From Yersinia rochesterensis (lineage in GTDB: Bacteria; Pseudomonadota; Gammaproteobacteria; Enterobacterales; Enterobacteriaceae): 64,000 nt of DNA. The DNA lies in NCBI RefSeq assembly GCF_003600645.1, contig NZ_CP032482.1, positions 2,418,001-2,482,000 of the forward strand. The letters run 5' to 3'. Shown in pieces: positions 1 to 64,000 of the stretch. Under the pieces are notes generated by a model that saw only the letters and a list, made by a program, of their open reading frames with translations, made no database searches and was not told where the DNA came from. Numbering within the stretch: the stretch's first letter is position 1; each line of letters begins with the position of its first letter. Position numbers and translations under genes: made by a program.

Positions 1-327
<327 letters not shown>

Positions 328-364
328 TTACTTCTCCTATCGTCTTAATTCAAACCAAAATTAC

Positions 365-598
<234 letters not shown>

Positions 599-658
599 CT
601 AGCTAGGCGAACAGACCTCTTGCTATGCAAGCATAGAGAAGCCTGTTACTTGAGTGCC

Positions 659-1210
659 TTACTGTCTCTTCTTAGGTGCGAGCACCATGATCATCTGACG
701 ACCTTCGATACGAGTCGGGAAGGACTCCACGACGGCCAAATCAGAATCTTCAGTCAGATCTTTTTTGACACGGTTAAGGACTTCCATGCCGATCTGTTGG
801 TGCGCCATCTCACGTCCACGGAATCGCAGAGTGATTTTGGCTTTATCGCCATCTTCCAGAAAGCGAATCAGGTTGCGTAGTTTGACCTGATAGTCGCCAT
901 CATCGGTACCAGGACGGAATTTAATTTCCTTGACCTGAATGACTTTTTGCTTTTTCTTCTGTTCTTTTGTCGACTTGCTCTTCTCATAGAGGAATTTGCC
1001 GTAATCCATGATACGGCAAACCGGCGGCTCGGCATTCGGACTGATTTCTACTAAATCAACACCGGCTTCCTCGGCTTTTTCAAGAGCTTCATTCAGACTG
1101 ACAATGCCAATCTGCTCACCATCGACGCCTGTTAAGCGAACTTCTGTGGCGCGAATCTCTTTGTTGATGCGATTAGGACGCGCCGGTTGAACTCGTTTTC
1201 CGCCTTTAAT
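659..1210 (-). CDS. infC: Translation initiation factor IF-3 with AUU start codon
   Basis: IF-3 binds the 30S subunit and enforces start-codon choice. An ATG-only reading gives just 116 residues ([15 protein letters not shown]...) starting at 1009. The open frame continues upstream with the canonical IF-3 N-terminal domain and reaches ATT at 1208-1210, followed by [13 protein letters not shown]. From there the product is 183 residues, close to the 180 of E. coli. GGAGG lies just upstream, inside the last thrS codons, and the thrS stop is 3 bases before the ATT. The rare AUU start is the known device by which IF-3 represses its own translation. A short TEDSD stretch near the C-terminus is an insertion relative to E. 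coli as I remember it. Confidence 0.97.
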
Positions 1211-1213
1211 ACT

Positions 1214-3142
1214 TTATTCCTCCAGTTGATGAAGACTACGGCTGCGAATTTCTGCTAGCAGCTGGTCTACGACCACGTTGACGTCTAAGCTTCCTAAGTC
1301 TTTACCACGGCGGGTACGAACGGCAATTTTGCCTGATTCGACCTCTTTATCGCCACAGACCAACATATATGGAACCCGACGCAACGTATGTTCACGAATT
1401 TTAAAGCCAATCTTCTCATTTCTCAAGTCCGCTTTTGCCCGAATCCCTGCATCTTGCAGTTTTTTGGTCACTTGTTGGACATAATCAGACTGACTATCGG
1501 TGATATTCATCACCACGACTTGTACCGGTGCTAACCAAGTTGGGAAGAAGCCTGCATATTCTTCGGTAAGAATACCGATGAAGCGCTCCATTGACCCCAA
1601 AATAGCACGGTGAATCATTACTGGCACCTGGCGATCGTTATTTTCGCCGATGTAAGACGCACTTAAGCGGCCCGGTAATGAGAAATCGAGCTGTACGGTA
1701 CCACACTGCCACGCACGATCCAAACAATCATGCAAGGTAAATTCAATTTTCGGACCGTAGAAGGCACCTTCACCCGGCTGATAATCAAACGGAATACCGT
1801 TTTCGGTCAGCGCAGCGGCTAAATCGTCTTCAGCACGAGTCCATAAGTCATCGCTACCGATACGTTTTTCAGGGCGCGTAGATAGCTTGACCACAATCTT
1901 TTCGAAGCCAAAGGTGCTGTACATGTCGTACACCATCTTGATACAGCTGTTCACTTCATCGCGAACCTGCTCTTCAGTACAGAAGATGTGGGCGTCGTCC
2001 TGAGTAAAGCCACGCACACGCATTAAGCCGTGCAATGCGCCTGATGGTTCATTACGATGGCAGCTACCGAACTCAGCCATACGCAGTGGCAGGTCACGGT
2101 ATGACTTCAACCCTTGGTTGAAGATCTGCACATGCCCTGGGCAGTTCATTGGCTTGATGCAGTACTCGCGGTTTTCTGACGACGTGGTGAACATATGCTC
2201 AGCATAGTTCTCCCAATGCCCTGTTTTTTCCCACAGAACACGGTCCATCATAAATGGCCCTTTCACTTCCTGGTACTGGTACTCTTTGAGCTTCATGCGC
2301 ACAAAAGTTTCCAGCTCACGGAAGATTGTCCAGCCATCATTGTGCCAGAACACCATACCGGGCGCTTCTTCCTGCATGTGGTAAAGGTCCAATTGCTTAC
2401 CAATCTTACGATGGTCGCGTTTGGCGGCTTCTTCCAGACGTTGCAGATAAGCATTCAGTTGCTTTTTATCACCCCAAGCCGTGCCGTAAATACGTTGCAG
2501 CATTTTATTTTTGCTGTCGCCACGCCAATAGGCCCCAGAGGTTTTCTGCAATTTAAAATGATGGCAGAAACGCATATTGGGAACGTGTGGGCCACGGCAC
2601 ATATCAACGTATTCTTCATGGTGATATAAACCAGGGCGATCATCGCGGCTGATATTCTCGTCAAGAATAGCCACTTTATAATCTTCACCACGAGCAGCAA
2701 AAGTATCACGGGCTTCTTGCCAACTGACCTTTTTCTTGATCACGTCGTAATCTTTATCGGCAAGTTCATGCATCCGCTTTTCCAGCAGCTCAAGATCTTC
2801 CTGCGTCAGAGTACGGTCGATATCAACATCGTAATAGAAACCGTTGTCGATAACTGGGCCGATAGCCATCTTGGTATCTGGCCAAAGTTGCTTAATAGCG
2901 TGCCCCAGTAAGTGCGCACATGAATGGCGAAGAATTTCCAAGCCTTCAGCATCTTTGGTGGTGATAATGGCCAGTTGTGCATCAGATTCGATCAGGTCAC
3001 CGGCATCCACTAGTTCACCATTGACGCGGCCAGCAATACAGGCTTTTGCCAAACCGGGGCCGATATCTAAGGCAACATCAAGGACAGAAACGGCGTGATC
3101 ATATTGACGCTGACTGCCGTCAGGAAGGGTAATAACAGGCAT
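1214..3142 (-). CDS. thrS: Threonyl-tRNA synthetase
   Basis: Charges tRNA-Thr; cytoplasmic class II synthetase. At 642 residues it matches E. coli ThrRS exactly in length. Visible order: TGS domain (about 1-61), editing domain with H73xxxH77 ([10 protein letters not shown]), catalytic core with [10 protein letters not shown] carrying a zinc-ligand cysteine near residue 334, motif 2 around [11 protein letters not shown], and a C-terminal anticodon-binding domain from about 536. First gene of the thrS-infC-rpmI-rplT cluster; its stop nearly abuts the infC start. Its leader carries a recognisable translational operator, listed separately. Confidence 0.98.
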
Positions 3143-3145
3143 TCT

Positions 3146-3176
3146 AATTCCTTATCTACAGTGGTGACCCACACGA
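3146..3176 (-). promoter_or_regulatory. thrS translational operator (tRNA-Thr anticodon mimic) and ribosome-binding site
   Basis: On the minus strand, just before the thrS ATG, reads CGTGTGGGTCACC (3163-3175) followed by GATAAGGAATTAGAATG. The E. coli thrS leader carries the same CGTGTGGGTCACC segment, whose CGU mimics the tRNA-Thr anticodon. ThrRS binding there blocks the ribosome. Conservation of this block suggests the feedback loop operates here too. Recognition is from memory of the E. coli leader; no folding was done. Confidence 0.75.
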
Positions 3177-3186
3177 CAGATCACAT

Positions 3187-3483
3187 GCAAAATTCTAATA
3201 CTATTTAAAATCAATATGTTATAAACGCTATCCGGCTTTACTTTGCCTGATATGTACACTCATATGTACACAACTCGTTTTGCACATATAGTGTGACGCT
3301 ATAACGGACAAGTCATACTAACATTCTCATTATTGGTTTATCTACTTAGAATGTTTTCTTTATTAAGCATCCCTGCCCTTCCGTTACATACACGGTCTAT
3401 CGTCAAACACATCTGTCCTAGTATCGTTAATCGACCAGGTTACAACGCCCTCGACTGCAACCTCAGTATCCTCAATATTATAG
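3187..3483. other. Intergenic stretch between thrS and the IS110-family element
   Basis: About 300 bases with no convincing ORF on either strand. The part nearest thrS must hold the thrS promoter. An ATATGTACACTCATATGTAC near-repeat lies around 3250-3268. The remainder up to the insertion sequence shows nothing I recognise and may be decayed mobile DNA. Confidence 0.4.
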
Positions 3484-3560
3484 TGATGTGATGGACGCCC
3501 CTTCCTAAGGTAGTCAGTGCCATACTTTTACTGACTGAATTAATCTGGGAGTAACACCAC

Positions 3561-4595
3561 ATGAACACAATCAGAGTTGTTGGTATCGATATTGCCAAAT
3601 CTGTTTTTCAGGTATGTGTTTGGATGGTTGATGGTTCCGTTGCCTGGAACAGAAAAATATCACGTCAGAAATTGCTGGATACGCTTCGCCAGTTTGAGCC
3701 GGGTACTTTAATCGCGATGGAGGCTTGTTCAACCTCTCATTTCTGGGGGCGAACCCTCAGTTCTATGGGGTATAGCGTAAGGCTTATACCCGCACAGCAC
3801 GTGAAAGCATTTGTCAGAAGCCAGAAGAACGATGCAAACGATGCTCTGGCAATTTGTGAAACAGCATGCCGCCCTGGTATCCACTTTGTTCCGGTTAAAA
3901 CCACGGAACAGCAGGATATCAAAGCACTGCGGAATACCCGTCAACTGATGGTTGAGCAGAGAACCGCGCTGGCTAACCAGCTTCGTTCTTTGCTCGCTGA
4001 AAACGGCCTCATTCTTCCCGTTGGGATCCAGCGTCTCCAGCAGCAGCTACCTGAACTTATTGAAGATGCATCTAACAATTTAACTTTCACACTTCGCCGA
4101 TTGCTTTCTTTATTGCGGGAAGATATGCAGGCGCTCAATGAACGCGTTACCTATCTGGATAAAGAAATGGCTGCATTGTCTTCACAACAAACAGCATATC
4201 GCCATTTATTAACAGTCCCTGGTGTTGGCCCGCTTATCGCTGCAGCATTTATCAGTGAAGTTGATGCAGTACAATTCTCCAACGGCAGAGAATTATCCGC
4301 ATGGTGCGGCCTGGTTCCCCGGCAGCACAGTTCAGGAGGAAAACAAAGGTTGTCTTCTGTGACCAAAAACGGCAATCGCAGCCTGAGAACATTAGTCATC
4401 CATGGCGCGCGCTCAGTGATGCGCTGCGTGAAAAAACGTGATGACAACCTAGGTCTTTGGCTGAAGAGGCTCGAGGCAAGGCGAGGGTTTCTGAAAACCA
4501 CCGTAGCTTTGGCGAATAAACTGACCAGAATCATCTGGCGAATACTGACCGATGGCGTTGATTTTAATATGAGCAAGGCTTTTACTGCGAATTAA
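3561..4595 (+). CDS. IS110-family (IS1111 group) DEDD transposase
   Basis: A 344-residue recombinase. The N-terminal RuvC-like domain has VGIDIAKS (first Asp at about residue 9), an acidic residue in AMEACSTSHFW, and the SQKNDANDA motif. A central coiled region leads to the C-terminal Tnp_20 domain with VPGVGPLIAAAF and the QHSSGGK segment that carries the catalytic serine in this family. The reading frame is intact, so the element may be active. Family members recombine DNA under guidance of an RNA encoded in the element's non-coding end. Good upstream context: CTGGGAGTAACACCAC before the ATG. Confidence 0.93.
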   Translation: MNTIRVVGIDIAKSVFQVCVWMVDGSVAWNRKISRQKLLDTLRQFEPGTLIAMEACSTSHFWGRTLSSMGYSVRLIPAQHVKAFVRSQKNDANDALAICETACRPGIHFVPVKTTEQQDIKALRNTRQLMVEQRTALANQLRSLLAENGLILPVGIQRLQQQLPELIEDASNNLTFTLRRLLSLLREDMQALNERVTYLDKEMAALSSQQTAYRHLLTVPGVGPLIAAAFISEVDAVQFSNGRELSAWCGLVPRQHSSGGKQRLSSVTKNGNRSLRTLVIHGARSVMRCVKKRDDNLGLWLKRLEARRGFLKTTVALANKLTRIIWRILTDGVDFNMSKAFTAN

Positions 4596-4816
4596 CTCAA
4601 TACTCGTTAAAGAAAACATGTCTCTCTGAGTTTGCAGGCACTGATGAGAAAACGGCTACCGTCCCTGTAACAGCCTGAAGTTGACCTGGGTAATAATATA
4701 CCGGTGTAGTGATAAGGAAACAGGGTTCGGATAACATCATGGCGCAGGTAACTTTACCTACTTATGACGCCGGATATATGGTCGCAAACCGTATCGAACC
4801 AGTACTTGTAACATCC
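4596..4816 (+). ncRNA. Candidate bridge/seek RNA region of the IS1111-like element
   Basis: This is the right non-coding end, where IS1111-group guide RNAs are encoded. It contains AGTTGACC (4679-4686), the reverse complement of target bases 4832-4839; ATATATGGTC (4774-4783), identical to the right junction at 4826-4835; and TAGTGAT (4707-4713), identical to the left junction at 3481-3487. These resemble target- and donor-pairing guides but are short. Exact RNA ends and fold were not determined, so this is an inference from position plus matches. Confidence 0.45.
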
Positions 4817-4830
4817 GGGGCGTCCATATA

Positions 4831-5430
4831 TGGTCAACTAAAACCGGACACGGATTTAGGCACATTGCTGTAGTCGGCGCTCATATTCATCCGGCGATAT
4901 ATTTCCCAGCCGATAATGCCGCCTTTAAGATGATAAAAACTGTCGATATAATCGATAACATCAGCGATACCCTGACTTCGGGTTTCATAACGACGATAGT
5001 TAACCCTCTCAGCTTTCAGGCTGCGGAAAACCTTTCTGTAACAGCATTATCCAAGCAGTTACCTTTTCGGCTCATTCTACCTGTAACATCCAGTTCCTGC
5101 TGGCAGGACTGGAACTGAGTTCTGGTATATTGCTCCCCTTGATCGCTATGGAACACCACTGACCCTGTGGGTCGTCGTTTATTGACTGCCAGCCTTAAGG
5201 CCCGGACAGTCAAGTCGCTGTCCGGTTGTCTGAGAAAGCCTAACTCACTATTTTTCTTGATAAGTCCATCACGATAGCCAGATATAACCAACCCTGAGTG
5301 GTACGCAGATAGGTAATATCACCTGACCATCAGGTATTCAATGTCTCTGGATTAAACTGCCGGTTCAACAGATTAGCGGCCACGACCGCGGGTTTTCCGC
5401 AGCGTGGATAACTTCAGTCCTTATGATGTG
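4831..5430 (-). pseudogene. Decayed IS3-family transposase (orfB) with its terminal repeat
   Basis: The right terminal repeat TGTCCGGTTTTAGTTGACCA (minus strand) ends at 4831. Reading minus, recognisable IS3 pieces appear in order: NLLNRQFNPETLN, then WSGDITYLRTTQGWLYLAIVMD, then FHSDQGEQYTRTQFQ (second catalytic Asp), SRKGNCLDNAVTERF (catalytic Glu), SLKAERVNYRRYETR and finally SPDEYERRLQQCA with its stop at 4856-4858. These pieces lie in different frames with at least one internal stop (LNT*WSGD), so the gene is dead. The longest surviving frame is 5016-5291 (91 codons). The N-terminal part and orfA are missing. Confidence 0.85.
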
Positions 5431-5612
5431 TTACCGAGTAAAAGCACATCACTGGTAAGCTTTACACACAACGGATTGAACGTAAAAACCTGAACCTTCG
5501 CAACCGATTAAGACGTCTAAATAGAAAAACTCTCGGGTACTCAAAATCAGTGGAGATGCATGATAAGATAATCGGTACATTCTAGAACATAAACATTATT
5601 TGCAATAACATG
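5411..5612 (+). pseudogene. IS1-family transposase (insB) C-terminal remnant
   Basis: On the plus strand, from 5445, the frame reads [20 protein letters not shown] and then [21 protein letters not shown], which is the characteristic C-terminus of IS1 InsB. A small deletion around 5583 breaks the frame. Beyond it a shifted frame reads EHKHYLQ and stops at about 5612, as in IS1. A few further residues (SPYDVLPSK) may be visible upstream from 5416. No start, no InsA and no terminal repeats remain, so this is a fossil abutting the IS3 remnant. Confidence 0.75.
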
Positions 5613-5886
5613 ATCTACACAGTAAATACGTGACCCGATATTTCCTGATATTTTTAAAAACATCGAATTCCTGCATTCTATATATAGGAAATTTCCTACA
5701 ACTAAATTTCTTGTTTCTTATTTCAATTAAACTATAAACTTATTATAATGTTAATAAGTTGTTTACCCGCGGGCCTTTTATAGGCAATTAATTTGAATGA
5801 TAAGCTTTATTTAACAGTAAAGCTTCTTAATATATTTCAAGGTTTAAATATTATATTTATATAGAGTTAAGAAAACAAAAAGTAAT
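5613..5886 (+). promoter_or_regulatory. AT-rich upstream region of the autotransporter with a 14-bp palindrome
   Basis: About 270 bases, much richer in A+T than the flanking core genes. It holds the perfect palindrome TAGGAAATTTCCTA (5685-5698), which resembles an RcsAB-type box, and a hairpin AAGCTTTATTTAACAGTAAAGCTT around 5802-5825. The promoter of the autotransporter must lie here, but I cannot fix its -10 and -35 boxes. Confidence 0.4.
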
Positions 5887-8800
5887 ATGATTTTTATTAC
5901 TCCGCGCCTGAGTGTAATTGCATTAATATTCGGTCAATTATTTGGTGGTGTAAATGCCCAGCCCATTGTATTAAACGGAACCACAGTTATCCTAGATAAT
6001 CCAATAGTAATTGACACTGGGTCAGTGGCGGGGAGTGCTGGCTACGCTATTAGTGTTTCCAATGCTGGTAAATTAATTGTAAATAATAGTGTTGAATTAT
6101 TTACATCGGGTAATCTCGCGCATGGTATTTCCTTAAATAATAATGCCACTGCTGATTTGGCACAAGGCGGCGCTATAATAATTAAGGGTACAGGCTATGG
6201 CGTATACAGTGACAGTGGTGCTTCTATTAACTCAAATGGGCCACTATCTATCACCACTAATGGCCGCACTACTTATGCGCTCTATGCACGAGATAATGGG
6301 GGAATAAATTTAACGCAGGGTGATATATTAACTAATGGCATTAATGGTACGGGTGTTGGGGCGCTTAGTGGTGGTCAAGTTGCTCTCAATAATACTGATA
6401 TTACCACTACGAATAATAGTTCCCGAGCGGTGTTAAGTACTGGACAGAATAGTCTGGTACAAATTGATAATGCAAATATTAGTACGCAAGGTGGATATAC
6501 TACCGCTTACACTTGGGGTTCTAGAGGTATCAGTGCTGAAAACAGCGGCAGTATAAAATTAAGTAACAGTAAAGTCAGCACCGTCAGCCAGAGAGGTTTC
6601 GCTGTTTATGCGACAAATGGCGGTACTGTGGAACTAAATAATACCGCTATTGATACCCAGGGGGTATCTGGGCATGGGGTAAGTGCAAGCGGGGTCGACT
6701 CCATCGTTAATTCAGCGGGTGATCTAACGATTGATACATTTGGTAACTCTGCCCATGCAGCATCAGCCACTCTAGCAGGAGCGGTCAACCTTGGAAGTGG
6801 CGCGCGGATCAACACTAGTGGTAATACCTCAAACGGCATTAATATTATCAGTGGTGGTGGTCTTATTACTGGAGATGCTGTCACTTTGACTACCGAGGGT
6901 TTGGCTGCCAATGGTATTTATGTTGATACTATGGGGGCCGCTGCGGGGGAGGTGGCCGAAGTGATATTAACTGGGAATTCAAACCTACATACCACTGGTG
7001 AAACTTCGGATGGCATATGGAGTGCAGGAAAGCTAACCAGTATTGATATTGAAAATGTCAATATCAATACTGGTGGAAATATTTCTTATGGCATTAATGC
7101 TCAACGTGATTCTAAAGTCAAAGTTACACGAGCTGTATTGTCAACTTCAGGTGATTGGTCTTACGGAGCTGTTGCAAACCTAGGCGGGCAAATAAGTCTA
7201 GGTGCCGGGAGTTTGATTAATACACTGGGAGAGTATGCGCATGGTCTATGGGCTGCAGATGAAAAAACACAAATTAATGCAAGCGATACTTCCATTGTTG
7301 CTTATGGTTTAGGTGCTGATTCTGTCGTAGCAACAAGCCTAGGAACTGTAATATTAAGCCAACGCTCTGGTCAGTTAGTGAGTAACCATGGGACAAACTT
7401 CAGTGCTAGCGGTGGAACGATCAATGCAACTCTGGATGGAAGCGAGGTACGCAACAGTGGTTTGCTGATTAGCGCTCTTTCTGATGTTAATGGGCATCAA
7501 AGCGATATTTCCTTACAGACCAGTAATTTATCTATGCAAGGCGACATTCTGGCTGACACAATCAGTATTGCTGATCTTTCTATGTACAACACACAGTGGA
7601 CTGGCGCTGCGACCAACGGCGGGAAAATTGAGATTGATGGACTCAGCCGTTGGGATTTGACACGTAATTCTGATGTTGCAAGTATTACTAACTCCGGTTT
7701 AATTAATTTCATGAATCCTGTTCCAGGTGATGTTCTTGTCATACATGGTGACTATGTAGGTAATAATGGCACTTTGCACTTCAATACTCAGTTAGGGGAT
7801 GATACTTCCTCCACAGATAAAATAGTCATTGAAGGGAATACTTCTGGTATCACTAATGTGAGTGTTAGCAATGCTGGCGGTCAGGGAGACAAAACTCTTA
7901 ATGGAATTGAGCTGATTCAAGTGAACGGTCAGTCAGACGGTGATTTCGTGCAACGTGGACGTATTGTCGCGGGTGCTTATGACTACAGTTTGGCGCGTGG
8001 TGTCGGTGCGAATGCCGTCAACTGGTATCTGAGCAGCGCAGCGGTACCAGTTGACCCGGCGGCCCCAGTTGACCCGGCGGCCCCAGTTGACCCGGCAGCC
8101 CCAGTTGACCCGGCGACCCCAGTTGACCCGGCGACCCCAGTTGACCCGGCGACCCCAGTTGACCCGGCGACCCCAGTTGATCCGGCAGCCCCAGTTGACC
8201 CGGCAGCCCCAGTTAACCCGGCAGCCCCAGGTGACCCAGGTGAGCGAGTTGACTCAGTTAACCCATCACCATTGACCGTGCGCCCCGAGGCTGGTAGTTA
8301 TATGGCCAACTTAGCTGCCTCGAACAATATGTTTGTAACACGCTTGCATGATCGTTTAGGCGAAACTCAATATATTGATGCGTTGACTGGCGAACACAAA
8401 GTGACCAGCATGTGGTTGCGTAATGAAGGTGGCCATACCCGCTCTCGTGATACTTCAGGTCAACTGAATACACAAGCTAACCGCTATGTAATGCAATTAG
8501 GTGGAGATATTGCTCAATGGAGCAATAATGAAATGGACCGTTTTCATCTTGGCGTTATGGCTGGTTATGGTAACAGCAAAAGTACCACTGTATCACGCGT
8601 ATCAGGCTACAATGCCAAAGGGTCAACTTATGGTTATAGCGCGGGCGTATATGGAACCTGGTACGCTAATAAAGAAGATAAAGCTGGGTTATACGTGGAC
8701 AGTTGGGTGCAATACAATTGGTTCAACAATACTGTGGAAGGTCAGGATCTAGCTGCTGAAGAATACAAATCTAAAGGGATAACAACATCTGTCGAAAGCG

Positions 8801-9249
8801 GTTATACATTTAAAGTCGGCGAAAATGCTGCTAAGAATGCGACCTACTTTATCCAGCCTAAGTCACAGATAACCTGGATGGGAGTAAAAGCCGATGACCA
8901 TAAAGAAGCAAACGGTACCAATATATCGGTTGATGGAGATGGAAATATCCAGGTACGTCTGGGAGTGAAAGCCTTTATGAACGGCTATAGTAGCCAAGAT
9001 AAAGGCAAAGATCGGGTGTTCCAGCCTTTTGTTGAAGCTAATTGGATACACAACACTAAAGATTTTGGTGTCACAATGGATAATGCTACCGTGAAGCAAG
9101 ATGGGGCTGCAAATATCGGTGAGCTAAAAGCAGGTGTTGAAGGTCAGATTAACAAGAAAGTCAATCTTTGGGGTAATGTAGCTCAACAAATTGGTAGTAA
9201 AGGCTACAGTGACACTGCTGTGATATTAGGTATTAAATATAACTTCTAA
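5887..9249 (+). CDS. Autotransporter adhesin-like protein (type Va secretion)
   Basis: A 1120-residue protein. Residues 1-25 form a signal peptide ending in GGVNA. A long passenger follows (about 26-710), built of degenerate repeats rich in G, N, S and T with phrases such as [11 protein letters not shown] and [10 protein letters not shown], as expected for a right-handed beta-helix. A hexapeptide-repeat linker occupies residues 721-780. From about 795 the sequence resembles an AidA/pertactin-type translocator ([18 protein letters not shown]) and ends in the 12-strand outer-membrane barrel with terminal NF. The barrel exports the passenger to the cell surface, presumably for adhesion or aggregation; the ligand is unknown. 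It is flanked on both sides by IS remnants and is AT-rich, suggesting acquisition. The ribosome-binding site is weak. Confidence 0.9.
8047..8226 (+). repeat. Ten 18-bp tandem repeats encoding PVDPA(A/T)
   Basis: Ten consecutive 18-bp units (CCAGTTGACCCGGCGGCC and close variants) encode PVDPAA three times, PVDPAT four times, PVDPAA twice and PVNPAA once, followed by degenerate PGDPGE. They form a Pro/Asp-rich spacer between passenger and barrel. The units are nearly identical at DNA level, so slippage can change copy number in steps of six residues without breaking the frame. Confidence 0.95.
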
Positions 9250-9283
9250 TTAGCATTTGAAATAGCAAATTAGGTTGTCAATA

Positions 9284-9691
9284 GAGAGTGTTAGAAATTC
9301 TGTGTCATTCCAGTAATATGCAATCAAAAAGGAATGACACATGTTCCACCCCTTCGATTTTGACAAAGCCCTTAAAGCACTCCAGTCTGGTCAGGCACTA
9401 ACGGGGAAAAATGGTATTTTAACATCTTTAATAAAACAGTTAACCGAAGCAGCACTGGCTGCTGAGCTTGACTCTCATCTGGCTCAGGATATGGAAGCCA
9501 ACCGTAAAAACGGCTCCAGTAAAAAGACCATTAAAGCCGCTACAGGCAACTTCGAACTGGCGACGCCACGTGATCGTAATGGCTCGTTTGAACCCCTGTT
9601 AGTGAAAAAGCATCAAACCACACTGTCCTACGAGATCGAACGCAAGATCATTCGTCTGTTTGCACTGGGGATGTCCTCATGTGGCTTATGA
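9284..9691 (+). pseudogene. Truncated IS256-family (Mutator-type) transposase and left IS end
   Basis: The left end GAGTGTTAGAAATTCTGTGTC lies at about 9286. An ORF from 9341 encodes the first ~112 residues of an IS256-family transposase (MFHPFDFDKALKALQSG..., then FELATPRDRNGSFEP, KKHQTTLSYEIERKI, RLFALGMS). After FALGMS the sequence diverges and stops at 9691, where full-length members run to about 400 residues with a DDE domain. The catalytic part is therefore absent and the copy is dead. No matching right end is seen downstream. Confidence 0.88.
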
Positions 9692-9957
9692 AGACATTAC
9701 TAATTACTAATATCGGGGTGTACTAATCAACGGGGAGCAGGTCAGGTACGCAACTGTGTATACAGTTTACTTTGTGACACAGATCATGCCATAAAGTGAA
9801 GTCATATTATCACCACTTAATGCAATGGCAATAAAACCTAGCGAATAATCTATTAATACGGCAACCAAACAGTGATAATGATCACCGACAAAGTTATCAT
9901 GCTTAAACTGCTCTACGATCAGCATAATATCAACACCATATAACTGAGGGTCTACTA
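9692..9957. other. Intergenic stretch after the IS256 fragment
   Basis: About 265 bases with no convincing gene. AACTGTGTATACAGTT (around 9750) has 6-bp inverted arms but does not fit a LexA box, whose CTG and CAG are 10 bases apart. The 3' part must carry the promoter of the KTSC-domain gene. Confidence 0.35.
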
Positions 9958-10170
9958 TTGCAGCGACACCCTGTTACATCCTCCAGAATTTTGTCGATTG
10001 GTTATGATCCTGAAAATCGCATGCTGGAGATACAGTTCAGAGAACAAGGGATTTATCAGTATCTTGGCGTCCCTGAGCGTGTTCACCAGAATTTTATGTC
10101 GGCCGTTTCGAAAGGTCGTTTTTTTGATGGCGTAATAAAAGGCAAATTTTTATGCCGGAAAATTGGCTAG
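9958..10170 (+). CDS. KTSC-domain protein, TTG start
   Basis: A 70-residue protein (MQRHPVTSSRILSIGYDP...). The pattern of S-S-x-I-x-x-I-G-Y followed by LEIQFREQGIYQYLGVPERVH and FMSAVSKGRFFDGVIKGKF is that of KTSC-domain proteins, named after lysyl-tRNA synthetase-linked C-terminal sequences. Their biochemical role is not established. I chose the TTG at 9958 because GAGGG lies 7 bases upstream and no ATG is available at the right place. It stands alone between an IS remnant and the broken DUF554 gene. Confidence 0.75.
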   Translation: MQRHPVTSSRILSIGYDPENRMLEIQFREQGIYQYLGVPERVHQNFMSAVSKGRFFDGVIKGKFLCRKIG

Positions 10171-10819
10171 GCAAAAAATAATCAAATAAAAACAAATCAT
10201 TACACCACATTGAAACGGTTACTTCTATGATAAGCATTTGCAAAGAAGCCTACCGTTTCAGTATCTTAGCCGCTCACGCCCTCAAATTCTTATCCCATGA
10301 AGTGACGCCATAAATAAGAAATTGGCACGACAAACAATAATGCTGGTAGAAAATTCACCACAGCAAATATTTTAATTTGAGCAATTCGCAATCCAACTGC
10401 AATCATAATAATCCCACCACAGGCGGAAAAATCGGCAAAAGCGATGTCATCCATGTACGGCATAATAAGTTTTGCCAGAAAAACCAATGCGATTTGAATG
10501 AGCAATTGAGGAATCGCAATGGCTACCAATGCAATACCTAGTGAGATGGAAAATATCAGCGCGGTGAAAAAGTCCATCAGAGCTTTTACGAATAGCAGCT
10601 GAAAATCACCGGTAAGACCTTCAGTTAGAGAACCTACAACTCCTAATCCGCTGGCACAAAACAAGACAATCATGGCGGTAAAACTTTGTGCAAACTCCTG
10701 TAGCGGTAAGGTACTGCGTGAAGGAATGATGCGGTCTAACTGTAAGTATCCCCTCAAAACGGCCCATTCACTTTTAGAGATCTTCCGACATACTGATTAT
10801 GTCATCTGAGGAGATCACT

Positions 10820-11086
10820 ATGCGTAAGATCCGATTCACCGAGCACCAGATCATCGCCGTACTGAAATCAGTCGAAGCGGGTAGGACCGTCAAAGATGTG
10901 TGCCGTGAGGCTGCTATTTCCGAAGCCAGCTACTACAACTGGAAGGCGAAATATGGCGGAATGGAAGCCGCTGATATCAAAAAAATCAAAGATCTTGAAG
11001 ACGAGAATCGTCGTCTGAAGCAGATGTTTGCCGATCTGAGTCTGGAATGCCGGGCGCTGAAAGACGTCATCGAAAAAAAGCTTTAA
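10820..11086 (+). CDS. IS407-group transposase OrfA
   Basis: An 88-residue helix-turn-helix protein (MRKIRFTEHQIIAVLK...) with a C-terminal leucine-zipper-like part (DLEDENRRLKQMFADLSLE). The start at 10820 is preferred over an upstream in-frame ATG at 10799 because GAGGAG stands 6 to 11 bases before it. It ends in VIEKKL over a run of seven A's (11073-11079), the usual site of -1 frameshifting that fuses OrfA to OrfB. Confidence 0.9.
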   Translation: MRKIRFTEHQIIAVLKSVEAGRTVKDVCREAAISEASYYNWKAKYGGMEAADIKKIKDLEDENRRLKQMFADLSLECRALKDVIEKKL

Positions 11087-11931
11087 AACCAGCGATAAAG
11101 CGTGAGCTCGTCAACTATTTGACCGCGCAGTTTACGATGAGCGTACGCCAGGCATGCAGGACGTTATCGCTGAGCAGGACGGTGTTTCGTTACCAACCGG
11201 ATACGCGACGTGATGAACCGGTGATCCAAATGCTGACAGAGGTGGCCGAGCGCTATCCCCGCTACGGTTTTAAGAAGCTTTTTCAGGTGCTTCGCAGGCA
11301 GGGGCACGTCTGGAATCACAAGCGCGTACACCGGATTTACTGTCTGTTAAAACTGAATTTTCGTCGTAAGGGTAAACAACGCCTGCCGGTGCGCAATCCG
11401 GCTCCGCTGGCAACGCCGGAAGCCCTGAACCAAAGTTGGTCGATTGATTTTATGCACGACGCGCTGACATGTGGCCGACGTTTTCGGACCTTCAATGTCG
11501 TCGATGATTTTAACCGTGAAGCTCTGGCTATCGAAATTGACCTAAATATCCCGGCACAGCGTGTCGTCCGAGTGCTGGACAGGATAGTAGCAAACCGTGG
11601 ATATCCGCTGAAGATGCGGATGGATAATGGGCCAGAACTGATATCACTGGCTCTGGCGCAATGGGCCGAAGAGCATGGCGTGATGCTGGAATTTATCAAG
11701 CCGGGCAAACCGACGCAAAACGCATTTATCGAACGGTTTAACAGGACGTACCGGACAGAAATACTGGATTTTTACCTGTTTAGAACGTTGAACGAAGCAC
11801 GGGAAATTACGGAACGTTGGCTGAATGAATATAACAGTGAGCGGCCCCATGAATCCCTGAATAACCTGACACCGGAAGAATACCGGCTGATGGCTGAAAA
11901 CCCGGAAATCTCAAAAAGTGCGTGGAACTAA
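11047..11931 (+). CDS. IS407-group transposase OrfB (DDE integrase)
   Basis: Produced as an OrfAB fusion by -1 slippage at the A-run around 11073-11079; the 11047 start is only the upstream edge of the open frame. An N-terminal HTH_21 region (SVRQACRTLSLSRTVFRYQ) is followed by the rve core with catalytic Asp in WSIDFMHDAL, Asp in MRMDNGPEL and Glu in NAFIERFNRTYR, then NSERPHESL. All three catalytic residues are present, so the transposase is probably functional. Confidence 0.9.
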   Translation: MPGAERRHRKKALKPAIKRELVNYLTAQFTMSVRQACRTLSLSRTVFRYQPDTRRDEPVIQMLTEVAERYPRYGFKKLFQVLRRQGHVWNHKRVHRIYCLLKLNFRRKGKQRLPVRNPAPLATPEALNQSWSIDFMHDALTCGRRFRTFNVVDDFNREALAIEIDLNIPAQRVVRVLDRIVANRGYPLKMRMDNGPELISLALAQWAEEHGVMLEFIKPGKPTQNAFIERFNRTYRTEILDFYLFRTLNEAREITERWLNEYNSERPHESLNNLTPEEYRLMAENPEISKSAWN

Positions 11932-12436
11932 AGCTGGGATACTTACATAACAAAGCACGAGTTTTATTGGCCCCCCACTTCACACCTTGTTCCAGCGATA
12001 GTAGCTCCCCTACTGCTGTCCCAATAATCAGTGCCAAAATGACAGCAGGCATAAAGTGCACTTTTATCACCATCACAATACCAATGGATATCGATGCCAG
12101 AGCGAATGTTGCCGGTAATCCCTCTTGGAGCCGTTTGGGCACATGACGGGCAAGCAAGACACCTATGATACCCCCAAGGATTATCCCCGCACTGTTAATA
12201 AATGGACCGACCATAGCATGCTCCCAACCGCTAAAATGCGTTCTGATGAGTTAAAGTGTGTCTGTTTTAGAATTGGTATTTCCGCTAATAGCTAAAGACA
12301 AACGATTGAATCGCCGACACAATTTTTTTAAATGTTACGTTTGGCGAAGGGAACTGATTTTATCACACATACAACAGGCGTCAGTTGTATAAAGGTGTTT
12401 ATCCTTACCAACAATGATTTACATTATGATCTATTG

Positions 12437-12561
12437 CTTTTGAGTAGCACTGGGTGTATTGCTATTTCAACAGGATATGTCCATAATCAATTTCCGTTTC
12501 CGTGTAGCAATGGTTACTGGAACGCCGCCCCGATTGTTTACGCAATCGGGGCGTTTTATTT
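12437..12561 (+). ncRNA. Possible small RNA ending in a strong terminator
   Basis: A GC-rich hairpin, CGCCCCGATTG/CAATCGGGGCG (12526-12553) with loop TTTACG, is followed by TTTTATTT on the plus strand only. No plus-strand gene ends here: the nearest upstream genes are the IS and the minus-strand DUF554 fragment. TATGAT at 12425-12430 could be a -10 box for a ~125-nt transcript. Short ORFs in the region look like chance. I do not recognise the sequence as a known enterobacterial sRNA. Confidence 0.4.
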
Positions 12562-12733
12562 GGCCCAGACCAAGAATTACATGCTTTCTTTCCCCTCTCC
12601 TCGTCAATACTCCTCATTGCTTAAAATGGCGGCGTTTCCCTAAATACTGAACAATAAGATATATTCCATCCCTTTTTCTTCCGCATTTTATTGCCTATGA
12701 TTTGCACACTGGTCAATAAGAGGGAGAAATACG

Positions 12734-12916
12734 ATGAAACAGACTAACGACGTTCTGTCGGGCCTCGAACTTTACTTTCGCCGGACACATCAACAGAACA
12801 CAGAGAAAACACCTTGGTTTACTCGCTGGTTGTATATTCCGATAGAAGAAAGGATGCAGATACTGGATGATTTACTGAAGCCATACCCTGCTGCTACAGA
12901 GTACCAAAAGAAATAA
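12734..12916 (+). CDS. Small protein of unknown function (60 aa)
   Basis: Reads MKQTNDVLSGLELYFRRTHQ and ends YPAATEYQKK. AGAGGGAGAAATACG before the ATG is an excellent ribosome-binding site, which supports a real gene. No signal peptide, membrane segment or known motif. The sequence is aromatic-rich in the middle (WFTRWLYIPIEERM) and likely helical after that. Not recognised; it stands alone between the sRNA candidate and a convergent HhH gene. Confidence 0.65.
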   Translation: MKQTNDVLSGLELYFRRTHQQNTEKTPWFTRWLYIPIEERMQILDDLLKPYPAATEYQKK

Positions 12917-12971
12917 GCTATGCGAGTCGAGAGAGATATTGAGTAAAAAGAGGATAACGGTTGAGATGCAC

Positions 12972-13214
12972 TCACTCTGATGAGTGCATTTTGGCCAGAT
13001 CGATAGCGGCTTGAATTGCTGAGCGCGCTTGAGGGCTATTTTTCCAACACGTCGATCCCACCATGGCAGCCGCGCTGCTAACAATCTCATTCATATCAGC
13101 CTGACCAAGTTGAGTCAGAGAAGTAAAACCGAGCTGCTCCAGACGTGTAATAACAGTCGGCCCAACCCCCTTGACGGCCAACAAAGCGCTGCGTTCATTA
13201 TCAGTAAATGCCAT
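12972..13214 (-). CDS. Helix-hairpin-helix domain protein (80 aa)
   Basis: The sequence LLAVKGVGPTVITRLEQLGFTS is a helix-hairpin-helix unit, a non-specific DNA-binding fold also used in small helical bundles. The rest (AAAMVGSTCWKNSPQARSAI...) resembles the end of small stand-alone HhH proteins with a conserved GSTCWKNSP-type stretch. GGAGG lies about 6 bases before the ATG. No partner is implied by context. The domain call is good; its function is unknown. Confidence 0.75.
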   Translation of the reverse strand: MAFTDNERSALLAVKGVGPTVITRLEQLGFTSLTQLGQADMNEIVSSAAAMVGSTCWKNSPQARSAIQAAIDLAKMHSSE

Positions 13215-13258
13215 GCTAGCCTCCGGAGAGATAAGGTGAAAGTTAATAAAAAGGCACG

Positions 13259-13597
13259 TTATTTAAAGTAAAACCATGCTGTCACAATCAAACCATCCTT
13301 TACTTCAAAAACAGCCATACTCTCTATTGGCTCATCACTTAATCCGTAAATTTTTTCCAAATCGAACACTTTATTACCCAATACGCTACGAGAAATTAAT
13401 TCAGCTCTTAATGCAGGAATATTAAAACGTTGTGTCCGATAAAACTCTGTCAATTGCTGTTTTCCCACCAGCGATGGTGTGGTAGACGGCATTCTGTAAG
13501 CAACAAATGAGTCACTAAAATTTGCCACGAAAGCGGCTAGATCATGCTGATTATAAGCATAAAACTGTTTTTCTACCGGTAATAATGCGCTTGACAT
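13259..13597 (-). CDS. SnoaL/NTF2-like fold protein (112 aa)
   Basis: The order QFYAYNQHDLAAFVANFSDSFVAYRMPST, then GKQQLTEFYRTQR, and the closing FEVKDGLIVTAWFYFK is the cone-shaped alpha+beta fold of SnoaL/NTF2-like proteins, a family that includes small isomerases and ligand-binding proteins. No catalytic residues can be assigned. It is separated by 44 bases from the HhH gene on the same strand, so the two could be co-transcribed. Confidence 0.7.
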   Translation of the reverse strand: MSSALLPVEKQFYAYNQHDLAAFVANFSDSFVAYRMPSTTPSLVGKQQLTEFYRTQRFNIPALRAELISRSVLGNKVFDLEKIYGLSDEPIESMAVFEVKDGLIVTAWFYFK

Positions 13598-13694
13598 AAA
13601 ACCTCAAGATTAATTTAAATGCACAATAAATGAAAATAAATTCACTTTATGCATCTTGTCAAACAAAACCGACTATGGGCTCAGTTAAAAGTGA

Positions 13695-13979
13695 TTAGAG
13701 CCGCTTCCTGGACGCATTTTCCGCACTGAAAAACCAGAGCTCGGGCAAACGGTTAGGATAAAAGCGGATTTCGTAAGTATCTTTAAGCGGTGCTAAGCGC
13801 CAACGGGGACGGGCTTCACGTTTAGGTTTTAAAAAACGCAAACGACCACGATCACGTGCAGCTTGTGTATCTAACACCCACGCAGCGGAAGCCGATAATG
13901 GCTGACGAATATATTCATCTTCAACACTGATATCACAAATACACAAAACCTTATTCCTTGCAAAAATTGATGCTGACAT
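13695..13979 (-). CDS. Hypothetical protein, basic C-terminal half
   Basis: A 94-residue ORF (MSASIFARNKVLCICDISVEDEY...). The middle is very rich in Arg and Lys (ARDRGRLRFLKPKREARPRWR), followed by aromatic-rich EIRFYPNRLPELWFFSAENASRKRL, suggesting nucleic-acid contact, but I know no family. The ribosome-binding site is poor. It lies between the SnoaL-like gene and an ERIC. The frame is open and GC use is like its neighbours, so it is probably but not certainly real. Confidence 0.5.
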   Translation of the reverse strand: MSASIFARNKVLCICDISVEDEYIRQPLSASAAWVLDTQAARDRGRLRFLKPKREARPRWRLAPLKDTYEIRFYPNRLPELWFFSAENASRKRL

Positions 13980-13997
13980 GATTATGCTTTAAATAAT

Positions 13998-14118
13998 TCG
14001 AGTTGCAGGAAGGCGGCAATTAAGCGAACTCCCAGGAGCTTACTTATTTTAAGGTCAACAATCAGTAAGTGACTAGGATGACAAATCTGCCGGCAGCAGC
14101 TTGAACTATGGTGAGTAT
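13998..14118. repeat. ERIC element
   Basis: Contains GAGTTGCAGGAAGGCGGCAA, CCCAGGAGCTTACTT (14031-14045) and CAGTAAGTGACTAGGATGAC (14063-14082), the conserved inner parts of enterobacterial repetitive intergenic consensus. It ends near CAGCAGCTTGAACTATGGTGAG. The rest of the gap to marC (14119-14379) shows only a TTTGATCTACATCACAT stretch resembling a CRP/FNR-type half site and otherwise nothing I can assign. Confidence 0.8.
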
Positions 14119-14379
14119 ATTCTGGATCTGCGGTATTGAGCCAACTGTTGTCAGCCAAAGATTTGATCTACATCACATATCTTCTGGTGCTTGTTATCTC
14201 CGTTACACTCATTGCTGGGCGTCGATGCCAATGACGTTGGGCAATAGCATTGGTATCGCGTAGAGTGGCAAGGTAAGTAATCATTGCGTATGCGGGCATA
14301 TTTGCCTGATGTGCAGCTAATTGCCTAATATGTTTTACTTTCATTGGGTTGGTTTAAAGTTATGTCCGGAGCAAGATGA

Positions 14380-15063
14380 ATGCATAGTATTCTTGAGTTA
14401 TTTAAAGCCATTGGCCTGGGGTTAGTTCTCCTGCTGCCATTGGCAAACCCATTGACGACAGTGGCACTATTACTCGGTTTATCCGGCAATATGACCAGCG
14501 AAGAGCGTAATCAACAGTCGAAGATGGCATCGATTTATGTCTTCTTTATTATGACTGTTGCTTACTACGCAGGTCAGGTTGTCATGAGTACCTTTGGTAT
14601 TTCGATTCCTGGATTGCGCATCGCGGGCGGACTGATTGTGGCATTCATTGGTTTTCGTATGCTTTTCCCACAGCAATCCGCAGAAGATACGCAGTTAGAA
14701 GCAAAATCACAGGATTTAAAGAAACGAAAATCGATCAATATTGCCTTTGTGCCATTGGCAATGCCCAGTACCGCCGGGCCAGGAACTATCGCCATGATCA
14801 TCAGCTCAGCAGCCTCGGTAAAAGGTCATGACATGTTCAGCCCATGGGTTGTGACAGTTGCACCCGTGCTGATTTTTCTCAGTGTTTCACTGATTTTATG
14901 GGGTTCACTGCTCAGTTCTGGTGCCATTATGCGTTGGGTCGGGAAAGGTGGTATTGAAGCTATTTCACGGCTGATGGGATTCTTACTGGTGTGTATGGGC
15001 GTACAGTTTATTATCAACGGTGTGCTGGATATTATTGCCAATTACCACACTGTGGTTGCATAA
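14380..15063 (+). CDS. marC: MarC-family inner-membrane protein
   Basis: A 227-residue protein of the UPF0056/MarC family. Near-identical phrases to E. coli MarC as I know it: [80 protein letters not shown]. Six membrane segments are expected. The family's transport role is unproven despite the old link to multiple antibiotic resistance. In E. coli it is divergent from marRAB; here no mar regulator is adjacent, and it converges on emtA. Confidence 0.92.
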
Positions 15064-15083
15064 CCTAACAATGACCAAGAAAG

Positions 15084-15138
15084 AAACGCTAGCCGATGTT
15101 TACGCTGATGCATCCATAAACGACATCGGTTAGCGTTT
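15084..15138. terminator. Bidirectional terminator between marC and emtA
   Basis: AAACGCTAGCCGATGT (15084-15099) and ACATCGGTTAGCGTTT (15123-15138) form a 16-bp stem with one wobble pair. Runs of A before and T after allow use on both strands, fitting two convergent genes. Confidence 0.75.
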
Positions 15139-15143
15139 TAATA

Positions 15144-15806
15144 TTATTCTGACATCGCCCGGTAAGCGGTATCGACTTTCCACAAATAACGTGGCGCTTG
15201 TGCGGCCGGGTGCTTCTTTTGTATATGCTGATAAAATTCGTTCGGGCTAAGACTATTAATTTTATTCACTGCCAGACGTTTATCAGATGAGAACGTCCGC
15301 AGCATAGCACCCGCGCCATTGGCGTAAGAGACGATAGTCGCATAACGCAATGTTTGCGGATCACTGATCCCCGCTAACTGCTGGTTTTGCAAAATATTGA
15401 TATAAGCCGTCCCAATATCAATATTCTTCACTGGATCTTTTAATTCGCCAGAGCTTGGTTGACCATTACGCCCTTTCATCCGGTAGGCATCACGACCCGC
15501 AGTAGAGGCTTTAATTTGCATCAAACCCACAGCATTTGAAGTACTGACCACATTAGGATTATAACCAGACTCCACTTGGATAATGGCTTTAATCAAAGTT
15601 TCATCAACACCATAATGGCTGGCGGCTTGTTTAATTACATCGCTATATGCAACTGTACTTGAACCTACGCTGCTTTTTTGTGCATTAAGGAAACCACCTT
15701 GGGGCGCGTTCTTCAGCCACCCATTATTTGCTTGCGGTGGCGGGGTTTGTTTGGCGCACCCCGCCAGCAATAAAATTGCCATTAGGCAACCGACTTTTGA
15801 ATTCAC
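15144..15806 (-). CDS. emtA: Membrane-bound endo-type lytic transglycosylase EmtA (MltE)
   Basis: An outer-membrane lipoprotein that cuts glycan strands of peptidoglycan internally. The lipobox LLAGC is near residue 17. The SLT domain has the catalytic Glu in IIQVESGYNPNVVS and the family phrases GLMQIKASTAGRDAYR, IDIGTAYINIL, VSYANGAGAMLRTFSSD and HPAAQAPRYLWKVD. At 220 residues it is slightly longer than E. coli EmtA (203), with the extra length in a Q/P/N-rich linker after the lipid anchor. Confidence 0.93.
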   Translation of the reverse strand: MNSKVGCLMAILLLAGCAKQTPPPQANNGWLKNAPQGGFLNAQKSSVGSSTVAYSDVIKQAASHYGVDETLIKAIIQVESGYNPNVVSTSNAVGLMQIKASTAGRDAYRMKGRNGQPSSGELKDPVKNIDIGTAYINILQNQQLAGISDPQTLRYATIVSYANGAGAMLRTFSSDKRLAVNKINSLSPNEFYQHIQKKHPAAQAPRYLWKVDTAYRAMSE

Positions 15807-15975
15807 AGTATTCCCCGAGCTAGTAAGCTGTTTGGTAGCATATACAAGTTGTCACTTCGTCCAAATAGATTTTTTGCGCTAGTTTGACCATTATTAACAT
15901 AATGATCAGGCTATATTCGGTAACTATCGGTAAGTTTTAGTTTATTGTATGGCGGGGCTTGACTTCATCGCTAAT

Positions 15976-15994
15976 GATATTGATAATCATTTTC
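15976..15994. promoter_or_regulatory. Fur box upstream of yfeA
   Basis: GATATTGATAATCATTTTC matches the 19-bp Fur consensus closely (GATAATGATAATCATTATC). It lies 23 bases before the yfeA start, where Fur with iron would block transcription. In Y. pestis the yfe operon is Fur-repressed by iron and by manganese. Confidence 0.85.
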
Positions 15995-16017
15995 ATTTAA
16001 AGAAAGGGAACATCGCC

Positions 16018-16986
16018 ATGTTTACTAAGCAAAAAATACCCTACCTGCACTCTATTCACGGCTTCAGACCTGGTTTTTTACGGGCTATCGCCTTGTTAAC
16101 AGCTGTGGCAATTTCATCACTGATCAGCACCTCAGCGTTGGCAGAAAATAAGCCCAACGATCCGGATAAAAAATTCAAAATTGTGACAACATTCACGATT
16201 ATTCAAGATATTGCGCAAAATGTCGCCGGTGATGCGGCCGTGGTCGAGTCGATAACCAAACCCGGTGCTGAAATCCATGACTATCAACCGACCCCGCGTG
16301 ACATCGTCAAAGCACAGTCAGCGGACCTGATTTTATGGAATGGCATGAATCTGGAACGTTGGTTTGAGCGCTTCTTCGAAAATATTAAAGATGTCCCCTC
16401 TGCTGTAGTGACTGACGGCATTACTCCGCTCCCTATCCGTGAAGGGCCGTATAAAGGTATTCCTAACCCACATGCCTGGATGTCCCCCTCAAACGCATTG
16501 ATTTATATTGAAAATATTCGCAAGGCGCTGGTTGAACACGATCCCGCTCATGCTGATACTTATAATCGCAATGCTAAAGCCTATGCTGAAAAAATTGCCG
16601 CACTGGATGCTCCGCTACGTGAGCGTTTATCCCGAATTCCAGAACAGCAACGCTGGCTAGTGACCAGTGAAGGTGCTTTCAGTTATCTGGCAAAAGATTA
16701 TGGTTTTAAAGAAGTTTATTTATGGCCAATCAATGCTGAAGAGCAAGGATCTCCACAACAGGTACGCCATGTTATTGATACCATGCGCGCCAATAAAATC
16801 CCGGTCATATTTAGCGAAAGCACTATTTCTGATAAACCTGCTAAACAAGTCAGCAAAGAAACCGGCGCACAATATGGTGGCGTGTTATATGTTGATTCTC
16901 TCTCGAATGAGCAAGGCCCTGTTCCTACTTATATCGATTTGATTAACACCACGGTGCAAACTATTGCGAAAGGATTTGGTCAATGA
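16018..16986 (+). CDS. yfeA: Iron/manganese ABC transporter, periplasmic binding protein
   Basis: Cluster A-I (ZnuA-like) metal-binding protein. I start it at 16018 ([12 protein letters not shown]...) because GGGAACATCGCC precedes it, a signal peptide ending in STSALAEN follows, and the longer frame from 15949 would run through the Fur box. Metal ligands expected in this family are visible: His in PGAEIHDYQ, His in IPNPHAWM, Glu in TSEGAFSYL and an acidic residue in the C-terminal VDSLS. Length is about 322 residues. It overlaps yfeB by four bases in the yfeABCD operon. Confidence 0.95.
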
Positions 16987-17873
16987 ACCCTGCTGTTTTT
17001 GTCCGCCCGGAGTTGATAGTGGATAACGTCACTGTCACCTATAACAATGGGCATACGGCTATTTATGATGCCAGTTTTTCCCTCACTGGCGGGACTATCT
17101 GCGCATTAGTCGGCGTCAATGGTAGCGGTAAATCGACTCTGTTTAAAAGCATCATGGGGCAAGTCAAACCCAGCGTGGGCAAAGTAGAACTGAGTGATAA
17201 ACCGGTTAGCCACGCCTTAAAGCAAAATACCATCGCCTACGTGCCGCAGACCGAAGATGTAGATTGGAACTTTCCGGTCTTAGTTGAAGACGTGGTGATG
17301 ATGGGTCGTTACGGGAAAATGAATTTTTTGCGTATCCCGAGCCGGGAAGATAAAGCTCTGGTTGATAAGGCTATTGAGCGGGTCGGATTAACCGCATTGC
17401 GTTCACGGCAAATCGGCGAACTGTCTGGCGGGCAGAAAAAACGGGTATTTCTGGCGCGCGCACTGGCCCAGCAAGGCACGGTGTTACTGCTGGATGAGCC
17501 TTTCACCGGAGTTGATGTCAAAACAGAAAATGCCATCATTGATTTGCTGCGCGCGCTGCGCGATGAAGGCCATCTTATTTTGGTTTCAACTCATAACCTC
17601 GGCAGTGTGCCGGAGTTTTGTGACCACGTTATTTTGATTAATCAGACTGTGCTCGCGGCGGGCCCAACAGAAACCACCTTTACTCAAAAAAACCTTGAAA
17701 TGACCTTTGGTGGCGTCCTGCGCCATATCAATCTATCGGGAAATACGCTTCACGACGATAATGACCCGCGCACCGTGACAGTTATCACTGATGACGAGCG
17801 CCCTGCGGTATTTTATGGTCATACCAAAGATGATCCACCGGCGCAAAGCCAGTCGAAGGAGAATACTCCCTAA
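16983..17873 (+). CDS. yfeB: Iron/manganese ABC transporter, ATPase
   Basis: A 296-residue ABC ATPase. Walker [11 protein letters not shown]-loop in VPQTEDVDW, signature LSGGQKKR, Walker B VLLLDEP and the H-loop STHN are all present. A C-terminal extension with many charged residues ([17 protein letters not shown]) is usual for this family. It starts within the yfeA stop (ATGA) and ends one base into the yfeC start, so translation is coupled. Confidence 0.96.
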
Positions 17874-18757
17874 TGCTGGAAATTTTACTGCAACCCTTTA
17901 ACTACAATTACATGGTGAAGGCCATTTGGGTGAGCGCGATTGTCGGTGCGGTCTGTGCTTTCTTATCCGCTTATTTGATGCTGAAAGGCTGGTCGCTGAT
18001 GGGAGATGCGCTCTCGCACTCCGTGGTGCCCGGTGTGGCGGGTGCTTATGCCCTCGGCCTGCCTTATGCCGCTGGCGCATTCTTTACCGGCATGCTCGCT
18101 GCATTGGCTATGACATTAGTCCGCCACATTACCCGCCTGCGTGAAGATGCCATCATCGGTTTTATTTTCTCCACTTTTTTTGCCGTCGGGCTGTTAATTG
18201 TTTCGCTCAATCCCACCTCGGTTAATGTGCAGTCGATTATTTTCGGTAATATTTTGGGCATAGCCGATGAAGATGTTTTGCAAGTCGAAATCATTATTTT
18301 GGTCTCTTTTGTGATTTTATGTCTGATTTGGAAAGACTTGCTGGCGGTGTTTTTTGATGAAGGCCATGCTCTGTCGATTGGCCTGTCACCACTGCGGTTA
18401 AAGATTTTATTCTTCACCTTGCTGAGCGCCTGTACTGTGGCTGCGCTGCAAACTGTCGGGGCGATTTTAGTGATTGCTATGGTGGTCACGCCGGGCGCAA
18501 CCGCCTATTTGTTGACTGACCGTTTCAGCCGTTTATTGGTGATAGCTATCGCCATTGGGGCTTTTACCAGTGCTTTTGGCGCTTATCTCAGCTTTTATCT
18601 TAATGGGGCAACCGGCGGGGTCATTGTGACTTTACAAACAGTGGTGTTCCTGTTGGCCTTTGTCTTCGCCCCTAAACACGGCTTGCTGGCAACGCGTTAT
18701 CAAACGCGCCAGAAGCGCCGTCAACCTGCGGCCCCACGTCCGGAGGATAATATATGA
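17873..18757 (+). CDS. yfeC: Iron/manganese ABC transporter, permease C
   Basis: An ABC-3 family permease of 294 residues with about eight hydrophobic segments. It carries LKGWSLMGDALSHSVVPGVA, a phrase shared with its partner YfeD and typical of zinc/manganese/iron importers, and a cytoplasmic basic tail. Coupled to yfeB (one-base overlap) and yfeD (four-base overlap). The two permeases pair to form the channel. Confidence 0.95.
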   Translation: MLEILLQPFNYNYMVKAIWVSAIVGAVCAFLSAYLMLKGWSLMGDALSHSVVPGVAGAYALGLPYAAGAFFTGMLAALAMTLVRHITRLREDAIIGFIFSTFFAVGLLIVSLNPTSVNVQSIIFGNILGIADEDVLQVEIIILVSFVILCLIWKDLLAVFFDEGHALSIGLSPLRLKILFFTLLSACTVAALQTVGAILVIAMVVTPGATAYLLTDRFSRLLVIAIAIGAFTSAFGAYLSFYLNGATGGVIVTLQTVVFLLAFVFAPKHGLLATRYQTRQKRRQPAAPRPEDNI

Positions 18758-19647
18758 ATACCTTGTTCAGCCTGGTCAGCGAACCTTTCGCCTACCCTTT
18801 TATGCAACGGGCGATAGTGGCCGCCATCATTACCGGTGTGGTGTGCGCAGTTTTATCTTGTTACCTGGTGCTAAAAGGTTGGTCATTGATGGGGGATGCT
18901 ATCTCTCATGCCGTGCTACCGGGCATTGTATTGGCCTTTTGGTTGGGTATCCCATTGGTTATCGGGGCTTTTATTTCGGGGATCTTCTGTGCTGTCGCCA
19001 CTGGCTATTTAAAAGAAAACAGCCGGGTTAAAGAGGATACGGTCATGGGGATTGTATTCTCGGGGATGTTCGCTTTTGGTCTGGTGCTATTTTCCCGTAT
19101 GGATACTGACCAGCATCTTAGCCATATTTTGTTCGGCAATATGCTGGGTATTTCACTGGCGGAACTGAAACAAACCTTATGGATTGCCGGGTTCACTCTG
19201 TTAGTGGTGCTGTTAAAGCGCAAAGATTTCATGCTGTACTGCTTTGACCCAAACCACGCCCGTGTCATTGGGCTGCCGGTTAAATTATTGCACTATAGTT
19301 TACTCTGTTTGCTGGCATTAACTATTGTGGCTTCATTGCAGGCGGTTGGGGTTATTTTAGTTATCGCCATGTTGATATCTCCGGGTATTATCGCCTTTAT
19401 GGTGTGCCGCAGTTTTGATCAGATGCTGGTTGTCGCCACTTTGGCTTCAGTGCTTTCGTGTGTATTAGGGACATTAATAAGCTTCCATATTGACGGCGCA
19501 ACAGGCCCCTGCATCGTCATTATTCAGGCATTATTCTTTGTCATCGCACTCATATACAGCCATATAAAGCCGATGAAAGGCCGCCCAATAGCGTTGAAAA
19601 CCAAAGATGGCGGGGCTGAAAATACGCCCAAAGGTAACCTGCTATAA
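18754..19647 (+). CDS. yfeD: Iron/manganese ABC transporter, permease D
   Basis: A 297-residue ABC-3 permease, a paralogue of YfeC (shared LKGWSLMGDAISHAVLPGI, VKEDTVMGIVFSGMF, LQAVGVILVIAML). Last gene of yfeABCD. In Y. pestis all four genes are needed for high-affinity iron and manganese uptake and contribute to virulence. No clear hairpin terminator is seen right after the stop. Confidence 0.95.
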   Translation: MNTLFSLVSEPFAYPFMQRAIVAAIITGVVCAVLSCYLVLKGWSLMGDAISHAVLPGIVLAFWLGIPLVIGAFISGIFCAVATGYLKENSRVKEDTVMGIVFSGMFAFGLVLFSRMDTDQHLSHILFGNMLGISLAELKQTLWIAGFTLLVVLLKRKDFMLYCFDPNHARVIGLPVKLLHYSLLCLLALTIVASLQAVGVILVIAMLISPGIIAFMVCRSFDQMLVVATLASVLSCVLGTLISFHIDGATGPCIVIIQALFFVIALIYSHIKPMKGRPIALKTKDGGAENTPKGNLL

Positions 19648-19873
19648 TAAATTGAGCTTTAATATACTTGCCGTATTGTATTTGCGCACTACGGCTTATT
19701 ATTAATGACTATTCACCAAATGTATTTCTGTCGCCATAGCAGTAAGTCATCGGCCAGAGCATGAATTGCGGCCCAATAAGCAGTGGAATCTTCCTTTTGT
19801 TTGATCCTGCATGTGTTCCCTGTGCACGGGGTCTTGTGCTTCGCACCATAAAGAAGTTAACCTAACATTCTGC

Positions 19874-19942
19874 ATTCAAGATCATTGGGATTGCAGGTAG
19901 GCAGCAAGCGAACAACGCTTCAATCATCATAAATGAAGGGTA
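19874..19942. repeat. Shortened ERIC-like element
   Basis: TTCAAGATCATTGGGATTGC, then AGGTAGGCAGCAAGCGAAC, and later AAATGAAGGGTATAACTGGC, match the outer arms of the ERIC type seen at 34.7 kb, but the inner CCAGGAGCTTAC...AGTAAGTGACTGGG part is missing. Probably an internally deleted copy. The rest of the gap between yfeD and yniA (19648-19969) holds no gene I can see. Confidence 0.5.
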
Positions 19943-19969
19943 TAACTGGCAGCTGATAGGGGGTGAATC

Positions 19970-20839
19970 ATGTGGCAAGTAGTGAATCGTCTGTTAAGTG
20001 AATATTTCGGGCCCGCTGAAATCCGAGAAAGAACCGAACTGCCCGGCGGGGATATTCATGATGCCTGGCGTCTCAGCTATGGTGATACTGAAGTTTTCGT
20101 CAAATGTGATGCCCGTGAAATGCTGCCCATATTTACCGCCGAGGCAGACCAACTTTCTCTATTAACCCGCAGCAAAACCGTCCAAGTGCCTGAAGTTTAT
20201 GGTGTGGGTAGTGATCGTGAATACAGCTTCCTGCTACTTGAATATATCCCGCTTAAACCCTTAGATGCTCATAACGCTTATTGTCTGGGTCAACAATTAG
20301 CACATTTACATCAATGGAGTGAACAACTGCAATTTGGGCTGGATTTTGATAATGATTTGTCCACCACACCACAACCCAATAGCTGGCAACGGCGCTGGGC
20401 GCAGTTTTTCGCTGAACAGCGCATTGGTTGGCAATTACAATTGGCGGCAGAGAAAGGCATGTCGTTTGGTGATATCGAGCATATCACTCATCTGATTCAA
20501 GAACGCTTACAGGGCCACCAGCCGCAACCTTCCCTGCTACATGGCGATTTATGGCCGGCAAACTGTGCTTCCAGTGCCAATGGGCCGGTTATTTTTGATC
20601 CCGCCTGTTATTGGGGTGACCGCGAGTGTGACCTTGCCATGTTGCCGCTCTACCCAGAACTTCCGGCACAGATTTATGATGGTTATCAGAGTATCTGGCC
20701 ACTTCCGGCTGACTTTATTGAGCGCCAACCTATTTATCAACTTTATTACTTATTGAACCGCAGTAATCTGTTTGGTGGGCAACACTGGATTAATGCTCAG
20801 ATTGCGGTTGAAAAACTGCTGTATCCAGAAAGATTTTAA
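19970..20839 (+). CDS. yniA: Fructosamine-kinase-family protein YniA
   Basis: A 289-residue protein with an aminoglycoside-phosphotransferase/fructosamine-kinase fold: ATP-binding Lys in VFVKCD, catalytic HGDLWPANC and metal-binding DPACYWGDRECDLAM. Family members phosphorylate ketosamines or sugars so that glycated amines can be repaired; the substrate of YniA is not well defined. It is the start of the E. coli-like yniA, yniB, yniC(hxpB) block. TAGGGGGTGAATC before the ATG gives a good start. Confidence 0.93.
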   Translation: MWQVVNRLLSEYFGPAEIRERTELPGGDIHDAWRLSYGDTEVFVKCDAREMLPIFTAEADQLSLLTRSKTVQVPEVYGVGSDREYSFLLLEYIPLKPLDAHNAYCLGQQLAHLHQWSEQLQFGLDFDNDLSTTPQPNSWQRRWAQFFAEQRIGWQLQLAAEKGMSFGDIEHITHLIQERLQGHQPQPSLLHGDLWPANCASSANGPVIFDPACYWGDRECDLAMLPLYPELPAQIYDGYQSIWPLPADFIERQPIYQLYYLLNRSNLFGGQHWINAQIAVEKLLYPERF

Positions 20840-20898
20840 TGCAGCGCTAATCCCCCCTAAAGTAAAGGATTAGACTTTTTTTGTTCGGGGGGATAGAA

Positions 20899-20923
20899 AA
20901 AAGGCCCATATTATGGACCTTTT
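20899..20923. terminator. Bidirectional terminator between yniA and yniB
   Basis: AAAAGGCCCAT/ATGGACCTTTT hairpin with A- and T-runs at its flanks, between the convergent yniA and yniB. Confidence 0.65.
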
Positions 20924-20971
20924 CATTATGATCTGATTAATCAGACTTAACAGTGTTGTCCGGTATGGTTG

Positions 20972-21526
20972 CTACCCTTCAGCCATCACTCCTAACAGCT
21001 TGATGACAAAATAGAACGCCACACCTATTACTAATGGCAGAATATATAAGGTGAAAAACTGCAAAAAGATGGTGTGATGCGGTAATACAATTTTCTCTTC
21101 CAACTGTTCGCGGCTACGCCCTTCACTGCCCTTGGCCTGCTCTAAAATCATTTGGTCTTCAATACCTTCGCGAATGTGACGGACTTGTCGTGACATCCGC
21201 GCACCGGAGGCTTGTAATGACAAACCAACGAAAATCAGCATATAAATGATAAAGAACATCATATTCGATGCTGAAAAACCCTGTTCGAAATTCGGCACCG
21301 GTGAGTTGTACCAGAAGATATCCAGAAAAGTCGTGTTAAAGCGGATCATATCGGTCATGACGCGGATAAAATCCAGCATTACCGCATTAACCCCAGTGCT
21401 TTTTTGACTATATTGATAGGCAAAATTGATAATTGAAATCAATGTTGACAGCAGTGCTGGAATAAAAACGAGCCACCCGGCTATCCGTTTGATGACAGCG
21501 ACACGCCCAGCCTGTTGATAGGTCAT
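20972..21526 (-). CDS. yniB: YniB family inner-membrane protein
   Basis: A 184-residue protein starting MTYQQAGRVAVIKRIAGWLV, as in E. coli YniB. The start at 21526 is chosen over 21550 because AAGGAGAAGTC stands directly before it. Three to four hydrophobic segments (WLVFIPALLSTLIS, MMFFIIYMLIFVGL, FFTLYILPLVIGVAFYFVI) with a cytoplasmic charged loop (HIREGIEDQMILEQAKG) are visible. Function unknown. Confidence 0.9.
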   Translation of the reverse strand: MTYQQAGRVAVIKRIAGWLVFIPALLSTLISIINFAYQYSQKSTGVNAVMLDFIRVMTDMIRFNTTFLDIFWYNSPVPNFEQGFSASNMMFFIIYMLIFVGLSLQASGARMSRQVRHIREGIEDQMILEQAKGSEGRSREQLEEKIVLPHHTIFLQFFTLYILPLVIGVAFYFVIKLLGVMAEG

Positions 21527-21775
21527 GACTTCTCCTTGTAAATACCACAACTTATGTAGCCTTAGTTTACCCGCTACATCCCGGTCTTGTGCAGAATTTT
21601 GCTGAAGTTCTTACGATTAACACAAACTCAAGCCTAGCTCATCCAGCGCAATATCATTAAGTTAATAAATTACATCGTAAGAAAGACAAAGAATTGTGTT
21701 CCACCGGTTCAATCATTATGAACCAATGTTACAGTGTTAAATCCGTAGCTAGAGACCAAACAGGAGTAATAATAA

Positions 21776-22441
21776 ATGGCGACCCCTCACACTATTAAGG
21801 CCGCAATTTTCGATATGGACGGCTTGCTGATTGATTCGGAGCCTTTATGGCTACAGGCTGAACTCGATATTTTCACTGAGTTGGGGCTGGATACCTCCTC
21901 AAGAGATTCATTGCCCGACACCCTCGGATTACGCATCGATTTAGTCGTGAAACTTTGGTTCCAGTCCATGCCATGGCAAGGGCCAAGTCAGGCAGAAGTT
22001 TGCAACCGTATTATTGCCAGAGCGATAGATTTGGTAGAAGAAACCAAGCCGGTATTACCCGGTGTGGGATATGCATTGGATCTTTGCCGTGCGCAAGGGC
22101 TGAAAATTGGCCTGGCATCCGCTTCTCCACTACATATGCAAAAACGCGTCCTGGCGATGTTAAACATTGAAAAATACTTCGACCGCCTGGTTTCCGCAGA
22201 ATATCTGCCCCACAGCAAACCACATCCTGAAGTGTATTTGAATGCTGCGGCTGAACTGGGTGTTGACCCTCTGGAATGTGTCACGCTGGAAGATTCTGTC
22301 AATGGGATGATTGCCACTAAAGCAGCACGTATGCGCTCTATTGTCATTCCGTCGGAAGAATACCGCGCCGACCCCCGCTGGGCTCTGTCAGATATTCAGT
22401 TGAACTCATTAGAACAATTGCGAAAGGAACATATTTCGTAG
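21776..22441 (+). CDS. hxpB: Hexitol/2-deoxyglucose-6-phosphate phosphatase (HAD)
   Basis: A HAD-superfamily phosphatase formerly called yniC. Motif I is FDMDGLLIDSEP with the nucleophile Asp; motif II is in LASASP; Lys is in HSKPHPEVY; motif IV is VTLEDSVNGMIA. 221 residues, one less than E. coli. The E. coli enzyme removes phosphate from 2-deoxyglucose-6-P and hexitol phosphates. The gene is in its usual place beside yniB, but ydjM, which follows in E. coli, lies about 10 kb away beyond the pectin genes. Confidence 0.94.
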   Translation: MATPHTIKAAIFDMDGLLIDSEPLWLQAELDIFTELGLDTSSRDSLPDTLGLRIDLVVKLWFQSMPWQGPSQAEVCNRIIARAIDLVEETKPVLPGVGYALDLCRAQGLKIGLASASPLHMQKRVLAMLNIEKYFDRLVSAEYLPHSKPHPEVYLNAAAELGVDPLECVTLEDSVNGMIATKAARMRSIVIPSEEYRADPRWALSDIQLNSLEQLRKEHIS

Positions 22442-22510
22442 CGGCAGGTTGATTATTATCTTGGCGATAAAGGGCGGTCAGAGTGAGTAACTCAACCGCC
22501 CGAATTCGTT

Positions 22511-22843
22511 TTACAGGAAATCATCCCGTTTAGGCGTAAAGGTGTCGATCAAAATACTATTATCTTCCAGTGATACCGCACCATGCATTTCGTTCTTAAT
22601 CGCCCGATACGCATCTCCGGCTTTTAAAACGCGTTTTTGACCGTCGATTTCCACTTCGAAACTACCTGCCGCCACATAAGCAATCTGGTCATGAATATCA
22701 TGCTTGTGCGCTACACCAATGGCACCTTTCTCAAAGTGAACACAGACCATCATCAGCTCATCGCTCCAGGTCATCACTTTACGTTTAATACCATTACCTA
22801 GCTCTTCCCAAGGCGTTTCATCATTAATAAAGAACATCTTCAT
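22511..22843 (-). CDS. kdgF: KdgF, uronate-linearising cupin
   Basis: A 110-residue single-domain cupin (MKMFFINDETPWEELGNG...). Cupin ligands are visible in AHKHDIHDQIAYVAAG (two His, Gln/His) and the second motif near EMHGAVSLED. KdgF converts the 4,5-unsaturated monouronate released by oligogalacturonide lyases to its linear keto form, feeding KduI. It is divergent from kduI, with a KdgR operator between them. Confidence 0.94.
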   Translation of the reverse strand: MKMFFINDETPWEELGNGIKRKVMTWSDELMMVCVHFEKGAIGVAHKHDIHDQIAYVAAGSFEVEIDGQKRVLKAGDAYRAIKNEMHGAVSLEDNSILIDTFTPKRDDFL

Positions 22844-22975
22844 TATTTCTCCTCACTATTATGCAGAATAGTCTGTAGCCCAGTCACAGTTTCACGCTGA
22901 ATTCGGCTCATTCTACGGCCAAAATTCACAGTTCGATCATTATTAATCCAAAAATCATGACGCCCCTCAAAAAAT

Positions 22976-22996
22976 AATAAAACATCATTTCATTTT
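22976..22996. promoter_or_regulatory. KdgR operator, kdgF/kduI intergenic region
   Basis: ATAAAACATCATTTCATTT (core of a 21-bp site) fits the KdgR pattern of AATRAAAC followed by a three-base spacer and RTTTCATT. Its position between the divergent genes allows control of both. Confidence 0.75.
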
Positions 22997-23075
22997 AATT
23001 GAATTAACTTCCCGCAAATACTATCATCACCGCATCAAAAGAAACACCGGTCCGAACCGAAAGAGAGGCACCGAC

Positions 23076-23912
23076 ATGCAAATTCGTCAAAGCATTCATA
23101 GCGACCACGCCAGACAACTCGATACCGCCGGCCTGCGTCGTGAATTTTTGATTGAGAATATTTTTGTCGCCGATGAATACACCATGACCTATAGCCATAT
23201 CGACCGCATCATTGTGGGTGGTATTTTGCCGGTCGAGAAAACGGTCAGCATTGGTGATGAAGTGGGTAAGCAACTGGGTGTCAGTTACTTTTTGGAACGC
23301 CGTGAGCTGGGCGTGATCAATATTGGTGGACCTGGTCTTATCTCAGTTGATGGACAGGTTTATGAAATTGGTAACGAAGAAGCCTTGTATGTGGGTAAAG
23401 GTGCAAGGGATGTGATCTTCAGTAGCCTTGAGAGTCAAAAACCGGCCAAGTTCTATTACAACAGCGCCCCAGCACATACTTCTTATCCCAATAAGAAAAT
23501 CACGCTGGCAGAGGCCACACCACAAACATTGGGTGATGACGCGACAAGTAATCGCCGCACTATCAATAAATACATCGTGCCCGATGTGTTGCCAACCTGC
23601 CAACTGACTATGGGGTTGACCAAACTGGCCCCCGGCAATCTCTGGAACACCATGCCCTGCCATACCCATGACCGCCGCATGGAAGTGTATTTCTACTTTG
23701 ATATGGACGAAGAAACGGCCGTCTTCCATATGATGGGCCAGCCACAAGAAACCCGCCATTTGCTCGTTCACAACGAACAAGCGGTGATTTCACCCAGCTG
23801 GTCTATTCATTCTGGCGTGGGTACCAAGCGTTATACATTCATCTGGGGCATGGTCGGTGAAAACCAAGTCTTCGGTGATATGGACCACATAGCCGTTAGT
23901 GAACTGCGCTAA
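23076..23912 (+). CDS. kduI: 5-keto-4-deoxyuronate isomerase
   Basis: A 278-residue KduI, full length for the family. It converts 4-deoxy-L-threo-5-hexosulose uronate to 3-deoxy-D-glycero-2,5-hexodiulosonate. Zinc-cupin ligands are visible in [17 protein letters not shown] (two His and a Glu) and at [23 protein letters not shown] precedes the ATG. It is followed 110 bases later by kduD in the same direction, and they act in successive steps. Confidence 0.96.
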
Positions 23913-24022
23913 ATGTTTACGAATAGTGTTAAGCGTCACCAACTGAATCCGTCCTTTGGGCGTTTTCTTCCCCAATATTGAAATCGCGGCAATCGTTGAC
24001 CGCCTTGAGAGAGATGTTAGCT

Positions 24023-24784
24023 ATGATCTTAGATTCCTTTGAGTTAAAGGGTAAAATTGCTCTGGTTACCGGCTGTGACACAGGTTTGGGCCAAGGTATG
24101 GCGATTGGTTTAGCCGAAGCAGGTTGCGATATCGTTGGTGTGAATATTGTTGAGCCAAAAGATACCATTGAGAAAGTGACCGCATTAGGCCGCCGCTTCT
24201 TAAGTTTGACAGCTGATCTGAGCAAGATTGATGGCATCCCTGCCCTGTTAGAACGCGCCATCGCTGAATTTGGCCAAATTGATATTCTGGTCAATAACGC
24301 CGGGATAATCCGTCGCGAAGATGCGATCAACTTCAGCGAGAAGGACTGGGACGATGTGATGAATGTGAACATCAAAACGGTGTTCTTTATGTCTCAAGCG
24401 GTTGCTAAGCAATTTATCAAACAAGGTACTGGCGGCAAAATCATCAACGTTGCTTCCATGCTGTCTTACCAAGGCGGTATCCGCGTTCCGTCTTATACTG
24501 CATCGAAAAGTGCAGTGATGGGTGTGACCCGTCTGTTAGCCAACGAATGGGCTAAACACGGCATCAATGTGAATGCGGTAGCACCTGGTTACATGGCAAC
24601 CAACAACACCCAACAGTTGCGTAAAGATGAAGAACGCAGCAAAGAGATCCTTGACCGTATCCCGGCGGGTCGTTGGGGCTTACCTGATGACCTGAAAGGC
24701 CCAGTCGTGTTCCTGGCCTCTAAAGCATCAGACTATATCAGTGGTTACACTATCGCTGTAGATGGCGGTTGGTTAGCTCGCTAA
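24023..24784 (+). CDS. kduD: 2-dehydro-3-deoxy-D-gluconate 5-dehydrogenase
   Basis: A short-chain dehydrogenase of 253 residues, the same length as E. coli KduD. Nucleotide-binding TGCDTGLGQGMA, NNAG in LVNNAGIIRR, catalytic Ser in VASMLSYQGG and YTASKSA (Tyr and Lys) are all present. It reduces 2,5-diketo-3-deoxygluconate to KDG with NAD(P)H. The start at 24023 (MILDSFELKGK) gives the family length; ATG at 24014 would add three residues. The open frame extends further upstream but is non-coding in character. Confidence 0.95.
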   Translation: MILDSFELKGKIALVTGCDTGLGQGMAIGLAEAGCDIVGVNIVEPKDTIEKVTALGRRFLSLTADLSKIDGIPALLERAIAEFGQIDILVNNAGIIRREDAINFSEKDWDDVMNVNIKTVFFMSQAVAKQFIKQGTGGKIINVASMLSYQGGIRVPSYTASKSAVMGVTRLLANEWAKHGINVNAVAPGYMATNNTQQLRKDEERSKEILDRIPAGRWGLPDDLKGPVVFLASKASDYISGYTIAVDGGWLAR

Positions 24785-24862
24785 ACCCAGAAATATCACC
24801 AATTTGAGTTAAGGATTATTTACTGCGGTTATTCGCAATATTCCAGCTCAAAATTCCATTCG

Positions 24863-24889
24863 GGCACAACTTCTGTTGTGCCTTTTTTT
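24863..24889 (+). terminator. Terminator after kduD
   Basis: GGCACAACTTCTGTTGTGCC followed by TTTTTTT, a textbook intrinsic terminator about 80 bases after the kduD stop. Confidence 0.9.
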
Positions 24890-25037
24890 ATTGGTTATTT
24901 ATCAATTGGTTAACAAAGAAAACCAGCTAAAAAAACCGTCAAAAAGTGCAAAAATAAAAAATTCAAAACAACGTTCCGACTCTGATCACACTTTTGTCAT
25001 TCGCCCAATGACTCGCCAGTAAATACAAATATAATAG

Positions 25038-25058
25038 ATTGAAACGGTGTTTCTATTT
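25038..25058. promoter_or_regulatory. KdgR operator before the PL2 lyase-tog operon
   Basis: TTGAAACGGTGTTTCTATT is the core of a 21-bp site with the GAAAC...GTTTC arms of KdgR operators. It overlaps the upstream edge of the open reading frame of the lyase, showing that the real start is further downstream. A TGATCACACTTT half site about 55 bases upstream could be a CRP contact, but this is weak. Confidence 0.8.
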
Positions 25059-25112
25059 ATAAGGAACCTAAAACCGGTTCCGACCAGATATTTCTATGAT
25101 GGGGTTATGGTG

Positions 25113-26780
25113 ATGAATTTTGTCGGTAACATTAAAGACAGTGACGCAGTGATGATTAACTGGCTCAGCGCTATCCGTAGCTATGTTGAATTAGTCCAGT
25201 CTGTTAGCCATAGTCATCAAAACCCGACCCCACTAATGGCCGATGGCTTTGATGTTTTGACTCACCAACCTGTGACCTGGAAATTCCCAGATGGCCGTGA
25301 TATTCCGATATCTAACTTCGCCAGTCAACAAAACTGGCTACGGACGTTGGATGCTCTCAGCCTGGTCACACAAGACCCGCAATATCATCAACAAGCGCGG
25401 GTACAAAGCCGCTATTTCATGCAAAAAGGTGTTCATGAGCAGAGCGGGCTGTTTTATTGGGGTGGTCACCGCTTCCTGAATTTGGACACTTTACAAACTG
25501 AAGGCCCAGAATCAAAGGCGCAAGTGCATGAACTTAAACATCACCTGCCCTATTACGACTTATTGCTCAGTGTTGATCGTGAGAAAACGCTTAATTTCCT
25601 ACAAGGTTTTTGGCACGCCCATGTCGAAGATTGGCAAACACTGGACCTAGGCCGTCATGGTAGCTATGACAAGCAACGCGACCCCCATGTTTTCACCCAT
25701 GTGCGCAATGACGTGGTTAAACCAGAAGCATTGCCACAATTACCGGAGACTAAAGGCCTGACCTTTGTGAATGCCGGTACCGACCTCATTTACGCAGCTT
25801 ATAAATATGCGGCGTATACGGGTGACATCGCAGCTGCTGCTTGGGGAAAACATCTATACCGTCAATACGTCTTAGCCCGTAATCCTGAAACAGGATTACC
25901 GGTTTATCAGTTCAGTTCGCCGCAACAACGTCGGCCAATACCGGCAGATGATAATCAGACCCAATCCTGGTATGGCGATCGAGCCAAACGCCAATTTGGC
26001 CCTGAATTTGGTGAAATTGCCCGTGAAGCCAATGTCTTGTTCCGTGATATGCGGCCATTGCTGATTGATAACCCATTGGCAATGTTGGATATCTTGCGCC
26101 AGCAACCTGATGCGGAAGTTCTGCAATGGGTTATTGATGGGTTAAAGAATTATTATCGTTTCGCTTATGATGTTGAGAGCAATACATTGCGCCCGTTATG
26201 GAACGATGGACAGGATATGAGCGGTTATGTCTTACAACGCGATGGTTATTATGGCGCAAAAGGCCAGGTTATTTCGTCATTCCCATTAGAGGTCGATTAT
26301 CTGCTCCCGCTGGTTCGTGCCTGGCGAATCAGTGAAGACGAAGAATTATTCGATCTGATTGGGGTTTTGTTGCACCGCTGGCAGTTGGCTGAATTAAACA
26401 AACAAGAACGCCGCGCAGTGCTAATCAATGACAAAAAAACAGTGATTTCCCCGTCTTTACTACTGGCCTTAGTTGAACTGGCCGAGCATTGCCAATGCAA
26501 ACAATTATTTGAATTAGCTTGGCAAATTGGGAATGACCTATTTAACCAGCATTATCATCGCGGCTTGTTTGTCGAATCAGCACAGCACCGTTATTTTCGT
26601 ATCGACAATCCGATTGCATTAGCAATATTGACCTTGATTGCTGCCAAACAAAATAAATTGGCAGCCGTTCCTCAATTTATTACCAATGGTGGTTACATCC
26701 ATGGAGATTATCAGGTGAACGGAGAAAGCCGCACTCTGTATGACATCGATTTTATTTATCCGACATTTTTGAATCAGTAG
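25113..26780 (+). CDS. pelW: Family PL2 exo-pectate (oligogalacturonate) lyase, cytoplasmic (PelW-like)
   Basis: About 555 residues with no signal peptide. It is a PL2 pectate lyase by overall sequence (PLMADGFDVLTHQPVTW, ESKAQVHELKHHLPYY, DPHVFTHVRNDVV, FVNAGTDLIYAAYKYA, QSWYGDRAKRQFGPEFGE). PL2 enzymes use a transition metal and cut oligogalacturonides; the cytoplasmic PelW type releases dimers. I place the start at 25113 (MNFVGNIKDSD) because GGGG lies 8 bases upstream and the longer frame from 25047 overlaps the KdgR operator; 25107 is a close alternative. First gene of a lyase-togMNAB operon; togM starts 40 bases later. Confidence 0.9.
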   Translation: MNFVGNIKDSDAVMINWLSAIRSYVELVQSVSHSHQNPTPLMADGFDVLTHQPVTWKFPDGRDIPISNFASQQNWLRTLDALSLVTQDPQYHQQARVQSRYFMQKGVHEQSGLFYWGGHRFLNLDTLQTEGPESKAQVHELKHHLPYYDLLLSVDREKTLNFLQGFWHAHVEDWQTLDLGRHGSYDKQRDPHVFTHVRNDVVKPEALPQLPETKGLTFVNAGTDLIYAAYKYAAYTGDIAAAAWGKHLYRQYVLARNPETGLPVYQFSSPQQRRPIPADDNQTQSWYGDRAKRQFGPEFGEIAREANVLFRDMRPLLIDNPLAMLDILRQQPDAEVLQWVIDGLKNYYRFAYDVESNTLRPLWNDGQDMSGYVLQRDGYYGAKGQVISSFPLEVDYLLPLVRAWRISEDEELFDLIGVLLHRWQLAELNKQERRAVLINDKKTVISPSLLLALVELAEHCQCKQLFELAWQIGNDLFNQHYHRGLFVESAQHRYFRIDNPIALAILTLIAAKQNKLAAVPQFITNGGYIHGDYQVNGESRTLYDIDFIYPTFLNQ

Positions 26781-26820
26781 TTTTATTTATCTTTCATGTT
26801 ATTAAAAATAGGTAAGCATT

Positions 26821-27711
26821 ATGAATGAAAACAGAATGCTGGGGTTAGCCTATATATCACCTTATATAATAGGGTTGATAATATTCACGGCTTTCCCCTT
26901 TGTATCATCTTTCTTTCTCAGTTTTACTGAGTATGACTTAATGAACCCTCCCGTTTACAACGGGATCGAGAATTACCGTCATATGTTCCTTGAAGATGAT
27001 TTATTTTGGAAATCCATGGCAGTGACTTTCGCTTATGTATTTCTGACTATTCCATTAAAACTGGCATTTGCTCTGGGGATTGCTTTTGTACTGAACTTTA
27101 AATTACGCGGTATTGGATTCTTCCGTACCGCATTCTATATTCCTTCAATTCTCGGCAGTAGCGTAGCTATTGCGGTGTTATGGCGTGCTCTATTTGCCAT
27201 TGATGGTTTGTTAAATGGTTTTATCGGGGTATTTGGGTTTGACCCTGTCAACTGGCTGGGAGAGCCGGCGCTGGCACTGACTTCAGTAACATTACTGCGT
27301 GTTTGGCAGTTCGGTTCTGCCATGGTTATTTTCCTCGCCGCATTGCAGAACGTACCGCAGTCACAATATGAAGCTGCCATGATAGATGGTGCCTCAAAAT
27401 GGCAAATGTTCATGAAAGTTACCGTGCCACTGATTACGCCGGTTATTTTCTTCAACTTTATTATGCAAACCACACAGGCATTCCAAGAATTTACCGCGCC
27501 TTATGTCATCACCGGTGGTGGGCCAACCCATTACACTTATTTATTCTCGCTATATATATATGATACCGCGTTTAAATACTTTGATATGGGATACGGTGCT
27601 GCGCTGGCTTGGGTATTATTCCTAGTCGTCGCCCTCTTTGCCTCAATTGCATTTAAATCTTCCAAATATTGGGTCTTCTACTCCGCCGATAAAGGAGGAA
27701 AAAATGACTGA
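26821..27711 (+). CDS. togM: Oligogalacturonide ABC importer, permease TogM
   Basis: A 296-residue MalF-type permease with about six membrane segments. The EAA loop that docks to the ATPase is YEAAMIDGASKWQMFMKVTVP. It starts with LAYISPYIIGLIIFTAFPF, typical of CUT1 sugar importers. Part of togMNAB; its last eight bases overlap togN. Confidence 0.93.
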   Translation: MNENRMLGLAYISPYIIGLIIFTAFPFVSSFFLSFTEYDLMNPPVYNGIENYRHMFLEDDLFWKSMAVTFAYVFLTIPLKLAFALGIAFVLNFKLRGIGFFRTAFYIPSILGSSVAIAVLWRALFAIDGLLNGFIGVFGFDPVNWLGEPALALTSVTLLRVWQFGSAMVIFLAALQNVPQSQYEAAMIDGASKWQMFMKVTVPLITPVIFFNFIMQTTQAFQEFTAPYVITGGGPTHYTYLFSLYIYDTAFKYFDMGYGAALAWVLFLVVALFASIAFKSSKYWVFYSADKGGKND

Positions 27712-28624
27712 CGTACACGAAAACTCCAACCAGAAGAAATTAGATCTGGCGCAGGATATCGCTGATGCAGAAATTAGCCGGACATTACGCAAAGCTAAAG
27801 TCAGTGCTGCTATCCGCTATATTGTTTTGATTATTGTCGGACTGATGATGCTTTACCCATTGCTGTGGATGTTTTCCGCCGCCTTTAAACCTAATAATGA
27901 AATCTTCACCACTTTAGGATTATGGCCAGAACACCCAACGAGCGATGGTTTTGTTAACGGTTGGAAAACCGGTACAGAATATAATTTCGGTCATTACATG
28001 CTTAACACTTTTAAGTTTGTTATCCCGAAAGTCATTCTGACGATTATTTCCTCCACTATCGTGGCGTATGGTTTCGCACGCTTTGAGATCCCATGGAAGA
28101 AATTCTGGTTCGCAACATTAATCACCACCATGTTGCTGCCAAGTACTGTGTTATTGATTCCTCAATACATCATGTTCCGTGAAATGGGCATGCTGAATAG
28201 CTATATGCCGCTGTATCTGCCATTAGCGTTCGCAACACAAGGGTTCTTTGTCTTTATGTTGATCCAATTCCTGCGCGGTGTTCCTCGCGACATGGAAGAA
28301 GCCGCACAAATTGACGGATGTAACTCATTCCAAGTGTTGTGGTACGTGGTTGTGCCAATCTTGAAGCCAGCCATTATTTCCGTGGCATTGTTCCAGTTCA
28401 TGTGGTCAATGAACGACTTTATCGGCCCACTGATTTACGTCTACAGCGTAGACAAGTACCCGATAGCGCTGGCTCTTAAGATGTCAATTGACGTGACCGA
28501 AGGCGCACCTTGGAACGAAATTCTGGCAATGGCGAGCATCTCCATTCTGCCGTCCATCATTGTTTTCTTCCTGGCTCAACGCTACTTCGTGCAAGGCGTA
28601 ACCAGCAGCGGAATTAAAGGTTAA
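27704..28624 (+). CDS. togN: Oligogalacturonide ABC importer, permease TogN
   Basis: A MalG-type permease of 306 residues, starting at 27704 (MTDVHENSNQKKLD...) where AAAGGAGGAAAAA is a near-perfect ribosome-binding site. Reading from the earlier in-frame ATG at 27638 would add a stretch inside togM. About 30 hydrophilic residues precede the first membrane segment. The EAA loop reads MEEAAQIDGCNSFQVLWYVVVP. Overlap with togM suggests coupled translation. Confidence 0.93.
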   Translation: MTDVHENSNQKKLDLAQDIADAEISRTLRKAKVSAAIRYIVLIIVGLMMLYPLLWMFSAAFKPNNEIFTTLGLWPEHPTSDGFVNGWKTGTEYNFGHYMLNTFKFVIPKVILTIISSTIVAYGFARFEIPWKKFWFATLITTMLLPSTVLLIPQYIMFREMGMLNSYMPLYLPLAFATQGFFVFMLIQFLRGVPRDMEEAAQIDGCNSFQVLWYVVVPILKPAIISVALFQFMWSMNDFIGPLIYVYSVDKYPIALALKMSIDVTEGAPWNEILAMASISILPSIIVFFLAQRYFVQGVTSSGIKG

Positions 28625-28637
28625 TAGAGGATTTATC

Positions 28638-29765
28638 ATGGCTGAAGTCATTTTTAATAAGTTAGGCAAAGTTTACTCCAACGGTTTCCGCGCGGTTCAT
28701 GGCATTGATCTGAAAATCCATGATGGCGAATTTATGGTGATTGTTGGCCCATCTGGCTGTGCTAAATCCACGACCCTGCGTATGTTGGCCGGGCTGGAAA
28801 CCATCAGTGATGGTGAAGTTCGAATTGGTGATCGGGTGGTCAATAATCTGGCCCCGAAATCACGTGGTATTGCCATGGTGTTCCAGAACTATGCGCTGTA
28901 TCCGCACATGACTGTAAAAGAGAACCTGGCGTTTGGCCTTAAATTAAGCAAACTGCCAAAAGACCAGATTGAAACACAAGTTGCTGAAGCTGCAAAGATT
29001 TTAGAGTTAGAAGACTTGCTTGACCGCTTGCCGCGTCAGCTATCTGGTGGTCAAGCACAGCGTGTGGCTGTTGGTCGTGCCATTGTTAAAAAGCCCGACG
29101 TATTCTTGTTCGATGAACCCTTATCAAACTTGGATGCCAAACTGCGCGCCTCTATGCGTATTCGTATCTCTGACTTACATAAGCAATTGAAAAAAAGCGG
29201 TAAAGCAGCAACCACAGTTTATGTAACCCACGATCAGACCGAAGCAATGACCATGGGTGACCGAATCTGTGTGATGAAACTGGGCCACATTATGCAAGTG
29301 GATACTCCAGATAATCTCTATCACTACCCTACCAATATGTTTGTTGCTGGTTTTATTGGCGCGCCGGAAATGAATATCAAACCGAGCACGCTGGTAGAAA
29401 AAGACGGGGAAATTGGCCTGACCGTGGGTCAATACACCTTAGTATTAAATGCAAGACAACAAGCCAAAGTTGCCGCCCACGCCGGGGAAAAAGTGTTCTT
29501 TGGCGTTCGTCCTGAATTCGTCAGCATGTCTATGAATCCATTTACTGAAAATCACTCTCAAGGTGAATTGGTACGAGTGGAAAACATGGGTCACGAATTC
29601 TTTATGTATATCAAAGTTGATGATTTTGAGCTGACTTGCCGTCTGCCATCTGACGAAGCGCGCCCTATTATCGAAAATGGTCTACATCGCACAGTGTACT
29701 TCCAGTTTGATATGGATAAATGCCATATCTTTGATGCAAAAACAGAAAAAAATATCTCTCTTTAA
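28638..29765 (+). CDS. togA: Oligogalacturonide ABC importer, ATPase TogA
   Basis: A 375-residue MalK/UgpC-type ATPase with a C-terminal regulatory beta domain. Q-loop VFQNYALYPH, signature LSGGQAQR, Walker B VFLFDEPLSNLDAK and H-loop VTHDQTEAM are all canonical. The Walker A reads GPSGCAKST, with Ala where most ABC ATPases have the third Gly. Same operon as togMN, 13 bases after togN. The enzyme energises import of oligogalacturonides. Confidence 0.93.
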   Translation: MAEVIFNKLGKVYSNGFRAVHGIDLKIHDGEFMVIVGPSGCAKSTTLRMLAGLETISDGEVRIGDRVVNNLAPKSRGIAMVFQNYALYPHMTVKENLAFGLKLSKLPKDQIETQVAEAAKILELEDLLDRLPRQLSGGQAQRVAVGRAIVKKPDVFLFDEPLSNLDAKLRASMRIRISDLHKQLKKSGKAATTVYVTHDQTEAMTMGDRICVMKLGHIMQVDTPDNLYHYPTNMFVAGFIGAPEMNIKPSTLVEKDGEIGLTVGQYTLVLNARQQAKVAAHAGEKVFFGVRPEFVSMSMNPFTENHSQGELVRVENMGHEFFMYIKVDDFELTCRLPSDEARPIIENGLHRTVYFQFDMDKCHIFDAKTEKNISL

Positions 29766-29780
29766 CAGGAGCAGTACCCA

Positions 29781-31073
29781 ATGAAAAAAGCGATCCTACA
29801 CACGCTAATAGCATCCACTCTGGCACTATTATCACATCAAGCCTTTGCAGCACAGGACGAAGTTAATTTACGCATGTCATGGTGGGGTGGTAATGGCCGT
29901 CATCAGGTGACATTAAAAGCATTAGAAGAATTCCACAAACAACATCCGAATATTAATGTTAAAGCAGAATATACCGGCTGGGATGGTCATTTATCTCGTC
30001 TGACGACACAAATTGCCGGTGGTACTGAACCTGACGTTATGCAAACTAACTGGAACTGGTTACCTATTTTCTCTAAAGACGGCACCGGATTCTATAATTT
30101 GTTTAGTGTTAAGGAACAATTAGATTTATCACAATTCGATCCTAAAGAACTGAAACAAACTACCGTTAATGGCAAGTTGAATGGCATTCCAATTTCAGTG
30201 ACTGCACGTATCTTCTATTTCAATGATGCGACCTGGGCTAAAGCTGGCGTAGAATATCCTAAAACTTGGGATGAATTGCTTGCTGCAGGTAAAGTATTTA
30301 AAGAAAAACTGGGTGACCAATATTATCCAGTAGTATTAGAGCATCAAGATACTTTAGCGTTAATCCGCTCTTATATGACACAAAAATACAACATTCCAAC
30401 CATTGATGAAGCTAATAAGAAATTTGCCTACACGCCAGAACAGTGGGTCGAATTCTTTACCATGTATAAAACCATGGTCGATAATCATGTTATGCCATCT
30501 ACCAAATACTATGCTTCATTCGGCAAGAGTAATATGTATGAAATGAAGCCGTGGATTAATGGTGAATGGGCAGGTACTTATATGTGGAACTCCACTATAA
30601 CTAAGTATTCTGATAACTTGACCAAACCCGCTAAACTGGTGCTTGGTCCATATCCGATGCTGCCAGGAGCAAAAGATGCTGGCTTATTCTTTAAACCAGC
30701 GCAGATGCTTTCCATTGGTAAATCAACTAAGTATCCACAAGAAAGTGCTATGTTAATCAACTTCTTGTTGAACAGCCCAGAAGGGATTGAAGCATTAGGT
30801 CTGGAGCGTGGCGTACCATTAAGTGCAGCGGCGGTGGCTCAACTACGCGAAACCGGCGTAATTAAAGATGAAGATCCTTCTGTTGCTGGTTTAAGTATGG
30901 CATTGGAGTTGCCACACAAAATGACAACTTCACCATACTTTGATGACCCGCAGATTGTTTCACTATTCGGTGATGCCATCCAATATATAGATTATGGTCA
31001 GAAAACTGTACAAGAAACTGCAGAATACTTTAACAAACAAGGTGACCGTATTCTCAAACGTGCCATGCGTTAA
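29781..31073 (+). CDS. togB: Oligogalacturonide-binding periplasmic protein TogB
   Basis: A 430-residue extracellular solute-binding protein (family 1). The signal peptide ends LSHQAFAAQD. The mature N-terminus (EVNLRMSWWGGNGRHQ) and WNWLPIFSKDGTGFYNL resemble TogB. It captures short galacturonate oligomers that pass the KdgM-type porin and hands them to TogMN. Last gene of the operon, followed by a terminator. AGGAGCAGTACCC precedes the ATG. Confidence 0.93.
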   Translation: MKKAILHTLIASTLALLSHQAFAAQDEVNLRMSWWGGNGRHQVTLKALEEFHKQHPNINVKAEYTGWDGHLSRLTTQIAGGTEPDVMQTNWNWLPIFSKDGTGFYNLFSVKEQLDLSQFDPKELKQTTVNGKLNGIPISVTARIFYFNDATWAKAGVEYPKTWDELLAAGKVFKEKLGDQYYPVVLEHQDTLALIRSYMTQKYNIPTIDEANKKFAYTPEQWVEFFTMYKTMVDNHVMPSTKYYASFGKSNMYEMKPWINGEWAGTYMWNSTITKYSDNLTKPAKLVLGPYPMLPGAKDAGLFFKPAQMLSIGKSTKYPQESAMLINFLLNSPEGIEALGLERGVPLSAAAVAQLRETGVIKDEDPSVAGLSMALELPHKMTTSPYFDDPQIVSLFGDAIQYIDYGQKTVQETAEYFNKQGDRILKRAMR

Positions 31074-31101
31074 TAAACTAATTTAACTTAAGTACCTATT
31101 A

Positions 31102-31136
31102 AACCCTGCCATTAATTTGGCAGGGTTATTTTGTTT
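31102..31136 (+). terminator. Terminator after togB
   Basis: AACCCTGCC/GGCAGGGTT hairpin (31102-31127) followed by ATTTTGTTTT, 28 bases after the togB stop; it closes the lyase-togMNAB operon. Confidence 0.85.
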
Positions 31137-31260
31137 TAGAAAAAGCAATAGCCAATTAGATCGACATCACAATTTAATATCTGTTTAAAAAATTAATCAC
31201 TAACACAGACTTGGATCACAAAAATAATTATTAATATAAATAGAATATGCATTCACAATA

Positions 31261-31281
31261 AATGAAACATTGTTTCTTTGT
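31261..31281. promoter_or_regulatory. KdgR operator before the KdgM-type porin gene
   Basis: AATGAAACATTGTTTCTTTG matches the KdgR operator with GAAACATTGTTTC arms. It lies about 90 bases before the porin ATG. The surrounding 31137-31372 is AT-rich and must hold the promoter; GGATCACAAAA at 31213 could be a CRP half site. Confidence 0.82.
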
Positions 31282-31372
31282 TCGTGAAATTGATTTTTAG
31301 TCGTATGTTGATCTTTATAGAATTGTTAATTGATTTTGATTTAAATAACCATAACTCTGGGATTATATAAAA

Positions 31373-32071
31373 ATGAAATTTAAATTACTAACTCTGGCAG
31401 TGGCATCTGTAATCAGCTTTAGTTCTGTTGCAACAACAATTGACTACCGGCACGAAATGAAAGACACCAGTAAATCTGACCATAAAGATCGTTTGCTATT
31501 TTCCAACCGCTTTGCCAATGGCTTTGGCTTGTCTTTAGAAGGGAAATGGGGCCAGCACAGTTCTGACACCACTCCGAATAAACCATTCAATGAACAAGTG
31601 AGTAACGGCACCGAAGTCGTTGCCAGCTATGTTTACAAAATCAACAAAACTTTCCAAGTTGAACCAGGATTCTCATTAGATTCAACCTCTGACTCCAATA
31701 ATTACCGTCCATATGTTCGCGGTAAAGTGGCTTTCACTGATGATTTTTCAACATCCCTACGTTACCGCCCATATTACAAACGTAACCAACCTGCTCAGAC
31801 TAAAAAAACCGAGAAAGGCCATGAGTTCACCATGCTGTTTGCTTATAATTTCTTGAAAGACTATTCAGCTGAATATGAATTGAACTACAAGAAATCTGAA
31901 GACGAAATTCTGGCAAATAAAGAAAAATACGAATGGGCACATGATGTAAAAATCGCCTACAAATGGGATAAAAGCTGGAAACCCTACGTGGCTATCGGTA
32001 ACGTCCCTGGTAGTAAAGCAACCGACGAACGCCAAACTCGTTACCGCGTAGGTGTGCAGTACAGCTTCTAA
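31373..32071 (+). CDS. Oligogalacturonate-specific outer-membrane porin, KdgM family
   Basis: A 232-residue beta-barrel protein. The signal peptide is MKFKLLTLAVASVISFSSVA, and the C-terminus ends in aromatic F (VGVQYSF) as outer-membrane proteins do. Alternating strands with many Lys, Arg and Tyr (SLRYRPYYKRN) and the start TIDYRHEMKDTSKSDHKDRL are characteristic of KdgM/KdgN porins, which pass negatively charged galacturonate oligomers. A single gene here; I cannot tell whether it corresponds to KdgM or KdgN of Dickeya. Confidence 0.93.
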   Translation: MKFKLLTLAVASVISFSSVATTIDYRHEMKDTSKSDHKDRLLFSNRFANGFGLSLEGKWGQHSSDTTPNKPFNEQVSNGTEVVASYVYKINKTFQVEPGFSLDSTSDSNNYRPYVRGKVAFTDDFSTSLRYRPYYKRNQPAQTKKTEKGHEFTMLFAYNFLKDYSAEYELNYKKSEDEILANKEKYEWAHDVKIAYKWDKSWKPYVAIGNVPGSKATDERQTRYRVGVQYSF

Positions 32072-32084
32072 TTTTGACCGGATA

Positions 32085-32138
32085 AATAGACCTGTCGATA
32101 TTAATAAACCTGTAGTTGTTAATAGATCTGTAGTTATT
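32085..32138 (+). repeat. Three 18-bp imperfect tandem repeats
   Basis: AATAGACCTGTCGATATT, AATAAACCTGTAGTTGTT and AATAGATCTGTAGTTATT stand head to tail just after the porin stop codon. No role is evident; they are in the 3' untranslated stretch. Confidence 0.8.
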
Positions 32139-32184
32139 AGTACCCTCATCATTATTTGTTAATTATGCCCTACCGTATGACTTT

Positions 32185-32222
32185 GGGGAAAAGCTGACTC
32201 CCAGTTGCTTTTCCCCTTTTTT
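32185..32222 (+). terminator. Terminator after the KdgM-type porin
   Basis: GGGGAAAAGC/GCTTTTCCCC stem with a 12-base loop followed by TTTTTT. It could end transcription from the porin gene about 115 bases upstream. The rest of 32223-32403 shows no gene. Confidence 0.85.
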
Positions 32223-32403
32223 AAGCCCCCCCTAGTGTGAGCCATGGCCGTTCCAAAGTTGCCCCTGTCTGACGCCGCTATTTCAGCCCAACACCCGATA
32301 TTTCCATTACAAAACCTCAGGTTAAATGACATTTCCTTAATCCACGAAAAATGAGACATTTAGTTACAGCGTAACGGCTATTCATGCCATTAAAAATCTC
32401 ATA

Positions 32404-32423
32404 TACTGGATAAATCAACAGCT
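32404..32423. promoter_or_regulatory. LexA (SOS) box upstream of ydjM
   Basis: TACTGGATAAATCAACAGCT has CTG and CAG exactly ten bases apart with an AT-rich centre, close to the LexA consensus. E. coli ydjM is a known LexA-controlled gene, so conservation of the site is expected. Confidence 0.8.
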
Positions 32424-32442
32424 ACAGATTCGGAATTCAAGT

Positions 32443-32991
32443 ATGACAGGGGAAGGACACCTTATTTTTTCTGTCGCCTGCGTTATTTTTGCCAAGAAAG
32501 TCGGCCTCACCCCTGAACTGGCACATGGCGATTGGTGGCATATTATCCCTGGCGCCCTGCTAACTTCCCTGCTGCCAGATATTGATCACCCCAAATCAAT
32601 CCTTGGTCAGCGACTAAAGTGGATATCAACGCCTATTGCTCGTGCATTTGGTCATCGCGGGTTTACTCATAGCCTGTTGGCGGTATTCGGCGGTATTGCG
32701 CTTTTTCAAATGGATATTTCTCGTGACTGGATTATCCCCGCGGATGCATTTCACGCGATGATTATTGGCTATTTTAGCCATCTATTGGCCGATATGATTA
32801 CGCCTGCCGGAGTACCGCTTTTATGGCCATGCCGTTGGCGTTTTTCTGTTCCAATATTACGCCCACAAAAAGGTAATCAATTAGAGCGCGTATTATGTGT
32901 CCTATTAGTTTGTTTTTCCGTCTATTGGCAAACTGACACCACTATTCCGCTACAATCCTATATGGAGCAATTGAAGAATTTTAGATTATGA
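32443..32991 (+). CDS. ydjM: YdjM, SOS-controlled metal-dependent hydrolase family membrane protein
   Basis: A 182-residue LexA-regulated inner-membrane protein of the DUF457 family. It carries the conserved histidines and acidics typical of that family: GEGHLIFS, LLPDIDHPKS, HRGFTHSLL and FSHLLADMITPAG. These likely bind metal. The function in the SOS response is unknown. It is followed by tcyP as in E. coli. Confidence 0.93.
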   Translation: MTGEGHLIFSVACVIFAKKVGLTPELAHGDWWHIIPGALLTSLLPDIDHPKSILGQRLKWISTPIARAFGHRGFTHSLLAVFGGIALFQMDISRDWIIPADAFHAMIIGYFSHLLADMITPAGVPLLWPCRWRFSVPILRPQKGNQLERVLCVLLVCFSVYWQTDTTIPLQSYMEQLKNFRL

Positions 32992-33210
32992 TCACATTTT
33001 AGTGTGTAAATAACGGACAATTTGTATGAATTACATACAAATAAGGTAAAAAAATTATATAAAATTCTTTTTGAGTATAAGTGAGCTTCCTAAGTAACTG
33101 CTAACATACGCGACTAATTTGCGCAGTTGCCTGTGCGTGGCTCTATTCTAGATAAAAATAGACATAGAATATGTGGCCAGTATTTAAAATAATAATTTGG
33201 AGATTTGGGG

Positions 33211-34602
33211 ATGAACCTACCGCTTGTGATTAACGTGCTGTTATTTGTGGCACTGCTATTACTGTTGGCACAAACCCGGCATAAACAATGGAGTCTGTCC
33301 AAGAAAGTCTTGGCCGGTCTGGGGCTGGGTGTGCTATTTGGTCTGGGGCTACAATGGGTCTATGGCTCAGATAATCCGCTACTGAAAGAGTCGATCACTT
33401 GGTTTAATATCGTCGGTAATGGCTATGTGCAATTGCTGCAGATGATTGTTATGCCGCTGGTATTCGCCTCAATTTTAAGTGCGGTTGCCAAACTTCACAA
33501 TGCCTCTTCTTTGGGTAAAATCAGTGTATTGACTATTGGCACATTGCTATTCACCACATTAATCGCAGCTCTGGTGGGTGTGTTGGTCACTAATCTGTTT
33601 GGCTTAACGGCCGATGGTCTGGTGCAAGGTACACAAGAATCAGCGCGTTTGAGTGCTATCGAAAGCAATTATCTTAGTAAAGTGACTGACCTGACAGTCC
33701 CTCAGCTGATTCTGTCCTTTATCCCGAAAAATCCATTTGCCGATTTAACCGGTGCTAGCCCAACCTCAATCATCAGTGTGGTTATCTTTGCCACTTTCCT
33801 GGGAATAGCTTCCCTGCAATTACTGAAAGATGATGTAGAAAAAGGCCAACGCGTGTTAGTGGCTATCGACACCCTGCAAGCTTGGGTGATGAAGCTGGTG
33901 CGTCTGGTGATGAAACTGACCCCTTACGGCGTACTGGCCTTGATGACCAAAGTGGTTGCCGGTTCTAATATCCAAGACATTATCAAGCTGGGCAGTTTTG
34001 TTGTTGCCTCTTACCTCGGCTTGGCCATTATGTTTGTGGTACATGGCGTGCTGCTGTCTTTCACTGGCATTAACCCGCTGAAATTCTTCCGCAAAGTTTG
34101 GCCTGTGCTGACGTTTGCATTTACCAGCCGCTCCAGTGCTGCCAGTATCCCGTTGAATGTGGAAGCACAAACTCGCCGCTTGGGTGTGCCAGAATCTATC
34201 GCCAGTTTCTCCGCGTCTTTTGGGGCGACTATCGGCCAGAATGGCTGTGCTGGTTTGTATCCTGCAATGTTGGCCGTGATGGTTGCGCCAACCGTGGGTA
34301 TTAACCCACTGGACCCCATCTGGATTGCCACACTGGTCGGCATTGTCACCATCAGCTCTGCCGGTGTTGCCGGTGTTGGCGGTGGCGCGACTTTCGCGGC
34401 GCTAATCGTATTACCTGCGTTGGGCTTGCCCGTCACTTTGGTTGCTTTGCTCATCTCTGTTGAACCATTGATTGATATGGGCCGCACCGCCTTGAATGTC
34501 AGCGGCTCAATGACTGCCGGTACGATTACCAGCCAATTGATGAAACAAACAGATAAAGACATTCTTAACAGTGAAGATGATGGCGATTTAGCCCATCAAT
34601 AA
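33211..34602 (+). CDS. tcyP: L-cystine symporter TcyP
   Basis: A 463-residue dicarboxylate/amino-acid:cation symporter (formerly ydjN), about nine membrane segments, with the family's re-entrant motifs [25 protein letters not shown] and [16 protein letters not shown]. Sequence runs almost in step with E. coli TcyP. The start at 33211 (MNLPLV...) is preferred; a TTG two codons earlier is in frame. GGAG lies about 9 bases upstream. Confidence 0.96.
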
Positions 34603-34621
34603 ACATCGCTGATGAGTCCTC

Positions 34622-34657
34622 AAAAGCCAGTCATATCTGTGACTGGCTTTTTGTTTT
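34622..34657 (+). terminator. Terminator after tcyP
   Basis: AAAAGCCAGTCA/TGACTGGCTTTT hairpin with a six-base loop, followed by TGTTTTT, 20 bases after the tcyP stop. Confidence 0.9.
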
Positions 34658-34712
34658 TAAAAGACTGAGAACAACTAACCCCCTGCGGCCTCAAGGATTA
34701 AGGGGATCCCCA

Positions 34713-34832
34713 AAAGCATTGAAGTCGCAGGTAGGCAGCAAATGAACGAGTCCCGATGAGCCTACTCAAGTAAGTGATTCGGGTGAGTAAATGCAGCTAA
34801 CACCCCTGCGGCATCAAGGATGAAGGGGACGA
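34713..34832. repeat. ERIC element overlapping the end of amiD
   Basis: ATTGAAGTCGCAGGTAGGCA, then GTCCCGATGAGCCTACTC, AAGTAAGTGATTCGGGTGAG and finally CACCCCTGCGGCATCAAGGA mark a near-complete ERIC of the Yersinia type. A further half copy (CCCCTGCGGCCTCAAGGATT) stands just before it at 34680. The right arm lies inside the amiD reading frame and supplies its last codons and stop. Confidence 0.75.
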
Positions 34833-35665
34833 TATTTTTCAACCAATGCCAATGCAATAGCTTCCGTTTCTACATCAGGTACACCACTAAAATCTTGCGC
34901 CCTGAAGTGCATTTGAAATGCTTCAATAACGTGTTTGGTCTCATCATCCAGCTCGCCACTTTGGGGGATTTGATAACCATAACGCGCTAATGCCTGCTGG
35001 ATAATGGCGACAGATGCGAGATCCTTTTTATTTCGACCATCAATATACTTTGTAACCGTCGCATCATCAGGCCAAGCCCCTATGCCCTGTTCCGCTAAAC
35101 GCTTCCATGGAAATAACGGCCCAGGATCTGACTTTCTTTGTGGTGCAATATCGCTATGGGCAACAACATCCGTTGGGTCAATATTATAACGCTCAACAAT
35201 GTCCTTGGTTAGCCGCTCAATCAATTGAATCTGTGATTCGTTGTACGGATACCACTGCCGACCCAACATCTTCTCAGTAAAGCCCTTATTGACGATTTCA
35301 ATGCCTATCGAGGTATCATTGAGGCTATTACGCCCATGCCAATAGCTAACACCGGCATGCCAAGCGCGCTCAGATTCAGGAACCAATTGTAAAACGATAG
35401 GTTTACCATCAAGGTTATCTGGATGTGTTTTGACCAAATAATGGGCGCTAACATTACCTTGTGTCAGTAATCTCAGTGATTCTGCATCATCTGTTGCGGT
35501 GTAGTGAAGAACCAAAAACCTCACTCGCGTATTTTGAGCAACAGAAGGGATACTGGTATCCACTTTATACTCACCACGATCAATCAATTTATGCGAGCCA
35601 TCACGATGAGAGTTACTACAGCCCGCCAACAGCAGTAATAACCCGATGCTTAATAACTTCCTCAT
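34814..35665 (-). CDS. amiD: N-acetylmuramoyl-L-alanine amidase, outer-membrane lipoprotein (AmiD type)
   Basis: The start at 35665 (MRKLLSIGLLLLLAGCSNS) follows AGGGAGAAAAAG and gives a lipoprotein signal with lipobox LAGC. Amidase_2 domain: zinc-binding His in VLHYTATDD, GVSYWHG, NDTSIGIEIVN and VAHSDIAPQRKSDPGPLFPW. A C-terminal peptidoglycan-binding domain follows (YGYQIPQSGELDDETKHVIEAFQMHF). About 283 residues. It cuts the stem peptide from N-acetylmuramic acid, including anhydro forms. The last residues (PLHP) come from an ERIC repeat. Confidence 0.92.
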   Translation of the reverse strand: MRKLLSIGLLLLLAGCSNSHRDGSHKLIDRGEYKVDTSIPSVAQNTRVRFLVLHYTATDDAESLRLLTQGNVSAHYLVKTHPDNLDGKPIVLQLVPESERAWHAGVSYWHGRNSLNDTSIGIEIVNKGFTEKMLGRQWYPYNESQIQLIERLTKDIVERYNIDPTDVVAHSDIAPQRKSDPGPLFPWKRLAEQGIGAWPDDATVTKYIDGRNKKDLASVAIIQQALARYGYQIPQSGELDDETKHVIEAFQMHFRAQDFSGVPDVETEAIALALVEKYRPLHP

Positions 35666-35814
35666 CTTTTTCTCCCTGTAATGATGCTTAAGCACGGTTA
35701 TAGTGAACCCACTAAATTAAATGGCTCGTCAACAGTATGTGCAAATGATAAGTAATATCATCAGATAATACTTATATCTATAAATTAGTTGATGGTGATA
35801 TTACCTATGATACT

Positions 35815-35848
35815 AATAAAAAACGGCTCCTGATGAGAGGAGCCGTTT
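35815..35848 (-). terminator. Terminator after kdgR
   Basis: AAACGGCTCCT/AGGAGCCGTTT stem (35821-35848). On the minus strand it is followed by a T-run (GTTTTTTATT), about 90 bases past the kdgR stop. Confidence 0.85.
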
Positions 35849-35940
35849 GGAATATGGGAAGGAAGGAATAAATAGTTATAATTAACAGCTGACTTAAAAT
35901 ATCCAATAATTATACAGTATTTACCCTAAAAGAGATTTCC

Positions 35941-36732
35941 TCAGAAAGGATAATCGCGATAGCCCATTTGCTCAGAAATATTACGTGCAGCGCGATGCAA
36001 AGATTTCACAATATTACTCTTGCTATCTTCAGAGAATCGCAACGTCGGATATGAAATACTTAAACCCGCAATGACGACACCGAAACGGTCAAAAACCGGC
36101 ACAGCAATGCAACGTAAACCTTCTTCTTGTTCTTCGATATCTTCACCGAAGCCTTGCTCACGAACCTGATCTAACACCGGCAACAGTTCCGCTGCACTGC
36201 CCAGCGTGTGTTTGGTGCTGCGGGTAAACTCGACATGAGACAAGATTTCTTCTACTTCGCCGCGATCACGCCACGCCAACAATACCTTACCAATGGCAGT
36301 ACTGTGCAGCGGGTTACGACGGCCGATACGAGAATGCATCCGCAGGTTATACATAGAATCGATTTTATGGATATAAACGATGCTATCTTCATCCAAGGCA
36401 CCCAAGTGAATAGTTTCACGAGTTTCATTGGATAATTCACGCATTTGTATATCAGCGCTACGGATCAAATCGACGTTTTGTAATGCTTTAGCGCCTAACT
36501 CAAATAACTTCAGAGTCAGGGAATACTTCTCTGATTCGCCTTCCTGTGCGACATATCCCAAAGATTTCATGGTCTGTAGGAAGCGGTACACGGTACTCTT
36601 AGGCATCATTACACGCTGAGAAAGCTCGGTAATACCTATTTCCCGCTCTTCACCCAAGGCTTGTAAGATGCCAAAAACTTTCAGAACCGACGAAACAGAG
36701 TCGGGCTGTTTATCTAAATCTGCAATAGCCAT
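35941..36732 (-). CDS. kdgR: Pectin-catabolism repressor KdgR (IclR family)
   Basis: A 263-residue IclR-type regulator. The N-terminal winged helix (about 15-75) reads VFGILQALGEEREIGITELS and PKSTVYRFLQTMKSLGYV; the C-terminal effector domain has IHKIDSMYNLRMHSRIG and EEQEEGLRCIAVPVFD, conserved in KdgR. It represses pectin genes until KDG, the pathway product, binds. Operators are found before kdgF/kduI, the PL2-tog operon, the porin gene and ogl. In E. coli kdgR neighbours yebQ; here ogl is inserted between them. Confidence 0.96.
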   Translation of the reverse strand: MAIADLDKQPDSVSSVLKVFGILQALGEEREIGITELSQRVMMPKSTVYRFLQTMKSLGYVAQEGESEKYSLTLKLFELGAKALQNVDLIRSADIQMRELSNETRETIHLGALDEDSIVYIHKIDSMYNLRMHSRIGRRNPLHSTAIGKVLLAWRDRGEVEEILSHVEFTRSTKHTLGSAAELLPVLDQVREQGFGEDIEEQEEGLRCIAVPVFDRFGVVIAGLSISYPTLRFSEDSKSNIVKSLHRAARNISEQMGYRDYPF

Positions 36733-36765
36733 TTTTTGGTTACCCTACTCATTTTCTGTGTTTGA

Positions 36766-36782
36766 TAAAACAATATGTTTTA
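36766..36782. promoter_or_regulatory. Possible weak KdgR-like palindrome upstream of kdgR
   Basis: TAAAACAATATGTTTTA, 34 bases before the kdgR start, has inverted TAAAACA/TGTTTTA arms similar to KdgR operators but lacks the TTTC half. It could serve autoregulation; this is speculative. Confidence 0.3.
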
Positions 36783-36877
36783 AAAAAAATAGAACAGTGG
36801 TTTTATTATAAAGGGAAGTCGCGAGACTGTGCAATAAACCAATGTGAATAATAAGATATTAGCCTTGCAGACAGCAA

Positions 36878-36906
36878 ACTAGCCCCTTTCCATGAAAGAG
36901 GCTAGT
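36878..36906 (-). terminator. Hairpin after ogl, possible terminator
   Basis: ACTAGCCCCTTTC/GAAAGAGGCTAGT stem with loop CAT and one mismatch, starting 11 bases past the ogl stop on the minus strand. The following T content is low (TTTGCTGTC), so termination may be imperfect. Confidence 0.55.
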
Positions 36907-36917
36907 GTAAAACTCAA

Positions 36918-38084
36918 CTATTTCCAGACCGATTCAGGCAATGTGGCTAAATATAATGCCGGTTTACCGTGAACATCCGAGGTAAATAGGATTTGCTTAT
37001 CGTCCGGTGTAAAGGAAGGATGTGGATGTGTAACCTGACGGTCACCTTCAAATACTTTCCATGAAGTGTCGTGGCGAGCCACACGATGCTGAGTGCCATT
37101 CTTCAGATTGAAAACATACAGGAATGGATCATTTTCAATCTTATACCCGCTATCATCTTGCACATCTACCGGCGCATCAGAACCATCGCCCACCAGCAAC
37201 GTGCCGTCATAGTTACTCATCAGATGCGAACACGCTGGCATTGAGGTCAATTGTCGGTTTTCCAGTGTTTCTGGATCTGCACTGTAGATAAAGCGATCTG
37301 GGCTACCTTTTAGATAGGAAACATACACCAGCGCTGAGCCATCTGGCACCCAGAATTCATGGGTACAACTTTCGCCTTCCGCATGGGTTTTCACCTTGCG
37401 CATATTGCTGCCATCTTCATTGATGAGCCACATCCGCGCATCAACCAGATCATGGGGGCCTTCATGGCAAAACGCCACAGTGTTGTCATCATAAGGGCGG
37501 TAAATTGGATGACCGAGCCATTGATTTTCTTGCAAAATCACCGCTGATTCACCTGTTTTAAGATCAACTCGCATCAAGCGGCAGCAAGGTTTAGTGAAGT
37601 AGAATTCGTGGAATTTCTTCCAGTCCGTCAAGGGCTGCCAATCTTCGCGTTTGATCTCGATGCCAACCAACTTGGTACAATCTGAATTTGCTACCCAAGT
37701 GCCGTAACCAACCCACTCTTCAGGTACCTGATAAACCACATTTTCTTCTAATGTGGCGAGGTCAACACGCATCAGATTGCGGCCATCTTTGACATAAAAC
37801 AGCGCGTCATCATCCGGTGATAAGAAACCACCAAAGGTATTATCGCCACGCCCTTCTGTCAGCTGTGTTGCCACCTGAGTATTAAGATCCAGCAAGTAGT
37901 AGTTCCATGGGCCATCAAAAGCGCCACCAAACAACAACTTACTACCATCACGGGTGAAACATTTTTGATAGAAATAGTTACGGTGGCAAGTCACGTCAGG
38001 AGGCGTCAGCCGTGTCACTTGTGCACCGGTAGAGGCATCCTGATAAGTCTGAAATGTCAGGGGGATTTGTTTACCTTTAGCCAT
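36918..38084 (-). CDS. ogl: Oligogalacturonate lyase (family PL22)
   Basis: A cytoplasmic lyase that splits unsaturated digalacturonate to monomers. 388 residues from the ATG at 38084 (MAKGKQIPLTFQTYQDASTG), which equals the Dickeya enzyme as I recall. The start is preferred over 38105 because AAGGAC lies about 10 bases upstream. Seven-bladed propeller features are seen: LTPPDVTCHRNYFYQKCF, FCHEGPHDLVDARMWLI, SCTHEFWVPDGSALVYVS, with the His/Gln metal ligands of PL22. Its KdgR operator is at 38160-38180. It feeds KdgF and KduI. Confidence 0.95.
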   Translation of the reverse strand: MAKGKQIPLTFQTYQDASTGAQVTRLTPPDVTCHRNYFYQKCFTRDGSKLLFGGAFDGPWNYYLLDLNTQVATQLTEGRGDNTFGGFLSPDDDALFYVKDGRNLMRVDLATLEENVVYQVPEEWVGYGTWVANSDCTKLVGIEIKREDWQPLTDWKKFHEFYFTKPCCRLMRVDLKTGESAVILQENQWLGHPIYRPYDDNTVAFCHEGPHDLVDARMWLINEDGSNMRKVKTHAEGESCTHEFWVPDGSALVYVSYLKGSPDRFIYSADPETLENRQLTSMPACSHLMSNYDGTLLVGDGSDAPVDVQDDSGYKIENDPFLYVFNLKNGTQHRVARHDTSWKVFEGDRQVTHPHPSFTPDDKQILFTSDVHGKPALYLATLPESVWK

Positions 38085-38159
38085 CCGGAAAGTCCTTAAA
38101 ATCATCAGAGAATTAAAATTTACCCGCAGGAAAACCTGTTCGGTTAATACTACCTCAAA

Positions 38160-38180
38160 TTATAGAAACGATGTTTCATT
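38160..38180. promoter_or_regulatory. KdgR operator upstream of ogl
   Basis: On the minus strand ATGAAACATCGTTTCTATA forms the core of a 21-bp KdgR site with GAAAC/GTTTC arms, about 75 bases before the ogl start. The remaining 38181-38418 holds the divergent yebQ promoter; no further gene is seen. Confidence 0.85.
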
Positions 38181-38418
38181 TTTACGTGATCGCGGTTCTA
38201 TTTTTAATGATTTGCATAAATTACGGTTTTTATCAGGCGGTTAATCTGGCTTAAAAGGGAAGTTTCATTCGATTCTTTAGTCACGCGCGCCTATAACACT
38301 CATTGCCCAGCCGCAACATGGCCTTTTACAAATAACCCGGCCACAAGGATGCATTCAAGCACAATAGCCGTTAGCATAGAAAGATTCAGCTACCTCATTA
38401 CTTTTACAGATAAAATCT

Positions 38419-39786
38419 ATGAACCCATCTGCAACTGATGGAATGCCGGTTCCACAGCGCTATGCCGCAGTCTTTGTTATTGCTTTAGGTATTATGATCG
38501 CGGTGCTGGACGGCACTATCGCCAATGTCGCATTACCGACCATTGCCCGTGATCTCAATGCCAGCCCGGCCACTTCTATCTGGGTAGTGAATGCCTATCA
38601 GCTAGCCATTACCGTATCTTTACTTTCGATGGCCTCACTGGGCGATATCATTGGTTATCGACGGGTTTATCAGGCCGGTTTACTGGTATTCAGTGTGACA
38701 TCCCTGTTCTGCGCCCTGTCCGACTCTTTGTGGACACTAACATTTGCTCGCGTACTGCAAGGGCTTGGGGCCGCCGCATTAATGAGTGTGAATACTGCTC
38801 TCATCCGAATTATTTATCCCAAAGCTCAGTTAGGCCGAGGTATCGGTATTAATGCCTTGATTGTGGCGGTTTCTGCGGCGGCGGGGCCAACCATTGCAGC
38901 CGCGGTGTTGTCAGTTGCCTCCTGGCAATGGCTATTTGCTATTAACGTGCCGATCGGCCTGGTCGCTTGGGGGCTGGGCATGAAGTTCTTACCTGCCAAC
39001 AATATGAAAAGCAACGGCAACCGTTTCGATGTCACCAGCAGTATTATGAATGCGTTGACCTTTGGTTTACTGATAACTGCTATCAGTGGTTTTGCCCAAG
39101 AGCAAAGCCCGACACTGATTGCCGCCGAAGTGGTCGCCTTATTAGTCATCGGCTTTTTCTTTGTACGCCGCCAACTCAATCAGCCCTTCCCCTTGCTGCC
39201 CGTGGATTTACTGCGTATTCCTATTTTTGCCTTATCGATCGGCACATCAGTTTGCTCCTTTGCCGCACAAATGCTGGCCATGGTTTCACTGCCTTTCTTC
39301 CTACAAATTGTATTGGGCCGCGATGAAGTTGCCACCGGGCTGCTATTAACCCCATGGCCACTCGCCACCATGGTGGTTGCCCCAATAGCCGGGCGGTTGG
39401 TTGAACGCTACCATGCAGGATTACTCGGAGGGATTGGTCTGGCGGTGTTTGCCAGTGGGTTATTCTTGTTAGCCATATTGCCAGCCAACCCCACTGATGT
39501 AGATATTATCTGGCGTATGGTGCTGTGCGGTGCGGGTTTTGGTCTGTTTCAAGCGCCCAATAACCACACTCTTATCTCCGCAGCACCACAACATCGCAGT
39601 GGCGGGGCCAGTGGTATGTTGGGCACAGCGCGCCTGTTGGGGCAGACATCAGGGGCAGCATTAGTCGCTTTGATGTTTAATCTATTCTCAACCAATGGAA
39701 CACATGCATCACTGATTCTGGCGGGCTGTTTCGCCAGCATCGCGGCACTAGTCAGCCTACTGCGGGTCAACCAAAAACGCAGTTAA
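38419..39786 (+). CDS. yebQ: MFS transporter YebQ (14-TMS drug-exporter family)
   Basis: A 455-residue DHA2-type major-facilitator protein. Motif LDGTIANVALPTIARDL in segment 1, DIIGYRRVYQAG between segments 2 and 3, and RVLQGLGAAALMSVNTALIR match YebQ of E. coli closely. It probably exports toxic cations or drugs; the substrate is unknown. Synteny (kdgR-yebQ-htpX) supports the name. Its terminator has been split by an IS. Confidence 0.9.
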   Translation: MNPSATDGMPVPQRYAAVFVIALGIMIAVLDGTIANVALPTIARDLNASPATSIWVVNAYQLAITVSLLSMASLGDIIGYRRVYQAGLLVFSVTSLFCALSDSLWTLTFARVLQGLGAAALMSVNTALIRIIYPKAQLGRGIGINALIVAVSAAAGPTIAAAVLSVASWQWLFAINVPIGLVAWGLGMKFLPANNMKSNGNRFDVTSSIMNALTFGLLITAISGFAQEQSPTLIAAEVVALLVIGFFFVRRQLNQPFPLLPVDLLRIPIFALSIGTSVCSFAAQMLAMVSLPFFLQIVLGRDEVATGLLLTPWPLATMVVAPIAGRLVERYHAGLLGGIGLAVFASGLFLLAILPANPTDVDIIWRMVLCGAGFGLFQAPNNHTLISAAPQHRSGGASGMLGTARLLGQTSGAALVALMFNLFSTNGTHASLILAGCFASIAALVSLLRVNQKRS

Positions 39787-39800
39787 CTTTGGTGCTCAAC

Positions 39801-41141
39801 AATAAAAACCCCGCCGAAGCGCTGGTGAATCCCCAGAAAAAAGGACAGGCATAGAGAAAATATGATCTACTGATTGTGCAACCAATTCAGCGAGATCAAC
39901 TCTATGCCTGCCCGTAAAGTATGCCAGAACTTTTTCCGGGGCGCTTTAGCCCCGTTTCATCAATATCGTCAAAATGCCCTGATTGATGCAACCGTCGCAT
40001 TGACGCGTGGCGCTTCTCTGACCCTGACCAGTATCGGACGCCATCTGCCGGGAACCGCTCAGGTAAAACACAAGATAAAACGGGTTGACCGGCTGTTAGG
40101 TAATACGGCTCTTCACCATGACATCCCTCTGATATTTCGTAATATTACTTCGTTACTTACGCGCCGACTTCCCTGGTGTGTTATTGCTGTTGACTGGAGT
40201 GGTTATCCCTCACAGGCATTCCACGTCTTACGCGCCAGCCTGATTTGTGATGGTCGTTCCATCCCGTTAATGAGCCAAATTGTTCCCTCGCATAACCAAC
40301 AGAATGCATTGATACAAAAAGAGTTCCTGAATTCTATCGCCACCGCTATTGCGCCTGATAAAAAGGTACTCATCGTCACTGACGCCGGTTTTCAAAATGC
40401 CTGGTTTCACCATATTAAATCATTGGGTTGGGATTTTATCGGGCGAGTCAGAGGCAATATCCAGCTCCGGCTGGATAAAAAAGGTGAGCACTGGTTCAGG
40501 CGGCAGGAATTATCGGCCAGTGGCAAACCTGAATATCTGGGGCCGGGGACACTCGCACGTGCAGAATATGCCCGCTGTGATGGTCACTTTTACCTGCATA
40601 AAAAGGAACCCAAAGGGCGGCAGAATAAACGTGCCCGTTGCCGGATATCTCGCTATTCGCAGGAGCGGGACGGACGCGCCGCAGCAAAAGAACCGTGGCT
40701 TATTTTTAGCAGTACAGAGGAGTTTAAACCACGTGAAGTCATGAAGTTATACAGTCGCAGGATGCAGATAGAGCAGAATTTTCGCGATGAGAAAAGTGAA
40801 CGTTTTGGCTTTGGGCTTCGCGCCAGTCACAGCCGCACAGCGGGGCGTATACTGGTGTTAAGTCTTCTGGCAACGTTAAGCACGGCAGTATTATGGTTAC
40901 TTGGCTATCATGCTGAAAATAAAGGGTTACATCTGAGGTATCAGGCTAACAGCCTTAAGTCACGACGGGTTATATCTTATCTGACATTAGCGGAGAATAT
41001 CTTGCGACACTCTCCGCTAATTTTAACGCGAACAGCACTGGATACTGTTCTTAATCACCTCGCCAAAACCTACCGAATATGGTGTTGGTTTATTAGCGCT
41101 GAATTAGTGGGGATCCCTCAGCGCCGAAGCGGGTTTTTATT
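39801..41141. terminator. Bidirectional yebQ/htpX terminator, split by the IS4-family element
   Basis: Joining the flanks with a single CGCCGAAGCG gives AATAAAAACC, then CCGCCGAAGCGGG, then TTTTTATT: an A-run, a GC stem and a T-run, a symmetric terminator for the convergent yebQ and htpX. The duplicated bases are the top of its stem and the loop. Now the two arms stand 1.3 kb apart, so termination depends on signals within the IS. Confidence 0.7.
39822..41121 (+). mobile_element. IS4-family (IS10-like) insertion sequence, 1300 bp
   Basis: Ends CTGGTGAATCCCC (39822-39834) and GGGGATCCCTCAG (41109-41121) are inverted repeats matching at 10 of 13 bases. CGCCGAAGCG is duplicated at 39812-39821 and 41122-41131. 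The single transposase ORF runs through nearly the entire length. The target was the stem-loop of the yebQ-htpX terminator. Confidence 0.88.
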
Positions 41142-41226
41142 GAACTTATTTCAGGTATTCACCAGAACGCAAAGCTTCAATACGTTTGTCCAGCGGCGGA
41201 TGGGACATAAACAGCTCACTGAATGA
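39904..41226 (+). CDS. IS4-family transposase lacking its own stop codon
   Basis: DDE transposase of the IS4/IS10 type. First Asp in [12 protein letters not shown], second in [12 protein letters not shown], and the YREK signature Y(2)R(3)E(6)K reads [17 protein letters not shown]. Start is placed at 39904 ([13 protein letters not shown]); an in-frame GTG at 39874 is possible but lies close to the IS end. The frame covers exactly 406 codons to the IS end and then runs on for 34 residues into antisense htpX sequence. A TAG at 41105-41107 in another frame may be the original stop, lost through a one-base indel. Confidence 0.85.
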
Positions 41227-42027
41227 TTTAGATTTACCGTTAATGCAGAAAGCCATCAGAGTTCCTGCTTCCTGTGGCTCATAGCTGGTTTTTAACCGCT
41301 GCAATGCGGCAATCATCTTCTCCCGCCCGACCAATCTTGCTGAGCCGGCATCGGCATGGAATTCACGATGACGTGAGAACCACATGGTAATAATGCTGGC
41401 AAGAATACCAAACACCAGCTCCAATACCATTGATACCGCAAAGTAAACCATTGGGTTACCTGAACTGCTCCCTTCATTATCACGATCACCCGACAAGAAG
41501 CCCGCAGCCACCTGTGCAATCAAGCGCGAAATAAAGATAACAAAGGTATTCACAATGCCTTGAATCAAGGTCATGGTGACCATATCACCATTTGCCACAT
41601 GGCTGATTTCATGGGCAATAACCGCCTCAGCTTCATCGCGGCTCATGTTCTGCAACAAACCGGTGCTGACGGCGACCAGTGAAGCATCACGACGAGCACC
41701 GGTCGCAAAGGCGTTAATATCCGGGGCCTGGTAAATAGCCACTTGTGGCATAGCTATGCCTACCTGCTGAGACTGACGACGGACAGTCTCCAACAACCAG
41801 CGTTCAGTTTCATTACGTGGTTGCTCAATCACTTCACCGCCCACGGAGCGCAGAGCCATCCATTTTGACATCAGCAACGAAACAAATGCGCCGCCGAAAC
41901 CAAACAGACCGGCCATGATCATCAGCCCCTGCACACTGCTGGACTGAATACCTGTCAGGCTAAGCACCAACCCGAACACCAACATGACAGCCAAGTTGGT
42001 GAGAAGGAATAGAGCGATACGCATCAT
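41146..42027 (-). CDS. htpX: Membrane zinc protease HtpX
   Basis: An M48 peptidase of 293 residues, identical in length to E. coli. Zinc motif H139EISH ([13 protein letters not shown]) and the third ligand in [10 protein letters not shown]. Two N-terminal and two central membrane segments. It degrades misfolded inner-membrane proteins with FtsH. In E. coli it is under CpxR control; I saw no definite site in the 42028-42140 leader. Confidence 0.97.
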
Positions 42028-42280
42028 AAAAAGTTATTTCCTTATTCTGTTAATTGACGACCGTATTAAATCTACATCGTATTAAGCCAAATTTGTCATG
42101 ATGACTTAGCTAAATGATTACTGAGATATGCTGATCGTATGGGCATCTGACAAATTTTCAAGGTTTGTTAAGTCCTAAGAGAGGAAATCAACATAACTTT
42201 ACAAATTTGGATACTTTTCATTACATATTAAGCTGTTTTTCCACCAATCCAACGGATGGACATGAAAAAAAAGTAAAAAA

Positions 42281-42305
42281 AATCCGGGCTCCAAGAACCC
42301 GGATT
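42281..42305 (-). terminator. Terminator after prc
   Basis: AATCCGGG/CCCGGATT hairpin; on the minus strand it is followed by TTTTTTTACTTTTTTTT, directly past the prc stop at 42324. Confidence 0.9.
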
Positions 42306-42323
42306 ATGTCTATCATCCGCAGA

Positions 42324-44396
42324 CTATTTTGCGGCGGTAGCTACCTGCGCAGGTGCTGCGGGTTGAGATTCAACCTGCGGCTGCGCTTTCTCTTTATGGG
42401 CCAAATCCAATGCGATATGAACAGTTTCGTCCAGATAAGGGTCCGGTTCCTGATAGTCTTTTGGCAAATCTTCCAATGACTTCAGCGGCTTTTTACCCTC
42501 ACGTTTGAAGCGCTCATTTAAGCGGTTCAGGCGCGTGGCATCATCATCATGATTCTCTTTTTCGCGTTGAGCGTAATTGAGAGAGACAATGTTCTTCTTA
42601 TCTTTCAGCGCCTTATAACGTTCAATATCTTGCTGAATATGTTGGAATTCAGGATCAGCAGCGATACGCGCGGCATGCGTTTTAAGCAATTCCGGCTCCA
42701 GCGGTTTCAAATCGCCCGTCTTGGTATAACTGGCAGCATTGATGCTGTCCCAAGGCAAAGCATTATCTTCGAAGCTTTCACCGGTTTCTGCCGGATCAAC
42801 ACCCGTTGGCATCACGATATCTGGGACAACTCCTTTGCGCTGAGTACTGCCGCCATCTACCCGATAGAATTTCTGGATAGTGTATTGCAGTGAGCCCAAG
42901 GCTGGCCATTCAGGGCGCAGCATTTGATCGTAAATACGATTCAGCGAACGATACTGCTGAACCGTGCCTTTACCGAAGGTCGGCTCACCGACAATTAATG
43001 CACGGCCATAGTCTTGCATTGCAGCAGCAAAAATCTCAGAGGCAGAGGCACTGTAGCGGTCAACCAAGACCACCAGCGGGCCTTTGTAATACACCACGCC
43101 GTCAGTATCACTGTCTTCACGTACTTTGCCATTGTTATCCCGAACTTGAACCACAGGGCCACTCGGAATAAACAAACCAGACAGAGAAACAGCCTCGGTC
43201 AGAGCACCCCCACCATTGCTGCGTAAGTCAATGATAATGCTACTGACATTTTCTTTCTCCAGCTTCTGCAATTGCACCTTGACGTCTTCGGTCAAGCCAA
43301 CATAGAAGCCCGGAATATCCAGTACGCCGACGCGTTCTTTGCCGATGGTTTTCACCGACATTTTCACCGCGCGGTCTTCCAGGCGAATACGCTCACGCGT
43401 CAAGGTCACAGTGCGCGGTTTAGTCCCTTTACCGGCAGGTAAAATTTCTAACCGGACTTTACTGCCTTTCGGCCCTTTAATCAGCGCGACCACATCATCC
43501 AAACGCCAGCCGATGACATCCACCATCGGTTTACCGGTTTGCCCTACGCCGATTACCCGATCACCCACCGCGATAGTTTTACTTTTCGCTGCCGGGCCAC
43601 CTGGAACCATGGAATTGATTAATGTGTAATCATCATCCATTTGCAGGACTGCACCAATACCTTCCAGAGACAAGCTCATTTCAGTATTGAACTGTTCGGT
43701 ATTTCGTGGGGATAAGTAATTGGTATGCGGGTCAATTTCGTGAGCGAAAGCATTCATGATCAGCTGGAAGACGTCTTCGCTATTACTTTGCGTCAAGCGC
43801 TTAATGGCTGCCTGATAGCGCTTGGTCAGCGTCTCTTTTATTTCTTTATCCGTTTTACCGGTTAATTTCAAATTGAGCTGGTCATACTTAACTTTTGCGT
43901 CCCAAAGCTTATTCAGCTCAGCTTCGCTGGTCGGCCAAGGCGCTTTGCTGCGATCAATATCAATGGTGTCATTACCGGCGAAATTCATTGGCCGGTCTAA
44001 AACTGACAGCGCATATTGATAGCGTTCAAAACGGCGCTTTTGCGCCAGATTGAATAATGCATACGGCGTATCTAGCTGGCCGGATTTTAACTCATCGTCC
44101 AGCGAATGTTTTTTATCCGCGAACTGTGCCACATCTGATGCCAACAACAGGTTATGGCTGTAATCCAGCATGTTGAGAAAGCGATCAAATATTTTGGCAG
44201 AAAACTGATCGTCCAATGCAAACTGACGATAGTGAGAGCGAGTGAAGCGCGATGTTACGCGCTCACTCACGGTTGCATGCTCTGGTTCCTGGTGCAATTG
44301 AGGAAGTTGATCGACGCGATACGTTGTATCAGCCGCGTAACTTGCCCCCGCCAGTAACAAGCCTGCGATTGCTGTTAGTCTGACAAATTTGTTCAT
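42324..44396 (-). CDS. prc: Tail-specific protease Prc (Tsp)
   Basis: A periplasmic S41 protease of 690 residues. The start at 44396 (MNKFVRLTAIAGLLLAGASYAADT) gives a signal peptide; the open frame reaches further but is non-conserved. PDZ domain around LSLEGIGAVLQMDDDYTLINSMVPGGPA; catalytic Ser in DRYSASASEIFAAAMQ and Lys in GEPTFGKGTVQ. It trims the C-terminus of FtsI and degrades tagged proteins. GGAGG is upstream; proQ ends 19 bases before it and the two are likely co-transcribed. Confidence 0.97.
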   Translation of the reverse strand: MNKFVRLTAIAGLLLAGASYAADTTYRVDQLPQLHQEPEHATVSERVTSRFTRSHYRQFALDDQFSAKIFDRFLNMLDYSHNLLLASDVAQFADKKHSLDDELKSGQLDTPYALFNLAQKRRFERYQYALSVLDRPMNFAGNDTIDIDRSKAPWPTSEAELNKLWDAKVKYDQLNLKLTGKTDKEIKETLTKRYQAAIKRLTQSNSEDVFQLIMNAFAHEIDPHTNYLSPRNTEQFNTEMSLSLEGIGAVLQMDDDYTLINSMVPGGPAAKSKTIAVGDRVIGVGQTGKPMVDVIGWRLDDVVALIKGPKGSKVRLEILPAGKGTKPRTVTLTRERIRLEDRAVKMSVKTIGKERVGVLDIPGFYVGLTEDVKVQLQKLEKENVSSIIIDLRSNGGGALTEAVSLSGLFIPSGPVVQVRDNNGKVREDSDTDGVVYYKGPLVVLVDRYSASASEIFAAAMQDYGRALIVGEPTFGKGTVQQYRSLNRIYDQMLRPEWPALGSLQYTIQKFYRVDGGSTQRKGVVPDIVMPTGVDPAETGESFEDNALPWDSINAASYTKTGDLKPLEPELLKTHAARIAADPEFQHIQQDIERYKALKDKKNIVSLNYAQREKENHDDDATRLNRLNERFKREGKKPLKSLEDLPKDYQEPDPYLDETVHIALDLAHKEKAQPQVESQPAAPAQVATAAK

Positions 44397-44415
44397 GCCT
44401 AGGTTGGCCTCCGTA

Positions 44416-45144
44416 TCAGAACTGCAAGTGTTCTGCGCGCACAATCATCGCCAGACCTGAAGACAGCTGCACCCGTACGCCATCTTTAGCGATTTCTAAT
44501 ACGGTTGCGTCCATCGCGCTCTTGCCTGCTCTGACTTTGATTTCTTGACCAATTTGCAGTTTAGAGATATCTGTGACCGGCACAGGGCGTGGCTGGTTTT
44601 CCTCGGCCTGTGGACGAGGTGGCCGAGCCTGTTTTTGATTAGCCTGCTGTGGGCGAGGTAACTGACGAGGCTTGCGGTTTTCCACCGGAGCACCCGCTTC
44701 ACGACGCGGTGCAGGTTTTTTACCTGCCGGACGTGGGCGACGTGGCTCTGGAGTTTCACCCGCAGCAATAGCAGCTTCGCGCTTTTTAGCTTGTTGTTCA
44801 GCACGTTGTGCCTGAACACGGGCTTTCGCCTCTTCCAGCTGTTTGCGGGCATGTTCGACATGTTGTTCTTCCAGCACACCACAAGGGTTGCCGTCTAAAT
44901 CAACACGTTCAGCACCGACTTTGACCCCATAAAGATAACGCCAGCTAGATGTATAGAGACGCAGCGCAGAACGCAATTGCGTTTTGCTTAAATTCTGTTC
45001 CCCCTGAACACGTTCGACCAGATCTTGAAAAATACCGATCTTCAGTGGACGTGCTTCGCCTTCGGCGGTGAAACAAAGCGGGAACCGCTCAGCCAAAAAG
45101 GCTATGACTTCTTTACTACTGTTCAACTTAGGTTGATTTTCCAT
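44416..45144 (-). CDS. proQ: RNA chaperone ProQ
   Basis: A 242-residue RNA-binding protein. The N-terminal FinO/ProQ domain (about 1-120) contains [23 protein letters not shown] and [16 protein letters not shown] long Pro/Arg/Lys/Gln linker follows (about 120-185), then a C-terminal Tudor-like domain ([21 protein letters not shown]). It stabilises sRNAs and mRNA 3' ends. Upstream of prc as in E. coli. Confidence 0.97.
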
Positions 45145-45239
45145 GAAATTTCCTGATTACAACGGGTTTGCCAACCAGCGCAGGCATGAACAGGCGTCAT
45201 TATAATGACGCCATCAGCAATTGCCACGTTATCCGTCTA

Positions 45240-45737
45240 TCAACTTGCACTCTTTGTAACATATTTTGCACTGTCACAAAGCTCAAGATGCTCGCAAAGC
45301 CCCGCCACGACTGAGATTAAGCCTAATTCGTCGTCTTTATCAAAGCGATCATAAACAATGCTGTCGATATCCAAAACGCCGATAACATTTCCTTTAACTG
45401 TGATTGGCAGCACAATTTCAGCATTACTGGCGGCATCACATGCAATATGACCGGGGAATGCATGCACATCACCGACCCGCTGAACGCGATTTTCTGCTAC
45501 AGCTGTTCCACATACCCCTTTCCCAACCGGGATTCGTACACAGGCGATTTTCCCCTGGAAAGGGCCTAATACCAATTGATTGCCATCGAGCAAATAAAAA
45601 CCGGCCCAATTCAAACCCTCAAGGCGTTCATAAATTAACGCGCTGGCATTAGCCAATGTGGCAATGAAGTTGGTTTCACCTGCAATCAGGGCACTCAAAT
45701 CACGTTTTAATTCCGCGTAGAATTCTGCTTTTTTCAT
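45240..45737 (-). CDS. msrC: Free methionine-(R)-sulfoxide reductase (GAF type)
   Basis: 165 residues; a GAF-domain enzyme (formerly YebR) that reduces free Met-R-sulfoxide. The family motifs LNWAGFYLLDGNQLVLGPFQGKIAC are visible in pieces: NWAGFYLLDG, FQGKIACVRIPVGKGVCG and FPGHIACDAASNAEIVLPI, with the three conserved cysteines. Divergent from yebS, preceding proQ on the same strand. Confidence 0.96.
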   Translation of the reverse strand: MKKAEFYAELKRDLSALIAGETNFIATLANASALIYERLEGLNWAGFYLLDGNQLVLGPFQGKIACVRIPVGKGVCGTAVAENRVQRVGDVHAFPGHIACDAASNAEIVLPITVKGNVIGVLDIDSIVYDRFDKDDELGLISVVAGLCEHLELCDSAKYVTKSAS

Positions 45738-45956
45738 GTAATAACCGTTAGAAACCTAAAAATAGCCAGAGACAATTGATCTGCCTAGCTTATATAAAAT
45801 AATCATTAAATGCGCGTTGCTACAAGGTTATTCGGCGCTTACCATGGAAAAGATTTGCCCACCGTGGGGTTTGCCCCTTTTTGCCCCTTGTTTTGACTCA
45901 TTGCTCTGCTACCATCCGCTTTATTATTTATATATTGGGGTCAGGGTTCTTATCTG

Positions 45957-47204
45957 ATGAAGATACATGCCATTCAACGCCCCTTGTCCACCGCCAGAGT
46001 TCAGCGGTGCTGTCAGTGCGATGCGCTATTTACCTTGCCCCCTCTCAATGGCAAGCAGACTGCCTATTGCCCGCGTTGCAGTGCGAAAATAGCCAATGGG
46101 CGCGATTGGTCATTAACCCGGCTGACGGCCATTGCTGTCGCCATGCTGTTATTGATGCCGTTTGCCTTTACCGAGCCGCTCATCACTATCCGCCTGCTCG
46201 GCACGCGGATTGATGCCAGTTTGCTGGAGGGCATTTGGCAAATGAGCCGTCAGGGTCACCCCATCACTGCCAGTATGGTGGCGTTTTGTATTATGGGTGC
46301 GCCGATTACATTGACCGTCTCAATACTGTATCTGCGAATTGGCAGCCGGATTGGCATGAACCTGCGCCCTATTTTGCTGATGTTGGAGCGCTTAAAAGAG
46401 TGGGTAATGCTGGATATCTATCTTATCGGTATGGCGGTGGCCTGTATTAAAGTCAAAGAATACGCCGACGTGATGGCCGGTAGCGGATTAATAGCCTACC
46501 TGACTTTAACATTGCTGAGTATTCTGGCGCTGGTGCATTTGAATCTGGAGCAATTGTGGGAGCGGTTTTATCCGCAAGAACAGCCGCCCGGCCCCAGAGA
46601 AACACTGCGTGTTTGTCTCTCCTGCCATTATACCGGGCACCCTGATGCACTGAGGCGTTGCCCGCGTTGCCATACACCTTTGCGCCATCGCCGCCGTCAT
46701 AGCATCCAAAAAACCTGGGCAACCTTAATTGCCTCTATTGTATTGTTACTGCCCGCCAACCTATTGCCGATATCAATTGTTTATGCCAACGGCGTGCGTA
46801 TGGAGGATACTATTTTCTCGGGCGTGGTTTCTCTGGCTTCATCGGGTAATATGCCCATAGCCGCCGTGGTATTTATCGCCAGTGTGTTGGTGCCCTTTAC
46901 TAAAGTCATTGTCTTAATAACATTGTTGCTGAGTATTCATCTCAAGACACAGCACAGTCTGAAAACCCGCATGCGGTTGCTGCGTTTGATAACCTGGATT
47001 GGCCGCTGGTCAATGCTGGATCTCTTTGTTATTGCACTAATGATGTCGCTGATTAATCGCGATCAGCTCCTTTCTTTCACTATGGGGCCAGCAGCTTTCT
47101 ATTTTGGGTCTGCGGTCATTTTGACTATCCTTGCTGTTGAGTGGCTGGATAGCCGGTTGATTTGGGATGCACATGCAACAGGAAACGCCGAGTACACCGA
47201 CTGA
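45957..47204 (+). CDS. yebS: LetA/PqiA-type inner-membrane protein YebS
   Basis: A 415-residue polytopic protein with two PqiA domains. Two zinc-binding CxxC pairs open each half: RCCQCDALF...YCPRCSAKI and VCLSCHYTG...CPRCHTPL. Each is followed by four or so membrane segments. It works with YebT (LetB) in lipid traffic between inner and outer membranes. E. coli's version has a slightly longer N-terminus. Overlaps yebT by about 30 bases. Confidence 0.95.
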
Positions 47205-49803
47205 GGCACAGGTTAAACATAAACGCCGGATATCGCCTTTTTGGCTGCTGCCTTTTATTGCCCTGCTGATTGCTGGCTGGCTGGTTTATAACAACTGGCA
47301 GGAACGCGGCACCGAAGTCACCATTGATTTCCAGTCTGCGGCAGGGATTGTCGCGGGGCGCACCCCGATTCGCTATCAAGGTGTAGAAGTTGGCATAGTG
47401 CAGTCCATCAGTCTGGATGATGATCTGCGGAATATTAAAGTCACCGCCAGTATCAAAAATGACATGGAAGATTCACTGCGCGAAGGGACTCAATTCTGGT
47501 TGGTCACCCCAAAAGCCTCATTAGCTGGGGTTTCCGGGCTGGATGCTTTGGTGGGCGGCAACTATATCGGCATGATGCCGGGAGAAGGTAAACCTCAGAG
47601 CCACTTTACCGCGTTAGATACTCAGCCCAAATTCCGTCTAAATACCGGCGAGTTAATGGTGCATCTTCATGCGCCTGATTTAGGTTCGCTCAATAGCGGC
47701 TCGCTGGTGTATTACCGTAAAATTCCGGTGGGCAAAGTCTATGATTACAACATCGCGCCTGATAATAGCGGCGTTGTCATTGACGTGCTGATTGACCGGC
47801 GTTTTGCCAAACTGGTCAAGAATGACACCCGTTTCTGGAATGTATCTGGTTTTAAAGGTGATTTCAGCCTAAGTGGCGCTTCTGTACAAATGGAAAGCTT
47901 GGCCGCTTTGGTGAATGGCGCGATTGCCTTTGATTCCCCACCAAACAGCCAGAATGCAAAGCCAGATCAGCCCTTCCAGCTCTATCCAGATTTAGCGCAC
48001 AGCCAACGCGGTGTGGCTATCACACTGGATTTGCCCAGCGGCAGCAGTTTGAGTGAGGGGCGCACCCCACTGATTTATCAGGGTTTACAAGTCGGAACTC
48101 TGACAAAAATGACTCTTCAGCCGGACAGCAAAGTGACCGGCGAATTAACCATTGACCCGTCAGTGGTGGATTTAATGCGCACTGGCACGCGTATTGAGAT
48201 GAACAGCCCGCGAATCAGTCTTAATGATGCCAAACTGAGTGAACTTTTAACCGGCAACACCCTGGAACTTATCCCCGGCGAGGGTGAACCGCAACAGCGC
48301 TTTACTGTGCTGCCCAGCAGCAAAAGCCTGTTACAGCAGCCCAATGTGCTTGAATTGCAACTCACTGCACCAGAAAGTTATGGCATCGATGTGGGTCAGC
48401 CGATCTCACTGCATGGCATTAAAATTGGTCAGGTTTTGACGCGCGAACTGTCCGCCAATGGCGTCAGTTTTACGGCGGCGATTGAAGCGAAATACCGGAA
48501 CTTAGTGCATAAAGACAGTAAGTTTGTGGTGAACAGCCGGCTGAATGTGAAACTCGGCATCGACGGTATTAATATTCAAGGTGCCAGTGCACAGGAGTGG
48601 ATTGATGGTGGCATTTTGATTCTGCCGGGCAGTAAAGGCGAGCCGCTCAATAAATACCCGCTGTACAGCAGTGTGGACAAAGCCCTTGATGGCATTTTAG
48701 GCAACAGCCCGGCCGCCACCCTCACCTTGACTGCCACCAGTTTGCCCGATGTGCAAACCGGCTCCGTGGTGCTGTATCGGAAATTCCAGGTGGGTGAAAT
48801 TACCCAGATTAGGCCGAAAGCCAATGAATTCGAAGTGGAGGTTTATATTGAGCCGGAATATCGCAAACTGCTCACCGATAAGAGTATTTTCTGGGCCGAG
48901 GGCGGTGCGAAAGTCCAATTTAATGGCAGTGGCCTCACCGTGCAGGCTTCCCCACTGAATCGGGCATTAAAAGGCGCTATCAGCTTTGATAACCTCGAGG
49001 GTGTCTCGCTGGATAAAGGCGCAAAACGCACACTTTATGTTAATGAAACCGCCGCCCGTGCGGTCGGTAGCCAGATTATCTTACGCACCTTTGATGCCAG
49101 TAAACTGGCGGCTGGGATGCCAATTCGCTATCTCGGCATCAATATTGGTCAAGTTGAATCACTCAAACTGGCTCCTGAGCGCAATGAAGTCTTAGCCAAG
49201 GCGGTGCTCTACCCCGAATACGTGCAAAGTTTTACCCGCGCCGGTACCCGCTTCTCGATTGTGTCACCGGAGATCTCCGCAGCAGGGGTCAATAATCTGG
49301 ATACGCTGTTCCAGCCCTACATTAATGTCGAGCCGGGTAAAGGTAATACATTGCGCACGTTTGAGCTGCAAACCGCCACCATTACCGACTCGCGCTATCT
49401 TGATGGCCTGAGCATTATTCTCGATACCGCAGAAGCAGGTTCGCTGCAAATTGGCACGCCAGTGCTGTTCCGTGGGTTGGAAGTGGGCACTGTCACTGGG
49501 TTTAATCTGGGGGCAATGTCTGATCGGGTGCAAGTTTCTCTGCGCATCAGTCAGAAATTCCAGCAATTAGTGCGGCAAAATACCGTCTTCTGGCTAGCAT
49601 CGGGCTATAACCTTGAGTTCGGATTGACTGGCGGAGTAGTGAAAAGTGGCACTTTCCAGCAGTTTATTCGCGGTGGCATTGCTTTCGCCACGCCCCCCAC
49701 CACACCGCTGGCCCCGAAAGCCGAAGTTAATCAACACTTTTTGCTGAACCCACAAGAACCTAAAGACTGGCGCAATTGGGGGACGGCAATCCCGCGCTTC
49801 TAA
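47173..49803 (+). CDS. yebT: Seven-MCE-domain lipid-transport protein YebT (LetB)
   Basis: About 876 residues. A single N-terminal transmembrane helix ([19 protein letters not shown]) is followed by seven tandem MCE domains, each marked by a 'G(T/S)PV.(Y/F)RG..VG' type line: [67 protein letters not shown] and [11 protein letters not shown]. The E. coli protein forms a hexameric tunnel spanning the periplasm. The start at 47173 (MQQETPSTP) aligns with E. coli; the ATG two codons earlier is possible. Confidence 0.95.
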
Positions 49804-49837
49804 TTCAACTGGCTAACAGGGCAGCGAATGTGCTGCC

Positions 49838-50734
49838 CTAATCGCTATCACCACAGACATCCAACACACATTTTCGCAACCAGCGATGCGCTGGGTCAGC
49901 ATCCATTCGTGGGTGCCAGAGCATAGAAACCCTGATAGTCGGTAAGTTTATTGGCAGCGGGAAGCTGAACATACCACCGCGCAAATTCAGTGTGTGACAT
50001 TCCGGAACCGTGGCCACTAAATCAGAACCTTTCACTAAGGCCAGTGCGGTCGAGATGCCATCAACATAAGTGACGGCGTTTCTTTCAAGACCCAATAATT
50101 GCAACGCCTCATCAACTGGCCCTTTATGACCTTGGCGCCGTGAAATCATAATGTGGCCTTGGGCCGCGTAGCGCTCAGCGGTTATCTCCCCCTCACTCAA
50201 TAAATGCCCGGCTCTGGCCACACCGATAAAACGGTCACCAAATAATGCCCGCGTGCGCAGTTCAGGGCTGGCCGCAGCCCCCACCACACCGGTTTCCAGA
50301 TCGACAATGCCATCGCGAAGTAACGCACTGTCTTTGTTCATTTTTTGCATAAAGCGCAACCGCACCCCCGCAGCATCTTGGTTAACCCGAGCCAACAGCG
50401 CCGCACCAAAATTTTCGAAAAAACCGTCGCTGCTACGCAATGTGAAAACACGCGTCAATTGCGCAAGATTGAGTGTCTCTGCCGGGCGCAGAACCGAAGT
50501 CGCGTCTTGTACCAATTGGCTCACTTGTTCACGTAGCTCCAGCGCTCTTGGCGTCGGAACCAACGCCCGCCCCGCCCTAACCAATAATGGGTCGCCGGTG
50601 GTTTGGCGCAATCTGGCCAGTGACCGGCTCATCGCCGATGGGCTAAGCCCTAATCGCTGAGCAGCTCGCACCACGCTACCTTCCGCAAGCAGGACATTGA
50701 GTGTAATTAATAAATTGAGGTCAGGTTTTGTCAT
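49838..50734 (-). CDS. LysR-family transcriptional regulator
   Basis: 298 residues. The N-terminal helix-turn-helix (about 1-62) reads LLITLNVLLAEGSVVRAAQR and LGLSPSAMSRSLARLRQTTG, followed by a substrate-binding domain. It is divergent from a drug-exporter gene 129 bases away, a common arrangement in which the LysR protein controls that neighbour. The effector is unknown. Confidence 0.88.
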   Translation of the reverse strand: MTKPDLNLLITLNVLLAEGSVVRAAQRLGLSPSAMSRSLARLRQTTGDPLLVRAGRALVPTPRALELREQVSQLVQDATSVLRPAETLNLAQLTRVFTLRSSDGFFENFGAALLARVNQDAAGVRLRFMQKMNKDSALLRDGIVDLETGVVGAAASPELRTRALFGDRFIGVARAGHLLSEGEITAERYAAQGHIMISRRQGHKGPVDEALQLLGLERNAVTYVDGISTALALVKGSDLVATVPECHTLNLRGGMFSFPLPINLPTIRVSMLWHPRMDADPAHRWLRKCVLDVCGDSD

Positions 50735-50862
50735 CCAGTGACTCTAGCATAATCCGTCATGACATGGCGTTAGATGCATTAATAAACTGCATTACATGCG
50801 TCTTCCGCCCTATCAGGTAATGAAATAGTCTCCTGAATAAGTCTTATTTGGAGCCTCCCTAC

Positions 50863-52317
50863 ATGAAAGCGAATACTCACAACACAAACTCACTCAAATC
50901 TGCTGACTCAATATCTGCTGGCCCAATGGTTGAAAATGCCCATCTGCGAAAAACCATGCTCAGTCTCGCTCTGCCAATGCTACTTTCTTCCTTAGCCACC
51001 AGCATTGCCAATGTCGGATTACCTACATTGACGCAGGCTTTAAATGCCTCATTTCAGGATGCGCAATGGGTGGTTTTAGCCTACTTACTGGCGATAACCA
51101 CATCGGCCATCAGTATTGGGCGCATGGGCGATATCATTAACAAGCGGCTGTTGCTAAAAACCGGCATTGGATTATTCACTGCGGCATCGGTGGGTTGTGC
51201 TTTGGCTCCGACCATGGGGATGTTGATTGCCGCCCGAGTCTTACAAGGATTAGGGGCTGCCGCCATGATGACACTGACATTGGCATTGGTCGGTGAAGCC
51301 GTTAGCCAAGAAAAAACCGGGCGCGCTATGGGGATACTCGGCACAGTATCCGCCATCGGAACCGCCCTTGGCCCCGCTCTCGGCGGCATACTCATTGCCG
51401 GGGCGGGTTGGCCTGCTATGTTCTTAATCAATATCCCTTTTGGACTGTTGGCCCTGTTCCTGGCATCACGTTACTTGCCAACCAGCCAGACTCAAACACC
51501 TCGGCCTCGCTCAGGTTTTGATCCCCTCGGCATGTTGCTGTTAAGTCTGACTCTCGCGCTGTATGCGCTGTCGATGACATGGGGACATGGCACATTTGAT
51601 GCACGTAATTTAGCGTTATTAGCCGCGGCAGCCATCGGTGTCGGACTATTTGTTTGGGCAGAAAAAAGGGCGAAATTCCCCTTAATTCAAACTGCTATAT
51701 TGCACCATTCAGTGTTGCGCGGAAGTTTGATCATGAGCACATTGGTTGCTACCATCATGATATCCACATTAATTGTCGGGCCATTTTATCTTTCCCGCGC
51801 GCTGGGCTTGCCAATGCAATGGGTTGGGTTAGCAATGTCTGCTGGCCCGATAGTCGCGGCACTGAGCGGTATTCCGGCGGGCTATGGAGTGGATAAATTA
51901 GGTGCTCGAATAATGGTCTCCAGTGGATTAGTTGGTGTCGTTTTCGGGTCCATGATATTGGCGATAATTCCTACAGACTTAGGTGTGCTCGGCTATGTCG
52001 TCCCCATTTGCCTGATTACGGCAGGCTATGCCATTTTCCAGACCGCTAACAATACCCTGGTGATTCAATCTGTTAGCGCGGATCAGCGGGGTGTTGTTTC
52101 CGGCATGCTTAACCTTTCACGCAATCTTGGGCTGATCACTGGCGCATCGGTCATGGGAGCGATTTTTGCTTTCGCGTCAGCCTCTCATGATATTCAATTG
52201 GCAGCAGCAACGGATATTATTCGAGGAATGCGATTGACTTACGGCGTCACCGCACTGTTAGCAACAATAGCATTAGGAATTTCCGCGAACCAATTGAGAA
52301 ACAAATCTAATCAATAG
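50863..52317 (+). CDS. MFS exporter, 14-TMS DHA2 family
   Basis: 484 residues starting MKANTHNTNSLKSADS after TTGGAGCCTCCCTAC. Membrane core begins about residue 40; GRMGDIINKRLLLK and RVLQGLGAAAMMTLTLALVG are the classic segment 2-3 and segment 4 motifs. Likely proton-driven drug efflux. A hydrophilic N-terminus of about 35 residues is unusual in length. Paired with the divergent LysR gene. Confidence 0.85.
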   Translation: MKANTHNTNSLKSADSISAGPMVENAHLRKTMLSLALPMLLSSLATSIANVGLPTLTQALNASFQDAQWVVLAYLLAITTSAISIGRMGDIINKRLLLKTGIGLFTAASVGCALAPTMGMLIAARVLQGLGAAAMMTLTLALVGEAVSQEKTGRAMGILGTVSAIGTALGPALGGILIAGAGWPAMFLINIPFGLLALFLASRYLPTSQTQTPRPRSGFDPLGMLLLSLTLALYALSMTWGHGTFDARNLALLAAAAIGVGLFVWAEKRAKFPLIQTAILHHSVLRGSLIMSTLVATIMISTLIVGPFYLSRALGLPMQWVGLAMSAGPIVAALSGIPAGYGVDKLGARIMVSSGLVGVVFGSMILAIIPTDLGVLGYVVPICLITAGYAIFQTANNTLVIQSVSADQRGVVSGMLNLSRNLGLITGASVMGAIFAFASASHDIQLAAATDIIRGMRLTYGVTALLATIALGISANQLRNKSNQ

Positions 52318-52644
52318 GTATATCTCGCCCCACAGATACTGCCTGTTTATCACGCTGCTGAAAGGGTTCACATTAAAAATTAAAACTCTAAAATATCAAT
52401 TTTACTTAAACATGGCGGTTAGATGACCGTCATTGTTTTTCCAGTGAAAAACACAATAAATGATAGACATGAGATGGATGCGTGATTTTCCGATCAAAAT
52501 TGGACACTTTTCGAATCTTACTGCTATTAATTAATCATCTAGATTTTTTAATCATTTGTGTCGTAAACATCAGTTGCGCTACGTCATTGGCCTAACTCAA
52601 CGCTAGATTGCCTGGCTACAAATTATATGATTAAGGAAGCAATA
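52318..52644. other. Upstream region of the Csu-type pilus operon
   Basis: About 325 bases with no ORF I trust. AT-rich from 52480 on (TTAATTAATCATCTAGATTT), where the pilus promoter probably lies. I cannot identify a regulator site. A weak ribosome-binding site, AAGGAAGC, stands just before the ATG at 52645. Confidence 0.4.
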
Positions 52645-53181
52645 ATGAAGAAACCCTTACTTATTCTAGGTGCGATGGTTTTACTGCAATCCGCTCCGTC
52701 AGCGGAAAGTGCCGGTACCATAAGCGGGACGCTAGGTGCGACATTAACGATTATTAAAGGATGTTATCTTAATGACAGTTCTGCCCCTGGTGGCCTGACC
52801 AACTTAGGCACAATCAGCTTCGGCTCGGTGCCAGACTTAAATGTCCAGATTAAACAGCCGTATAGCAGCACAGCCAATGGCACGCTAAATTTATACTGTA
52901 GCGCCGGAACCGCCTACAGTATCGGGATAGATAACGGAGCCCATGTCACCGGTACCCAGCGCCGGTTGGCCGGTGGGAGTTCAGAGTTTGTGAATTACAA
53001 TTTATATAACGACGACGCCTATTCCGTCCCATGGACAACCACTGGTGCGGGTCTTCTCAGCGGGACCGCAACCGCTATTGCTACCCCTATCCCGCTCACT
53101 GTCTACGCGCAAGTTCCGGTGCAGGCGACGCCGAGTGTCAGCACCTACACCGACACCGTCAACGTGACTGTCAGTTGGTAG
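52645..53181 (+). CDS. Csu-type (spore coat protein U domain) pilin 1, CsuA/B-like
   Basis: 178 residues with a signal peptide (MKKPLLILGAMVLLQSAPSAESA) and an SCPU domain: a cysteine pair (IKGCYLN...LYCSAGT), LGTISFGSVPDL, then GGSSEFVNYNLYNDD and a final PVQATPSVSTYTDTVNVTVSW. The last line is the donor/terminal beta strand of archaic chaperone-usher pilins. By position it is the major subunit. First gene of a six-gene operon. Confidence 0.88.
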   Translation: MKKPLLILGAMVLLQSAPSAESAGTISGTLGATLTIIKGCYLNDSSAPGGLTNLGTISFGSVPDLNVQIKQPYSSTANGTLNLYCSAGTAYSIGIDNGAHVTGTQRRLAGGSSEFVNYNLYNDDAYSVPWTTTGAGLLSGTATAIATPIPLTVYAQVPVQATPSVSTYTDTVNVTVSW

Positions 53182-53186
53182 CCAGC

Positions 53187-53744
53187 ATGACATGGGATAT
53201 TGCCCCGGATAACTCACGGATAACTCGAGATAAAAAGGCGCTCTTGTGGTTTATTTTTTTTCTGTTCTTACTGCGAACCTATCCGGCTGATGCCGTGACT
53301 AAAACTGCCAATATCACAGTCAATGCGACGTTATTGCCCACCTGCATCGCGGGCACCACAGTGGGGGGTACCACCAGCTTTGGCACCTTAAATTTTGGCT
53401 CAGCCACCGTGCTAAACACCCCGATAGCGGTTACCGGTCAGGCCAACAGCGGAGCGATTTCCGTCCAGTGCAGCAAAAGCACCAGCTTTAGCGTATTACT
53501 CAGCCCTGGCCAAAGCGGCAGTGTCAATAACCGTTATTTGGCTGGCGGGCCGACCAGTCAGCATGTGAATTACAACCTGTATACCGACTTAGCGCATAGC
53601 CAAATTTGGGACAACACCGTGGGGGTTTCACAAGTTGCCACCGGGCAACCCGTTACCCTCCCCGTTTATGGGCTGATCCCGATACAGAGCACTCCGGCTG
53701 CCGGCATTTATACCGACACCATTCAAGTTACTGTCAATTGGTAG
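53187..53744 (+). CDS. Csu-type pilin 2 (CsuA-like)
   Basis: 185 residues from ATG 53187, five bases after the previous stop. The N-terminal signal-anchor-like segment (ALLWFIFFLFLLRTYPADA) follows about 20 polar residues, so the start could be later, but no other Met is available. SCPU domain with LLPTCIAGT, TTSFGTLNFGSATVL, ISVQCSKSTSF, HVNYNLYTDLAHSQIW and IYTDTIQVTVNW. A minor pilin or adaptor subunit. A longer upstream open frame overlaps pilin 1 and is not used. Confidence 0.83.
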   Translation: MTWDIAPDNSRITRDKKALLWFIFFLFLLRTYPADAVTKTANITVNATLLPTCIAGTTVGGTTSFGTLNFGSATVLNTPIAVTGQANSGAISVQCSKSTSFSVLLSPGQSGSVNNRYLAGGPTSQHVNYNLYTDLAHSQIWDNTVGVSQVATGQPVTLPVYGLIPIQSTPAAGIYTDTIQVTVNW

Positions 53745-53756
53745 GGAGAGAATAAT

Positions 53757-54314
53757 ATGGCACATAACAGTTTCTATCCCACCTTAATTCAATTACTGGT
53801 TCTTAGCTTATTCGGCTTACCCGTGACCGGCAGTTATGGGGAAACTTTAAATAGCCCCTTTGCAGTCAAAGCAACCATATTACCCGGCTGTATTTTAGGC
53901 AGTGGAACAACTGATAGCAGCAGTTTTGGCACACTAAATTTTGGCAATATATCTTCATTATCAACAGTAATTAATATCGTCTCCAGCCAAAACGCCGGTT
54001 CAATCATGATTCAATGCAGTGGTACACCCAGCATGACTCTGGCACTCAATAGCGGGGCAAATACCACCGGCAATATTTCCGCTGGCAGGCAGTTACTCAA
54101 CAGTGCCACCGGTGAATATCTGTTTTATCAAATATTTCAGAACAGCGCCCGCAGTGTTATTTGGGGCAATGGCAGTAACGGCGGAACAGCGCAAGTTATT
54201 AGCGCAAACAGTACGCTGCAACAAATTATTTTATATGCGCAATTATTTGCCACCAACACACTCCCCACCGCGGGGAACTACACCGATACGCTATTAGTGA
54301 CCGTCACTTATTAA
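53757..54314 (+). CDS. Csu-type pilin 3 (CsuB-like)
   Basis: 185 residues, signal peptide LIQLLVLSLFGLPVTGSYG, SCPU domain with ILPGCILGSG, SFGTLNFGNISSL, MIQCSGTPSM, LFYQIFQNSARSVIWG and TAGNYTDTLLVTVTY. Twelve bases after pilin 2, with GGGAGAG before the ATG. Same fold as the other two but with a Q in place of N in the (N/F)YNLY line. Confidence 0.85.
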   Translation: MAHNSFYPTLIQLLVLSLFGLPVTGSYGETLNSPFAVKATILPGCILGSGTTDSSSFGTLNFGNISSLSTVINIVSSQNAGSIMIQCSGTPSMTLALNSGANTTGNISAGRQLLNSATGEYLFYQIFQNSARSVIWGNGSNGGTAQVISANSTLQQIILYAQLFATNTLPTAGNYTDTLLVTVTY

Positions 54315-54360
54315 ATGGCTATTTATTTAATGTGGGTATTTTACCGACAAGGAGTTCACC

Positions 54361-55128
54361 ATGCTTAAATTAACATCGCTCGCATCAATGACCTTGCTCC
54401 CATTGACAGTTTCATTCGCCATGGCCCTTACCAGCAGCCCACTCCATGCCGCTTCCTCAGTACTGATTTGGCCTATTGATCCTGTGATAAACAGTCATGA
54501 GAAAGCGACGGCGCTGTGGCTAGAAAATAAAGACAGCCAGCCGATTTATATGCAAATCCGCGTATTAGGCTGGCAGCAAAAAGCGGGGCAGGAAGATTAC
54601 AGCAATCAGTCGGCTATTATTGCCAGCCCACCCGTAGCGACTATTTTGCCGGGTAAACGCCAACTGATCCGCCTGATTAAAAACACTCCGGTGCCCGCAG
54701 GCCAGGAACAAGCATTCCGAGTGTTGATTGATGAAATCCCCCGCAAAGATCCCAACGAAGACGCGCCTATGCCCTCTTTGAATATGGGGCTGATATTTCA
54801 GATGCGCTACTCCATTCCGTTATTTATCTATGGTGAGGGTCTGAAATCTGAAGATGCAAATAACCCCGCAACCTTCTTTCCGCTGAATCTTGGCTATAAG
54901 TTCATTCAGGATAACGGTAAAACGTGGTTGGCGATCCGTAATCAAGGACAGACTCATGCCCGAATTTCTCACGTCAGTTTACAAAATAAAAATATTAATA
55001 GCGGGCTGATGGGCTACGTGCTGCCAGGTAATGAAATGCGTTTTCAAGTTCCGGCTTCAGCAAGTGGCGGTCAATTAACAGCCTTGGTGAATAGTCACCC
55101 AAAACCTATTGTTATTCCCCATCAATAG
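54361..55128 (+). CDS. Csu-type periplasmic pilus chaperone (CsuC-like)
   Basis: 255 residues, PapD-like fold. Signal peptide up to SSPLHAAS. N-terminal domain carries the family line SSVLIWPIDPVINSHEKATALWLENK and LPGKRQLIRLIKNTP with the conserved Arg/Lys that anchor a subunit's carboxyl end. Donates a strand to pilins in the periplasm. AAGGAG lies five bases before the start. Confidence 0.9.
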   Translation: MLKLTSLASMTLLPLTVSFAMALTSSPLHAASSVLIWPIDPVINSHEKATALWLENKDSQPIYMQIRVLGWQQKAGQEDYSNQSAIIASPPVATILPGKRQLIRLIKNTPVPAGQEQAFRVLIDEIPRKDPNEDAPMPSLNMGLIFQMRYSIPLFIYGEGLKSEDANNPATFFPLNLGYKFIQDNGKTWLAIRNQGQTHARISHVSLQNKNINSGLMGYVLPGNEMRFQVPASASGGQLTALVNSHPKPIVIPHQ

Positions 55129-55214
55129 ACTATCCAGATGAAGAGTCTTTATTGATTAATGCAGGGTTAATGCGTTGATAAACAGGAATAAATGTAAACA
55201 CGTTAGGGTTTGGC

Positions 55215-57656
55215 ATGATTATCAAATTCAGGCTGTCGCCATTTTTGACATTGATGTATGCCTCAATGATATCTCCTGTATTTATACCACTAACGGTATT
55301 GGGGGATGATTTGCCTCCCCCGCCATCTGCTGCGGTGATGCCTGACACGACCTTATATCTTGAACTGGTGGTTAATGGCCGCAACTTCGGTGAAGCTGTG
55401 CCGGTGATATACCGTGGCGGGCATTATTATCTGACGTCCGAGCAGCTAAAAGCCGTCGGTTTCCCCTCATCCATAGCGAGTACGCCCGAAGTTGCCATTG
55501 ATGCTATGGATAAAGTGCATGTCACCTATCAAGGTGATAACCAACGGTTACTCATTGATATTCCTAGTGAATGGTTACCGCGGCAGCGGGTTAATACCAC
55601 CACCACCGAGGACTATAATCTAGCTCAAAGTAGCCTTGGGCTGCTCTTTAACTATGATGTCTATGCCAGTCAGGGAGATCATAGCGGCCCCCCCAGTAAT
55701 GTCTCGGCCTGGACAGAACAGCGCCTATTCGACCACTTCGGTTTGTTCAGTAACACCGGAGTTTATCGCACTAGTTTGACGGATACCGATAACATCACCG
55801 TCGAAAAAGGGTATGTCCGATACGATACTCAGTGGCGATTAAATGATGAAAATCATATGATCAGCTACACGGCGGGCGATCTGATAACCAACTCACTCAC
55901 CTGGAGCAGTTCAGTCCGCTTGGGTGGATTTCAAGTATCACGCAACTTTGCCATCCGCCCGGACTTAGTCACTTACCCGCTGCCCCAGTTTGCAGGTCAG
56001 GCAGCAATCCCCAGTACCGTTGACCTCTATATTGATAACTTTAGAACCCAATCGGCAATGGTTAACCCCGGCCCTTTTGTCATTGATAATGGGCCAAGAA
56101 TCAATGGTGCCGGGCAAGCAACCGTGGTCACCACGGACGCATTAGGCCGCCAGGTCAGCACCTCAATCCCTTTCTATGTCGCCAGTAATCTGCTCAAGCC
56201 CGGTTTATGGGACTTCAGTATTTCCAGCGGCATGCTACGCCAAAACTATGGTATTCATTCTGCTGATTATGGTTCCCCGGTTGCCAGCGGAGTGCTTCGT
56301 TATGGCACTACCCCTTGGCTGACACTTGAGGGCCGGGCAGATATTGCCAAACAACTGAATGTCATGGGAAGTGGTGCTAGCTTACGTGTCGGTAATTATG
56401 GTGTTTTAAATGGTTCCTACAGTATCAGTCAAGCCGGTGATGAAGTGCTAGGCAGTGGCATCGCCCCCACAGAAACAAATGCCGATTTACCGGCCTCCTA
56501 CTCGCCTCTGCGCTATGGCGGGCGCGGTGACCAATACGCACTCGGTTACAGCTATAGCAATGCATTTTTCAGTTTAAATGCACAGCGTATTACTCGCAGT
56601 GAAAACTACGGTGACCTGGCAAATTATAAAAGTGAATATCGGCCCAGTCGCCGTACAGACCAAATCACCGGCAGCCTCGGGCTGGGTGCCTATGGCTCTA
56701 TCGGCTCCGGTTACTTTGATGTCCGAGATGCATTAGGAGAGCGAACCCGCCTGGTCAACCTCAGCTACAGCACCACTGTCGTGGGTAATACTAGTTTTTA
56801 TTTCTCGGTCAACCGAGAGCTGGGCAGCAAAGGCTACAACGCACAAATGGTCTTCAGCATCCCGCTGGGGGACTGGGGGGCGGGCAGTATCAGCAGTGTG
56901 CGCGACACGAATAACGCTTGGAGTCAACGTGTCAATTATAGCCGTGCAACCCCGACCAATGGCGGGTTTGGCTGGAATTTGGCTTATGCCAATGGCACCG
57001 GTGAAAACAGCAGTTATCAGCAAGCCGACCTCATCTGGCGAACCCGCGTGATGGAGAGCCGGGTTGGTGTGTATGGCAATACCAGCGATTATCGTCGCTG
57101 GGGAGAAGTCAGCGGATCACTGGTCATGATGAACCATGGGGTCTATGCCAGTAATACTATTAATGATGCTTTTGCGCTGGTATCAACCCACGGTTTTGGC
57201 AAAATTCCGGTGAGTTATGAAAATCAATTAATAGGCATTACCAACGACGACGGTTATTTATTAATTCCGAATGTCACCTCTTATTATCAGGCAAAATTCC
57301 AGATAGACCCAATGAGCCTACCGGCGGATGTTTCCATGCCGGAAGTTGAACGCCGCCTGGCTATTAGCGAACGTAGCGGTTATTTAGTCGATTTTCCATT
57401 GCAACAAATTACCGCCGCGACGCTGCATATTACTGATGAGTCTGGCAAAGATTTACCCAAAGGCAGCCCGATATTTACCCTCGATACTCAACCTGTCAGC
57501 TATGTCGGCTGGGATGGCATTGCTTATATTGAACAAACTAAACCCAATAACAAACTGAAAATAATCCGAGCGGATAATGGTGCCCATTGCACTGTGCAAT
57601 TCGCACTGAAAAACAGTGTAGGAATACAGAATATCGGCACCCGGATATGCCAATAA
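55215..57656 (+). CDS. Csu-type outer-membrane usher (CsuD-like)
   Basis: 813 residues. After a signal segment, an N-terminal chaperone-binding domain (LYLELVVNGRNFGEAVPVIYRGG), then a barrel with a plug around VDLYIDNFRTQSAMVNPGPF, then the C-terminal domain (GIQNIGTRIC, with a terminal cysteine pair). The short RLSPF...LTVLG leader lacks a clear cleavage site, and the ATG used is the first in frame. It secretes and polymerises the three pilins and the tip. Confidence 0.9.
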   Translation: MIIKFRLSPFLTLMYASMISPVFIPLTVLGDDLPPPPSAAVMPDTTLYLELVVNGRNFGEAVPVIYRGGHYYLTSEQLKAVGFPSSIASTPEVAIDAMDKVHVTYQGDNQRLLIDIPSEWLPRQRVNTTTTEDYNLAQSSLGLLFNYDVYASQGDHSGPPSNVSAWTEQRLFDHFGLFSNTGVYRTSLTDTDNITVEKGYVRYDTQWRLNDENHMISYTAGDLITNSLTWSSSVRLGGFQVSRNFAIRPDLVTYPLPQFAGQAAIPSTVDLYIDNFRTQSAMVNPGPFVIDNGPRINGAGQATVVTTDALGRQVSTSIPFYVASNLLKPGLWDFSISSGMLRQNYGIHSADYGSPVASGVLRYGTTPWLTLEGRADIAKQLNVMGSGASLRVGNYGVLNGSYSISQAGDEVLGSGIAPTETNADLPASYSPLRYGGRGDQYALGYSYSNAFFSLNAQRITRSENYGDLANYKSEYRPSRRTDQITGSLGLGAYGSIGSGYFDVRDALGERTRLVNLSYSTTVVGNTSFYFSVNRELGSKGYNAQMVFSIPLGDWGAGSISSVRDTNNAWSQRVNYSRATPTNGGFGWNLAYANGTGENSSYQQADLIWRTRVMESRVGVYGNTSDYRRWGEVSGSLVMMNHGVYASNTINDAFALVSTHGFGKIPVSYENQLIGITNDDGYLLIPNVTSYYQAKFQIDPMSLPADVSMPEVERRLAISERSGYLVDFPLQQITAATLHITDESGKDLPKGSPIFTLDTQPVSYVGWDGIAYIEQTKPNNKLKIIRADNGAHCTVQFALKNSVGIQNIGTRICQ

Positions 57657-57706
57657 GCGAAAGCTATCTGCCAATAAACAAAAATAGCGGAAATAACGGA
57701 GAACAT

Positions 57707-58711
57707 ATGACCCAGAAGAACATCAGAGCAGACGATGCTAGCAATCTCTTCGGTATTATCGCGCTGCTGATATTACTGATAGGATTTATGGTTCCCTCAG
57801 CCCACGCTGACTCCTGCACATTTTCACCCGGCGCTGTGACCTTACCACCAAGCTCATCAGTCGCGGCCAATACCACCGCAGTCAATGCTCAGGGCAACAC
57901 TGCGATGTCTTGTTCCGGTCTGGGGGTCAGTTTATTATCGTCCTATTCATTGTCAGCCAAAATAACCAGCACTACGAATAATCTTAACCTTAAAAATTCG
58001 GCCGGAGACCTAATTCCTTACTCGATTTATCGCAATGGATCTTTTAGCCCAGCGCTGGGTCTCAATGGTGTACTGGATTACAGCAGCGCTAATCTACTGG
58101 TAGTCGGTTTAACGGGGATCACCGCAAATCTCCCTATCTATATCCGAACCGGGATTAATGGCGCAATTAACGTCAATATCAGTGCAGGGACTTATACGGA
58201 TGTCATTAATCTGGCCTGGACTTACAGTATTTGCAAAGTCGCCGCACTGGGCGCATGCGTAGGTGGATATTGGAGTGGCAGTGGTATCGGCACCGATATT
58301 TCGTCAGTGACGGTCACTCTGGTCGTCAGTAAAGATTGCGCTATTAATAAATCCCCAGACGTCAATTTCGGTGGTTTTGCGTTAGTAGGCCAATTCAACC
58401 CCGTCAGCCAAAATATCACTCTCACCTGCACTAAAGGCTCGACCTTTAATACTTATGTCACTGCTGGGGATAACCCCGTGACCAATTGGCGGCAAATGAA
58501 ACTGAACTCCACGACCGTCACTGACTATTTACAATATCAGTTGTATCAAGGCGCTTCTGGCACCACATTATGGGACTCAACCTCAATGCAACCTGGCTCA
58601 GGAACGGGTGCCGCTCAACTTGTTCCTTATCACTCCGCTATTAACGCCAGTCAGAACCAACGAACTCCAGGCGACTATCAGGATAATGTAAGTCTGGTAC
58701 TTGTGTATTAA
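57707..58711 (+). CDS. Csu-type tip adhesin, two SCPU domains (CsuE-like)
   Basis: 334 residues, about twice a pilin. Signal peptide IIALLILLIGFMVPSAHADS. Domain 1 (about 35-190) begins SCTFSPGAVTLPPSS; domain 2 (about 205-334) has VSKDCAINKSPDVNFGGFAL, ITLTCTKGSTFNTYVTAGDN, YLQYQLYQGASGTTLWD and PGDYQDNVSLVLVY. In A. baumannii, CsuE has this two-domain form and sits at the tip with hydrophobic finger loops that attach to plastic. Last gene of the operon; CGGAGAACAT precedes the ATG. Confidence 0.87.
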   Translation: MTQKNIRADDASNLFGIIALLILLIGFMVPSAHADSCTFSPGAVTLPPSSSVAANTTAVNAQGNTAMSCSGLGVSLLSSYSLSAKITSTTNNLNLKNSAGDLIPYSIYRNGSFSPALGLNGVLDYSSANLLVVGLTGITANLPIYIRTGINGAINVNISAGTYTDVINLAWTYSICKVAALGACVGGYWSGSGIGTDISSVTVTLVVSKDCAINKSPDVNFGGFALVGQFNPVSQNITLTCTKGSTFNTYVTAGDNPVTNWRQMKLNSTTVTDYLQYQLYQGASGTTLWDSTSMQPGSGTGAAQLVPYHSAINASQNQRTPGDYQDNVSLVLVY

Positions 58712-58930
58712 TTGTTAATTATGGGGATGTCGTATTTATCCTGCATTGCCGTGGAGAGCTATATATTTCCCTTTATTTTTCAGTGCAATAATCGTTAAGA
58801 AACAACTTAAAGATAAGAAAATTCCGAATGAGCTGTACTAAATCTGTCCCTGTTATACAATCTGCGGGCTTAAATAATAGCCGAAAGACTTCTACCTAAG
58901 GAAAGCCGCGATTAAACAGGAGTGGGCACC

Positions 58931-60640
58931 ATGACTGATTATGATAATCGGGAGAAATCAGCTGACATTACTCTGCTAAAAGAAATGAACAGCTTACGGG
59001 ATATCATCGAAAATAATTCAGACTGGATCTGGGAAGTTGATGTTGCCGGCCGTTATACCTTTTCATCTGCAAAATCTATCGAGCTGCTAGGTCGTCTCCC
59101 GCATGAAGTAATTGGTAAAACCCCATTTGATTTTATGCCCGAAGATGAAGCTAATCGAGTGGGTGCGATATTTGCCAATATCGCGGCTGCGCGTATTCCT
59201 TTTGCGGGTATACAAAATCGTAGTATCCGCGCAGATGGCAGCGAAGTATTAGTAGAAAGCAGTGGTATCCCGCTTTTTAACCATAATGGAGAATTCAAAG
59301 GTTATCGGGGAATAGACCGTAATCTGAGCAATTTACCTTATGATGCCAATAAACGCCTTTTTGAGTTGGAATCGATTTATTCCAGTGCTCCAGCAGGACT
59401 GTGCTTTATCGATACAACCTTATGTTACCTTACAGTCAATGACTATCTTGCTGAATTATTAGATAAAAAAACCGTAGATGTTAATGGCCGTAAAGTGGCT
59501 GATTTCTTGCCCAGCATCATCCCTATTCTGAAAAATGCCCTGCTCAAAGCCTATTGTAACGATAGCATCCCAGATGCTGAGTTTCAGATGCCGGATAAAC
59601 AACGGGTATTTTTCATGCGCATCAATGCCGCCAGATATCCAAATGGTCAGGTCAGTGGCCTGTCTGTCGCGATGATCGATATCTCTGCACTGAAAAAGAT
59701 GGAAGAAAAGCTGCGCAGCAGTAAACAACATTATCGCAATATGGTGGAACTGAACCCACAGATCCCCTGGACAGCCTCGCCAGATGGCATGATCACCAAT
59801 ATCAGCTCTCGCTTTGAAAAAATCACGGGGTTAACCCGCGAAGAAGCACTGGATGACAGATGGCTGCGAAGTATTCATGTGGATGACCGCCACCCCACAT
59901 TAATAAGTTGGGAACATTCTCTGCAAACACAGGAACCACTCGACGTCGAAATACGTTTTTGCCATGTAGAAAAAGGCTGGAACTGGATGCGTATCCGCGC
60001 CGTCCCCAGCACTGACGATCAGGGTAATGTGGAGTGCTGGTACGGCACCGCAGAAGATATCCATGAACGTAAGCTACTGGAACTTAAGCTGATTAAGGCT
60101 AACCGACGTCTGGAAATTCAAGCCAGAACTGACTCGCTAACCAAATTACCTAATCGCCGAGAGTTCAAGAAAGTATTGGCCCATGAATTTATGCGGGCAA
60201 GGCGCTCAAACTCGCCATTGGCCATTTTAATGATTGATATAGATTATTTTAAGAATTTCAATGATTGCTACGGCCATATTTCTGGTGATGCATGTCTGCG
60301 GTTGGTCGCCAGGACATTGCGTAAATCATTGAAACGCAGCACCGATATTGTCGCCCGTTATGGCGGAGAAGAATTCGCCGCTATCTTGCCAGACACGGAC
60401 CAAAAAGGTGCCAGTTTAGTGGCAGAACATATTCTGCAATCTATCAGGGCGATGGGTATCAAACACGGCGAAAGCAAATTCCGCAAAGTGACCATCAGCC
60501 TGGGGGTCACCGTCTATCAATCTCAACTGCACAGCAATATTACTGATCAGGCTGATTTGGTGCAGACTGCTGACCAGGCACTTTATTATTCTAAAAAGAA
60601 TGGTCGTAATCAGTTTAATTTGGCCGAGCTTCCCCGCTAG
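58931..60640 (+). CDS. Diguanylate cyclase with PAS sensor domains
   Basis: 569 residues, no membrane segment. Three PAS-like domains: about 20-135 (NNSDWIWEVDVAGRYTF...GVLGR-type loop), 140-255, and 262-385 (PQIPWTASPDGMITNISSRF... with WYGTAEDIHERK). A GGDEF domain from about 400 has the active-site GGEEF at about 478 and an RxxD inhibitory site (RSTD) five residues before it, so it should make c-di-GMP and be feedback-inhibited. It follows the Csu-type operon by 219 bases on the same strand. ACAGGAGTGGGCACC fixes the start. Confidence 0.92.
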   Translation: MTDYDNREKSADITLLKEMNSLRDIIENNSDWIWEVDVAGRYTFSSAKSIELLGRLPHEVIGKTPFDFMPEDEANRVGAIFANIAAARIPFAGIQNRSIRADGSEVLVESSGIPLFNHNGEFKGYRGIDRNLSNLPYDANKRLFELESIYSSAPAGLCFIDTTLCYLTVNDYLAELLDKKTVDVNGRKVADFLPSIIPILKNALLKAYCNDSIPDAEFQMPDKQRVFFMRINAARYPNGQVSGLSVAMIDISALKKMEEKLRSSKQHYRNMVELNPQIPWTASPDGMITNISSRFEKITGLTREEALDDRWLRSIHVDDRHPTLISWEHSLQTQEPLDVEIRFCHVEKGWNWMRIRAVPSTDDQGNVECWYGTAEDIHERKLLELKLIKANRRLEIQARTDSLTKLPNRREFKKVLAHEFMRARRSNSPLAILMIDIDYFKNFNDCYGHISGDACLRLVARTLRKSLKRSTDIVARYGGEEFAAILPDTDQKGASLVAEHILQSIRAMGIKHGESKFRKVTISLGVTVYQSQLHSNITDQADLVQTADQALYYSKKNGRNQFNLAELPR

Positions 60641-60660
60641 CGGCTAGCGGCATTTTTTTC

Positions 60661-60685
60661 GCGCCACCTTCTGGCGCTTTTTTTT
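60661..60685 (+). terminator. Terminator after the diguanylate cyclase
   Basis: GCGCCA/TGGCGC stem with a five-base loop followed by TTTTTTTT. Confidence 0.9.
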
Positions 60686-60755
60686 AGCTCGGCTATTCTC
60701 AATAAGGCGACCAGTCTGGTCATACCTCATACCACTCGGTAAAGAAGGAGTCTTT

Positions 60756-60998
60756 ATGGGAAAAACCGTGGTAAAAATCAGAAGTTTCGAAGTGGATGAC
60801 GCGGTATTATCCGCACCATTGGAGAAAGGCGAAAACACGCTCAGTATCCCGTGCAAGTCAGATCCTGAATTGTGTATGCAGCTAGATGGATGGGATGAAA
60901 ATACCAGTATTCCTGCAACATTAGACGGTAAAGATAAGCTGCTCTACAAAAAACATTATGACCGACATCAAGACGCCTGGGTGATGAAGGTCACTTGA
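60756..60998 (+). CDS. yebV: YebV family small protein
   Basis: 80 residues. The line IPCKSDPELCMQLDGWDENTS is near identical to E. coli YebV (IPCKSDPDLCMQLDAWD...). AAGAAGGAGTCTTT gives a strong start. In E. coli it is next to yebU, downstream of yebT; here an 11-kb block separates it from yebT. In enterobacteria it is associated with stationary-phase or stress conditions. Function unknown. Confidence 0.9.
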   Translation: MGKTVVKIRSFEVDDAVLSAPLEKGENTLSIPCKSDPELCMQLDGWDENTSIPATLDGKDKLLYKKHYDRHQDAWVMKVT

Positions 60999-61113
60999 CG
61001 GTTTAAAGATCCGTCACCCATAGCTAAAATTTATGAGTGGCGGTTTCTTCATTTTACATTCGATAAAGCTGGCTGCTAAACAGCGCTTGCTGCTTGCATC
61101 ACAAACTCTGCTA

Positions 61114-61503
61114 TCAGAATGTTTCCAACAGTTTGAATTGCATACAAATCAGCATCATATCTGGGGAGAATAGTTCGTATTCTTCAAAAAACCGCTGATG
61201 CTCTTTACGCCAATAAGCCAACGAACGATCGCCCTCACCTTCAGCAAAAGCATGCGCCTCATCAACCTGGGCAAAAGTTTTCAGCTCAACATCCGTCAAC
61301 TCGACTGCACAAACTGGTTCATTACGGCCATTGACCACAACAAAAACATCACCCGCCTGCGGGACACCTTCTTCATCTAATGCAGCACAAGTTGCCGTTT
61401 TAGTACCATTGAGAACCAATGCCAATAAATCATCCGCGACTTGTTCAGTATCACCAAAAGCCCAACGTTCAGCGTTTTCATATTTTTGTGGAATTGCAGC
61501 CAT
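61114..61503 (-). CDS. ASCH-domain protein
   Basis: 129 residues from ATG 61503 (MAAIPQKYENAERWAFGDTE). A fold related to PUA: ALVLNGTKTATCAALDEEG is the ASCH G-x-K-x-x-T motif, followed by GDVFVVVNGRNEPVCAVELTDVE and GEGDRSLAYWRKEHQRFF. ASCH proteins bind RNA or nucleosides; relatives such as YqfB hydrolyse N4-acetylcytidine, but the catalytic match is uncertain. ATG 61545 would add 14 poorly conserved residues. Confidence 0.87.
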   Translation of the reverse strand: MAAIPQKYENAERWAFGDTEQVADDLLALVLNGTKTATCAALDEEGVPQAGDVFVVVNGRNEPVCAVELTDVELKTFAQVDEAHAFAEGEGDRSLAYWRKEHQRFFEEYELFSPDMMLICMQFKLLETF

Positions 61504-61635
61504 AGTTTCATTATTCCTATTCGTAATATTATTGATGCAGCGCATATTATACTTTAACGCTACGAACTCACTCTCGCATCAACATAAATTTTCGCTACTA
61601 TACCTAAATTGTGGTAAAAAAATAAATCCCGTAAA

Positions 61636-61665
61636 ACAATTTCAAATCAAACAATTTCAAATCAA
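61636..61665 (+). repeat. Two perfect 15-bp tandem repeats before yniD
   Basis: ACAATTTCAAATCAA is repeated twice head to tail, followed by a partial third copy (ACAAATC), 31 bases before the yniD start. No function can be seen. Confidence 0.8.
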
Positions 61666-61695
61666 ACAAATCTATTGAGGTAAAAATAAAGGCCG

Positions 61696-61803
61696 ATGGT
61701 GACCAAACGCTTACATACAAAACATTGGAAAATGTTTTTGGTGTTACTTTGCATCTGTGGCGCATTAATGCTGCTGCGGTGGGCGTCTATGATTTTTGGC
61801 TGA
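61696..61803 (+). CDS. yniD: Small inner-membrane protein YniD
   Basis: A 35-residue protein, MVTKRLHTKHWKMFLVLLCI and then CGALMLLRWASMIFG. It nearly matches E. coli YniD (MPTKRFDKKHWKMVVVLLAICG...), a single-span small protein. AAAGGCCG stands before the ATG. In E. coli it lies in the yniC-ydjM region; here it is displaced by about 30 kb. Too short for most ORF callers. Function unknown. Confidence 0.88.
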   Translation: MVTKRLHTKHWKMFLVLLCICGALMLLRWASMIFG

Positions 61804-61814
61804 TTGAACCGCCA

Positions 61815-61982
61815 CTACTGTTTGTCTTTAGGCAAAAATAAACAGCCACATTTTGGGCACACTAACGCTGTATTTTTATGCACTTTTTCTGTGCTTTGTT
61901 CAGATGCTGCGCCGCAATCTGGGCACTTAATGTTCACTTTGGCACTGCTAACCAGTTTTCTGATGCTATCAAGAAATGACAT
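61815..61982 (-). CDS. Tiny zinc-ribbon protein (55 aa)
   Basis: Reading minus from 61982: MSFLDSIRKLVSSAKVNIKC, then PDCGAASEQSTEKVHKNTAL, then VCPKCGCLFLPKDKQ. Two CPxCG-type knuckles (CPDCG and CPKCG) make a zinc ribbon. AGAGGCGAGTAT before the ATG is a good ribosome-binding site. It converges on yniD with 11 bases between stops. The plus-strand open frame over the same DNA has no such features. Function unknown; similar tiny zinc fingers exist in E. coli. Confidence 0.75.
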   Translation of the reverse strand: MSFLDSIRKLVSSAKVNIKCPDCGAASEQSTEKVHKNTALVCPKCGCLFLPKDKQ

Positions 61983-62120
61983 ATACTCGCCTCTCAGTTG
62001 TACAACCTCATTAGATTACGTTAACCAACGCCCCTAAACCGTGGCGTGGTCAGCGTTACTCAGATTATCTTTACCGGATGAGATCTCACTCAGTGGAAAT
62101 AACCGGTTTTGCAGGAGACA

Positions 62121-62255
62121 ATGGAAAGAAACAAGCAGAAAATGGAAAGATACGAGGGGGAAACATTCACCACGCTGCATGGCTGGCATGCTTGGCGTAG
62201 TGAAATGGTAGGCAGGTTATTGGAAACCCTTGGTCTGGGATCAGTGATTCCATAA
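62121..62255 (+). CDS. Doubtful small ORF (44 aa)
   Basis: MERNKQKMERYEGETFTTLH and then GWHAWRSEMVGRLLETLG... with AGGAGACA before the ATG. Acidic and basic residues are mixed and no family is recognised. Its end overlaps the convergent gene at 62241-62474. It may be real, a remnant, or chance. Confidence 0.3.
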   Translation: MERNKQKMERYEGETFTTLHGWHAWRSEMVGRLLETLGLGSVIP

Positions 62256-62474
62256 TTCTTGGATCAACCCTCTGACCCGAACCTTGGAAGCACCAGCAAC
62301 CAGGCTGATAATACGGTTCGCACTCAACGTAGAAACATCCGTATTCCATTCATCAAACGAATGATCGGAATAACTGTCGTTGAAAACCTTTTTTATCGAG
62401 GATTCAGCTTCGGACATCTCACTGAAACTCTTAGCGTTTATTAAGCACTGAGCAATGATTGAGACTTTTTTCAT
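62241..62474 (-). CDS. Hypothetical protein (77 aa)
   Basis: MKKVSIIAQCLINAKSFSEM, then a charged middle (SEAESSIKKVFNDSYSDHSFDEWNTD), ending VRVRGLIQELWNH. AAGGATAAAAC before the ATG is a good ribosome-binding site. Likely helical and cytoplasmic. I do not recognise it. It stands alone between the zinc-ribbon region and a 460-base AT-rich gap. Confidence 0.6.
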   Translation of the reverse strand: MKKVSIIAQCLINAKSFSEMSEAESSIKKVFNDSYSDHSFDEWNTDVSTLSANRIISLVAGASKVRVRGLIQELWNH

Positions 62475-62822
62475 GTTTTATCCTTGATTATCGGTCGCAT
62501 AGTGTAGCACAATCTCACTCTCTCTGCTCGTATGCTGCTTAAATTGTTTTCTATTTAGGCTAACCGATTGATAAAAAACGAAATCCAACAAATATTATCA
62601 GTGACTCTTACCTCTAGCTCGTTTGACCCATGCGCTTATTGGCCCGAAAAGTCTGATCTGCAATCTCGATATTTTCTAAAAAAAGTCGATTTTGTCGCAA
62701 ATCAGTCACAATAAATTCATTATTTATTCATTTGCTGTGCGCTTTTTATTCAATTAAAGTCTATAGTGTAATGGATCTGACATGGTCACATGTTTTACTC
62801 GCGTAGGTAACCGAGGTATCAA

Positions 62823-62915
62823 ATGATCAGTAATTTCTTTCTCTATTCACTTTTTATTATTTATATCGGTGCCGCAGTTGTTGATGGCTCGCTGCCTCTA
62901 TTTAGCCAGATGTAG
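62823..62915 (+). CDS. Possible small membrane protein (30 aa)
   Basis: MISNFFLYSLFIIYIGAAVV then DGSLPLFSQM. A single hydrophobic span after a GAGGTATCAA ribosome-binding site, as seen in known bacterial small membrane proteins. It stops 22 bases before the patatin gene's stop on the other strand. The remainder of the gap 62475-62822 has no visible gene. Low confidence because of length. Confidence 0.35.
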   Translation: MISNFFLYSLFIIYIGAAVVDGSLPLFSQM

Positions 62916-62936
62916 CCAGATGTCGTTATATTCAGT

Positions 62937-64000
62937 CTAATGTGAGTCTGTTGCCACGTTCGCGTTAGAGATTGCATCTTGCAATAAGGTCCCCATCTCA
63001 ATAGCACCCGGCGGCCGTAACGCCCACTTAGGCCCCTGTAAAGCCTCGGCATAACCCGCCTGATATAAATGCTCCATCTTCACCGGATCAAAAATCTCTG
63101 CGCCGTTAATATCAATATCCGGTGGAATAGTTATCCAGTGAAATCCTGATTTTTCAGCCAATGAGAAAGCATAAATTCGGTATAAATCGCCGACTAATGC
63201 CGCTTTACTGGTTGAATCCAGCGTGCGCAAAGCAATATTTCGGACCAATCGCGGGGTGGGTGCCGGTTGTGGGCCTAGCTGACCATTGTGAATAATATAA
63301 ATATCTTCTTTACTCTCGGCTAAGCCCGCTCTGGCACGCACCACTTTGGAACTGTATACCCCACCATTGTAAAAAACTCGCGCCGCAACACCGCCATCGA
63401 CATGCATTTCATCATAATGTTTACCTTTAGCCACCACATCAAAAAATACGGGTGAAAAAGCGACGGGGACGGAGGAGGAAGCAAGCATCACTTTACGGAA
63501 TAATATTAAAGCTTCCGGAGTCCCTTTCGTGGCAATCATCCCCATGTTCCACACAATAAAGCGCTGCGAATCAAGATCAACCGTGCCCATATACAACCGC
63601 CGCCCTTGTTGATGGGCCTTGGCTATTTCACTCAGTAATTGAGGTGTTATATGACCATCAATGAGCTGAGATAATGGACTGGTATCCGCCAATGACTCGC
63701 GGAAAAATAGACGAAAGAGCAGATTATCCAAATGGAAAATATCTTGGGTGGTCGTCGTAGTATAAAAGTCATGCAGCGCCTGGTCATAATCACTGCCTAA
63801 AAAGGCAAAAGGCGCGATCAGGGCGCCGGTTGATACCCCACTCACCACTTTAAAAACCGGCCGTTTGCCCGTTTTAGTCCAGCCATTCAAAAAACCGGCA
63901 CCGAAGGCGCCATTAGGGCCTCCGCCTGATAAAGCTAAATGAGGATAAACATGAGTTCCATCAGCCACGTGGAACATCTCTTTCGGCTCATCTTGATAGG
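62937..64000 (-). CDS. Patatin-like phospholipase, 5' end beyond window
   Basis: A serine lipid acyl hydrolase. The oxyanion glycines are in ALSGGGPNGAFGAGFLNGW, the nucleophile Ser in VSGVSTGAL (G-x-S-x-G) and the catalytic Asp in HVDGGVAA (DGG), making the Ser-Asp dyad complete. The frame is still open at position 64000 (YQDEPKEM before the first visible Met at 63977), so the true start probably lies outside and may include a signal or lipoprotein sequence. No neighbour suggests its substrate. Confidence 0.88.
   Translation of the reverse strand, partial: YQDEPKEMFHVADGTHVYPHLALSGGGPNGAFGAGFLNGWTKTGKRPVFKVVSGVSTGALIAPFAFLGSDYDQALHDFYTTTTTQDIFHLDNLLFRLFFRESLADTSPLSQLIDGHITPQLLSEIAKAHQQGRRLYMGTVDLDSQRFIVWNMGMIATKGTPEALILFRKVMLASSSVPVAFSPVFFDVVAKGKHYDEMHVDGGVAARVFYNGGVYSSKVVRARAGLAESKEDIYIIHNGQLGPQPAPTPRLVRNIALRTLDSTSKAALVGDLYRIYAFSLAEKSGFHWITIPPDIDINGAEIFDPVKMEHLYQAGYAEALQGPKWALRPPGAIEMGTLLQDAISNANVATDSH

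Follow-up and report, generated by a model that had tools for sequence, protein, structure and literature searches.

Guide RNAs of the IS1111 group were described for the seekRNA systems ISEc11, ISPa11 and ISKpn4 by Siddiquee et al. 2024 (PMC11187229), and the bridge RNA of IS621 and the IS110 group was described by Durrant et al. 2024 (PMC11208160) and in a companion structure paper of the same year (PMC11208158). In the passages of these papers drawn on here, the two 2024 accounts of the IS1111 RNA differ, with target guides alone being tested in one (PMC11187229) and donor-binding bases being predicted by inspection in the other (PMC11208160). In the latter, 93.0% of IS1111 elements were predicted to carry a bridge RNA, a multi-loop being named as the place of potential donor-binding bases, and guide pairing was inspected by hand in six IS110/IS1111 elements (PMC11208160); the covariation and handshake analyses concern IS621/IS110 (PMC11208160, PMC11208158). 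A search of the open-licence literature turned up no account of handshake pairing in the IS1111 family, most subscription papers and preprints lying outside it. IS1328 is an insertion sequence (IS) of the IS110/IS1111 type. It is reported among the IS elements of Yersinia enterocolitica (PMC3079665).

The window analyzed here, a stretch of 64,000 nucleotides from Yersinia rochesterensis (contig NZ_CP032482.1), contains an IS1111-type insertion sequence that very probably encodes a two-loop guide RNA of the bridge type in its non-coding right end (Table 1). An intact IS110-family recombinase and 11-bp subterminal inverted repeats had been recognized in an earlier, sequence-only reading of this DNA, and both were borne out by the open frame with its profile matches and by the perfect repeats. 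The recombinase lies within the 330–350 aa of the IS1111 family and carries the family motif GL-P----S(t)G as GLVPRQHSSG at residues 250–259, and the residues D10, E54, D91 and D94, which we take to be its DEDD set, were located. The subterminal repeats are followed by extensions of 7 bp on the left and 3 bp on the right, as set by the empty site described below, and a 3-bp right extension is the rule in the IS1111 family. The 7-bp left extension is a requirement in IS1111 elements (PMC11187229). The non-coding region 3′ of the gene (4596–4816) is 221 bases long, against 59 bases between the left repeat and the gene, insertion occurs at a specific short target and duplicates none of its bases, and, by sequence and covariation, the top-strand guide stands 5′ of the bottom-strand guide (4705–4711). 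The position of the guide RNA downstream of the gene, together with the 11-bp repeats, places the element outside the IS110 group proper, in which the RNA precedes the gene and long subterminal repeats are lacking. Partial recombinase copies with 98–99% protein identity over residues 1–187 were detected on contigs of Yersinia aldovae, and two more short fragments of IS110-type recombinase genes were observed in the genome itself (G000:C1 412489–412722 and 428796–428963).

Table 1. Coordinates of the element, its putative guide RNA segments and its target within the window
Feature	Position	Strand	Basis or remark
IS1111-type element, whole, 1347 bp	3484..4830	+	no target duplication; ends from the empty site of sister copy L003
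Left extension TGATGTG, starting with core TG	3484..3490	+	empty site and sequence
Left subterminal inverted repeat ATGGACGCCCC	3491..3501	+	perfect inverse of 4817–4827
DEDD recombinase, 344 aa, open ORF	3561..4595	+	PF01548, PF02371, NF033542 (329.8 bits)
Predicted guide RNA region, covariance model R1	4628..4815	+	206.2 bits, no other match in the window at E ≤ 1; model built from 30 RNAs, the window sequence among them
Predicted target-binding loop	4663..4725	+	stems 4663–4668/4720–4725 and 4674–4676/4715–4717; inner hairpin 4689–4692/4699–4702
Putative target guide 1, AGTTGACC	4679..4686	+	complements top strand of right target half GGTCAACT; covaries with right flank
Putative target guide 2, TGTAGTG + AT	4705..4713	+	left target half, core TG, two bases as in left IS end; covaries with left flank
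Putative donor guide for left IS end, ACATCA	4734..4739	+	complements TGATGT 3484–3489
Donor-loop stem GGCGC/G-CGCC, inner helix AGGT/ACCT	4741..4771	+	pairing in 99.3% and 94.2% of cells, with compensatory changes
Putative donor guide for right IS end: ATATA, core TG, GT	4774..4782	+	covariation; GT as candidate handshake bases, same as first target bases
TTGTAA, −35-like	4806..4811	+	17 bp from the TATGAT that a circle joint (4829–4830 + 3484–3487) would form
Right subterminal inverted repeat GGGGCGTCCAT, 11 bp	4817..4827	+	perfect inverse of 3491–3501
Right extension ATA	4828..4830	+	empty site and sequence
Target: end of IS3-family element remnant, TGGTCAACTAAAACCGGACAC...	4831..5291	−	IS3 transposase fragment 5016–5291, 71 bits, under the model's 160-bit cut-off

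Three identical copies of the element were found in the 4.45-Mb genome, at the sites TATAG/TGGTCAACT, TGTAG/TGGTCAACT and TGTGG/TGGTCAAAT. These sites are alike and not identical; copies with the same RNA at unrelated targets, which would have spoken against guiding, were not encountered among the three. The copy L003 (G000:C1 2312205–2313559) disrupts a pyruvate:flavodoxin oxidoreductase gene, named through the relative L121, and its flank is present in 24 of the 25 genomes of the genus, its own included. Seven relatives were retrieved and six were aligned, L125 being omitted, and in all six the site is intact, with the junction exactly as the 7- and 3-bp extensions predict. By this empty site the element ends at 4830 and not at 4839, as had been read at first, and from 4831 onwards the sequence is target DNA. 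A reading with target duplication was also dropped, since the empty site holds no duplicated bases. The L003 site shows two mismatches against the guides. The empty site of L002 was not recovered, its right side being divergent among the relatives, and a pattern search of the own genome for a vacant target of the window type returned none.

Another copy of the IS3 end (L004) reads TGTAACGGTCAACT, and two of the plasmid relatives adjoin annotated IS3 transposases; the usual address of the element is the tip of another transposon. The location of the window copy inside an IS3 remnant might also be taken for that of a decayed passenger, in which the guide RNA is ancestral and this copy is no longer mobile, but the open frame, the perfect subterminal repeats, the three identical copies at three sites and the L003 insertion, in a gene whose flank recurs in all but one of the 25 genomes of the genus and whose site is intact in the six aligned relatives, make such decay improbable.

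A megablast search of 3484–4828 against plasmids gave 1044 records matching part of the element, 971 of them from Klebsiella, with only three covering at least 80% of it at one place; many of the 30 plasmid matches listed cover one element end only, and at the plasmid locus L199 no gene is annotated beneath the match. In the neighbourhood, an autotransporter gene (5887–9249) containing an internal run of PVDPA repeat units adjoins the IS3 remnant, its best whole-protein match being the MisL model (591 bits, under the 1297-bit cut-off), and the Rfam small RNAs isrN (11085–11227, minus strand) and Ysr201 (12469–12538, plus strand) were detected in the window.

The proposal of guide segments had started from three short matches between the right end and the insertion junctions, and all three were recovered at the same positions: AGTTGACC is the reverse complement of 4832–4839, ATATATGGTC (4774–4783) is repeated at 4826–4835, and TAGTGAT (4707–4713) is repeated at 3481–3487. 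Against two 40-base junction segments, each taken in both orientations, the 2000 dinucleotide shuffles made of 4596–4816 gave at least one 10-mer match in 47 cases, at least one 8-mer match in 655 and at least one 7-mer match in 1564. The 10-mer is therefore moderately unlikely by chance and single 7- and 8-mers are ordinary, which agrees with the earlier estimate that the former is improbable and the latter are merely suggestive; the total of 8-mer matches (five) was equalled or beaten by 14 of the 2000 shuffles. The view of these matches as guides is supported by the relatives described below; what it had left unseparated are the roles of target and donor guides. The 8-mer and the 7-mer correspond to the two halves of the target-binding loop, and the 10-mer belongs to the donor loop, spanning the right IS end, the core TG and the first target bases. 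The 10-mer was also considered as a target guide and rejected, as it tracks the right IS end and core, with the 8-mer being the top-strand target guide.

A protein scan yielded 189 encoding stretches, of which the best 80, drawn from named genomes and from metagenome bins, were retained as loci, and together with four plasmid loci (three full-length), the two other own-genome copies and the window, these gave a first set of 87 (window, L002, L003 and L035–L118). The exact right-end string was present at 46 of the 87 junctions, the remainder being truncated or other-ended and unscored, and 28 unique RNAs were scored after 18 rows had been taken out because the RNA was a duplicate or, in L068, disrupted, or because a flank was absent or too short. 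In this set, on which the guide idea was formed, guide 1 matched its own right flank at 5.86 of 7 positions against 3.98 when permuted, and guide 2 matched its own left flank at 4.32 of 5 against 2.92, neither value being reached in 20,000 permutations (n = 28 for both). At the window copy, guide 2 agrees with the left target half at six of seven positions, and its AT stands at the target-loop handshake position. The base after ATATATG in the donor loop (handshake base 1) could be scored in 27 RNAs, and in 24 of them it is the same as the target base that follows TG (0/20,000). Ten target classes were distinguished by the four bases after the core, and at the level of these classes guides 1 and 2 remained at 0/20,000 and handshake base 1 at 10/20,000, while handshake base 2 was not significant at this level (2942/20,000). 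Examples, given as target, guide and donor loop, are TGTTGCTTAA, TTAAGCAACA and ATATATGTT; TGTCCAAAA, TTTTGGACA and ATATATGTC; and TGATCTACT, AGTAGATC and ATATATGA.

All three mismatches of handshake base 1 in the first set occurred at TGCCCC targets. Elements at TGCCCC targets (L071, L072, L075, L076, L077, L105 and L141) keep an A at the donor-loop handshake base, which is the donor base and not the target base. Poor fit to the own site was seen for L045 (guide 1, 4/7) and for L057 (guide 1, 4/7; guide 2, 1/5). The latter, from Xenorhabdus, has the guide class of one target yet is inserted at another, its flanks falling in the target class of L073; its RNA may have been exchanged by recombination after insertion.

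A second set was obtained with the RNA covariance model, which had matches in 44 of the 295 genomes covered from the order and in 35 of the 369 covered from the class, the own genome being included in each and the RNA model match alone being counted. Thirty loci were taken per search and the own-genome locus was omitted, giving 58 loci, of which 55 were anchored at the right end on CCATA, independently of the guide, the anchor having been picked after the data were inspected; L166, L155 and L163 lack CCATA. Fifty unique RNAs were scored; the left end and right-end guide of L158 and the left end of L164 look mis-anchored and were counted unchanged, and five relatives on viral contigs as well as phage matches were left out of the counts. 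The cores in this set are more varied (28 TG, 8 CG, 5 TT and 9 other), and the IS ends vary too. Guide 1 scored 6.90 of 9 against 4.02 permuted (n = 50), guide 2 scored 4.33 of 5 against 1.65 (n = 30 with a left end), positions 4–5 of the right-end guide scored 1.96 of 2 against 1.67, the core in the right-end guide scored 1.78 of 2 against 1.18, and handshake base 1 scored 0.58 against 0.28, each at 0/20,000. The co-variation of guides with flanks, which the sequence-only reading had put forward as one check on its proposal, was found in the first set and repeated in the second.

Handshake base 1 also scored 0.76 against 0.34 within the TG-core ATATA elements (n = 25; 0/20,000), with mismatches in 21 of all 50 RNAs, the mis-anchored L158 among them. 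Both target guides were in common with a first-set RNA in 4 of the 50, and when these were removed (n = 46), the same five tests still gave 0/20,000, with handshake base 1 right in 26 of 46. Handshake base 2 reached 176/20,000 (n = 50) and was weaker, at 1120/20,000, without the shared guides (n = 46). The left-end guide tracked left-end position 6 (0.90 against 0.34; 0/20,000) and position 7 (0.66 against 0.37; 1/20,000), and its bases facing core positions 1–2 showed no covariation (n = 29 of 30 for each). No covariation was observed for the target-loop handshake, AT, in this set (6320/20,000). By covariation alone, the target loop would therefore pair with both target strands and the donor loop with both IS ends, that is, the right end with the core and the left end at positions 6–7, not 1–2; as to a handshake in both loops, covariation supports donor-loop base 1, supports base 2 weakly and gives nothing for the target loop. 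That the matches are mere coincidences within a 230-base stretch, a reading favoured by the frequency of single 7- and 8-base matches in the shuffles, is now barely conceivable, as RNA segments at the same place match the flanks of independent insertions to a degree that none of the 20,000 permutations attains, and the second set contradicts it again.

The consensus from 30 aligned RNAs shows 14 two-sided pair changes among 35 pairs. For 28 consensus pairs, 97.7% of cells are paired against 30–44% for slid versions, and 14 of the 28 carry two-sided changes, the structures counted coming from the same alignment and from the window's own fold, which biases the comparison towards them over the slid versions; none of the five structure measures on the alignment was attained by shuffles (0 of 500). 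Loop 1 is closed by CCCTGT/ACAGGG and has an inner hairpin, its two stems and hairpin being paired in 97.8%, 100% and 95.8% of cells and each showing compensatory changes, and loop 2, which has an inner helix as well, encloses GGCGC/CGCC. For the closing helix there are two competing candidates (81.2% against 98.9% of cells paired), and the inner one (98.9%) is provisionally favoured. The single-sequence fold of the window RNA showed no extra stability relative to shuffles (z = −0.97; 34 of 200 shuffles folded equally well or better), and structural support therefore rests on the alignment. Of the expected two-loop fold, then, the placement of the guides in two loops held through the consensus and its compensatory changes, while the fold of the single sequence is unremarkable. 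No Rfam family was found over 4596–4830 at the gathering threshold.

The RNA would be transcribed, probably from a promoter formed at the joint of the excised circle. A TTG at the 17-bp spacing is present in 33 of the 39 loci listed, and TATGAT in 39 of 39, although the latter is imposed by the strings used for selecting the loci. From the sequence and the published IS621 mechanism, as set out in the passages cited (PMC11208158), we infer that the RNA is expressed and bound by the recombinase, and that the reaction is driven by its pairing. Loop 1 would read the target and loop 2 the joined ends of the circle. In loop 1, the right target half would be bound on its top strand by the 5′ segment, and the left half, on its bottom strand and together with the core TG, by the 3′ segment. 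In loop 2, the left IS end would be bound by the 5′ segment, and the right IS end together with the core by the 3′ segment. Both loops would share one orientation, with the 5′ segment facing the top strand right of the core and the 3′ segment the bottom strand left of it. After exchange of the top strands, the donor-loop bases past the core would meet the target strand in a handshake, which would explain the resemblance of the donor-loop segment to the right junction of the inserted element. In most relatives, the donor guide continues past the core with the first target base and not with the donor base.

The segments resembling the IS ends could instead be DNA sites of the recombinase or RNA-processing signals that do not pair with the ends, the first loop alone guiding a target-only seekRNA. 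Transposition of ISEc11 was supported by an 82-nt seekRNA containing the segments for the target (PMC11187229), so the donor loop may be non-essential, and donor-end sequences differ little among close relatives, so that much of the donor match is constant. However, changes at the right end and in the core are mirrored by the right-end guide in the second set, as are those at left-end positions 6 and 7 by the left-end guide, the donor-loop stem carries compensatory changes, and the donor-guide base after the core tracks the host target, for which a protein site inside the IS would lack a cause. We therefore regard target-only guiding as unlikely and retain the two-loop reading.

IS4321 and IS5075, whose recombinases share 36.4% protein identity with that of the window over 95% of the query, are directed to the Tn21 repeat, whereas the window element is directed to an IS3-family end. 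The IS4321 copy L206, from a Citrobacter plasmid, matched the RNA model at 69.0 bits and carries the same four guide segments as the window element: AAAACGGAA is the complement of its own right target TTCCGTTTT, ATAGATTC equals its own right end, core and first target base, TATTTT is as at the left target side, and ACTCATCA stands at the place of the left-end guide, the left end itself reading TAATGAG. The IS5075 copy L205, whose RNA is almost that of L206, lies at an imperfect target. IS5708 (L207) gave a weak model match (33.8 bits), no 8-base inverted repeat was found in it, and it was left unscored.

IS1111 guide RNAs and two-loop bridge RNAs have been known since 2024, and this element is a further case of them. 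Less expected, and perhaps new to a specialist, may be the covariation evidence within the IS1111 group for a donor loop with a target-tracking handshake base. By the covariation, IS1111 RNAs retain a donor loop and, mostly, a handshake base matched to the target, and for the family at large it seems likely that these are fully bispecific bridge RNAs, reading the target and both IS ends, with the first donor-loop base after the core matched to the target, rather than target-only seekRNAs. If so, natural re-targeting of an IS1111 element would require coordinated changes in both loops; the first set by itself already shows re-targeting across ten target classes on a conserved RNA scaffold. The family's RNA-guided recombinases attract interest as tools for genome insertion. 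The covariation also makes the difference between the two 2024 accounts of the IS1111 RNA directly testable.

As in IS621/IS110, two loops are predicted, one for the target and one for the donor, and in that system handshake guides pair with non-cognate DNA after strand exchange, according to the passages cited (PMC11208160, PMC11208158). The RNA of the IS110 group lies at the left end, upstream of the gene, whereas that of the window element lies downstream with the guide order of IS1111. With ISEc11, ISPa11 and ISKpn4 the element shares the length and motif of its DEDD recombinase, the subterminal inverted repeats, the 7-bp left extension, the downstream non-coding region, the top-strand guide 5′ of the bottom-strand guide, and insertion with no added target bases. 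A promoter at the circle joint belongs to these three systems, and in the window element it is present as a potential of the sequence. In the passages of PMC11187229 cited here, the guides of the three systems are assigned to the target alone, whereas in the element described here and its relatives, covariation points to a donor pair and a target-tracking handshake base as well.
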